DNA of 42,717 bases from an uncultured delta proteobacterium (GTDB taxonomy: Bacteria > Desulfobacterota > WTBG01 > CAIYCZ01 > CAIRTM01), in the NCBI GenBank assembly GCA_903911225.1, contig CAIWCT010000009.1:1-42717 (forward strand), in the 5' to 3' direction. The notes beneath the pieces are model-generated. The model worked only from the letters and a program-made list of their open reading frames with translations. It ran no database searches and was not told where the DNA came from. The position numbers were made by a program, and so were the translations under genes. Positions 1-42,717 of the stretch are shown here, piece after piece; the first letter of the stretch is position 1; each line of letters opens with the position of its first letter.

Positions 1-1
1 G

Positions 2-568
2 ACCGAGTACACGCCCCTTGCCTTTGCAGAAGAAGAGGTAAAGAGCATCGGGAAGCTGTTTAATGATAAAGAGGTGTATGCAGAAGAGAAAGCTACTGAA
101 TCGACGGTAAAGGACAAGGCAAAGCAGGCCGGTATCCTTCATTTTGCCTGCCACGGAGAGTTTAACGACATGCAGCCCCTGCAGTCAGGGCTCATCCTGG
201 CAAAAGACGGCGCCAATGACGGGTACCTGCAGGTGCATGAGATCTTTTCGCTGAACCTTGAAAAGGCAAACATTGTGGCATTAAGCGCCTGCGAAACCGC
301 GCTGTCGCGGATACAGGGCGGAGACGACCTGGTAGGATTATCAAGAGGATTTATTTATGCCGGCACCCCGAGCCTTCTTGCCAGTCTGTGGCAGGTGGAT
401 GACCGTGCAACAGGAGAGCTTATGGAGAAGTTCTACGACAACTGGCAGAACAAGAAGATGGCAAAACCCGAAGCCCTGCGACAGGCGCAGCTTTCAATAA
501 AAAGTAAGCCCGAATATAGCCACCCGTTCTACTGGGCAGCCTTCGAGATGATCGGGGATTGGCAGTAG
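2..568 (+). CDS. CHAT-domain protein (caspase-like fold), 5' end outside window
   Basis: The reading frame is open from base 2 (TEYTPLAFAEEEVKSIGKLF...). CHAT hallmarks are present: HFACHGEFN, LSACETALS, LVGLSRGFIYAGTPSLLASLWQVDD, HPFYWAAFEMIGDW. Confidence 0.9.
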   Translation, partial: TEYTPLAFAEEEVKSIGKLFNDKEVYAEEKATESTVKDKAKQAGILHFACHGEFNDMQPLQSGLILAKDGANDGYLQVHEIFSLNLEKANIVALSACETALSRIQGGDDLVGLSRGFIYAGTPSLLASLWQVDDRATGELMEKFYDNWQNKKMAKPEALRQAQLSIKSKPEYSHPFYWAAFEMIGDWQ

Positions 569-718
569 GGTGATTCAAGGTTCCAGATTCAAGATTGGTG
601 GTTTGTATTTCGTTGTTTATGATTCGAATGTAGGGCATAAATAAAGCCACGCCCTGCGAAATAATACAACAGTGTTGTAGCCACGCATTTATGACAGTAA
701 AAAAAACCCGTAAAGGAA

Positions 719-2005
719 GTGATGCTTATGCCCAATGACGTATTCATAAGCTACTCGTCAAAAGACAAAGATGCCGCCACTGTGGTCTGCTCGGCACTTG
801 AATCCCAGGGGATAAGCTGTTGGATGGCGCCACGCGATATTTTGCCTGGCAAAACCTGGGGCGGCGCGATTGTGGAAGGCATTGAGCAGAGCAGGATTTT
901 TCTTCTCATCTATACCGCGCAGTCTAATGCCTCACAGCAGGTGCTGCGGGAAGTGGATCGGGCGGTTAATAAAAATATCATAGTACTTCCCTTCAGGCTT
1001 GAAAATGTGCCGCTCACAAGCGATCTGGAATATTTTTTAAGCTCCTGCCACTGGATGGATGCATTGCAGTCACCACTTGAAAAACATCTTGATGGGCTTG
1101 CCGCAGCCGTGAACCGCCTTCTCGGTAAAGATGTTCCGCAGCGCCCTGCGCCTGTTGCAGCCGGAAAGGCAAAGCCGAAATGGCTGGCGGCAGGCATTGT
1201 TGCCGCTCTTTGCGCGATTTGCATAGCGGGAGTTTTTCTATTTACGAATAAAGATACGACTGCTCCGCCACCAGTGCTGGTGACCGCAACCGTGGCCAGC
1301 GATGACAGAGCGAAGCAGAAGCCCACGGTCGATGATCTGGCATTTCAGGAGGCGGTCAACGCGTATACTGCCGAGGCCTTGAACGCATATATTACCACCT
1401 ATCCGCAGGGCCGCCATGTCGTCGCCGCGCGGCAGCATCTGCAAAAACTTCAGCTGCCTCTGAAGCAGGATCTTGAGTTTGACTACAGCTTTGTAGCCCT
1501 ACGAAAAACACCGGGCAAGGGGGTTGAAAAAATATCTGTAACCGACGGCGCCGAGCTGCATTCGGGCGACCAGTTTTACCTGAGCTTTCAGGCGAGCACG
1601 GCCTGCTATGCCTATATTATCAATGAGGACTCGCGAGGTGCTATGAACATTCTCTTTCCAAACCAGCTTGCCGGAGATAACCGCATCGAGCCGGGTGTGT
1701 CGTATAAAATTCCGACCGGCGGGCCGGAAATGATGTTTGAACTGGATGATATGCCGGGAACCGAAACCATGTATATAGTCGCATCACGGGAACCTCAGCC
1801 CGAGGTGCAGCGGCTTCTTGCTGCGATTACCAAACCTGCCGGCGCTGACAGCGCCCAGGCTGTCGCCTTTCTTCGAGAAAAGCTGCAACAGCTGGGGGCT
1901 GGCACAAAAAATCAGGTGTCAGGTGCGGCTGTAACAGCCGGTCCGGCTGAAAAACTGACTGGAAGCGGTATCGTTGTCCGGAAGGTTACGTTTCAGCACA
2001 GGTAG
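719..2005 (+). CDS. TIR-domain protein with a transmembrane helix and a DUF4384-like C-terminal domain
   Basis: N-terminus DVFISYSSKDKDAATVVCSALESQGISCWMAPRDILPG is TIR-like. A hydrophobic segment WLAAGIVAALCAICIAGVFLF follows. The C-terminus (GDQFYLSFQASTACYAYIINEDSRGAMNILFPN) resembles DUF4384. Confidence 0.85.
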   Translation: MMLMPNDVFISYSSKDKDAATVVCSALESQGISCWMAPRDILPGKTWGGAIVEGIEQSRIFLLIYTAQSNASQQVLREVDRAVNKNIIVLPFRLENVPLTSDLEYFLSSCHWMDALQSPLEKHLDGLAAAVNRLLGKDVPQRPAPVAAGKAKPKWLAAGIVAALCAICIAGVFLFTNKDTTAPPPVLVTATVASDDRAKQKPTVDDLAFQEAVNAYTAEALNAYITTYPQGRHVVAARQHLQKLQLPLKQDLEFDYSFVALRKTPGKGVEKISVTDGAELHSGDQFYLSFQASTACYAYIINEDSRGAMNILFPNQLAGDNRIEPGVSYKIPTGGPEMMFELDDMPGTETMYIVASREPQPEVQRLLAAITKPAGADSAQAVAFLREKLQQLGAGTKNQVSGAAVTAGPAEKLTGSGIVVRKVTFQHR

Positions 2006-2233
2006 CCTAAATATCCTCCAGGGCGTTGCGCCGGGCCAATGCAGATATGATCCCTTTATCTGTATCTTATCACTGCGGCAAACCATTTCTGAAAAATCAA
2101 AAAAATCCCGACTCCTTGTGGTAGTGGATTTTTGCATAATCCCCCCATAATCCGCCGTGGGGACCCTACCTGTTGAGCATGCTCTGCTTTATTAAGAAAT
2201 TTTCCCCTCTATCCACATAGGCCATCCGTAAAG

Positions 2234-3769
2234 TTATGACCTGAACTGCCGATCCAGGCTGCGATACTGCACGGCTTCGGAGATGTGTTCGGCGCGGATG
2301 TTTTCTGAAGCCTCAAGGTCGGCGATGGTGCGTGCGACTTTCAGGATGCGGCTGTAGGCTCGTGCTGAAAGCCCTAATTTGTCTATGGCGCGCTCTAGTA
2401 AGGCGTGGCTTTTTTCATCAACCTGGCACCACGAGCGTAAATGGCGCGAGGCCATCTGAGCATTGCAGTATATTTTGGTGCGGGTAAAGCGCTGCTGCTG
2501 CAGTGCGCGGGCGCGGTTGACGCGCTCCTGTATAACGGCAGAGGATTCTGAAGGGGAGGAGTCGGCAAGCTCCTTATAGCTGAGCGACGGCACTTCAATC
2601 TGCAGGTCGATGCGGTCCAGAAGCGGCCCGGAAATCTTTGACATATAGCGCTGCACCTGCAGGGGAGAACAGGTGCAGTCATGCTTTGAATCTCCATAAT
2701 AGCCGCACGGGCAGGGGTTCATGGCTGCAACCAGCATGAAGCGGGACGGGAAGGTGATGGAGGTCAGCGCTCTTGAAATGGTCACCTTTCCGTCTTCCAA
2801 AGGCTGACGCATGACCTCAAGGGCGTTTTTTTTGAACTCCGTGAGTTCATCGAGAAACAGCACGCCGTTGTGCGATAAGCTCACTTCGCCGGGTCGTGGG
2901 CTTGCACCTCCGCCGATGAGCCCGGCATCCGATATTGTATGATGGGGCGAGCGGAATGGCCGGTTAACCACCAGCGGCGCTCCTGGTTCGATGGTGCCTG
3001 CTACGCTGTGAATTTTGGTGGTCTCGATGGCCTCTTCAAAGGAGAGGCGCGGCAGTATGGTGGGGATGCGTTTTGCAAGCATGGTTTTGCCCGAGCCCGG
3101 CGGGCCGACCATCATAAGATTATGCCCGCCGGCGGCAGCCACCTCTATAGCCCTCTTTGCATGCTCCTGCCCTTTAACATCGGAAAAATCAATCGTTGAG
3201 TCAAGGCTTGACTGAAATATTTCCTCAAGGTTGGTTTTTGTCGGGGCGATCTGTACGTTTCCCGACATAAACTCAACAACCTGCGAAAGGGTTTCAACCC
3301 CGATAACCTCAACACCATCGACAAGCGCTGCTTCCCGGGCATTTTCGCTTGGCACGATCATGCCCAACATGCCCAGCTCCCGGCAGGCAACTGCCACCGG
3401 CAGCACGCCTCGAATGGGCTTTACCCTGCCATCTAGCGAAAGCTCGCCGAGTAAAATATATTTTTTCGACATTTCGCCGTCGTTTAAGGAGTCTCCGGCG
3501 GCAAGAATGCCGATGGCAATAGGCAGGTCAAATGAGGAGCCTTCTTTTTTGATGTCCGCAGGGGCAAGGTTTACGGTGATGCGGGTGACGGGGAAGTTGT
3601 AGCCCATGTTTTTGATTGCTGATTTTACCCGGTCTTTGCTTTCCTTAACTGCTCCGTCAGGGAGTCCGACGGTTGCAAAGTATGGCAGTCCCGGCTGAAT
3701 GTCGACCTCAACCTCTACCCTGTAGGCGTCAATACCAAATAATGCACTACTGAAAGTTTTTGCAAGCAT
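2234..3769 (-). CDS. comM: YifB/ComM family Mg-chelatase-like AAA+ ATPase
   Basis: Full-length 511 aa. [73 protein letters not shown] and [11 protein letters not shown] are characteristic. Confidence 0.95.
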
Positions 3770-4117
3770 ATTAAAAGCTCATGTATATTTTTAATATTAC
3801 TAAATTAATAAATACATAAACAAATAATCGCTATAATGTCAAAGGCAAATGGATACTATCTGTGTTTTAGTGATATTTACGAATAAGGTGGAGGGCAACT
3901 GACATGCCTGTGAATTAAGAAAGGCGAAATGAAATCTTCTATAAACAACCTCATTCCTGCCCATTCCGATCCGCTGGGGCGGACCGGAATGAAACGATGG
4001 TTGTATCTGGTCTTATAACATCTTGTTCACAAGTATAGAGCAACAGCAGTGCATGTGAGTGAATAAGGGCGAAATGAAATTTTCCGTCAAAAAAACTACT
4101 CCGGTTATTCCGGGTGA

Positions 4118-6931
4118 TTATGCCGCGGGCTTTGCCTTCTGACGCTTAAGGCCCGCATCCACTGCTGCGGCCATGGCAGCCTCATCAAGCCCGCCGCCGA
4201 GAAAGGCGTTTACCTGCCGGGCCGCTTCGGCAGGACTGCCTACGCACAGATCATAGTTTAGATACAGCACATGCATATGGCTGCGCGCCATATGGATTTT
4301 TGCAATTTCCACCTGCTTGCGAAATGCCTCCTTGAGGCGCTCGTCGGTAAGCTTAGCCCCTGTGCCGCTCTGCCGCTCTATCATGACGCGCTGCGAGCGG
4401 ACCACCTCGTCAAGATTGCGGTCTATGAATATGATGCGATAGGGAAGCCCGGCGGGCAGAAATTTCAGAAGCTGCGAAACGATCTTAATGCAGGAGCCTT
4501 TAGCCTCACCAAGCCAGGCATTGTCCCGGGCAAGGGCCTTTACCTTTTCATGTTCATAATAGCCTTTGGGATTGTCCTCATCAGCGGTTCTTTCACCATC
4601 GGAAAAAGGCGCAAGCCCGCCTGCGGCAAGCATTTGCATGAGCATGGAGGTGCCTGAGCGCGGCAGGCCGGACACGATGGTTACAATTTCCCTGCGGTCG
4701 ACAGGGGCTTCAACCGGCGCTGAAATTTCTGCTTCTGCTCCCTGTTTTTGCGGTGCAGCGCCGCCTGCACCCGGATGCGGCTGCAGGTCTGCTGCCGCAG
4801 GCTGCTTTCTGTTTCGTATGCGCTGCACAGCCTCGGTGGCCAGGTGGCGGCACTCGGCAGCCTTCTCAGGGTCTTTCAAACCGCGGCGGTAGATGAAGGC
4901 CATGCGCCGGTAGGCTGCCGGAAAATTCGGGTTCTGCTGCACGGCAACCTGCAGTGCCTTGATGGCTTCTTCAAACCTGCCCAACCGGTGCAGCGCCGCG
5001 GCAAGCAAAAAGTGACTCACCGGGCTGTGATAGTTGAGCCCGATGGATTCAAGGGCTTCGTCCACGGCCTCGAAATTGCTCTTTAACCCGAGCAGGCTGC
5101 GGCAGCGCCCAAGATGCGACGGAGCATGATCGGGGTCAAGCTCAAGGGCCTTGCCGAAATTTTCATTAGCGTCAAAATACCGCCGCTGCCGCAGGTACAC
5201 CTCACCGATTTGGGCATACAGGCCAGGCTGGCCTGTATCTGCTCTGGCTGCATTGAGCAGATGTTCAAGTGATTCTTTCAGCCTGCCCTCGCCAAACAGA
5301 AGGCGGCCCATCAGGTATTCCATGGCATACGGGTTCTGCGAGACTGCTGTCTGCAGTTTCTGTATCTCCTCTTTTTCCTGTTCGGTCATATCTTCAAATG
5401 TTTTGTCTCCGAGCTTCTCGCGCAGCTCTTTCAACTTCGGCAGGGCCTCGCCGGCGTTTTTCTGCTTGCGCGATAATAGATCCTCCAGCACGCGCCGGGC
5501 TTCGGGCGTTCTGTCAAGGGCCTGCAGACAGCTTACCAGATGTATGCCGAAGCGGTACTCATTGGGCCATTTTTCAAGCAGTTCCTCGAGCAGCGCCGCA
5601 GCTTCGCCGTGACGGGAGGCGTCCATATAGGCGCGCGCCAGATTGTAGTTGAGCTCGCGCACGCACTGGTCGATGGCCTGCTGTTTGTTTTCAGGCGGCT
5701 TTTCAATATACCCGAGCGCCACGAGCTGCTGTATGGCTTCCTGCGCTTCCACCGGGTCAATGCGCTTTGTCGGATCATGCATGCCATCAGTGCCCGTGAC
5801 CGCGTCCCAGCTGGGTATGGCCGACACTGTGGGCGGGTTTTCAAATGCCTGCACAAGGGGCTTGCCATCCATGTCTTCTCCGACCGGCAACCCCAGCAGC
5901 GTGAGCACCGTAGGGCAGATATCAAGCAGCGACGCCCCATGAATAAGCTCGTCTTTTTTTATCCCCGGCCCGGCCATGACGAAAATGCCGTAGGGCCGGT
6001 GCTGAGCAGCAGGGCCAGCCGGCTCATGCGGGATATGACGCGGCCGCAAATGGTCTGAATGAAAACCGTGATCGGAAACGATGATAATGGTCGTATCCTT
6101 GCCCGCCTCTTCCAGCAGAGCCCCCAGTATGATATCGTGCAGGATATAGCCGCTTTCAACCACATGAGAATAAATCTCAAAATCCTTTTCATCAACCCAG
6201 GGCTGCCTGGGCGGATTATAGCGCATGAAGGCATGGCCGAAGTGATCGATGCCGTCGAAATAGACCCCCGTAAACCGCCAGGGCTCATGATGCATAATGG
6301 CAAGGGCTGCATTGCGTATGGAGAGGGTTTCGCAAATGATTTTTGCAAGCGTCTCCAGCCGGTGATCCTTCTCCTGATCAATCCCGCTGATGTCCGGAAC
6401 AAAAGGCTGGATATGCCCGCCGTCAAGCTGCTGCGGATGCACGCGCAGGCGCGCAAGGTTATCGGTTATGCGCACCGGGTGCACAGCGCCGCGCATCACG
6501 GGCCAGGGCTCATCGATTTTGCCCGCTATACGCTGGTAGTGGTTTGAAACCATAACGCCGTTGATAGGCTCTGCGGGATGCGACGGCCACCAGCCGATGA
6601 CATTGCAGGGCATGCTGTTCTGCGACAGGATATTCCACAGGGCCTTGGTCGTGCGCGACAAATTGGTCACAGGACGCACGCCCTGCCCATCGGGGTCGGG
6701 CTCGGTAAAACCGTGAATGCCGTGATTAAAAGGCCGTTTGCCCGTGGCAATCGATGTCCAGAGCATGGGGGACAGCTCTGGGTAGAGCGTGCTGAGATTG
6801 CCCATGACGCCCCGCTCTACCAGCTGCTCCAGATTGGGCATTTTCCCGGCATCCATCAGCGGATTGATTATCTTCCAGTCTGCCGCGTCCCAGCCGATAA
6901 GCAGTATTTTTTTGTCAGTGCGGTTAGTCAT
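4118..6931 (-). CDS. Type I phosphodiesterase/alkaline phosphatase superfamily domain + TPR repeats + C-terminal sulfotransferase-like domain
   Basis: N-term KILLIGWDAADWKIINPLMDAGKMPNLEQLVERGVMG and IIIVSDHGFHSDH; middle TPR repeats (YAQIGEVYLRQRRYFDANENFGKALELDPDHA); C-term PAPS-binding-like loop VSGLPRSGTSMLMQMLAAGGL. Confidence 0.85.
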   Translation of the reverse strand: MTNRTDKKILLIGWDAADWKIINPLMDAGKMPNLEQLVERGVMGNLSTLYPELSPMLWTSIATGKRPFNHGIHGFTEPDPDGQGVRPVTNLSRTTKALWNILSQNSMPCNVIGWWPSHPAEPINGVMVSNHYQRIAGKIDEPWPVMRGAVHPVRITDNLARLRVHPQQLDGGHIQPFVPDISGIDQEKDHRLETLAKIICETLSIRNAALAIMHHEPWRFTGVYFDGIDHFGHAFMRYNPPRQPWVDEKDFEIYSHVVESGYILHDIILGALLEEAGKDTTIIIVSDHGFHSDHLRPRHIPHEPAGPAAQHRPYGIFVMAGPGIKKDELIHGASLLDICPTVLTLLGLPVGEDMDGKPLVQAFENPPTVSAIPSWDAVTGTDGMHDPTKRIDPVEAQEAIQQLVALGYIEKPPENKQQAIDQCVRELNYNLARAYMDASRHGEAAALLEELLEKWPNEYRFGIHLVSCLQALDRTPEARRVLEDLLSRKQKNAGEALPKLKELREKLGDKTFEDMTEQEKEEIQKLQTAVSQNPYAMEYLMGRLLFGEGRLKESLEHLLNAARADTGQPGLYAQIGEVYLRQRRYFDANENFGKALELDPDHAPSHLGRCRSLLGLKSNFEAVDEALESIGLNYHSPVSHFLLAAALHRLGRFEEAIKALQVAVQQNPNFPAAYRRMAFIYRRGLKDPEKAAECRHLATEAVQRIRNRKQPAAADLQPHPGAGGAAPQKQGAEAEISAPVEAPVDRREIVTIVSGLPRSGTSMLMQMLAAGGLAPFSDGERTADEDNPKGYYEHEKVKALARDNAWLGEAKGSCIKIVSQLLKFLPAGLPYRIIFIDRNLDEVVRSQRVMIERQSGTGAKLTDERLKEAFRKQVEIAKIHMARSHMHVLYLNYDLCVGSPAEAARQVNAFLGGGLDEAAMAAAVDAGLKRQKAKPAA

Positions 6932-7273
6932 TGTGCAGCATCCATCCCGTGATTATTGTCTTCTCCGGCCCGAGGCGGAGCGCCCCTGTTGTTTAGGCCC
7001 AATTGGGTGATGCCGCAAATATTAATACATTGCCGCATATAAGAAAAGCACTAAATACCCATTAAAGAAACGGATGCAAGATGGCGGCTTGGCGCATCAA
7101 AAACTTTGGTAGCAGCTTAGAGGTTCGTTATTGCTGTAGAGATAATTCGTGAACGGTCTCGACGAACAATTGCAGAGATTTTGCACATTCAAATGACAGA
7201 CTGGCTACAGTACTTAAAAGGGCTCTGGAAAGAAATAAAGGGCGGTATCGCTGCGGCGTGGCATCCTTCAAAA

Positions 7274-7310
7274 AAAGCCTCCCGCAGGTTTTGCACCTGC
7301 GGGAGGCTTT
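7274..7310 (-). terminator. Rho-independent terminator for the MopE-like gene
   Basis: Perfect stem AAAGCCTCCCGCAGGT-TTTGC-ACCTGCGGGAGGCTTT, with a T tract on the minus strand. Confidence 0.85.
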
Positions 7311-7335
7311 AAGCTATTAGAAATAAAGAAGCTGC

Positions 7336-8688
7336 TTAGAAAGGCTTTACTTCAAGATCTCCGGCGCAGGTGCCCACTCGCACATCATAGCTGTCGCCAG
7401 CCTCCAGCGTCTTATTATTGATGACTACCAGCGCAATAATGATTCTTTTGGTCAAGCGTACCTGCAGTACCGTAGAGATGTTCTTGGTGCCCCAGTCAAT
7501 TTGGGTCGTCCTTGTGAATTCGGCGTCTGTATCGCCATTGATGAGAATGCCGTTAAGCGGGCACATCATGCTCATGAATTTGCTCAGTTTGCTGGGGAAA
7601 AAGTTCACTGTGCAGGTCGGGCAGTTTTCATACGTTTTATTGTCGGTATCGTCGCAGTCCGGGCCTTTGCAGCCGGGGCCAACGCCGTAGCCGTCGCCGT
7701 CATTATCGATGCAGGTGCAGTTGTCATGGGCTTTGGCGTTGGTATCGTCGCAGTCCGGACCCTTGCTGCAGTACAGGCCATAGCCGTCGCCGTCTTTATC
7801 GATGCAATCGGGAAGCTGACCGGCGTAAATGGGTGTATCAGGCTTGTCCTGATAGGCCCAGTCGATAATGGTTCCTGTTAAAACAGTAGGCGTTGTGGCG
7901 TTGTCTTCATCAGTGCCCTGATACCGCACCCAGCCGTAATGCGTCGTGCCGTTCATGTCAAATTTTACACCCAGTAAACCAGCAGGCTGGTTGGCGAAAG
8001 TTCCGTAGACGCTGGCCGTAGCCCAGCCCGGGACATTAGCTTTGGGTCCGCGTCGGGGCGCCCCTGAGTTGGAGCTAACCGGGCCCGAACGAAACTCCCC
8101 ATAGCTGAGCGGGAAAGCAAAATTGTCGAAACTTTTTCCAAGAAACCCTAATTTTCCAGCAGAGGGTCTATTATTTTTTAAGCCATCCAACCAAAACCAC
8201 AAAGGGTTCTCATTGTTGGGTATGGGTGTTCCGGCAGCAAGATTAACATGTCCTTGGAAGCGGAAAGGGATGGTGTCGAGCTTTGGCCCTGGCGACGGAG
8301 CGTCAGTATTTTTATAGGAAAAGCTGTACATCCCGCCAATGGCGTTTTCGGGATGTTCGCCTAAAAGAATGAAATTTGCATCATTTCTTTGATACCAGCT
8401 GGAAAAACAACCCTGGCTATTGCATGTTAATCCATGCTGTGTGTACGAAGCACCAATAAAATTTTTAAACTCAAAATCAACGACACCGCCGCCGTCAAGG
8501 TCAAGTTCAATTGTTTTATTGTCGGTAAGTTTGTAATCCTTTACCCCGCTGTACACAACAGCAGCATTGGCTGGCTGGGCTGCAACAAGCGCACCGCCTG
8601 CCATGGCGCAGTATGCAAAAAGCTTTACATCACGGCTGCTGGCACTGGCTTTGCCCTGATTTTCCTTGTTAATTCGTTTTTTAGACAT
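7336..8688 (-). CDS. Secreted protein with MopE-like metal-binding (DxDGDGYG...GPDCDD) repeats and a C-terminal domain shared with two paralogs
   Basis: Start chosen at 8688 (MSKKRINKENQ) behind a strong AGGAGGAG RBS. Signal-like segment LFAYCAMAGGALVAAQPANA; repeats CIDKDGDGYGLYCSKGPDCDDTNAKAHDNC and CIDNDGDGYGVGPGCKGPDCDDTDNKTYENC. Confidence 0.75.
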   Translation of the reverse strand: MSKKRINKENQGKASASSRDVKLFAYCAMAGGALVAAQPANAAVVYSGVKDYKLTDNKTIELDLDGGGVVDFEFKNFIGASYTQHGLTCNSQGCFSSWYQRNDANFILLGEHPENAIGGMYSFSYKNTDAPSPGPKLDTIPFRFQGHVNLAAGTPIPNNENPLWFWLDGLKNNRPSAGKLGFLGKSFDNFAFPLSYGEFRSGPVSSNSGAPRRGPKANVPGWATASVYGTFANQPAGLLGVKFDMNGTTHYGWVRYQGTDEDNATTPTVLTGTIIDWAYQDKPDTPIYAGQLPDCIDKDGDGYGLYCSKGPDCDDTNAKAHDNCTCIDNDGDGYGVGPGCKGPDCDDTDNKTYENCPTCTVNFFPSKLSKFMSMMCPLNGILINGDTDAEFTRTTQIDWGTKNISTVLQVRLTKRIIIALVVINNKTLEAGDSYDVRVGTCAGDLEVKPF

Positions 8689-8855
8689 GAGTCCTCCTCC
8701 TTTTTTACGGTTTGGTGGAACTTTAATTTCTTTGATTATTACTTGTTTATAATAAATTGCAAGTTTTTTCAAGATAAAATTATTAGACTTTTTTCCCCTG
8801 ATGCACAGGGGGGTCGGCGGGGGCAAATTTTGCCTGCCGCTGTAGATTTAATTGT

Positions 8856-8871
8856 CCCCCCCCCCCCCCCC
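8856..8871. repeat. 16-bp poly-C homopolymer tract
   Basis: Uninterrupted run of C on the + strand, directly beside the O-antigen ligase-like gene stop codon. Confidence 0.95.
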
Positions 8872-8874
8872 GGG

Positions 8875-10863
8875 TTAGATATCTTCTGGTATTGTCCTGC
8901 TTTCTCCGTATTGTAAAATATGATTGATGCGTATCCCTATACCCAGCAAAATCCAGAACACGGGCGCTACAGAAACAACGCTGTCATTAAAAAAACCGGT
9001 AACAAGATAGCCGGTAACCGCGGCAAATATGGCCAGGCCGAAAGAAAAGCAGCTTGTGCTGCCTGTATATCTAAAATAGATGCCCATGCTTGATAGTATA
9101 TACATGCTAAATATTAGCAGTATGCAGAGCAGCGACAGCACCCCCGAGTTCAGTGCCACCTGCACGAACATGTTATGCGGTTTATCAACAAACATGTTCA
9201 GAGTGCTATAACTGATCAGTTTGCCGATATAGTCATCCTGTGGAAAAATCATGGCAAAGGTATCCGGCCCATACCCGAGAAGCAAAGCGTTTTTTACTAA
9301 TGGCAGGGCTCGTGACCAGATATAGCCTCGTGATGAGCCCAGGGCTTCCATGCCGCCAAATCCCCATTTCGCAGGGGTCTTGACATCTACAACTGCTTCT
9401 CGATGGTTGAGAAGCTTGAACCCGCTATCGGTAATAGCCAAATAAAACTTAAGCGGCTTCTGCCAGCCATGCTCTTTTTTAACCAGCTTTATGAGCCGGG
9501 TATTGTTGAGTTGTTCAAAGCCAACGGTAAAATCTTTATACCTCGTATCAATAAAGGTTTTTGCAGCGCCCTCATTCACTAACACCAGATATGCCCCCTC
9601 GGTGTCTTTAAAAAAAAGCTGATTATCGGCACAAGAAATAAGCAGTTTCTGGGTGGAAAATGAAACTACTGCAGTAGCGCCATGTATCTGGACATCTTTT
9701 AAATCCGTATTCAGTGCTTTTGTCGAAGCCGCACTCTGTATCTCCTTCACTAAATACTTTAATTGTGCGGTAATTTTTCCGGGAAGAGCACTGTTTAAAA
9801 TGAAAAAAATTACCAGCATAAGCAGCGCCCCGGCCAGCACGCTTTTCCATTTTCTTATAATAGCATGACGATAAGTCACGGAAATTACAGCAAGCCCAAC
9901 AATGCTTCCCGTGATGCCCGCGCGCGAGCGGCAGCCCAGGAGGGTTACAAACAGTAAGCAGCTCAATGCCAGTGCCCCTGGCCTGGCGTAATTGTTGTGC
10001 AGGCCTATCAGCAAAACCAGCGAAATGGGGAAAAGCATAGCCATATAGCTGCCGACATAATTGCCATGGCCGAGCGTTGCGTAGAGTGTCCCCGGCGGAT
10101 AAATGTTTTTTATTTTGTACAGCGCTGCGGCGGCAGAGTTTTCCAGGAAAACTGATTGCAGTATGTCTACATTACATAATTGCAGGAGGCCTATAGTTCC
10201 AATGAGCGCCGAGGAAATAATCAATGCATAAAAAACAGTCTTTATTTGCTGCTCACCTCCTGCCATGTTTATTGCCAAAAAGCATACGGCCATATAGGAG
10301 AGCAGCACAGGCAGCCCTTCATGCCGGCCCAGAAACCCGACTAATGATATGTCATTATAGTTTGAAAACAAGGTGGAAAGAATCGCCAGTATGCAGTATG
10401 CACACATCGGTATGTAGACATACGTCTTCAATATTTTTTGTTTGCTTTGGAATGTGTAAGCCAGAAAAAAAACAAGGCCCATTACGGCGGCAGCAACAAG
10501 GCAAATCATTTTATAGTAAGAGAAAAAATCAAGGGCCACCCCGGCATGGAAAAAATATTTTACAAAATCATTATTAATGGGCTCTATTTTCAGATACAGT
10601 ATCAATGGCAGCGCAGCTATCACAAAAATGATCATGGCCATATACAAGCATTCCATAATGCTCAACGGGTACGCCTTGTTTTTTTGTGTGTGCACCAGCT
10701 TTTCTCCCTTGAGAAAACGAGCCAAAGCATTTTTCTTTTTTTTGTAACCATCCGCACTGGCGAGCTTTTGCGTAAAGCTTAAAGCAGACAGGCATGGAAT
10801 GCAAGCAGCATATGATAGGCAAAGCGCTGAATGTTTTGCGTGTTTTCTCTTGAAAAACTTCAC
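8875..10863 (-). CDS. O-antigen ligase/polymerase (Wzy/WaaL-like) membrane protein
   Basis: 662 aa, many TM segments; GHGNYVGSYMAMLFPISLVLL, GCRSRAGITGSIVGL and DKPHNMFVQVALNSGVLSLL are typical of the family. Confidence 0.8.
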   Translation of the reverse strand: MKFFKRKHAKHSALCLSYAACIPCLSALSFTQKLASADGYKKKKNALARFLKGEKLVHTQKNKAYPLSIMECLYMAMIIFVIAALPLILYLKIEPINNDFVKYFFHAGVALDFFSYYKMICLVAAAVMGLVFFLAYTFQSKQKILKTYVYIPMCAYCILAILSTLFSNYNDISLVGFLGRHEGLPVLLSYMAVCFLAINMAGGEQQIKTVFYALIISSALIGTIGLLQLCNVDILQSVFLENSAAAALYKIKNIYPPGTLYATLGHGNYVGSYMAMLFPISLVLLIGLHNNYARPGALALSCLLFVTLLGCRSRAGITGSIVGLAVISVTYRHAIIRKWKSVLAGALLMLVIFFILNSALPGKITAQLKYLVKEIQSAASTKALNTDLKDVQIHGATAVVSFSTQKLLISCADNQLFFKDTEGAYLVLVNEGAAKTFIDTRYKDFTVGFEQLNNTRLIKLVKKEHGWQKPLKFYLAITDSGFKLLNHREAVVDVKTPAKWGFGGMEALGSSRGYIWSRALPLVKNALLLGYGPDTFAMIFPQDDYIGKLISYSTLNMFVDKPHNMFVQVALNSGVLSLLCILLIFSMYILSSMGIYFRYTGSTSCFSFGLAIFAAVTGYLVTGFFNDSVVSVAPVFWILLGIGIRINHILQYGESRTIPEDI

Positions 10864-10959
10864 AAAAAAAAGGACAATGATTTTTCTGAAATGCAGCTTC
10901 GCAGGCGATTATTTAAACCGGCAATTTGTCAATGCATATACGCAAGAGGGGGCAGGTAA

Positions 10960-11553
10960 GTGTTCAAACAGAAAAATCGCAGCATGGATTTAATTGTGGC
11001 CCTTTCTGCATGCTGCTTGTTTTCCCCCGTTATCCTGCTGGTTGGCCTGATCCTTTTTGCGCGTTACGGAAACCCCGTTTTTTACCGCGAAAAGCGCAGC
11101 GGTCTTCACGGCAAACCGTTTACCCTGTATAAATTCAAAACGCTGCACAGGGAAGTATGCAGCGTTTCCAGCTCACAGGATATGGCCAACAGAATCAACA
11201 AAAACGACACGCCCCAAACATGCTGCGGGCGCTTGTGCGGCCTGTTAAGGAAATACAGCATTGATGAGCTTCCGCAACTCTGGAATATTTTAATTGGAGA
11301 CATGGCGGTGGTTGGGCCGCGACCAATGCCATTTGAAGAATTGCAGCATCGTTTTGGCCATGATGCCGCAAAGATTTTATCTGTGCGGCCGGGTCTAACA
11401 GGCCTGTGGCAAGTCAGCGGCCGCAATGATCTGAGCCCTGAAGACAGGCGCAGGCTGGAGCTGCTGTATGTCCAGAATCAGAGCGCTGCGCTGGACATAC
11501 GGATTTTGCTGAAAACAGTGGAGGCCGTTTTGTCAGGCCGCGGTGCATATTGA
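10960..11553 (+). CDS. Undecaprenyl-phosphate sugar phosphotransferase (bacterial sugar transferase)
   Basis: FYREKRSGLHGKPFTLYKFKTLH, RKYSIDELPQLWNILIGDMAVVGPRPMPFEE, RPGLTGLWQVSGRNDLS. Confidence 0.93.
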   Translation: MFKQKNRSMDLIVALSACCLFSPVILLVGLILFARYGNPVFYREKRSGLHGKPFTLYKFKTLHREVCSVSSSQDMANRINKNDTPQTCCGRLCGLLRKYSIDELPQLWNILIGDMAVVGPRPMPFEELQHRFGHDAAKILSVRPGLTGLWQVSGRNDLSPEDRRRLELLYVQNQSAALDIRILLKTVEAVLSGRGAY

Positions 11554-11564
11554 GGCCGACTGGC

Positions 11565-12767
11565 ATGAAAATTCTCCACCTGCTGAAATGGCTGTCACCC
11601 GGATTGAATTCTGGGGGTAAAATCAGGTCCTGCGAGCTTGGGAAAATACTGGCCTCTTTTGCCGACGTTGATGCCATCGGTTTTTCGCCGGATCATGAGC
11701 CTTTCGAAGCAACCGGGCGGGATGTGCTGCCGTATCGAAATTTATTTCCTATACCACTGACAAGGTCCATTTTCGATTTCACCTGCTGCATAACAGGTGT
11801 GCTCAAGGGCCGTTCGCTGCGCTCCTCTCGTTTTTACGACCGCTACTACCGCAGGACACTGGAGCAGGTGCTGACGCAAAACCACTACGATGCCATTCAG
11901 GTTGAAGAACTGCCCATGATGAGCATGCTTGTGCCTCTCGGGCTGAAACAGCCGATAGTCTATAGCGCTCATAATGTAGAATCGGAATTATCTGAAGGCA
12001 TCTTTAAAAACAGCAGTATTTTTTTGCGGCTGCTGGCGGCGATGGAAAAAAGGCTTACGCAATGCGAAGAGGCCGCTGCGCTGCAGGCTGCCCGATTCTG
12101 TTTTGCAGTTTCCGATAATGATAAAAAGAAATTCCTGCAGCTCTGTGGCAGCAGCGCCCCGCCGATTCACGTCATCCCGAACTGTGCGTGCGACAGATTT
12201 CGGCCATCATCTGCAGCGCTGCCTAAAAAGGAAATTATTGCAACCGGCTGCTTTGGCTGGCGCCCCAATGCTCAGGGCATCCGGTGGTTTGCCGAGCAGG
12301 TAGTGCCTTATCTGAAAAAGAGTTTGCCCGGCCACTGCGTGCGCATTGTGGGCAGCGACATTGGCGGGCATCTTGCCCGCAGGCTCGACCGCAGCGGCTG
12401 CTCGGTCAGCCGGGATGTTCCGGACATTCTTCCCTTTTTTCAGGAAGCCAGCGTGCTGGCTGTGCCGCTGCATGTGGGCGGGGGCACACGGATTAAAATC
12501 ATAGAAGCCTGGGCAGCAGGGTTGCCGGTGGTTTCCACTTTTGCGGGCGCAGACGGCCTGGAGTATAACCCCGGTTCCGATATCTTAATTGCCGACAGCC
12601 CTGAATATTTTGCTGCTCTGGTGCACAAGGTCGCAACAGATGACACTGTGTACAAAATATTAAGAATAGGCGGTTTAAAAAGAGCTGAAAAGCTCAGATG
12701 GTCACAGCTGAGAACAAAAATTGAAACTGTCTATGACAAAGCATTAATAAATACGAAGGGTTTGTGA
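11565..12767 (+). CDS. Glycosyltransferase (GT4/GT1-like fold)
   Basis: Start chosen at MKILHLLKWLSPGLNSGGKIR. VYSAHNVESEL, GCFGWRPNAQGIRWFAEQVVP, VGGGTRIKIIEAWAAGLPVVSTFAGADGL. Confidence 0.88.
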   Translation: MKILHLLKWLSPGLNSGGKIRSCELGKILASFADVDAIGFSPDHEPFEATGRDVLPYRNLFPIPLTRSIFDFTCCITGVLKGRSLRSSRFYDRYYRRTLEQVLTQNHYDAIQVEELPMMSMLVPLGLKQPIVYSAHNVESELSEGIFKNSSIFLRLLAAMEKRLTQCEEAAALQAARFCFAVSDNDKKKFLQLCGSSAPPIHVIPNCACDRFRPSSAALPKKEIIATGCFGWRPNAQGIRWFAEQVVPYLKKSLPGHCVRIVGSDIGGHLARRLDRSGCSVSRDVPDILPFFQEASVLAVPLHVGGGTRIKIIEAWAAGLPVVSTFAGADGLEYNPGSDILIADSPEYFAALVHKVATDDTVYKILRIGGLKRAEKLRWSQLRTKIETVYDKALINTKGL

Positions 12768-12872
12768 TCGGAATGTGCTGTTTGCCCCAGCCTTGCAGGC
12801 GGGTGAGCCTCACATGCGGATCGCCCCGTTTTGCGGCCTTTAGATAAAAGCTTTTGCACAAATGAGCCCACC

Positions 12873-14009
12873 ATGCGAATAGCCGTAAATACGCGCTCTC
12901 TAATCAATAATAAAATTGACGGTATAGGCAGGGTTACCCGTGAGGTATTCAGTGATATGACCCGCCGGCATCCGGAGCATGAATTTATTTTTATTTTCGA
13001 CAGGCCCTTTCCCCGGGAGTTCATTTTTGCAGATAACATTACACCGGTGGTTACGGCGCTTCCCGCCCGGCATCCCATTTTGTGGTATCTCTGGTTTGAA
13101 TATGCCGTGCCCCGGCTGCTAAAAAAACACCGCGCTGATATTTTTGTGTCACCCGACGGCTTTTTGCCGCTGGCAGGTCACCTGCCTTCAGTTGCCGTGA
13201 TGCACGATATTAATTTTTATCATTATCCAAAAAATCTGCCCCGTGTGTTCAGCCTGTATTACAATTATTTTTTTCCTAAATACGCGCTGAAAGCTTCCCG
13301 CATTGCAACCGTTTCAAACTTCTCCAAGCACAACATTATGGAGGCGTACGGCCTGCCGTCGGAGAAAATTGATGTCATCGGCTGTGGCGCGGGCAGCATT
13401 TTTAAGCCATTGGAGGATGGGCCGCAGCATGCCGTACGCCGGATATTCACCGCCGGTAGGCCCTATTTTCTCTATGTCGGGTCACTGCATCCGCGAAAAA
13501 ATATCACCGGGCTGTTGCATGCCTTTGATGCATTTAAAAACGCCTATGATTCAGACATTGCCCTGGTCCTGGCCGGGCCTGCCATGTTCAAAACAGGCGA
13601 TATCCAGCATGCCTATGCCCAGATGAAACACCAGGCCGATGTTGTCTTCACCGGGCCGGTCAGCGAGGAACATCTGGCCGGGCTGTATGGAGCCGCACTT
13701 GCTTTGACTTTTGTTCCTGTTTTTGAAGGGTTTGGCCTTCCCATCATCGAAGCAATGAACTGCCATGTGCCGGTAATTGCCTCTAATCGGACGTCAATGC
13801 CGGAAGTGTGCGATACTGCGGCTCTGCTTGTAAACCCCGAATCTCTTAGTGAGATTGTCACGGCAATGGCAGCGCTGGCGTTTAATGCAAACCTGCGCGC
13901 CATATTGATAGAGGCGGGCAGAGCGCGGGCGCAACACTTTAGCTGGCAGAAAACATCCGTGCTGCTGTGGAACTGCATCCATAAGGTGCTTGAGTCAAAC
14001 CATGCTTGA
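12873..14009 (+). CDS. Glycosyltransferase family 4-like
   Basis: MRIAVNTRSLINNKIDGIGRVTREV, FLYVGSLHPRKNITGLLHAF, VPVFEGFGLPIIEAMNCHVPVIASNRTSMPEV. Confidence 0.93.
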   Translation: MRIAVNTRSLINNKIDGIGRVTREVFSDMTRRHPEHEFIFIFDRPFPREFIFADNITPVVTALPARHPILWYLWFEYAVPRLLKKHRADIFVSPDGFLPLAGHLPSVAVMHDINFYHYPKNLPRVFSLYYNYFFPKYALKASRIATVSNFSKHNIMEAYGLPSEKIDVIGCGAGSIFKPLEDGPQHAVRRIFTAGRPYFLYVGSLHPRKNITGLLHAFDAFKNAYDSDIALVLAGPAMFKTGDIQHAYAQMKHQADVVFTGPVSEEHLAGLYGAALALTFVPVFEGFGLPIIEAMNCHVPVIASNRTSMPEVCDTAALLVNPESLSEIVTAMAALAFNANLRAILIEAGRARAQHFSWQKTSVLLWNCIHKVLESNHA

Positions 14010-15195
14010 AATAGTATTGTGGTCAATGATTATTGTGATTCTGTATTCCTATATAGGCTATGGGATCGCTCTGTTTTTATATGGCAGGCTGGCCGCCGTC
14101 CCTGAGAGTTCAGAAGAAGGGGCTACCAGCAACTGCTGCGAACCGCATGTATGTCTTTTGGTGGCATCATATAATGAAGGGCCATGGATTGAAAAAAAAA
14201 TCCGCAACTGTCTGCAGCTGGATTATCCGCCGGAAAAGCTCAGCATATGCTGGGTCACCGACGGCTCCGATGACAATTCGGTCAGCCTGCTGCAAGGCCA
14301 TCCCCGGATTCTGCATCTTCATCAACCCGAGCGCATGGGTAAAATTGCAGCCGTCAACAGGGGCATGGCATATATTGATGCCGAGATCGTTATTTTTTCA
14401 GATGCTAATTCAATGCTTGCGCCTCAGTCAGTCAGGAGCATACTAGGCCATTTTCAAAACCCGCATGTGGGCTGCGTAGCCGGAGAAAAAAGAATTCATG
14501 CCCAAGGCCAGGATGAAGCGGCAGCTTCAGGTGAAGGCCTGTACTGGCGTTACGAATCATGGATAAAAAAACAGGAGTCACGGATTGGTTCCTGCGTAGG
14601 TGCGGCAGGTGAATTGTTTGCCATTCGGCGCAGCCTTTTTAATGATGTAGAAGAAGATACGCTGATTGAGGATTTTGTTATTTCCATGCGTATTGCCATG
14701 CGCGGCTATACAATCGATTACTGCCCGCAGGCATATACGTCCGAATCCGCATCAGCCACTATTGCCGAAGAATTCAAGCGGAAAACAAGGATTGCGGCGG
14801 GTAATTTTCAATCTCTGGTACGAATCCCCCAACTGCTGAACCCTGTTCGACATGGACTGCTGGCCGTGCAGTACATTTCACACAAATTTTTACGTTCTTT
14901 TATCATACCGTTTCTGCTGCCGGCATTGCTGCCGATCAACTTCTCACTGCTGCGCCAAAGCACTTTTTTGCCTCAGTATGTCTATGATGGTCTGCTGGGG
15001 CTCCAGATCCTTTTTTATGGCCTTGCCCTTATTGGTAAAATTTTTGAAAACCGCAGAGTGTCATCGCGGTTCTTTTTTATTGCTTATTATGTGGTTATGA
15101 TGAATGTGGCAAGCATTGTCGGCTGTTATCGCTATGCAGCCGGGAAGCAGTCGGTGAAATGGGAAAAAGCGCTCAGGAAAGACGGCTCATGTTAA
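13990..15195 (+). CDS. Glycosyltransferase family 2
   Basis: VCLLVASYNEGPWIEKKIRNCLQLDYPPEKLSICWVTDGSDDNS, IVIFSDANSMLAPQSVRSI. Start may be 14002 (MLEIVLW). Confidence 0.92.
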   Translation: MSQTMLEIVLWSMIIVILYSYIGYGIALFLYGRLAAVPESSEEGATSNCCEPHVCLLVASYNEGPWIEKKIRNCLQLDYPPEKLSICWVTDGSDDNSVSLLQGHPRILHLHQPERMGKIAAVNRGMAYIDAEIVIFSDANSMLAPQSVRSILGHFQNPHVGCVAGEKRIHAQGQDEAAASGEGLYWRYESWIKKQESRIGSCVGAAGELFAIRRSLFNDVEEDTLIEDFVISMRIAMRGYTIDYCPQAYTSESASATIAEEFKRKTRIAAGNFQSLVRIPQLLNPVRHGLLAVQYISHKFLRSFIIPFLLPALLPINFSLLRQSTFLPQYVYDGLLGLQILFYGLALIGKIFENRRVSSRFFFIAYYVVMMNVASIVGCYRYAAGKQSVKWEKALRKDGSC

Positions 15196-16508
15196 ATAAA
15201 AAATGCATGGCAACACAGCCCGGCAGTTATATTTCAGGTGGGCTGTACATCGTATTTATTTTGTCTGCTTTAGCCCTGGAAGTAGAGATGTTCAGATTGC
15301 CCGTTTTCCCTTTTACTCAGAATCTGTCAACAGCTGTTGCGGCTATGACTCTGGGGATGATCGTGCCTTTTTTCTTCCCCTCTGATTTTTTTGATTATGT
15401 CAAAACAAACCGTTTGTTTTTACTGCTAGCCGGAATCTTTCTTGTCTCCGGCTTTTTTTCAGCAATATATTCGCCCTTTTCAAAAGCATATGCAGTCAAG
15501 GGACTCGTGCGGTACGTATATATTATCGGGGCATCGTTTGTGCTTGTTTTTTTATGCTGGATTAACCCCAGATTAAGTCTGTTTTTTTTAAAAACCGTTG
15601 CCTGTATAACAGTAATTCTGGGAGTCATTTCCATTATTGAAGCAAACAATGCCTATGTGGCAACAGGGCTCGCAGATTTTTTCAGACATGGCCAGTATGA
15701 AATGATTCAGGGGCGTTTCAGGCCGTCTGCGACTGTGCTCCATCCCAATATACTGGGATGTTTGATGTCCATAGGCGTACTCATTCTTGTCTGCCTGAAA
15801 GTGTACGGACACATTGGCCGCAGCTTGTTTTTTTTGTCGATCAGCATACTTGGCGTGAGCATAGCCTTTGCAAGCTCCCGCAATTCAATTTTAGTGCTGA
15901 CAGTGCCCCTGTTCTTCCTGCTGTTTAACCGCAAAACTATGAAAACATTACTCATGGCACTTCTTGTCATAGCGGCATGCATAACTGTCAATCCCGCTTC
16001 AACAGCACGATTCTTTGAGCTTGGCACTACTATTGAGACACAAAGCACCTCCGCTACAAGCGAATACCATTTTGTTAAAACCCGTTTGCTGCTGTGGAAA
16101 AGCGCCCTCATGATGTTGAGCGACCATCCAGCCCTGGGCATTGGGCCGGGCAGGTATAATGAAGCGCTGAAAGCCTATGCCCCCAATAATCTGCCTGAAG
16201 CCGAGATGTATAAAATTGATAAACAATTTCTAAACGCCCACAATGGCATGCTCAACCTGCTGGCTGAATTCGGCCTTGCCGGCGCACTGTCGGCAGCCCT
16301 TATCTTTTTGGTGCTGTTCGGCAATATTTTCACATTCTACCGCTTGCCTCCATTTCAGCCAGCCCATGCCATCATTCTTGGATTCTTGATATCATTTGTT
16401 TCCGATGCTTTTTTTTACAGTTTTTTTTATACGATTCTGTTTGTATCGATAGCGCTCATGTTCAGCAATAGAAAGTGCGCTCCCTTTTTAAATAATACTT
16501 CAGGATGA
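15159..16508 (+). CDS. O-antigen ligase family membrane protein
   Basis: RFRPSATVLHPNILGCLMSIGVLILV, SSRNSILVLTVPLFF, HPALGIGPGRYNEAL, NAHNGMLNLLAEFGLAGAL. Start may be 15189. Confidence 0.85.
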   Translation: MGKSAQERRLMLNKKCMATQPGSYISGGLYIVFILSALALEVEMFRLPVFPFTQNLSTAVAAMTLGMIVPFFFPSDFFDYVKTNRLFLLLAGIFLVSGFFSAIYSPFSKAYAVKGLVRYVYIIGASFVLVFLCWINPRLSLFFLKTVACITVILGVISIIEANNAYVATGLADFFRHGQYEMIQGRFRPSATVLHPNILGCLMSIGVLILVCLKVYGHIGRSLFFLSISILGVSIAFASSRNSILVLTVPLFFLLFNRKTMKTLLMALLVIAACITVNPASTARFFELGTTIETQSTSATSEYHFVKTRLLLWKSALMMLSDHPALGIGPGRYNEALKAYAPNNLPEAEMYKIDKQFLNAHNGMLNLLAEFGLAGALSAALIFLVLFGNIFTFYRLPPFQPAHAIILGFLISFVSDAFFYSFFYTILFVSIALMFSNRKCAPFLNNTSG

Positions 16509-17845
16509 TTGCGGCTTTCATACACGTGAAAAATTTTATTACAAAAAAAATTACGGGCCTCCTTTCAGATGCAAACTTGAGGGAAATGGCTGTCGGCAGC
16601 AGTTATGTGCTTAAAATTCAGCTGCTGGGCGTCGTGTCAACATATCTTTTTTTCCTTATTGTGTCCCGAAAATTCGGACCGGAAGCTGTCGGCATATTCA
16701 ATATTGCCTATACGCTGCTGTTTGTGCTGGTTATGCTGGCCAAGCTTGGTATGGATAATGCGCTGGTTGTATTTATAACCGCAGCAATAAAAGACGCACT
16801 GCCTGCAAAAGGTGCCTCCATATATTATGCATGCATGCGGCTTGTTATTGCCGTCGGGTTGGCCCTTGCGGTGCTCACCTATCTGGTTGCCCCTTTACTG
16901 GCGGAACTGTTTAAAAACGATCAGCTTCTTGTTCCCCTGCGGATAATGGCCTGCCTGCTTGTGCCCTTTCTTTTTTCCAATCTCACCGCTCATGCCCTGC
17001 GCGGCTTCGGGTATATTCGCGATTTTGCATTGTTCCAAAACTCTAATTATTTCCTGGTAGCGATCATACTAATCCTTGCAGGCCAGTCCTATATCCACAA
17101 TAACTATCTGCCTGAATATGCCTGGGCGGGAGCCGTTTGCCTTGGTTTTTTTATATCCCTGTATCTGGTCGCACGGCGCATTAAAGGATATCGATCCCGT
17201 GCTTTTTTCCACATTTCTTATCGAAAAATGTTGACGGTATCAATGCCCATGCTGCTGACAAGCTCAATGTTTACAATGCTGAGCTGGACAGATACGCTCT
17301 TTTTAGGCTACTACTGTCCGGAGTCGGATGTAGGCATTTACAATGTCGTTAAGAAAATTTCATTGCTCATCACGATCTCACTGTTTGCGGTTAATGCAAT
17401 AGCCGAAAAGCAGTTTGCACGCTTTTATGTTCAGCACGATACAGAGGCTTTAAAGCGGTTGGGGCTTCAAATTGCCTGGGTCAACACCTTGTGTGCTGCG
17501 CCCATATTCCTGGCGATAGCGCTGTTCCCCCTTTTTTTTATTAATTTTTTCGGCCCGGATTTTTCTGCAGGCAAGCTGTCGCTGATAATACTCTGCGTGA
17601 CGCAATTGTGCAGCGCCATCTGCGGATCGGTATTGAATCTGCTCAATATGGCCGGCCATGAACGCGTTGTGAGCCGCATCCTCACCGGGGCCACACTTGC
17701 AAACCTGGGCTTAAATATCTGGCTGATACCACTTCTGGGTATGCATGGCGCAGCCATCTCTTCGCTGGTGTCGACACTGGGCTGGGGCTTGGCGGGGTTA
17801 TATTATGTGAGAAAACATTTCAAATTCTGGATGCTGCCCTGTTAG
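16505..17845 (+). CDS. Polysaccharide flippase (Wzx/MATE-like)
   Basis: GSSYVLKIQLLGVVSTYLFFLIVSRKFGPEAVGIFNIAYTLLFVLVMLAKLGMDNALV; about 12 TM segments. Confidence 0.88.
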   Translation: MIAAFIHVKNFITKKITGLLSDANLREMAVGSSYVLKIQLLGVVSTYLFFLIVSRKFGPEAVGIFNIAYTLLFVLVMLAKLGMDNALVVFITAAIKDALPAKGASIYYACMRLVIAVGLALAVLTYLVAPLLAELFKNDQLLVPLRIMACLLVPFLFSNLTAHALRGFGYIRDFALFQNSNYFLVAIILILAGQSYIHNNYLPEYAWAGAVCLGFFISLYLVARRIKGYRSRAFFHISYRKMLTVSMPMLLTSSMFTMLSWTDTLFLGYYCPESDVGIYNVVKKISLLITISLFAVNAIAEKQFARFYVQHDTEALKRLGLQIAWVNTLCAAPIFLAIALFPLFFINFFGPDFSAGKLSLIILCVTQLCSAICGSVLNLLNMAGHERVVSRILTGATLANLGLNIWLIPLLGMHGAAISSLVSTLGWGLAGLYYVRKHFKFWMLPC

Positions 17846-17850
17846 CTTTT

Positions 17851-17891
17851 ACCAAAAAAGCCCTGCAGATATGCTGCAGGGCTTTTTTGGT
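17851..17891. terminator. Bidirectional Rho-independent terminator between convergent genes
   Basis: Perfect 18-bp stem ACCAAAAAAGCCCTGCAG-ATATG-CTGCAGGGCTTTTTTGGT. Confidence 0.93.
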
Positions 17892-17905
17892 AAATTAAAA
17901 TTAAC

Positions 17906-19459
17906 TTACACGGGAATATTGCCGTGTTTTTTGGCCGGACGGTATTCGCGCTTATTGCGCATGGCATCCAGTGCATTAATCAGCACCTTGCGGGTTTCCG
18001 CAGGCACCAGTACCGAATCGACATAGCCCCGCGCCGCAGCGATATAGGGATTGTTGAAAAGGGTGCGGTACTCGTCGATTTTTTCCTTGCGCTTTGCCTT
18101 GGGATCTTCGGCAGCCTTGATCTCCGAGCGGTGAATGATATTTGCAGCGCCCTCCGCTCCCATGACCGCGATCTCGGCCGACGGCCAGGCATAGACAAAG
18201 TCGGCGCCCAGATGCTTGGAGCACATGGCGATATAAGCGCCGCCATAGGCCTTGCGGGTGATGAGCGTCATCTTGGGAACGGTGGCCTCAGAGTAGCACC
18301 ACAGAAGCTTGGCGCCGTGCCGGATGATGCCGCTCCACTCCTGATCGGTGCCGGGCAGATAGCCGGGCACATCCACTAGGGTGAGCAGCGGAATATTGAA
18401 GGCGTCGCAAAAGCGGATAAAGCGCGTGGCCTTATCCGATGCGTGGACATCAAGAGCGCCGCCCATGACCATGGGCTGGTTGGCGATGATGCCGATAACG
18501 TCGCCGTTAAGACGGGCGAAGCACACCACGATATTTTGCGCAAAAAGTTCATGGGGCTCGAAGAAAACACCATTGTCAACTATGGAGGAAATGACATCCT
18601 TTATATCATAGGGCTGGCTTGGGTTGTCGGGAATAAGCGTGTTGAGTTCTGTGCATTCCCGGTCGGGGCTGTCGCCGGTGTCGGCATGGGGCGCATCTTC
18701 CATATTGTTTGATGGGATGTAGGAGAGCAGTTCCTTGATCATATCAAGGGCATGAGCATCGTTCTCAGCGGCAAACTGTGCCACGCCGCTTTTTGTGTTA
18801 TGCACAATGGCGCCGCCAAGGCCTTCATGGTCGGTTTCTTCACCGGTAACTGATTTGATGACTTCGGGGCCGGTGATATACATATAGCTCGAATTTTTCA
18901 CCATGAAGATAAAGTCTGTCATGGCAGGTGAGTACACCGCGCCGCCGGCTGTAGGGCCCATAATGCAGGTTATTTGAGGAATGACGCCGGAAGCGGCCGA
19001 GTTGCGGAAAAATATTTCACCGAAGCCGAACAGCGCATCGATGCCTTCCTGAATGCGGGCGCCGCCTGAATCGTTAAGGCCCACGCAGGGCGCCCCTGCT
19101 TTCATGGCAAGGTCCATCACCTTGGTAATTTTTTTTGCATGCATTTCCCCGAGCGTTCCACCGCGGGCCGTGAAGTCCTGCGCGTAAGCATACACGGTGC
19201 GGCCGTTCACTTTGCCGAAGCCCGTGATGACAGCATCGGCCGGTATGTCGGTTGTGGGCATGTCGAAATATCCGCAGCGGTGCTGCACAAACATATCTAC
19301 TTCCTGAAACGTTTCCGGATCAAACAGATAGCTGAGGCGCTCCCGCGCCGTCATTTTGCCTTTTGACTTCTGGCTGTCAATGCCTTTGGCACCACCCATC
19401 TGTCGTACTTTTTCTTTTTTCTGCAGCAATGCTTCAATTTTTTCCGTTATTACGCCCAT
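17906..19459 (-). CDS. Acyl-CoA (propionyl/methylmalonyl-CoA) carboxylase carboxyltransferase subunit
   Basis: MTARERLSYLFDPETFQEVDMFV, GLNDSGGARIQEGIDALFGFGEIFFRN, VDVPGYLPGTDQEWSGIIRHGAKLLW. Confidence 0.95.
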   Translation of the reverse strand: MGVITEKIEALLQKKEKVRQMGGAKGIDSQKSKGKMTARERLSYLFDPETFQEVDMFVQHRCGYFDMPTTDIPADAVITGFGKVNGRTVYAYAQDFTARGGTLGEMHAKKITKVMDLAMKAGAPCVGLNDSGGARIQEGIDALFGFGEIFFRNSAASGVIPQITCIMGPTAGGAVYSPAMTDFIFMVKNSSYMYITGPEVIKSVTGEETDHEGLGGAIVHNTKSGVAQFAAENDAHALDMIKELLSYIPSNNMEDAPHADTGDSPDRECTELNTLIPDNPSQPYDIKDVISSIVDNGVFFEPHELFAQNIVVCFARLNGDVIGIIANQPMVMGGALDVHASDKATRFIRFCDAFNIPLLTLVDVPGYLPGTDQEWSGIIRHGAKLLWCYSEATVPKMTLITRKAYGGAYIAMCSKHLGADFVYAWPSAEIAVMGAEGAANIIHRSEIKAAEDPKAKRKEKIDEYRTLFNNPYIAAARGYVDSVLVPAETRKVLINALDAMRNKREYRPAKKHGNIPV

Positions 19460-19583
19460 AATTCTATCTCCTTTTATGCCCGACAGGTATATAGCTTCTG
19501 CAATGTTGCTTTTAATTTATGCAGTTTACATGGATTTTCAAAAGATTGTCAAGAAAAACAGCCGTGGAAGATAGCCTCCGGTT

Positions 19584-19853
19584 TTATAGGGGTATACGGC
19601 GCAGCTTTGCGTAGCTTGAGATGGTGGAAATAGCCTGATTGAGGCGCTGTAAACGCTGGTTTTTCGCCTTTACGGCCATAATGTCATCAAGGGGGACCTG
19701 CTCGCCCCGGATTTCCCGCTGGACAATGCCGATATTGACAACTATCGATTTGAGATCGGCAGGGGTATACTGTTTGATATTTGCCACCGAGATGGTGGTT
19801 ACCCCCTTTGCAATATCCCATGCAAGCATTTTAGGACTTCCGGCTATGGCCAT
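19584..19853 (-). CDS. Small conserved-looking hypothetical protein (89 aa)
   Basis: MAIAGSPKMLAWDIAKGVTTISVANIKQYTPADLKSIVVNIGIVQREIRG; GAAAGG RBS upstream of the ATG at 19853. The longer ORF start (19922) would run through the terminator at 19912-19942. Confidence 0.6.
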   Translation of the reverse strand: MAIAGSPKMLAWDIAKGVTTISVANIKQYTPADLKSIVVNIGIVQREIRGEQVPLDDIMAVKAKNQRLQRLNQAISTISSYAKLRRIPL

Positions 19854-19911
19854 ATGGTATCGCCTTTCTTTTTTCGACTTATAGCACAGGCAGTACTGTT
19901 CATGAAAGAAG

Positions 19912-19942
19912 AAAAGGCCCAATGCCGGGCATTGGGCCTTTT
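19912..19942 (-). terminator. Rho-independent terminator (downstream of 19991-20767)
   Basis: AAAAGGCCCAATGC-CGG-GCATTGGGCCTTTT. Confidence 0.85.
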
Positions 19943-19990
19943 CCGGTAGAACGCTTACTTACAAGTTTCAGAAAACCTATGTTGCCGGAA

Positions 19991-20767
19991 TTACTTTACC
20001 ACTATCGTTGCAGTGCATGTGTTCACGGAAACCTCAACATCGCCGGCTGCTAAAGTAAACGGATTTACAAAAGCAATGGCAATGATGATTTTTGTGCCGA
20101 TTCTCAGCTGAATCAGGGGCTTGATAGCATCGCTGTCGAATGCAGCTTTGTCGCCTTTGACAAAAGCGGGGTCGCCGCTGCCGATAATGATAAAAGGCAT
20201 AATGGGCTGAACAAAGGCTAACAGTTTGCTGACCTTGCCGGGGATAATTTTCTTCAGCTCGCAGGTCTCGTTGTCGGGGGTGCAGTTATCCGGCGAACCG
20301 AATTTTTTGCCTGATTGCAGCCCGTAGTTATCTACCCCATCATAGCCAATATAACCAATAAAAGTATCGCATGTCAGATTAATGTCGCTTATGTGAATAC
20401 CATCCTCAGGCGAGTTCTGGTCAACCACCGCCGTACTATTATCAAGTTCATAATAGCCGACAATGGTCGGATCCATTACCACCTCAGACATCAGGATCGT
20501 TTTATTATCCCCTTCCCGTATTCCTACTGCCTGGCAGCAGAAGATGGATAGAGAGGCGGAGTGCGACATGCAGGACTCATTATCAAAACAGGGTTTAGAA
20601 AATGTTACATTATCAGTGCCATGGCTCGTGACGATAGACCACTTGCCTTCCCAGTTCTCGCAATAGGAACTATAGGGGGTACAGGTCGTGTTGGCTTGAA
20701 CAAATGTGGATTGTGCTGATATCAGCAGGGCGCTAACTGCTACTAGAAACAACATGCTTTTTTTCAT
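19991..20767 (-). CDS. Secreted hypothetical protein, paralog of 21009-21731
   Basis: Signal peptide MKKSMLFLVAVSALLISAQSTFVQA; C-term KKIIPGKVSKLLAFVQPIMPFIIIGSGDPAFVKGDKAAFDSDAIKPLIQLRIGTKIIIAIAFVNPFTLAAGDVEVSVNTCTATIVVK. Confidence 0.8.
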   Translation of the reverse strand: MKKSMLFLVAVSALLISAQSTFVQANTTCTPYSSYCENWEGKWSIVTSHGTDNVTFSKPCFDNESCMSHSASLSIFCCQAVGIREGDNKTILMSEVVMDPTIVGYYELDNSTAVVDQNSPEDGIHISDINLTCDTFIGYIGYDGVDNYGLQSGKKFGSPDNCTPDNETCELKKIIPGKVSKLLAFVQPIMPFIIIGSGDPAFVKGDKAAFDSDAIKPLIQLRIGTKIIIAIAFVNPFTLAAGDVEVSVNTCTATIVVK

Positions 20768-20924
20768 ACTACCTCCTTTTTAGTTTTGGTTTTATCCCGT
20801 CAATATCAAATCAAGATTGCCGCTACTATAACAAAGCCTCCGGTTGGTTGCAATGTTAAATTTTTACATTTTTAATAATGAAAAAACAATTTTTTTACAG
20901 CACATTCGATAGCTGCTGCCTGCA

Positions 20925-20963
20925 AAAAAGAAGAGGCCGGGTTTAGGGAGTCCCCGGCCTTTT
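20925..20963 (-). terminator. Rho-independent terminator downstream of 21009-21731
   Basis: GGCCGGG...CCCGGCC stem with a T tract on the minus strand. Confidence 0.65.
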
Positions 20964-21008
20964 CCAGTATACTGCTTGTTTAGCGTAACTAAACTTATAT
21001 TGCCGGAA

Positions 21009-21731
21009 TTACTTTACCGTTATCGTTCCAAGGCATTTGTTCACGGAAACCTCAACATCGCCGGCTGCTAAAGCAAACGGATTTACAAAAGCAATGGCAA
21101 TGATGATTTTTTTGCCGATTCTGAGCTGAATCAGGGGCTTGATAGCGTCGCTGTCAAATGCAGCCTTGTCGCCTCTGACAAAAGCGGGGTCGCCGCTGCC
21201 GATGATGATAAATGGCATAATGGGCTGAACAAACGCCAGCAGCTTGCTGACTTTGGCGGGGATGATTTTCTGCAGGGTGCAGTTGTCATCGGAGCAGTTA
21301 TCCGGCGAACCGTTCTTTTTGCCGGACACAAGGGTTATAGGAGCTGTTACTGCGGATACGGTAAACGAGTTGCAGATGGAGACATAGTCTGAATCGGGAA
21401 TCGTTGCTGATGGGCAATTCTGGCCGCACACAACAATTGCTGCATCGTCAAGTTCATAATAGAAGTTCTGGGTCGGACCAAACTGAATTTTGCGGATCTG
21501 TACGGTTGTATTATCGGATTTTTTTCCATGGGCAATGTATTCCCAGTAATTGCCTTGCGGGCAATCAGGCTTTACGCATACATCAGTAAAGGTCACATTG
21601 TCGGTAACATTCCCGCTGTACGTTAAAACCCAGGTCCCCACCCAGTCATTGGGCAGTGGCGCAGCAAAAACCTGCCCCGCGGCAAACAGTACAGCGCATG
21701 CCGCCATCAATACTAATGCTCTTTTTTTCAT
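21009..21731 (-). CDS. Secreted hypothetical protein, paralog of 19991-20767
   Basis: Signal peptide MKKRALVLMAACAVLFAAGQVFA; C-terminal about 90 aa nearly identical to the neighbouring ORF. Confidence 0.8.
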   Translation of the reverse strand: MKKRALVLMAACAVLFAAGQVFAAPLPNDWVGTWVLTYSGNVTDNVTFTDVCVKPDCPQGNYWEYIAHGKKSDNTTVQIRKIQFGPTQNFYYELDDAAIVVCGQNCPSATIPDSDYVSICNSFTVSAVTAPITLVSGKKNGSPDNCSDDNCTLQKIIPAKVSKLLAFVQPIMPFIIIGSGDPAFVRGDKAAFDSDAIKPLIQLRIGKKIIIAIAFVNPFALAAGDVEVSVNKCLGTITVK

Positions 21732-22003
21732 AACTCCTCCTTTAGTGTTTGGTTTGTGTTGCTACAAATATTCTGTATAGAATACCAAAGCCTTTGGTAT
21801 GTTGCAATAGATTTTAATTAGAAATATTTTACTTCTTACCCTTTTTATAAACAACTTGCAGTGCAAAAAGTTTCTTGAAGGGAGAAGTTTTTTTGCAGAT
21901 GGTATGCACTTGATTTATTTAAGCAACAGAGCGGCCTGATTATTAAAATATAGATCATTTGCCATTGTTGTCTGCTGCTGCTGTGATACAGCATTGACGC
22001 GGT

Positions 22004-22228
22004 TCAGCCCCCGCCGATAAGGGGAAAAATCGAAAGCGTGTCGTCCGGGGCAAGGCTGTAGTCTACATCCCCATGACGGCCGTTTACCAGAAGAACGCCA
22101 ACCTCGGACTCGGAAATGCCCAGTTCCTGCAGCACATAGCTGATCCGGCAGGCCTCGGGGCAGTCAAAATTTTTCTCCCCGAACCGCCCCGTGCGAAATG
22201 ATGCAAACAGTTTAACGGTAATATTCAT
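22004..22228 (-). CDS. MoaD/ThiS-family ubiquitin-like sulfur carrier
   Basis: MNITVKLFASFRTGRF...GVLLVNGRHGDVDYSLAPDDTLSIFPLIGGG ends in GG. Start chosen at 22228. Confidence 0.85.
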   Translation of the reverse strand: MNITVKLFASFRTGRFGEKNFDCPEACRISYVLQELGISESEVGVLLVNGRHGDVDYSLAPDDTLSIFPLIGGG

Positions 22229-22292
22229 AGCATGCCCAATAAAAAACGGGGGCGTGTACTGCCCCCGAAAGTTCTGCGTTTCAAAAATGGCA

Positions 22293-24020
22293 TTAAAAAT
22301 CCCAGAAGGAATCGATTTCCTTATCGGTGAAATCCCACACGGTATTGTGCGGCGGGCACAGCTCTTCAAAAAATTCAGGAAGGCGGTCATGCGTACTGTT
22401 GAAGCCCGCCTCCATGTTGAACCCTCGCTCCAGCTTTAACACGGATTTGCCCAGGGCAATCCCATCATCGCCGGTGATGGATGTGCCGTATTTTGCATTG
22501 ACCATGTCGACTATCGCGGTAAATGCTTCGGGTTTGTCAAGCACGGCAAAGGCCACAAACAGGCATAGGCCCGTGCTGTCGATAAGCGCGGTGGCGATCT
22601 GCAGATTGCGCGAAAGCTCCACCTGGCCCTCTTTTTTCAGCGGGTCGACAAAGCCGCCCACCTTGAGGATATTGGTGGCGGTGCTGTAGCCCGCGGTATG
22701 ATCGGCCCCCATGGTCGACGTGGCATAGGTGATGCCCATACCCTTGACCGAGCGTGGATCATAGGCCGGTATCGCCTGCCCTTTGACTACCGGAACCCTT
22801 GACAGGCCATAGGCTTTGCCCACAGCCGCAGTCCCTGCACCCAGCAGCCTGCCCAGATGCGATCCTGAGCCGATCTCTTTTATAAGCCGCAGCGTTCCCG
22901 GCCCGTCGCCGAAGGCGATGATGCCGGCCTCCATGGCAATGCTGACGGTGACGGCGGTTTCAATCGAGTCGATACCGATATCGTCCATCAGGTGATCGGC
23001 CTGGGCGATAAGGTCAAGATCCTCGATGCAGCAGTCGGCACCGAAACCCCAGATGGTTTCATACTCAAAGCCCGATGTCAGGTATGCGCCCTTTTTATCA
23101 TTATAGACCTGTGAGCACTGGATGATGCAGCCCGCGTGGCAGCCGTGGCTGGGCTTGCCGCTGCGCTCTACGATGGTGTCGTGCATGGTCTCGCCGCTGA
23201 TTTTGTCATGGCCGTCGAACCTGCCGGTGCGAAAATTCTCTGTGGGAAGGCCGCCGGCCTCATGCAGGATGTTGACCAGGATATTGGTGCCGTAGGTTTT
23301 CAAGCCCTGGCCCGTGACAGGGTGATCAAGCAAACATTTCGCAAAAACACGGGAGGCTTCCTTGAACTTTTCTGGCTCGGCGATGGCAACGCCCGGAGCG
23401 CCCGCATCGTCAATGGAAATATATTTGATTTTTTTCGAGCCCATCAGGGCCCCGAGGCCGCCGCGGCCGTGGCTGCGCATATTGCCCTCGGGATCGCGCA
23501 CGGAAATATTGGCAAGGGGCATCTTCATTTCACCCGCCGGCCCGATGGAAAGAACGCCCACCTTGTCGCCCCGGCGCTTGCGCACGGCCGTGATGACCTC
23601 GTAGTTGCCCTTGCCGATAAGCTCGGTCTCTTCAGCAATGGTGATGCCGTTTTTGTCGAGGTGCATGCTGTAAAAGGCGTCTTTTTGCGGCAGGCCCTCG
23701 ATAATGATAGCTTTAACGCCGAGCCGCGCCAGGCACTGGGATGACGTACCGCCCGCATTGCTTTCCTTGATGGTGCCGGTAAGCGGGCTTTTGCCGCCCG
23801 CAGACAGCCTGCCGGAATTGGCGCAGGCCGTGCCCGAGAGCATGCCCGGCGCAAAGACCAGCTTGTTGTATTTTCCCAGGGGATGGCAGCCGGGCTTGAC
23901 TTCCTTGGCAACTACTGTTGATGTGAGGGCTCTGCCGCCAAGCGTCTTCCATTCCTGCGGTACGTCTTCGGCAGAAGCTGTGAGGGTGGTCATATTGACC
24001 CGGTAGATTTTCTCAGTCAT
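22293..24020 (-). CDS. Aldehyde ferredoxin oxidoreductase family (tungsten) protein
   Basis: MTEKIYRVNMTTLTASAEDVPQEWKTLGGRALTSTVVAKEV, NSGRLSAGGKSPLTGTIKESNAGG, GRGGLGALMGSKKIKYI. Start chosen at 24020. Confidence 0.92.
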   Translation of the reverse strand: MTEKIYRVNMTTLTASAEDVPQEWKTLGGRALTSTVVAKEVKPGCHPLGKYNKLVFAPGMLSGTACANSGRLSAGGKSPLTGTIKESNAGGTSSQCLARLGVKAIIIEGLPQKDAFYSMHLDKNGITIAEETELIGKGNYEVITAVRKRRGDKVGVLSIGPAGEMKMPLANISVRDPEGNMRSHGRGGLGALMGSKKIKYISIDDAGAPGVAIAEPEKFKEASRVFAKCLLDHPVTGQGLKTYGTNILVNILHEAGGLPTENFRTGRFDGHDKISGETMHDTIVERSGKPSHGCHAGCIIQCSQVYNDKKGAYLTSGFEYETIWGFGADCCIEDLDLIAQADHLMDDIGIDSIETAVTVSIAMEAGIIAFGDGPGTLRLIKEIGSGSHLGRLLGAGTAAVGKAYGLSRVPVVKGQAIPAYDPRSVKGMGITYATSTMGADHTAGYSTATNILKVGGFVDPLKKEGQVELSRNLQIATALIDSTGLCLFVAFAVLDKPEAFTAIVDMVNAKYGTSITGDDGIALGKSVLKLERGFNMEAGFNSTHDRLPEFFEELCPPHNTVWDFTDKEIDSFWDF

Positions 24021-24361
24021 GGGGGCTCTCCTTTTGCTGTGTTTGAAATCTGCTCTTTCTCCTTTCCAAACACGGGAGGCCCGGCCGTTTCCGGCAGAAC
24101 CCATCGGCTTTTGTCCATGAGAGCATAAGCCCAGGTAGGAACAAAAAGCTCGGAGAGCTACTATGAACTATAAAAACAGAGAGGGATGTATGTCAAGCAA
24201 AAATTCGGGAGCCGGCCGGGCATCCCGTAAAATGGAGCAATAAAAAAACTAAGGTTGCATCCCGAAGCTGTAAGCGCAGCGCGAGATGTTTAGTGCGTTT
24301 TTTATTGCCCGGCCAGGCTGATTTTTTTTGTCCGGGCGGTGAAGAATTTGCGCATGGGGCC

Positions 24362-24406
24362 TTGACAGAAAATTGTTTTTTCGTTAATAAAGTTGTAAAT
24401 ACAACT
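24362..24406 (+). promoter_or_regulatory. Sigma70-like promoter (TTGACA-N17-TAATAA) abutting a 16-bp perfect palindrome AGTTGTAAATACAACT
   Basis: Direct reading: -35 at 24362-24367, -10 at 24385-24390, palindrome at 24391-24406, just upstream of the marR-like gene. Confidence 0.75.
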
Positions 24407-24438
24407 AATTTTGCCAACTCTTTTCCGGATGCTGCGCT

Positions 24439-24879
24439 ATGAATGTTGTCGATCACGAGAGCAATTTGGGTCATATGCTGGGGCGCACGTCGCGGGCCAT
24501 GCTCAATATGCTGCAAAAAAAATTCCGGCAGGCAGGCTGCGCTATTACCGTCGAGCAGTGGACGCTGCTTATCAATATCCGCAATGCCGGCGGCCAGTCG
24601 CAGCAGCAGTTAGCCGAGCTGGTCTATCTGGATAAAACAACCGTAGCCCGCCTTGCCGCGGGGCTTGAGAAAAAGGGGCTTATCAGCCGTGAATCCGTCA
24701 GCGCCGACCGGCGGCAAAAGCGCCTGGTCATCACGTCGCGGGGCACGGCTTTGCTGGCAACCTTAAAGCCGATAGCCCTCGCGGCCCAGCAGCTGGTGCT
24801 GCAGGATATGGATCCGGAAAAGCTTAAGTGCTGCCGCGAGGTGCTGATGCGGGTGTATAACACGATCCTTGGTCAATAA
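24439..24879 (+). CDS. MarR-family transcriptional regulator
   Basis: FRQAGCAITVEQWTLLINIRNAGGQSQQQLAELVYLDKTTVARLAAGLEKKGLISRESVSADRRQKRLVITSRG. Confidence 0.93.
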   Translation: MNVVDHESNLGHMLGRTSRAMLNMLQKKFRQAGCAITVEQWTLLINIRNAGGQSQQQLAELVYLDKTTVARLAAGLEKKGLISRESVSADRRQKRLVITSRGTALLATLKPIALAAQQLVLQDMDPEKLKCCREVLMRVYNTILGQ

Positions 24880-24926
24880 TTTTTCACCGGCGCCGCTCAT
24901 TCGGCCCGATACACAGGAGAACAGAG

Positions 24927-26378
24927 ATGATTAAAAAAATTGCAGTTGTCATTGGCCTCATTATTGTAGTTGCGGTTGCCGGGTTGATCGGTATGTATAA
25001 ATATGAAAACCGGCGACTGAGTCCTGACTATTTTCAGTACTATAAAACGCAAGATACCGTGCCTGAAGGCAAGGTGGGCGTCTTTGTCACCGGACTCATC
25101 GTGCCGGAAACGCTGGGCACTGTCTTTTTTTATAATATATTCAACAAGATCACTGCCAACGTTATCCCGTGGCCTTTCAGGATTCTGGCAGGCATAGACA
25201 AGGGCGTCGCCCTGTTTGACCCTGAGCGCTACTGCGAATTTAGCGAATTTACGCCCAAGCGGCTGGTGGATGCCGAGGGCAGCGATCGGGATATCGACGG
25301 TGAGCCTTATATGGAGAAGTACAAGCGCGGCGAGGTTATCTGGCAGCCCCCCGCAAAAATGATTCATAAGGACAACGGCTATTTTCTTTACACAAAGCGC
25401 AAGGGCGGCATTCCGAGCCTTGCGGGAAAGATGCTCGGCAAGGCCCGGCTCTGGTACTATGACAAGGGCATTGTTCAGAAAAAGATCCCTCACGAAAAGG
25501 GCACGTTTGATATCATCAGCAAGGCTATGGAGCAAATTGAAAAAAGTCATCCCGGCATCATGTGGCGTGCTGAGTGCAGTGTGTATTATTACGAAATGAA
25601 ACAGAAGCTCTATGAGATGCTCGATGCCGGCTGCACGACCATCGTGCTTGCAGCGCCCATGGCCATTTATTCCCATTTTGAAGAATTTGATTCAGGCTTC
25701 CGCCACAGCAGCGAATATATTGAAGAGTGGGAAAAGGCGCATCCGGGTAAAAAAATTAAGATCATCATGGCACCGCAAATGGGCGACTTTAAACCCCTTC
25801 GCGAAGCATACCTGGCCATGCTCAAGGACCGCCTGGACACGCTGCCAAAAAATTCGTCGGTTGCCGTTGCCGCAACCGTGCACGGGCTTCCCTGGGACCA
25901 GCGGTCGTGGGAGGCCTGGATCGAGCTTGCGCCCGCGTATCGCGCGCCAATGCTTGATGAAATCCAAAAGCTACTGAGCAGCTACGGTTTTTCGAAGACC
26001 ACGGTCATGAGCTGCCAGGATGAGTTTGCCGACCCGATTCGTGACCCCAAGGACAAGTACCTTTCAACCAGCGAGGCCTACTGGAAAGCAATCAATGAAG
26101 GCTACGATTATGCGATCGCCCTGCCGCTGGAGTTTTTTGTGGAGAACAGCGACACCCTGTACTACCACGCCATAAAAAACTATGAGGGCTTTGCCGGGTA
26201 CAATGTCTATGAGCCCATCAATTATCCTGACTGGTCCGTGCCGTATACGCGTGAGTTTGTTCAAGGGAAAACACATATTATATATAATGGCGTGCCCGTC
26301 GGGAAGTATCAGCATTTTGTGGTCGATGCATTATATTCGGCTGTAAATTCTGTGCTCAGCCGCGGTGCAGCAAAGTAA
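24927..26378 (+). CDS. Membrane-anchored ferrochelatase/chelatase-like protein (putative)
   Basis: N-terminal TM IAVVIGLIIVVAVAGLIGMYKY. The C-terminal half carries a ferrochelatase-like pattern: VAATVHGLPW ... YRAPMLDEIQKLLSSYGF ... YLSTSEAYWKAINEGYDYAIALPLEFFVENSDTLYYHAIKNY. Confidence 0.6.
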   Translation: MIKKIAVVIGLIIVVAVAGLIGMYKYENRRLSPDYFQYYKTQDTVPEGKVGVFVTGLIVPETLGTVFFYNIFNKITANVIPWPFRILAGIDKGVALFDPERYCEFSEFTPKRLVDAEGSDRDIDGEPYMEKYKRGEVIWQPPAKMIHKDNGYFLYTKRKGGIPSLAGKMLGKARLWYYDKGIVQKKIPHEKGTFDIISKAMEQIEKSHPGIMWRAECSVYYYEMKQKLYEMLDAGCTTIVLAAPMAIYSHFEEFDSGFRHSSEYIEEWEKAHPGKKIKIIMAPQMGDFKPLREAYLAMLKDRLDTLPKNSSVAVAATVHGLPWDQRSWEAWIELAPAYRAPMLDEIQKLLSSYGFSKTTVMSCQDEFADPIRDPKDKYLSTSEAYWKAINEGYDYAIALPLEFFVENSDTLYYHAIKNYEGFAGYNVYEPINYPDWSVPYTREFVQGKTHIIYNGVPVGKYQHFVVDALYSAVNSVLSRGAAK

Positions 26379-26391
26379 GGAGAGAAAACTT

Positions 26392-27366
26392 ATGGCTGCA
26401 GCTGCAAAAAAGACGGTCTGTAAGGTTGATCCGGTTCTGTGCACCGGCTGCGGGGCCTGCGCCGAGGCATGTCCCATGCATATTCTTTTGGTCAGGGACG
26501 GCCTGAGCGCCATGACCAAAAGCCGTCTGTGCCTTGAATGCGGCTCCTGCGTGCGGGCCTGCCCGCAGCATGCCATCGCAGTTTCAACGGGCGATGGGGC
26601 TGACGCCGATGACGGGCAGCCTGCGGAGGCTGCGGATGCTCCCGTGATTTTCACCCATGTGCTTGACGCTGTTATGGCCATCGCCGCAGAGGAACTGAGC
26701 CCACGGCAGGTATTTTCTTATAACGGCATGGATGTGTCGGATCTCAACGTCATAGAGGCCGACGATGCACAGGGGTTTGCTCGCTGCTATACAGCTGACA
26801 AGCTGCTGAAAATGTATCAGTCCCGCTTCACCTTTTTCGACCAGATGTCTGTGGATGTCTTCGGGCTTGTGCCTGCTCCCGAATACGATCTGCCCATTTT
26901 CATGTTCGACTGGTCCGAGTCAAGCGACTCGATTTTTTATATCTGTGACTTTTACCCAACCGAAGACCCCGGAAGAAACCAGAACTATCTTGCCAGGTAT
27001 CTGTATGAGCCCCTTGACGAGCTGTATCAGCGCAGCAGCACGATTCCGGGGCTGCGGCCCATCCCGCTTCACTGGGTGCGCTCCCTTAATTCGCCCTACA
27101 TGATAACAGGCAATATCGAGAAGAACCCCCGCGAAAATATCGGCAGGCTCTTCAACAGCACGATCGACTATCTGCGGGCCTGGATCGGCCTGTGGAAAAA
27201 GGCCGTGCCCTGCGACCTGCAGTCGCGCCATATGCAGCTTGTGACCGAGCGGCGGCGCGTATTTCGCGATCTTTATCTTGAAAACGACCCGGGCATCGGC
27301 ACCATCAATAAATTTATCGGTGAGGAAAAGGGCGATCGCGTGCTAAAACTCATAATACCTGAATAA
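26392..27366 (+). CDS. 2x[4Fe-4S] ferredoxin domain fused to a ferredoxin-dependent bilin reductase-like domain
   Basis: CTGCGACAEACPMHILL and CLECGSCVRACPQHAIAV are [4Fe-4S] motifs. The C-terminal part LPIFMFDWSESSDSIFYICDFYPTE...YLARYLYEPLDELYQR...YLENDPGIGTINKFIGEEKGDRVLKLIIP resembles FDBR (PcyA/PebB) signatures such as ENDP-x-G-x-L-x-R-F-x-GEEW. Confidence 0.65.
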   Translation: MAAAAKKTVCKVDPVLCTGCGACAEACPMHILLVRDGLSAMTKSRLCLECGSCVRACPQHAIAVSTGDGADADDGQPAEAADAPVIFTHVLDAVMAIAAEELSPRQVFSYNGMDVSDLNVIEADDAQGFARCYTADKLLKMYQSRFTFFDQMSVDVFGLVPAPEYDLPIFMFDWSESSDSIFYICDFYPTEDPGRNQNYLARYLYEPLDELYQRSSTIPGLRPIPLHWVRSLNSPYMITGNIEKNPRENIGRLFNSTIDYLRAWIGLWKKAVPCDLQSRHMQLVTERRRVFRDLYLENDPGIGTINKFIGEEKGDRVLKLIIPE

Positions 27367-27380
27367 GAGGAGAAAGCATT

Positions 27381-28334
27381 ATGAAGACAGCGGAACAAAT
27401 CCTGTCAGGCGAAGCACTCGAGATGTTTGAAAAAATTGCAGCCATCTGGCCGCCAATTATAAGGCAGCGTAAAAAAGACAAAATCCTTCTAATGCTTTTC
27501 CTGCTTGCGCAGGCGCGAAAGATAAAGAAAGCCGATGCCGCCCTGGTTATCGAGGCCACGCGCCTGGTAGTCCCCAAATCCTATGACCCGCTGTTTCATA
27601 TGTTTGAGGACATGGAGGGTTTTAAGAAGCGCATGCTTGAGCCCTTTTTGAGCGAAGCGGCCTACAACAAAATTCCCGTGAAGGTCAGGCGCTGGCCCAA
27701 CCCCCGGCCGCGCAAAAAAGCGGCTGCCAAACAGGCGAAAACCATTCTTGCCGTCTGCGCAAGCCCGCGAGCCCGTGGCAATACCGACCTGCTCATCGAC
27801 GAGGCCCTGCGCGGTGCGGCCGACGCCGGCGCGCTAACGGAAAAGATCATGCTCCATAAAATCAAGATGGGGTACTGCATCGGGTGCCGAAAATGCAAGG
27901 AGCCGGGCTATGAAAAAATCTGCGTCATCAATGACGACATGTCGCAGGTCTATCAGAAAATTATTGATGCCGACGCGCTGATAATAGGCTTTCCTATCTA
28001 TACCGGCAGGGAGTGCGCCCAGCTCTCAACATTTTTTGATCGCTGGGACGGCTATGAGCGATACATGCTCACCTCCTGTCTCAAGCCGGGCAGGAAATCC
28101 ATGGTGATCGGCACCTGGGGCTATCCCTGTATCGACACCTATGACCATGTGATTGAAAACATTATCTCCATTCTCAATCTCCATAAGGTCGAAACAGTAG
28201 AGGCCTTGTCGGCCTGCGGGTTTGAGGGCATGCTGCATGGCCTTGACGCTGAGAGGAAAGGCGTTATCGCGCGCCATCCGAAACAGCTCAAAAAAGCCTA
28301 TGAGGCCGGGTGTGCCCTGGCCTGCAGCCGTTAG
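27381..28334 (+). CDS. NADPH-dependent FMN reductase / flavodoxin-like protein with an N-terminal extension
   Basis: ILAVCASPRARGNTDLLIDEALRGAADAGA, MGYCIGCRKCKEPGYEKICVINDDM, ADALIIGFPIYTGRECAQLSTFFDRW. Confidence 0.85.
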   Translation: MKTAEQILSGEALEMFEKIAAIWPPIIRQRKKDKILLMLFLLAQARKIKKADAALVIEATRLVVPKSYDPLFHMFEDMEGFKKRMLEPFLSEAAYNKIPVKVRRWPNPRPRKKAAAKQAKTILAVCASPRARGNTDLLIDEALRGAADAGALTEKIMLHKIKMGYCIGCRKCKEPGYEKICVINDDMSQVYQKIIDADALIIGFPIYTGRECAQLSTFFDRWDGYERYMLTSCLKPGRKSMVIGTWGYPCIDTYDHVIENIISILNLHKVETVEALSACGFEGMLHGLDAERKGVIARHPKQLKKAYEAGCALACSR

Positions 28335-28342
28335 CGCTGGCA

Positions 28343-28618
28343 TTATTTTTTCATCCCGAGCAGAACGCGGTACGGCCCCGGCGTGCCGGGCGGCATGAGG
28401 GCCACACGGTCGCCGTCTTTCAGGTGTGCGTCAAAATCCCCCGCTTTGCCGTTTATGAAGACAGCCTCCACAGCTTCCCGGGCAAGCCCCAACTGCGATA
28501 TCAGAGCCGAAGCAGTTAAGCCCTCGGCAATGTTCATAACCGCTTCACAGCAGTCAACACCCTTCTCGTGAAGCGGCTCCCTGAGAAATGATAAGGCGCT
28601 GAAGATAATGCGCGGCAT
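28343..28618 (-). CDS. MoaD/ThiS-like protein
   Basis: MPRIIFSALSFLREPLHEKG...AVEAVFINGKAGDFDAHLKDGDRVALMPPGTPGPYRVLLGMKK; beta-grasp pattern, but an extended tail rather than a terminal GG. Confidence 0.65.
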   Translation of the reverse strand: MPRIIFSALSFLREPLHEKGVDCCEAVMNIAEGLTASALISQLGLAREAVEAVFINGKAGDFDAHLKDGDRVALMPPGTPGPYRVLLGMKK

Positions 28619-28920
28619 GTGCCGGGCCTCAGTTGTTCTTGTTGTTCTGCCGGAAACACGAGTCAGCCTACTTCTTTATTTTACCGGTTCAGGAAAGTCA
28701 ATGCGATAAAATGCACAGCTGCTATGTAAAGCATGCTATCTCAGCGGGACGTCTATTTGAAGATGGAGTTCTTCCTTGAGAGTAAGACTCATTGTGCGTC
28801 GATTGTAAAAAAGAATAGAGCGGGTCTGTTTAAACATGCCACACTCTCTAATATTAATTTATCTTCAGGCGGCAATATGATATACCTGCAAGAAAAACAT
28901 TTGGTTTATAGGGAATTTAT

Positions 28921-31038
28921 ATGAATAATGCAGTGATTAAGAAAAAATTTGCATGCTCTGTTTTTATATGGAGCATCATTGTCAACGGGCTGTTTCTGGG
29001 CTGCACACAGCATGGCGCAGTACGGGCAACAGATAATTACGACGTTCTTGCGCCCACAAAAGAACTTTCGCAGACAGCCATGGAAGTGGTTAAGGAGGTC
29101 GGTCAGACACATTATGTCAGCCATGAGCTGGATGACCGTTTTTCCAGCGCAGTATTTGACCGGTATCTGGCAGATATCGACCCTGCCCGCAGCTCTTTTC
29201 TTGCAAAGGATATACGGGATTTTGAGCCTTACCGCAAAGCTTTGGACGAAGCCCTTGCATCAGGGGACCTCAAGCCGGCTTTTATAATATATAACCGCTA
29301 CCAGGAGCGGTTTACCCAGCAAATCCTTTACCTGATCGACGCGCTTGAAAATAATCTCCAGTTGATCACTTTTGACAGTGCTGAAGAGATCGAGAGCGAG
29401 CGCAAAAATGCCCCGTGGCCCGCAGACGAAGCAGCGCTCCGGGACCTGTGGCGCCGCAGGCTTAAATCATCGCTGCTCAATCTCAAGCTTGCAGGCAAGA
29501 CCACTGAGCAGGCGCGCGAGGTTTTGCTTAAGCGCTATCGCAACCAGCTCACCCAGGTGAAACAGGTAAAATCCGAAGATGTTATGCAGATTTTTATAAA
29601 TTCCTATACGCGCTCGTATGACCCGCATACGGAATATTTGCCGCCCCGCGTATCGGATAATTTTAATATTTCCATGAGTCTGTCGCTTGAAGGAATAGGG
29701 GCCGTCCTGCAGAATGAGAATGAGTATACCAAGATCGTAAGCCTGGTGAAGGGCGGGCCCGCAGACAAGAGCGGGCAACTCAAGCCCGCCGACCGCATCA
29801 TCGGCGTAGGGCAGGGCGCAACCGGTGAAATCGTCAATGTTGTCGGGTGGCGCATCGACGATGTGGTGCAGCTTATTCGCGGGCCCAAACAAACCATGGT
29901 GCGGCTTGAAGTCATTGCGGCGCATGCAGCCGATGAGCATCAGAGCAAAATTATCAGCATCGTTCGCGATACAGTTAAGCTTGAGGAGCAGGCAGCCAAG
30001 AAAAAAATCATCACGATCGACAGGGGCCACACACCCTGCAAGGTCGGGGTGATCGACGTGCCCACTTTTTATCATGATTTTAAGGGCGATCAAGCCCGCA
30101 CGGGCTCTTTGCGCAGCACGGTTGCTGATGTGCGCCGGCTTTTAAATGAACTTGCGCAGGAAAAGGTCAGCGGTATTGTTCTCGATCTGCGGGACAATGG
30201 CGGCGGCGCGCTCAATGAGGCCAATGCCGTGTCAGGGCTGTTTATCGACAAGGGCCCGATTGTGCAGGTCAAGGACTCCCGCGGCAAGATCTCTATCATG
30301 TCGGACCCTGAAACGGGCATCGCCTATGCAGGGCCCCTGGTGGTGCTGGTAAGCCGCACGAGCGCTTCAGCCTCTGAAATCCTTGCGGGGGCCATGCAGG
30401 ACTACCACCGCGCTATCATCATGGGCGACCAGACTTTCGGCAAGGGCACAGTGCAGGCCCTGCTGCCACTGAATAAAGGGCAGCTGAAGGTGACGCAGGC
30501 CAAGTTTTACCGCATAACGGGGGAGAGCACGCAGAACAAGGGCGTGTCGCCCGACATCACCTGCCCCGGCCTCTATGACAAGAACAAAATAGGAGAAAGC
30601 GCGCTTCCCGATGCGCTTGCCTGGGATAAAATTCAGGCCGTAAACTACAAGGCATGGCCCGATCTTGGCAAGGCCATTGTCCAGCTCAACCGGAGCCATG
30701 AACAGCGGGCTGCTCAAAACCCTGACTATATCTATCTGAAGGAAATGGCGGAACATATCCGGGAGATTGGCAATAAGAGCACTCTGTCGCTGTCTGAGGC
30801 CGTGCGCAGAGCAGAGGATACGCAGGAAAAAAAATGGCGCCTTGACAATGAAAACAAGCGCCGTGCGGCAAAAAAACTGCCGCTGCTTGATAAACTGCCG
30901 GATAATGAGACCGGCAAAGACAATGCCACCGAGAGCGATAATCAAACTGAAACGCCCGGCATCGACAAAGACCCTGTGCTGACCGAGGCTGCCAATGTGC
31001 TGGTTGATTATCTGCCCCTGGCGGCGCCGGTTAAATAG
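28921..31038 (+). CDS. prc: Carboxy-terminal processing protease (S41, Tsp/Prc-like)
   Basis: DRYLADIDPARSSFLAKDI, PDZ LVKGGPADKSGQLKPADRIIGVGQG, VLDLRDNGGGALNEANAVSGLFI, VVLVSRTSASASEILAGAMQDYHRAIIMGDQTFGKGTVQ. Confidence 0.95.
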   Translation: MNNAVIKKKFACSVFIWSIIVNGLFLGCTQHGAVRATDNYDVLAPTKELSQTAMEVVKEVGQTHYVSHELDDRFSSAVFDRYLADIDPARSSFLAKDIRDFEPYRKALDEALASGDLKPAFIIYNRYQERFTQQILYLIDALENNLQLITFDSAEEIESERKNAPWPADEAALRDLWRRRLKSSLLNLKLAGKTTEQAREVLLKRYRNQLTQVKQVKSEDVMQIFINSYTRSYDPHTEYLPPRVSDNFNISMSLSLEGIGAVLQNENEYTKIVSLVKGGPADKSGQLKPADRIIGVGQGATGEIVNVVGWRIDDVVQLIRGPKQTMVRLEVIAAHAADEHQSKIISIVRDTVKLEEQAAKKKIITIDRGHTPCKVGVIDVPTFYHDFKGDQARTGSLRSTVADVRRLLNELAQEKVSGIVLDLRDNGGGALNEANAVSGLFIDKGPIVQVKDSRGKISIMSDPETGIAYAGPLVVLVSRTSASASEILAGAMQDYHRAIIMGDQTFGKGTVQALLPLNKGQLKVTQAKFYRITGESTQNKGVSPDITCPGLYDKNKIGESALPDALAWDKIQAVNYKAWPDLGKAIVQLNRSHEQRAAQNPDYIYLKEMAEHIREIGNKSTLSLSEAVRRAEDTQEKKWRLDNENKRRAAKKLPLLDKLPDNETGKDNATESDNQTETPGIDKDPVLTEAANVLVDYLPLAAPVK

Positions 31039-31109
31039 TTCGGAGTAATGAGTTCGGAGTTCGGAGTGAATAGATTTATGATTAAAGATTCGAAATTGAA
31101 AAAATTCAT

Positions 31110-31161
31110 GTAGGGGCGGGCTTTATGCCCGCCCTCGGGAGGGGATAAACCCCTCCCCTAC
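31110..31161. repeat. REP/BIME pair (two inverted GTAG-headed palindromes)
   Basis: GTAGGGGCGGGC-TTTAT-GCCCGCCC (31110-31134), followed by inverted GGGAGGGG-ATAAA-CCCCTCCCCTAC (31137-31161). Confidence 0.75.
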
Positions 31162-31242
31162 GGTTGGAAAAATATTTAATTCATGATTCAAGATTCCGGT
31201 TTTTTTTCTAAAGAACCTTAAACATTTTCGAGGATTTCGTGC

Positions 31243-32313
31243 ATGAAAATCGGCATTATCGGTCTGCCACAGACCGGCAAAAAAACACTGTTTCAGATTC
31301 TTACGGGCCATGTGTTCACTGAACACAGCGATCAGAAAAAACCCGCCATGGGAATGGCCGATATTATTGATCAGCGGTTTGACACGCTCGTGCAGATGTA
31401 TAAACCAAAAAAACAGGTGCGAGCCAAGATCGATCTGGAGCTGCTCCCGAAGCTTGAAAAGGAATCAATCGCCCGGGGCGACATATTCAAGGATATTGCC
31501 GATGTTGACGGCGTATGCCATGTGGTGCGCGCTTTCGAAGATGAGGCCATCTACCATGTGGACGGCTCTATCGATCCCGTGCGCGATATCGACATGGTCG
31601 GCGGCGAGCTGATTCTGCACGATCTGCTGTTTATCGAGAAACGGCTTGAGCGGCTCGAAGCGCAGATGAAGAAACTTAAAGACGAAAAACAGCAGAAAGA
31701 GCATGACATGCTGGTGCGGTTCCGCGAGCATTTGGAAAAAGAGCAGCCCCTGCGCCTGCTTGCGCTCAGCCCTGATGAAGACATGCTCATCCGCAGCTAT
31801 CCCTTCATCACGCTCAAGCAGATGATTCTTGCGCTCAATGTCGCAGATGACGGCCTGGGGGATATGTCCATTATCGAAAAACTGCGAACCCGCTGCGACA
31901 CTGAAAAGATGGAGGTCATGCAGGTATCGGCCAAAATGGAAGCCGAAATCGCAGCCCTTGAATCTGAGGCCGAGCGCAGGGAGTTTCTGAAAGACCTCGG
32001 CATCGATGAGCCGGCCCTGGGGCAGCTCACGCGTCTGTGCCTGAAGGCTCTGGGCCTCATGTCGTTTTTTACCGTGGGGGAGGATGAGGTTCGGCAGTGG
32101 CTCGTGCGAAAAAACGCAACAGCGCCCGAGGCTGCAGGAGCGATTCACTCAGACCTGCAGCGAGGCTTCATCCGTGCAGAGGTGTTTAAATATGACGACC
32201 TGCTGGCCCACAAAAATGAGGCGGGCCTGAAGGCCGCGGGCAAGCTTTACCTCAAGGGCAAGGACTATATTGTCGAGGAAGGCGATATTTTGAATATCCG
32301 TTTCAAGGTATAA
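31243..32313 (+). CDS. Divergent YchF/OLA1-like P-loop GTPase (DUF933/TGS-like C-terminus)
   Basis: MKIGIIGLPQTGKKTLFQILTGH, IADVDGVCHVVRAFEDEAI, GLMSFFTVGEDEVRQWLVRKNATAPEAAGAIHSDLQRGFIRAEV. Confidence 0.8.
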   Translation: MKIGIIGLPQTGKKTLFQILTGHVFTEHSDQKKPAMGMADIIDQRFDTLVQMYKPKKQVRAKIDLELLPKLEKESIARGDIFKDIADVDGVCHVVRAFEDEAIYHVDGSIDPVRDIDMVGGELILHDLLFIEKRLERLEAQMKKLKDEKQQKEHDMLVRFREHLEKEQPLRLLALSPDEDMLIRSYPFITLKQMILALNVADDGLGDMSIIEKLRTRCDTEKMEVMQVSAKMEAEIAALESEAERREFLKDLGIDEPALGQLTRLCLKALGLMSFFTVGEDEVRQWLVRKNATAPEAAGAIHSDLQRGFIRAEVFKYDDLLAHKNEAGLKAAGKLYLKGKDYIVEEGDILNIRFKV

Positions 32314-32321
32314 TAACTCTC

Positions 32322-32966
32322 ATGCCATATCCGCTTTTTCCGCTCTTTATCAGGCTTGACGGCAGAATCTGCCTTGTCGTCGGTGGCGGAAAGGTAGCCG
32401 GGCGTAAGGTCGATAGCCTGCTTGAGGCCGGTGCTGCGATAACGGTGGTGAGCCCCGAAGCGACAGCTCGGATTCAGAGGCTGGCATCGCAGGGCCGTAT
32501 AACATGGCTGCAGAAAATTTTTTCACCAGATGATCTTAACGGATCATTTCTCGTTATAGCAGCCACAGGCGATGCAGCAGTCAACGGGCATGTAGCGGCT
32601 GCGTGCAGGTCGCAGGCCATCCTCATAAACGTCGTTGATGAGCCCGGGCTGTGCGACTTCTTCCTGCCCGCAGTGCTGCGCCGGGGAGCTTTGTCCATAG
32701 CCATTGCAACCGAAGGCAAAAGCCCCCTGCTGGCCCGAAAGCTCAGGACGGAGCTTGAGCAGGTCATCACCGCGCCCTATGGCGAGTTTCTGGAACTGCT
32801 GGGGCAGCAGCGCGAACTGATTAAAAAAACCGTCCCCGATAGAGCACGGCGCGAGGCAATTTTCCGGTCGCTTGTCGATTCTGACATTTTCGACCTGATT
32901 GTGGCCGGCAAACAGGATGAAGCCCAGGAGCGCATACGCACATGCATCTCATCGCAGCAGGATTAA
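32322..32966 (+). CDS. Precorrin-2 dehydrogenase / sirohydrochlorin ferrochelatase (siroheme synthase N-domain)
   Basis: YPLFIRLDGRICLVVGGGKVAGRKVDSLLEAGAAITVVSPEAT, INVVDEPGLCDFFLPAVLRRGALSIAIATEGKSPLLARKLR. Confidence 0.93.
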   Translation: MPYPLFPLFIRLDGRICLVVGGGKVAGRKVDSLLEAGAAITVVSPEATARIQRLASQGRITWLQKIFSPDDLNGSFLVIAATGDAAVNGHVAAACRSQAILINVVDEPGLCDFFLPAVLRRGALSIAIATEGKSPLLARKLRTELEQVITAPYGEFLELLGQQRELIKKTVPDRARREAIFRSLVDSDIFDLIVAGKQDEAQERIRTCISSQQD

Positions 32967-34249
32967 ACCATAAAACAGCGCCCATCGGCATTCGCGAAAC
33001 CTGCGCCTTCTCTAAAGCCCGGCAGCGCGAAATTTACCGCACACTGCAGGCAAGCCCCGAGCTGTACGGCGCGGTGCTGGTCCTCACCTGCAACCGCACC
33101 GAGGTCTATGCTTCGGCGCAGGATGCAAGTCGCGGCTTTGCCGTGCTTGAACATGTTTTAGAAACGCATTGCGGCATGGAGCCCGATATCTTCCGTCAAT
33201 ATATATACAGGCATACGGGCCAGCAGACAGCAGCACATCTTTTTTCTGTTGCCGCGGGGCTTGACTCCATGATTCTGGGAGAGCAGCAGATACTGGGGCA
33301 GATAAAGGATGCTTACAGCGCAGCAGCAGAGGCAGATGCCGCGGACGGGCTGTTGCATATGCTGTTTCAGTCGGCCCTGCATGCGGGCAAACGCGTGCGC
33401 ACCCAGACCGGCATTGGTCGCTATCCCGTATCGGTAAGCTCTGCAGCCGTGGAGCTGTGCCGGGAGATTTTCGGCAGCCTCGAAGACAGGCAGGTGCTTG
33501 TGGTGGGCGCAGGCGATACGGCGCAGCTCGCTGTGCGGCATCTTATGGCAAACGGCGTGAGCTCCGTGATCGTTTCAAACCGCTGCTATGAGCATGCCTG
33601 CGAGCTTGCGGGCACAGCCGGCGGCAGGGCTCTGCACCTTGATGCCATACCCGGGGAGCTTGCCCATGCCGATATTGTGATCGCCTGCACAGGCGCGCCC
33701 CATGCCGTCATCCACGGCCAGGCCTGCAGCCAGTCGCTCAAAAGCCGCGGCGGCCGGGAGATAGCGCTTATTGATATTGCCATGCCCCGGGATATCGACC
33801 CGTCATTTGCCGATATACCGGGCGTATTTTTGTATGACATCGATGACCTTCAGAACGTTATCGACAAAACCTACCGCCAGCGGCTGCAGGCTGCTCATCA
33901 GGCCCGGGGCATTATCGAGCAGGAGTCGCGCCAGTTCATGAAAAAAATCTCCGCACTTCCGGTAGTGCCGGTCATATTTGCCTTGAAGCAGCAGGCCGAA
34001 CAGATTAAGCAGCAGGAGCTGCAGCAGGCGCTGGCAAAACTGGGACATCTTTCAGAGCATGACCGGCAGGCCGTGGCAGGCCTTGCGCAGGCAATTGTGG
34101 GGCGGCTGCTGCACGAGCCGGTTGCCTGTCTCAAAGAGCAGGCGGCAGGCCCCGACGGCCATGAGTATGCGCGCCTGATAAAAGAGCTTTTCAACCTTTG
34201 CCTGGATGATGACGATGCGAACCATACGGCTCGGAACCCGCGGCAGTAA
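32942..34249 (+). CDS. hemA: Glutamyl-tRNA reductase
   Basis: MHLIAAGLNHKTAPIGIRE, LVLTCNRTEVYA, VAAGLDSMILGEQQILGQIKDAYSAA, DIAMPRDIDPSFADIPGVFLYDIDDL. Confidence 0.97.
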   Translation: MHLIAAGLNHKTAPIGIRETCAFSKARQREIYRTLQASPELYGAVLVLTCNRTEVYASAQDASRGFAVLEHVLETHCGMEPDIFRQYIYRHTGQQTAAHLFSVAAGLDSMILGEQQILGQIKDAYSAAAEADAADGLLHMLFQSALHAGKRVRTQTGIGRYPVSVSSAAVELCREIFGSLEDRQVLVVGAGDTAQLAVRHLMANGVSSVIVSNRCYEHACELAGTAGGRALHLDAIPGELAHADIVIACTGAPHAVIHGQACSQSLKSRGGREIALIDIAMPRDIDPSFADIPGVFLYDIDDLQNVIDKTYRQRLQAAHQARGIIEQESRQFMKKISALPVVPVIFALKQQAEQIKQQELQQALAKLGHLSEHDRQAVAGLAQAIVGRLLHEPVACLKEQAAGPDGHEYARLIKELFNLCLDDDDANHTARNPRQ

Positions 34250-35168
34250 ACTGGCGCTGCGACAGGCCGAGCTTGCAGCCGCTGCTCTGAAAGCAGCCGT
34301 ACCGGGCATTGCCGCTGAGCTGTTTATCATCAAAACTACGGGCGATAAAATTCTCGACACTCCGCTCTCGGAAATCGGCGACAAAGGCCTGTTCACCAAA
34401 GAGATCGAGCTCGCACTGCTTGATAATTCCATCGATATGGCAGTGCATAGCTGCAAGGATCTGCCCTCCGAGCTTGCACCGGGGCTTTTCATCGCAGCGG
34501 TGCTGCCCCGCGAAAACCCCTGCGACGTGCTGCTGAGCAGTGCGGGCTACAGCCTTGAAACCCTTCCCCATGCTGCACGCATCGGTACGTCGAGCCTGCG
34601 GCGAACTGCCCAGCTTAAAGCTTTGCGGCCTGATTTTGTTGTGCTGCCGCTGCGTGGCAATGTTGAAACACGCATTCGCAAAATGCAGACTGAGGGGCTC
34701 GACGCCATAGTGCTGGCCTATGCGGGCATTGCACGGCTGGGGCTTATGGAGAAGGTAACGCAGCAGCTCTCTGCCGATCTCATGCTGCCATCACCCGGCC
34801 AGGGCGCCATCGCCATAGAGGCGCGCACTGGTGATGCTGAAATTTTAGAGCTTCTGTCAAAAATAAATGATGCAAAAACAAACTGTGAAGTACGCGCCGA
34901 ACGTTCTTTTCTGCTGCGCCTGCATGGCGGGTGTCAGGTTCCGGTTGGATGTCTGGCCAATGCAGATCGTGATGCCATCAGCATTACGGGCATGATCGCA
35001 TCTCTTGATGGGCGGCAGGTGTTTCGAGATACCATTGAAGGCAATGCCCGCGATGCCGAAATGTTGGGCTTGCAGCTTGCCGAGCGTCTGCTTGCCGCCG
35101 GGGCGAATGAAATATTAAATATTGTAGGGGCAGGCCCCCGTGCCTGCCCGGATACACATTATGTATGA
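34206..35168 (+). CDS. hemC: Porphobilinogen deaminase (hydroxymethylbilane synthase) with a REP-derived C-terminal tail
   Basis: MRTIRLGTRGSKLALRQAEL, DKGLFTKEIELALLDNSIDMAVHSCKDLPSEL, LRLHGGCQVPVGCLA. Start may be 34215. Confidence 0.96.
   Translation: MMTMRTIRLGTRGSKLALRQAELAAAALKAAVPGIAAELFIIKTTGDKILDTPLSEIGDKGLFTKEIELALLDNSIDMAVHSCKDLPSELAPGLFIAAVLPRENPCDVLLSSAGYSLETLPHAARIGTSSLRRTAQLKALRPDFVVLPLRGNVETRIRKMQTEGLDAIVLAYAGIARLGLMEKVTQQLSADLMLPSPGQGAIAIEARTGDAEILELLSKINDAKTNCEVRAERSFLLRLHGGCQVPVGCLANADRDAISITGMIASLDGRQVFRDTIEGNARDAEMLGLQLAERLLAAGANEILNIVGAGPRACPDTHYV
35124..35149 (+). repeat. REP element overlapping the hemC 3' end
   Basis: GTAGGGGCAGGCCCCCGTGCCTGCCC, near-identical to the copy at 35757-35783. 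Confidence 0.85.
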
Positions 35169-35754
35169 TCCCGACACGCATCACCGCCAGTCAATCCGTT
35201 TGAAGCAATATGATTATTCGCAGGCAGGCGCATATTTTGTGACGATCTGCGCACAGAACCGGCAATGTTTGTTTGGCGGGATAAACAATGGCACCATGAT
35301 GAATAATGCCGCAGGAGAGATGATTTCGACCATATGGCATGAAATCCCGGAATATTATCCCGGCATCGGCATTGACGCATTTCAAATTATGCCCAACCAT
35401 ATTCATTGCATCATTATCGTAAGGGCAACCCCCCGTGGGTGCCCTGATTTTAATTCATCAAAAGGGCCGCCACGGGGGGTTGTATCAGAAAAGGGGCAGG
35501 CACAGGGGCCTGCCCCTACGGTTGGTTTGTCATTGCCGGACATTGTTCACCGGTTTAAAACCATGACGACAAAAAAATACACAGATGGTGTTAAAGATAA
35601 TGGATGGCAGGCGTTCAAACGCAGATTGTGGCAACGCAATTATTATGAACACGTCATGCGCGATGACGAGGATTTAAACCGCACACGGGAATATGTTTCC
35701 AGTAATCCCTTGCGCTGGGCAGATGATCCTGATTATATGGTGTCAGATGTATGA
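35161..35754 (+). CDS. REP-associated tyrosine transposase (RAYT, Y1_Tnp family)
   Basis: YDYSQAGAYFVTICAQNRQCLFGGI, PNHIHCIIIV (HUH-type HxH), LWQRNYYEHVMRDDEDLNRTREYVSSNPLRW. ATG 35161 overlaps the hemC stop (ATGTATGA). Confidence 0.92.
   Translation: MYDPDTHHRQSIRLKQYDYSQAGAYFVTICAQNRQCLFGGINNGTMMNNAAGEMISTIWHEIPEYYPGIGIDAFQIMPNHIHCIIIVRATPRGCPDFNSSKGPPRGVVSEKGQAQGPAPTVGLSLPDIVHRFKTMTTKKYTDGVKDNGWQAFKRRLWQRNYYEHVMRDDEDLNRTREYVSSNPLRWADDPDYMVSDV
35419..35519. repeat. REP-like cluster inside the RAYT coding sequence
   Basis: GTAAGGGCAACCCCCCGTGGGTGCCC (35419-35444), inverted GGGCCGCCACGGGGGGTTG (about 35464-35482), inverted GGGGCAGGCACAGGGGCCTGCCCCTAC (35493-35519). Confidence 0.8.
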
Positions 35755-35756
35755 AC

Positions 35757-35857
35757 GTAGGGGCAGGCCCCCGTGCCTGCCCCAATGAAAATATATCAAA
35801 AGGGTAACCACGGGGGGGGGCATCAAAAAGTGGGCAACCACAGGGGGTTGCCCCTAC
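35757..35857. repeat. REP cluster immediately downstream of the RAYT
   Basis: GTAGGGGCAGGCCCCCGTGCCTGCCCC (35757-35783), partial GGGTAACCACGGGGGGGGG (about 35802-35820), inverted GGGCAACCACAGGGGGTTGCCCCTAC (35832-35857). Confidence 0.85.
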
Positions 35858-35914
35858 AATTAAATTATAAATACCCGGTACATAAATCGGTCGAACGAAT
35901 AAATTAAGGCATTC

Positions 35915-37441
35915 ATGAAAAACGGGAAAGTCTATCTTGTTGGTGCAGGGCCGGGTGATCCGGGTCTTTTGACCTTGAAGGGCAAGCGGGTTCTTGAACA
36001 GGCCGATGTGGTGGTCTATGACCGCCTTGTTGGGCCGCATATTCTTGCTTTGGCTCCGTCGCAGGCGGAGCGCATCTATGCGGGCAAGCAGTCTGCCGAC
36101 CACACGCTGTCGCAGGATAAAATAAATGAGCTGCTTGTAGGGAAATGCGCCGAGGGCAGGGTTGTTGTGCGTCTCAAAGGCGGCGATCCGTTTCTGTTTG
36201 GCCGGGGTGGTGAGGAGGCACTATATCTTGCCGAGCATGGCTGCGCATTTGAAATAGTGCCCGGCGTTACCTCAGCTATTGCAGCGCCTGCTTATGCCGG
36301 TATCCCCGTTACCCACCGTGATATTGCAACAAGCGTCGCCTTTATAACCGGCCATGAAAAGCCGGGCAAGGCTGAAAGCTCCATCCGCTGGCATGAGCTG
36401 GCTCACGGCATTGATACGCTTGTTTTTCTAATGGGTATTGAAAATCTGCCTGCCATTACGCAAAATTTGATTGCCGCCGGGCGGGTCGCCGATACGCCTG
36501 CCGCTCTTGTTCGCTACGGCACCCTGCCCGAGCAGGAGGTGCTCACGGCAACACTGGGCACCATCGTTCAGAAATCCTGCGAGCATGGTTTCAAGCCGCC
36601 TGCTGTTTTGATTGTTGGTGATGTGGTCAAGCTGCACGAAAAGCTTGCCTGGGTGGAGAAGCTGCTGCTCTGGGGCAGGCGCATTGTGGTAACACGGCCT
36701 TCGGAGCAGTCAGCCGATTTTATTGCATCGCTTCAGGCCCTGGGCGCGTCAGTGCTTGAGATGCCGGTAATCGAAATAAAGCCTGCAACTGACCAGAGCG
36801 AACTGCACAGGGCTTTTGAAAATCTTGCGGCCTATGCATGGCTTATATTCACGAGCCGCAACGGGGTTGATATTTTCTTCGACGAGCTGTTTGCACAAGG
36901 TTTTGATGTGCGAAGCCTGCACAGTCTCAGCCTGTGCGCCATAGGCCCGGCAACGGCAGACCGCCTGCGTGCTAAAGGTCTTATTGCCGATGTGGTTCCC
37001 GAGGACTTCCGCGCCGAAGGATTGCTTGAGGCTTTACGAGAAAAAGTGCAGGCCGGGCAGAAGGTGCTTTTGCCCCGTGCCGCAGGCAGCCGCGAGGTGC
37101 TGCCCGAGGGCTTGCGCAGTCTTGGGGCGCAGGTTGATGAAATCAATCTCTACGCATCCGTGCCGCCTGAGGGCATTGATGCTGAAACGCTGCAGGTCAT
37201 TGTTTCAAGCACCATCGATCTCATAACATTTACCAGCTCATCAACGGTGGCTAATTTTGTCGGGCTTGTGGGCAAAGACAGGGCAGCACAGCTTGCAGCG
37301 CGCATCCCCGCCGCCTGCATCGGCCCGATAACGTCCGCAACAGCGCGGGAGAATGGCTTCACTGTTGCCGTCGAGGCAGTAGCCTATACCATGGACGGAC
37401 TTCTTGACGCGATACAAAAACACCTGCTGCGCTCAGTCTGA
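35915..37441 (+). CDS. Uroporphyrinogen-III C-methyltransferase / uroporphyrinogen-III synthase fusion (CobA-HemD)
   Basis: GKVYLVGAGPGDPGLLTLKGKRVLEQADVVVYDRLV, VRLKGGDPFLFGRGGEEA, then HemD-like GRRIVVTRPSEQSADFIASLQALGASVLEMPVIEI. Confidence 0.96.
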   Translation: MKNGKVYLVGAGPGDPGLLTLKGKRVLEQADVVVYDRLVGPHILALAPSQAERIYAGKQSADHTLSQDKINELLVGKCAEGRVVVRLKGGDPFLFGRGGEEALYLAEHGCAFEIVPGVTSAIAAPAYAGIPVTHRDIATSVAFITGHEKPGKAESSIRWHELAHGIDTLVFLMGIENLPAITQNLIAAGRVADTPAALVRYGTLPEQEVLTATLGTIVQKSCEHGFKPPAVLIVGDVVKLHEKLAWVEKLLLWGRRIVVTRPSEQSADFIASLQALGASVLEMPVIEIKPATDQSELHRAFENLAAYAWLIFTSRNGVDIFFDELFAQGFDVRSLHSLSLCAIGPATADRLRAKGLIADVVPEDFRAEGLLEALREKVQAGQKVLLPRAAGSREVLPEGLRSLGAQVDEINLYASVPPEGIDAETLQVIVSSTIDLITFTSSSTVANFVGLVGKDRAAQLAARIPAACIGPITSATARENGFTVAVEAVAYTMDGLLDAIQKHLLRSV

Positions 37442-37541
37442 AAAAATCTGAGTAAACAGTGCTTGAATTACAGGGGGGGCTTACCGCTCGTTTTGCGGGA
37501 TTAACCATTTCAGCCAATCACATTCCAGTATCGGATATACA

Positions 37542-39713
37542 ATGAGCATGACACGCGCTAAAGAAATTTTAAAACATAAGTTCGGTTACGATTCATTTCG
37601 CCTAAATCAGCATCAGGCAATTGAATCTGTATTGCAGAAAAAAGACTGCGTGGTGCTTATGCCCACGGGCGGCGGCAAATCGCTCTGTTACCAGATTCCA
37701 GCCCTTATGCTGAACGGCCTGACTGTTGTCATATCTCCGCTCATCTCTTTGATGAAAGATCAGGTGGATGCCCTAAAGAACAGCGGCGTTGAGGCTGCAT
37801 TTTTAAATTCAACTCAAAGCGCTGCGCAGCAGTCGGCGGTTTATCGGGCTATAGCCAATAAGAAATTAAAACTGCTTTACGTTGCGCCGGAGCGCTTATT
37901 GCAGGCTGGCGACCGTTTTATCGACTATCTGAAGGAGACAGATGTTTCTCTTTTTGCTATTGACGAAGCGCACTGCATTTCAAGCTGGGGGCACGACTTC
38001 CGGCCCGAGTATCTGCAGCTGGCGAAACTGAAGGCCCATTTCCCCGCTGTTCCGGTCATTGCGCTTACCGCTACTGCCGACAAACTGGTTCGCCGTGATA
38101 TTATAGATAAACTGGAAATGAACAGCGCCGCGTTGTTTGTTTCCAGCTTCAACCGCCCCAACATTTCCTATACCGTAGAGCCAAAGCGAAATTCTTACGG
38201 GCAGCTGCTGGACTATCTGGGCAAGCGCAAAAACGACAGCGGCATTATCTATTGCCTGAGCAGGGCATCGGTAGACAAGCTGGCCGAAGACTTGCGCGAT
38301 GAAGGATTTAGCGCGCTGCCCTATCATGCGGGCCTGGATAAACAGGTGAAGGAGCGCCACCAGGAATTATTTCTTCGCGATGAGATTAAAATAATTGTCG
38401 CCACTATCGCCTTTGGGATGGGCATTGATAAATCCAATGTGCGCTTTGTGGTGCATATGGATGCGCCGAAAAACATTGAAAGCTATTATCAGGAAACCGG
38501 CCGGGCAGGCCGCGACGGGCTTCAGAGCGAAGCGCTGCTTTTTTTCAGCTGGGGCGATATAGCCAAGCTTAAAAGTTTTGTGCAAGTTGATGGCGATCAG
38601 GCACAGACCAGCATCATGGTCAAAAAACTCAACCAGATGGGAGAGTTCGGCGATTTAAAAAGCTGCCGCAGAAAATTTTTGCTCAATTATTTTTCTGAAG
38701 AAACAAAAGATATTTGCGGAAGCTGCGATAACTGCAACACTGACTATGAGCGCTTCGACGGAACCATTATCGCGCAAAAGGCCTTGAGCGCCGTAAAGCG
38801 TCTGGATGAGCGGTTTGGGGCAAATTACACCATTGATTTTTTGCGCGGCTCACAATCAAAAACAATACGGCCCGAGCACAAGGAGCTCAAAACCTACGGG
38901 GTTGGGTCCGACATATCAAAAGACAACTGGTTTGACTATATCAAAGATTTAATCTCGCAGGGCTATCTAAAACAAACCGAAGGGCAATATCCCCTTCTTA
39001 TGCTCACCGAAAAAAGCGCTGCCGTATTGAAGGGAACCGAGAAAGTTGATTTGATAAAGGTCAAAATCAGGCTGGAGAAGAAAGCATCGCTTGTAAGTGA
39101 AACCGAACCTGAATACTTAAGCGACCTGCTCACCGATTTGAAAAAGGTGCGGGCCGTCATTGCAAAAAAAGAATCTGTTCCTCCCTATGTTGTTTTCTCT
39201 GATGCAACACTGGTAGAGTTTGCCGCCTACCTGCCTCAAGCAGCCGGTGAGCTGCTCAGGATCAGCGGCGTCGGGGATTTGAAACTTGAGAAATACGGGA
39301 AACCCTTTTTGAAGGAGATACGAAAATATTGTGAAATGCATCACTTGGAATCGCGCATGCATTTGAAGGCCGTAAAGCGCCAGCGTAAAACAAAAAACAA
39401 GGCAAAAGCAGTGGGCAGCAAAAACGATACCGCCAATGCCTCGCTTGCCATGTTCAAGTCGGGTTTTTCAATTTCAGAAATTGCAGAAGAACGATGCCTG
39501 TCAACAAACACGATCGAAACACACCTTGCCCGCTTCATTGAAAGCGGAGAGGTGAAAGTGGGGCAGCTGGTTCAGGCGCACAAAATAGAGCCCATCAAAA
39601 AAGCAATTCTGAAACTAAAGTCTGGCGGAGCAGCAGGTCCGGTAAAGGAGTTTCTGGGGGATGATTACAGCTACGGAGAAATTCGTGCGGTTCTGATGAG
39701 CATGAAACATTAG
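37542..39713 (+). CDS. recQ: ATP-dependent DNA helicase RecQ
   Basis: VVLMPTGGGKSLCYQIPALML, AIDEAHCISSWGHDFRPEY, ATIAFGMGIDKSNVRFVVHMDAPKNIESYYQETGRAGRDG; RQC, HRDC and C-terminal HTH. Confidence 0.96.
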   Translation: MSMTRAKEILKHKFGYDSFRLNQHQAIESVLQKKDCVVLMPTGGGKSLCYQIPALMLNGLTVVISPLISLMKDQVDALKNSGVEAAFLNSTQSAAQQSAVYRAIANKKLKLLYVAPERLLQAGDRFIDYLKETDVSLFAIDEAHCISSWGHDFRPEYLQLAKLKAHFPAVPVIALTATADKLVRRDIIDKLEMNSAALFVSSFNRPNISYTVEPKRNSYGQLLDYLGKRKNDSGIIYCLSRASVDKLAEDLRDEGFSALPYHAGLDKQVKERHQELFLRDEIKIIVATIAFGMGIDKSNVRFVVHMDAPKNIESYYQETGRAGRDGLQSEALLFFSWGDIAKLKSFVQVDGDQAQTSIMVKKLNQMGEFGDLKSCRRKFLLNYFSEETKDICGSCDNCNTDYERFDGTIIAQKALSAVKRLDERFGANYTIDFLRGSQSKTIRPEHKELKTYGVGSDISKDNWFDYIKDLISQGYLKQTEGQYPLLMLTEKSAAVLKGTEKVDLIKVKIRLEKKASLVSETEPEYLSDLLTDLKKVRAVIAKKESVPPYVVFSDATLVEFAAYLPQAAGELLRISGVGDLKLEKYGKPFLKEIRKYCEMHHLESRMHLKAVKRQRKTKNKAKAVGSKNDTANASLAMFKSGFSISEIAEERCLSTNTIETHLARFIESGEVKVGQLVQAHKIEPIKKAILKLKSGGAAGPVKEFLGDDYSYGEIRAVLMSMKH

Positions 39714-39953
39714 ATGTAATAATTTGGATTTAAACCGGCGGTATTTGCGATACGATTTTAACGTTTCATAGCCTTTTTAATTGACTATGGAAGACCCCCT
39801 TGTCCCTCTGACCCATGAGTTTCAAGCCGGGATTAGGTCGGAACTTTTGTTTGTTTTTATTTTGACTTCCCATGATTCATTACATAATATCGCAATAAGA
39901 GGGAATCAACCAAAAAAAGTTAATAATTGGAAAAAATAAAATCAATTTTCCAT

Positions 39954-40044
39954 GTTTAACGTTTATTATGATAATAAGTGGAAAATCCGTCCACCTATAG
40001 GGGGTGATATGACGGACAAGTTTCCACTTATTGCACTGTTATGA
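39954..40044 (+). other. Putative integron recombination site upstream of cassette 1 (attC-like)
   Basis: GTTTAAC ... hairpin AATAAGTGGAAA/TTTCCACTTATT (39973-39984/40021-40032) with inner TCCGTC/GACGGA ... 3' core GTTATGA (40038-40044). That core is the exact reverse complement of TCATAAC, the 5' core of the next attC. Confidence 0.55.
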
Positions 40045-40058
40045 AAGGACAAAAACAA

Positions 40059-40337
40059 ATGAAAGAAAAATGCCCATTGTGTGACCTCGAAGCAAACTAT
40101 AACTTTGTAGAAGGTGATGGTAATAAACGTAAAAAATTCAACTGCCCTAAATGTAAGATGTTTGTCATAACGGATACGGCAGAAGGCACTCTAAATACAT
40201 CTATGTCGGAATACAAAGACGAATTTTCAAAAGCATGTTCCGAATTATCCGACAGATATTTAATGCACATCTATGTGCCGCCAATTGAAACAAATATACC
40301 GCTGAAAGCTGTACCGGAAGAACGCTCCCACTGGTAA
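40059..40337 (+). CDS. Zinc-ribbon-like hypothetical protein in cassette 1
   Basis: MKEKCPLCDLEANYNFVEGDGNKRKKFNCPKCKMFV (CxxC...CxxC) with an upstream AAGGAC RBS; starts within 20 nt of the cassette boundary. Confidence 0.65.
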   Translation: MKEKCPLCDLEANYNFVEGDGNKRKKFNCPKCKMFVITDTAEGTLNTSMSEYKDEFSKACSELSDRYLMHIYVPPIETNIPLKAVPEERSHW

Positions 40338-40476
40338 ATATCGAAACAAATCTACGATTTTGGAAAGAAAGCAAGGATTCATTGCCGTTTATATGACTTA
40401 TTGTTTCTATTATATCAAATGGTTCTTTGGGGTCGCCTGGTTTCTCTATGTAAATTAATACTTTTGCTTTTTTCAT
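40201..40476 (-). CDS. Possible antisense ORF in cassette 1
   Basis: MKKAKVLIYIEKPGDPKEPFDIIETISHINGNESLLSFQNRRF with GGAGAAAGT RBS on the minus strand; overlaps the + strand ORF. Confidence 0.35.
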   Translation of the reverse strand: MKKAKVLIYIEKPGDPKEPFDIIETISHINGNESLLSFQNRRFVSIFTSGSVLPVQLSAVYLFQLAAHRCALNICRIIRNMLLKIRLCIPT

Positions 40477-40494
40477 ACTTTCTCCAATTAAGAT

Positions 40495-40550
40495 TCATAA
40501 CATTTCAATGCAGGCGACGGCGTGCCGCCGCGCCTGATTGTACCGTTAGC
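40495..40550 (+). other. attC site (cassette 1/cassette 2 junction)
   Basis: TCATAAC-ATTT-CAATgCAGGCG-A-CGGCG-TGC-CGCCG-CGCCTG-ATTG-TACC-GTTAGC: compact stem with a single extrahelical base in the left arm, as in canonical attC. Confidence 0.85.
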
Positions 40551-40581
40551 AACGCAAAACATATTTTTTGGAGCCAAAAAT

Positions 40582-41088
40582 ATGAAAAAGTTTTATCCAA
40601 GCAAACACCTTTTTATAATTGCAGCATTAGCATTATCAGGTTGCGTAATACACTATGGCGATGGGCAACCTCTTGGTCGGCCAATTACAGGGCCTAAAAC
40701 GCCACCAGAAGCTATTGTTACTTACATTAGCGAAGCAGCCCCTGCTCCCGAATGTTCGCGTCTTGTTGGTACGGTTTCAGGCGAAGCAGCACATGCTTTC
40801 GTGAACCGATTAACTCTTGAGCGTCATTGTACGAGAATATTGAAGGAAGAAGCTTCAAATCTAGGTGCAAATGCCGTGGTAATTGGCCCTAAATTTTACA
40901 CGGGTATATATATGACAGGGGGAACACAAGTCCATGCTGTAGGGTCTTCCAGCGGTTTTGCTCTTGAAGGGAGTAGTACCCCTGTAGGGGTAATAAAAGA
41001 TAGGGTTTCGGCAACAGGAATTGCAATTTTTGTTGACTTTAGTTGTGCAGAATCAAAGCCACTTGTCAATTTGAAACAATATAAATAA
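40582..41088 (+). CDS. Lipoprotein-like cassette-encoded hypothetical protein
   Basis: MKKFYPSKHLFIIAALALSGCVIHYGDG (lipobox LSGC), GGAG RBS. The listed start at 40522 lies within attC and is rejected. Confidence 0.75.
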   Translation: MKKFYPSKHLFIIAALALSGCVIHYGDGQPLGRPITGPKTPPEAIVTYISEAAPAPECSRLVGTVSGEAAHAFVNRLTLERHCTRILKEEASNLGANAVVIGPKFYTGIYMTGGTQVHAVGSSSGFALEGSSTPVGVIKDRVSATGIAIFVDFSCAESKPLVNLKQYK

Positions 41089-41108
41089 AAAAAATTGAAA
41101 AATTAAAT

Positions 41109-41171
41109 TTAAAAAAACGCTAACAATCGCACCAAATCGGACTGGCAATTCCGTTGCGCTCCATTGCCAGT
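41109..41171 (+). other. Left part of an attC site, interrupted
   Basis: GCTAACAATCGCACCAAATCGG-ACTGGCAAT-TCCGTTGCGCTCC-ATTGCCAGT. GCTAAC is the exact complement of this cassette's 5' core GTTAGC (40545-40550); the expected right arm (CCGATTTGGTGCGATTG...GTTAGC-like) is absent. Confidence 0.75.
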
Positions 41172-41253
41172 TGGTAGATAATATGAAACGGGCTGGTCAT
41201 GGGGTATAATAAGTTATACCCCTAACCCATTAACCCCATAAGGAGACCAGCCC

Positions 41254-42366
41254 ATGGAAAAAACAGCTTATGTTGGAATCGACTATCATATTTCCAAATT
41301 AACTATCGCCGTTAAGATGCAAGATCAAGAAGATTTTCACAGCACCATACATCTTGAGAACAAAACAAAAGTGATTGCCAACTATCTAAAAAAACTATCT
41401 GAGCAGTTTCAGCTCAAAATCTGTTATGAAGCCTCAGGCTCCGGGTATCATTTCCAGCGTCTGTTGCACTCATGGGGATATCACTGCGATGTTATTGCCC
41501 CATCTTTGATTCCTAAAAAAGCTGGCGACCGCCGCAAAAACGACTTTCGTGATGCGCGCGAGCTAGCCCGCAATTATGCCGCCGGTCAGCTTACCGTGGT
41601 CCACCCGCCAACGCAGCATGAGGAAGCTGTCCGTAATGTGGTTCGCTGCCGTCTGGATTTCAAAGAAAATGAAAAGCGCACAAAACAACACATCAACAGC
41701 CTGCTGATCTCTCAAGGGCACTGTTGGCAAAAATCAAAATCAAAATGGACTCTGCAGCATCGCAAATGGATACAGCAGCTGAGTTTTTCCGAGCCGTTTG
41801 TGCTGCAGGTTCTCCAAGAGCATCTTGCCCATCTTGAGTATCTTGAAACCTGCACAGCACGTTTGGACCATCAGATAGAAGAAATCGCAGTCTCTGACAT
41901 CTATGCCCCAAGCGTAAAAAAACTGCGGGCTCTTAAAGGCCTTGGCACCCTTTCGGCCATGATCTTAATCGCCGAAATCACCGACTTTCGACGGTTTGCT
42001 TCCCCGCGGGCGCTTATGAGCTTTCTGGGACTAATCCCTTCAGAGGATACCTCTGGGGTCAAGTGCCGGTATGGCTCCATCACAAAGGCCGGTAACCGCC
42101 GTTGCCGAACACAGCTCATTGAGTCAGTGCGTCATTATATCAAACAACCCCGTATGAGCCGCCAGATGAAAGAAGATTGCGCTCAGGTTGATCCGATCAG
42201 TGCAGGCATTGCACAGAAATGTATGCATCGACTCCACAAACGATACTGGGCGCTGACCATGAAAGGTAAAACCCGTAATGTTGCCCTGGTTGCCATTGCC
42301 CGAGAATTTGTGGGCTTTATTTGGGCGCTCATGACCCTTGATGATGCCGCTGCCCAGGCAGCATAA
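41254..42366 (+). CDS. IS110 family transposase (DEDD + Transposase_20)
   Basis: YVGIDYHISKLTIAVKM, CYEASGSGYHFQRLL, VIAPSLIPKKAGDRRKNDFRDARELAR, LRALKGLGTLSAMILIAEITDFRRFASPRALMSFLGLIPSEDTSG. Confidence 0.95.
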   Translation: MEKTAYVGIDYHISKLTIAVKMQDQEDFHSTIHLENKTKVIANYLKKLSEQFQLKICYEASGSGYHFQRLLHSWGYHCDVIAPSLIPKKAGDRRKNDFRDARELARNYAAGQLTVVHPPTQHEEAVRNVVRCRLDFKENEKRTKQHINSLLISQGHCWQKSKSKWTLQHRKWIQQLSFSEPFVLQVLQEHLAHLEYLETCTARLDHQIEEIAVSDIYAPSVKKLRALKGLGTLSAMILIAEITDFRRFASPRALMSFLGLIPSEDTSGVKCRYGSITKAGNRRCRTQLIESVRHYIKQPRMSRQMKEDCAQVDPISAGIAQKCMHRLHKRYWALTMKGKTRNVALVAIAREFVGFIWALMTLDDAAAQAA

Positions 42367-42679
42367 CATAAACACTATCAAAGAACGGTTGTTGTAAATC
42401 GCGAAACAAAATATTCTATTGAGGCTAAATTGCACGAGTGGCATCCCGAGGATACTCGACCACCCTATGCTGATAAAAGCATTTTTCGTGCTTGAATGCA
42501 CGCTTGTAGATCGAGTGGCCTCCAGATGGATACCGTATAATGTTGGGTTCGATCCACGAATAGCAGGTTACTCACCATCGTTTTGAGCCCTCGTGCGTTT
42601 GCCTCAGTTTCAAAGGATTTTTATGCCAGTATCATTAATCAATTCAAGTTAAAAAAAACATTGTTTCGTGACTTGACTA
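42367..42679 (+). ncRNA. Candidate seekRNA/bridge RNA region of the IS element
   Basis: About 310-nt non-coding right end with several stem-loops (CGTGC-TTGAAT-GCACG at 42487-42502; TGCT-GATAAA-AGCA at 42468-42481) and an imperfect repeat CGAGTGGCATCCCGAGGATAC (42435-42455) / CGAGTGGCCTCCAGATGGATAC (42512-42533). Confidence 0.45.
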
Positions 42680-42717
42680 AGCCCGTTTTATAGCAGGGTG
42701 GGTGAAACCCACCATTA

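Follow-up and report, generated by a model that had tools for sequence, protein, structure and literature searches.

Ferredoxin–FDBR fusion gene and its operon

The window, as we call the whole stretch of 42,717 nucleotides that was analysed, contains a forward-strand open reading frame of 324 aa at 26392..27366. It begins with an ATG at 26392, preceded by an AGGAG-type ribosome site, and ends with a stop codon at 27364-27366. The gene lies in a tight run of genes on the same strand, with gaps of 13 bp on its 5′ side and 14 bp on its 3′ side. The genes of this operon, and the domains of the encoded fusion of a ferredoxin with a ferredoxin-dependent bilin reductase (FDBR), are as follows.

24439..24879, + strand: MarR-family regulator, first gene of the operon (Pfam MarR, 5e-15; 73% identity with its counterpart at locus L018)
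24927..26378, + strand: predicted ferrochelatase-fold (HemH-like) protein with an N-terminal membrane anchor (weak PF00762 match; Foldseek; 13 bp 5′ of the fusion gene)
26392..27366, + strand: ferredoxin–FDBR fusion protein (Pfam Fer4 and Fe_bilin_red, AlphaFold2, Foldseek, invariant D173/D186/D299)
26422..26583, + strand: 2[4Fe-4S] ferredoxin-type domain of the fusion (Pfam Fer4 families; eight Cys invariant in nine fusions)
26653..27354, + strand: FDBR (Fe_bilin_red) domain of the fusion (Pfam, PDB alignment, AlphaFold2, Foldseek)
27381..28334, + strand: N-terminal domain without assignment followed by a flavodoxin-like NADPH-dependent FMN reductase, last gene of the operon (Pfam FMN_red, 2.9e-15)

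The fusion protein comprises two [4Fe-4S] sites (aa ~8-67), a flexible linker (aa 71-77) and the FDBR domain (aa ~88-321). The initial annotation had described two CxxCxxCxxxCP motifs at the N-terminus and quoted several peptides, including YLENDPGIGTINKFIGEEKG; both motifs and the quoted peptides are present in the open reading frame. The cluster cysteines are C17/C20/C23/C27 and C47/C50/C53/C57. According to Pfam, 4Fe-4S dicluster families match residues 11-64, with eight of eight cysteines, and Fe_bilin_red matches residues 130-318 (2.8e-12; 47.2 bits against a curated cut-off of 31), in agreement with the earlier assignment to the FDBR family. The RCCR family PF06405 scored below threshold (15.4 bits against 24.9). 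When the FDBR part was searched alone against the PDB, tomato phytochromobilin synthase was the sole convincing match (5e-11).

An AlphaFold2 model of the fusion, based on a 74-sequence alignment, had a mean pLDDT of 90.4, with values below 50 only at linker residues 71-77. The comparison with PcyA- and RCCR-type structures that had been proposed for this protein was performed with Foldseek, which returned phytochromobilin synthase (HY2; 1.4e-13), PcyA, RCCR, PebB and PebA, each with a probability of 1.00. The N-terminal part resembled the ferredoxin-type subunit of formylmethanofuran dehydrogenase. Neither a fold other than the alpha/beta/alpha sandwich of FDBRs nor a confident match to an unrelated family was found. 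The protein is a true FDBR-fold domain fused to a 2[4Fe-4S] ferredoxin, and it keeps the three conserved Asp positions described below.

The gene order of MarR regulator, ferrochelatase-fold protein, fusion and FMN reductase is kept at L018, in another genus, at 73-79% identity. There, the FMN reductase, which in the window starts 14 bp after the fusion gene, occupies the same place and is 79% identical. A ferrochelatase-fold gene also lies two genes upstream of a split ferredoxin/FDBR gene pair at L107, in the other family of the order.

The product of 24927-26378 is remote from HemH in sequence, scoring 17.8 bits against PF00762 (cut-off 27) and 15.9 bits against HemH (cut-off 124.6). The top Foldseek matches of its model, which is of low confidence overall, were all ferrochelatases (1.6e-7), followed by periplasmic CbiK. 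The protein resembles the ferrochelatase/CbiK superfamily, including the periplasmic CbiK of Desulfovibrio, in its structural matches and in its His and ETL/DTL motifs, retained as VHGLP (H319) and an ETL-like SDTL (D409). By contrast with that superfamily, it is membrane-anchored, contains inserts and falls below the HemH cut-offs.

We recognized two chelatase-like groups, for which profile searches of the PDB by sequence yielded nothing useful. Group A2 was settled by its predicted fold. Group A3 gave no more than a weak PF00762 hint, and we do not call it a chelatase. Members of the two groups occurred within 12 kb of an FDBR gene in 8/30 and 8/20 cases, against 1.7 and 1.1 expected, in a test that counts related copies as independent, which makes its P values optimistic, and in which the chelatase link of the second group is weak. 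At L107:9967-11314, a chelatase-like gene is divided between two frames.

Several other features of the window were recorded. Oriented divergently to the operon are an aldehyde:ferredoxin oxidoreductase (AFOR) gene and a ThiS/MoaD-like gene (22004-24104); other FDBRs repeatedly have AFOR genes nearby, but the fusion orthologue in L018 has none next to it. Downstream and outside the operon, at 32322-37441, lie genes of early tetrapyrrole biosynthesis, for the N part of a sirohaem synthase, HemA, HemC and a fused methylase-HemD (CobA-HemD); HemC and HemD are separated by an ORF of an IS200-like transposase family at 35140. Upstream, 19991-20767 and 21009-21731 encode tandem signal-bearing proteins that are 52% identical, have almost identical C-terminal halves and match no Pfam family.

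Active-site positions and relation to known FDBRs

FDBRs bind their substrate without a cofactor and reduce it by single-electron transfers from ferredoxin, while protons are handled by Asp and His residues. We located the corresponding positions of the fusion by counting residues on the PDB alignment. The columns of PcyA D105 and H88 are occupied by D173 and V156, respectively, and the position of Glu76, placed by ungapped spacing from P168, is not Glu. Of the PcyA triad Glu76/His88/Asp105, Asp105 alone is kept. A second Asp, D186, occupies the position of HY2 D116, and D299 that of the Asp in the C-terminal DPG motif (HY2 D256/PebS D206); the residue numbers HY2 D116, HY2 D256 and PebS D206 are those we take to apply to the aligned Asp positions. 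HY2 D116 and PcyA D105 fall in separate alignment columns, both of which hold Asp in the fusion.

All three residues, D173, D186 and D299, are invariant in nine of nine full-length fusions. Among 110 of the order's paralogues, D, E and N occupy the D186 column in 86, 13 and 11 proteins, respectively; 95 have D at the D299 column, and the D173 column is less uniform. Asn at the D186 position characterizes the subfamilies at L009, L019, L025, L026, L027, L028, L029, L030 and L031, whose chemistry is possibly altered as a result.

The Asn (11/110) and Glu (13/110) substitutions in sister subfamilies could be taken to mean that the FDBR domain is a non-catalytic module that binds tetrapyrroles or senses redox state. 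For the fusion clade this is very improbable: the three Asp are invariant, and a passive binder makes little sense with an electron donor covalently attached.

The FDBR family, and FDBRs of non-photosynthetic bacteria, were already known (PMC10151467). With the plant and cyanobacterial enzymes HY2, PcyA, PebA and PebB, the fusion shares the fold (Foldseek E down to 1e-13) and the PxF..D, D.xP and DPG motifs, at ~16-21% identity in the structural alignment. Those enzymes work with a separate ferredoxin and have a heme oxygenase alongside, whereas two attached [4Fe-4S] clusters and Val at the PcyA H88 position are the fusion's own. RCCR also shares the fold (Foldseek, 4e-12) and is likewise a reductase in tetrapyrrole breakdown; unlike the fusion, it is of plant origin and depends on an oxygenase and a separate ferredoxin to feed it, and the match to PF06405 is sub-threshold.

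A closer parallel in setting is provided by the pre-PcyA FDBRs (Rockwell, Martin and Lagarias 2023, PMC10151467), whose hosts are non-photosynthetic and include some deltaproteobacteria (Myxococcales). The active pre-2 and pre-3 FDBRs of heterotrophs keep D105 and have lost the H88 position, as in the fusion. The clusters of pre-1 and pre-3 also encode a separate Fe-S protein, and pre-PcyA clusters are typically accompanied by heme oxygenase, V4R proteins and a bilin-binding globin (PMC10151467). By contrast, the order studied here has the Fe-S module fused and 7-17 paralogues per genome, with no heme oxygenase or phycobilisome-type globin found.

Distribution of the fusion and expansion of FDBRs in the order

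The initial annotation had proposed a survey for other 4Fe4S–FDBR fusions. The architecture recurs in the home genome, at L012, and at seven full-length loci in six other genomes of the family. The nine fusions are 42-75% identical and every cluster Cys is invariant, which argues that the fusion is not a chance product. A further copy, 87% identical, is cut off by a contig end. When 85,000 species genomes of bacteria and archaea were scanned, a search that reaches close relatives only, the fusion was confined to metagenome-assembled genomes of the group. Spread on plasmids or viruses was rejected, as plasmid and viral contigs gave no match.

At L107, the ferredoxin and the FDBR are encoded separately: a gap of 22 bp lies between the two genes, both of which have a start of their own, and the second has its own ribosome-site-like AGGAAAGGGG. 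In the tree, the L107 FDBR domain groups with the fusion clade with full support. Moreover, FDBR loci totalling 1.18 Mb contain just 20 small 2[4Fe-4S] ORFs, 9 of which have an FDBR gene on the same strand no more than 900 bp away. The split gene pair and these adjoining ferredoxin genes support, at the level of gene arrangement, the N-terminal domain as the probable electron donor of the FDBR domain.

The expansion extends well beyond the fusion. The home genome encodes eight Fe_bilin_red proteins, and within the order 10 genomes out of 11 have 7-17 FDBR paralogues each; no protein above the Fe_bilin_red cut-off was detected in ~288 genomes sampled from elsewhere in the phylum. The paralogues form ~15 supported subfamilies, several of them common to both families of the order, indicating that the expansion is old and not a binning artefact. 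The exception, G005, belongs to the same family as the home genome, carries no FDBR and yet holds a chelatase-like gene. In-frame stops interrupt two FDBR copies, L089 (G004:C171:1700-2368) and L078 (G001:C78:5910-6515); these, like the two-frame gene of L107, reflect either decay or assembly error.

One FDBR type, found at L011:6465-9947 with orthologues in ten genomes (L032, L033, L037, L039, L049 and others), is anchored to the membrane at its N-terminus and has Glu in the D186 column. Its genes often adjoin those for a geranylgeranyl-reductase-like flavoprotein and a signal-bearing Flavodoxin_5 protein and are divergent from DUF1302/MMPL/YCF48-like genes. This type is possibly periplasmic and fed by a flavodoxin.

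We searched the 11 genomes of the order for the usual partners of bilin reductases. Canonical heme oxygenase (PF01126) was found in 0/11 genomes, as were phycobilisome proteins and phycobilisome-type globins (PF00502), a profile that could miss divergent globins. No phytochrome PHY domain and no photosystem reaction centre were detected in these genomes, and phytochrome and phycobiliprotein were accordingly rejected as bilin users. COX1 was represented by a single fragment, in the FDBR-less G005. The host had been described as non-phototrophic and apparently anaerobic, a description with which these results agree.

Radical SAM proteins of the HutW/ChuW type were rejected as ring openers, since no match in the order exceeded the NCBIfam cut-off (best 206 bits against 400). 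The HutW profile also matched in 14/14 control genomes at E <= 0.001, one of them over the cut-off, and the sub-threshold matches therefore look like ordinary HemN/HemW-type proteins. With neither canonical heme oxygenase nor HutW above cut-off, the order has no known route to biliverdin or anaerobilin. Of the earlier proposal of a self-sufficient bilin reductase, then, the fusion, the fold and family and the setting are supported, and a bilin is one candidate substrate.

These results bear on the reading of the protein as a classical bilin reductase, which follows the initial annotation. It narrows the reading favoured below to a linear tetrapyrrole substrate, such as biliverdin, that is scavenged from the surroundings or made by an unrecognised heme-opening enzyme. 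The nearest solved relative, phytochromobilin synthase, and the pre-2/pre-3-like pairing of Asp at D105 with loss of His88 are consistent with it. Nevertheless, none of heme oxygenase, HutW above cut-off, phytochrome, phycobiliprotein and the partners expected from pre-PcyA enzymes was found in the order, which makes a bilin substrate doubtful.

In the literature available without subscription, we came across no account of a 2[4Fe-4S]–FDBR fusion occurring in nature, nor of anaerobes that have an expanded FDBR set and no heme oxygenase. Work on the benzene-activation cluster of a Desulfobacterota clade contained nothing on a ferredoxin–FDBR fusion.

A predicted oxygen-independent tetrapyrrole-processing network

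Further FDBR genes of the order occur in a dual-FDBR cluster at L085:228-9711, L119:2722-10919, L118:362-3713 and L083:2185-8089, some on incomplete contigs; L118 and L083 hold it only in part. Its order is MarR regulator, His-rich membrane protein, heavy-metal P-ATPase, FDBR, small unknown protein, ferredoxin and second FDBR, followed by another ferredoxin, a BchE-like B12-radical-SAM protein and a porin. The B12-radical-SAM protein matched BchE best (212-215 bits, below the equivalog cut-off of 481), with HpnJ as the runner-up (154-158 bits). In a flavin-reductase neighbour, the match to PCP_red (protochlorophyllide reductase) was weak (18.8 bits against 32.5) and was discounted as evidence.

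FDBR genes of the order also have recurrent neighbours of a generic redox or hydrophobic-compound type: SDR, GlcD/HdrD-like, OYE, AFOR and alpha/beta hydrolase proteins, MarR/TetR regulators and DUF1302/DUF1329/MMPL transport proteins. Such neighbours, and 7-17 paralogues per genome in ~15 subfamilies, are what would be expected if the FDBR fold had been recruited as a general ferredoxin-driven reductase for hydrophobic non-tetrapyrroles (aromatics, steroids, polyenes), with the paralogues reflecting catabolic range. We consider this unlikely, however, given that the nearest conserved partner in the fusion clade is a ferrochelatase-fold gene, that BchE-like and metal-export genes accompany other FDBRs, and that the fusions retain the three Asp positions.

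In our assessment, the fusion is probably a self-sufficient ferredoxin-dependent tetrapyrrole reductase acting in an oxygen-independent tetrapyrrole-processing network. In favour of this reading we counted the family and fold, the conserved fusion, the split gene pair and adjoining ferredoxin genes, the Asp positions, the order-confined expansion and the operon kept across genera, together with the ferrochelatase fold of the neighbour, the chelatase enrichment, the dual-FDBR cluster and the failure to find phytochrome, phycobiliprotein or reaction centre. Against it we counted that no known ring-opening enzyme was found, the generic redox and hydrophobic-compound neighbours, the partner's distance from HemH in sequence and its low-confidence model, a BchE likeness below the equivalog cut-off and the treatment of related copies as independent in the enrichment test. 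The number of paralogues per genome and the ferrochelatase-fold gene in the operon extend the range of candidate substrates to tetrapyrroles of all kinds, closed rings included.

In the proposed mechanism, low-potential electrons from the anaerobe's metabolism would enter the N-terminal clusters and pass singly, within the molecule, to a tetrapyrrole in the cofactor-free FDBR pocket, where D173, D186 and D299 would aid protonation of radical intermediates. The membrane-anchored ferrochelatase-fold neighbour may insert or remove the tetrapyrrole metal, the flavodoxin-like FMN reductase may supply or exchange electrons, and the MarR regulator of the operon may sense the substrate.

When the paralogue set is considered with the BchE-like B12-radical-SAM protein and the metal-exporting ATPase that adjoin other FDBRs, it suggests breakdown or remodelling of porphyrin-type pigments by an oxygen-independent pathway, as opposed to synthesis of bilins for light sensing or light harvesting. 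More tentatively, this uncultured anaerobic order of Thermodesulfobacteriota might degrade heme, chlorophyll or metalloporphyrins independently of oxygen, with BchE-like and chelatase-like proteins opening or demetallating the ring and the FDBR-fold family, some of its members with ferredoxin built in, reducing it successively; we regard this fuller scheme as speculative.

FDBRs are usually viewed as makers of light-harvesting and light-sensing bilins that act downstream of heme oxygenase, an enzyme that requires oxygen. This view is broken by an anaerobic order with 7-17 FDBR paralogues per genome, in which no canonical heme oxygenase or known bilin-using protein was found, and the FDBR set of the order bears on the origin of the fold before oxygenic photosynthesis. 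The natural ferredoxin–FDBR fusion also offers, ready-made in a single protein, a system in which to study electron delivery in cofactor-free radical enzymes. A new anaerobic tetrapyrrole pathway is a possibility. If the substrates are chlorophyll or heme derivatives, these would be genes for the oxygen-free breakdown of pigments in lakes and sediments, and degradation of this sort would constitute a new kind of anaerobic pigment catabolism.
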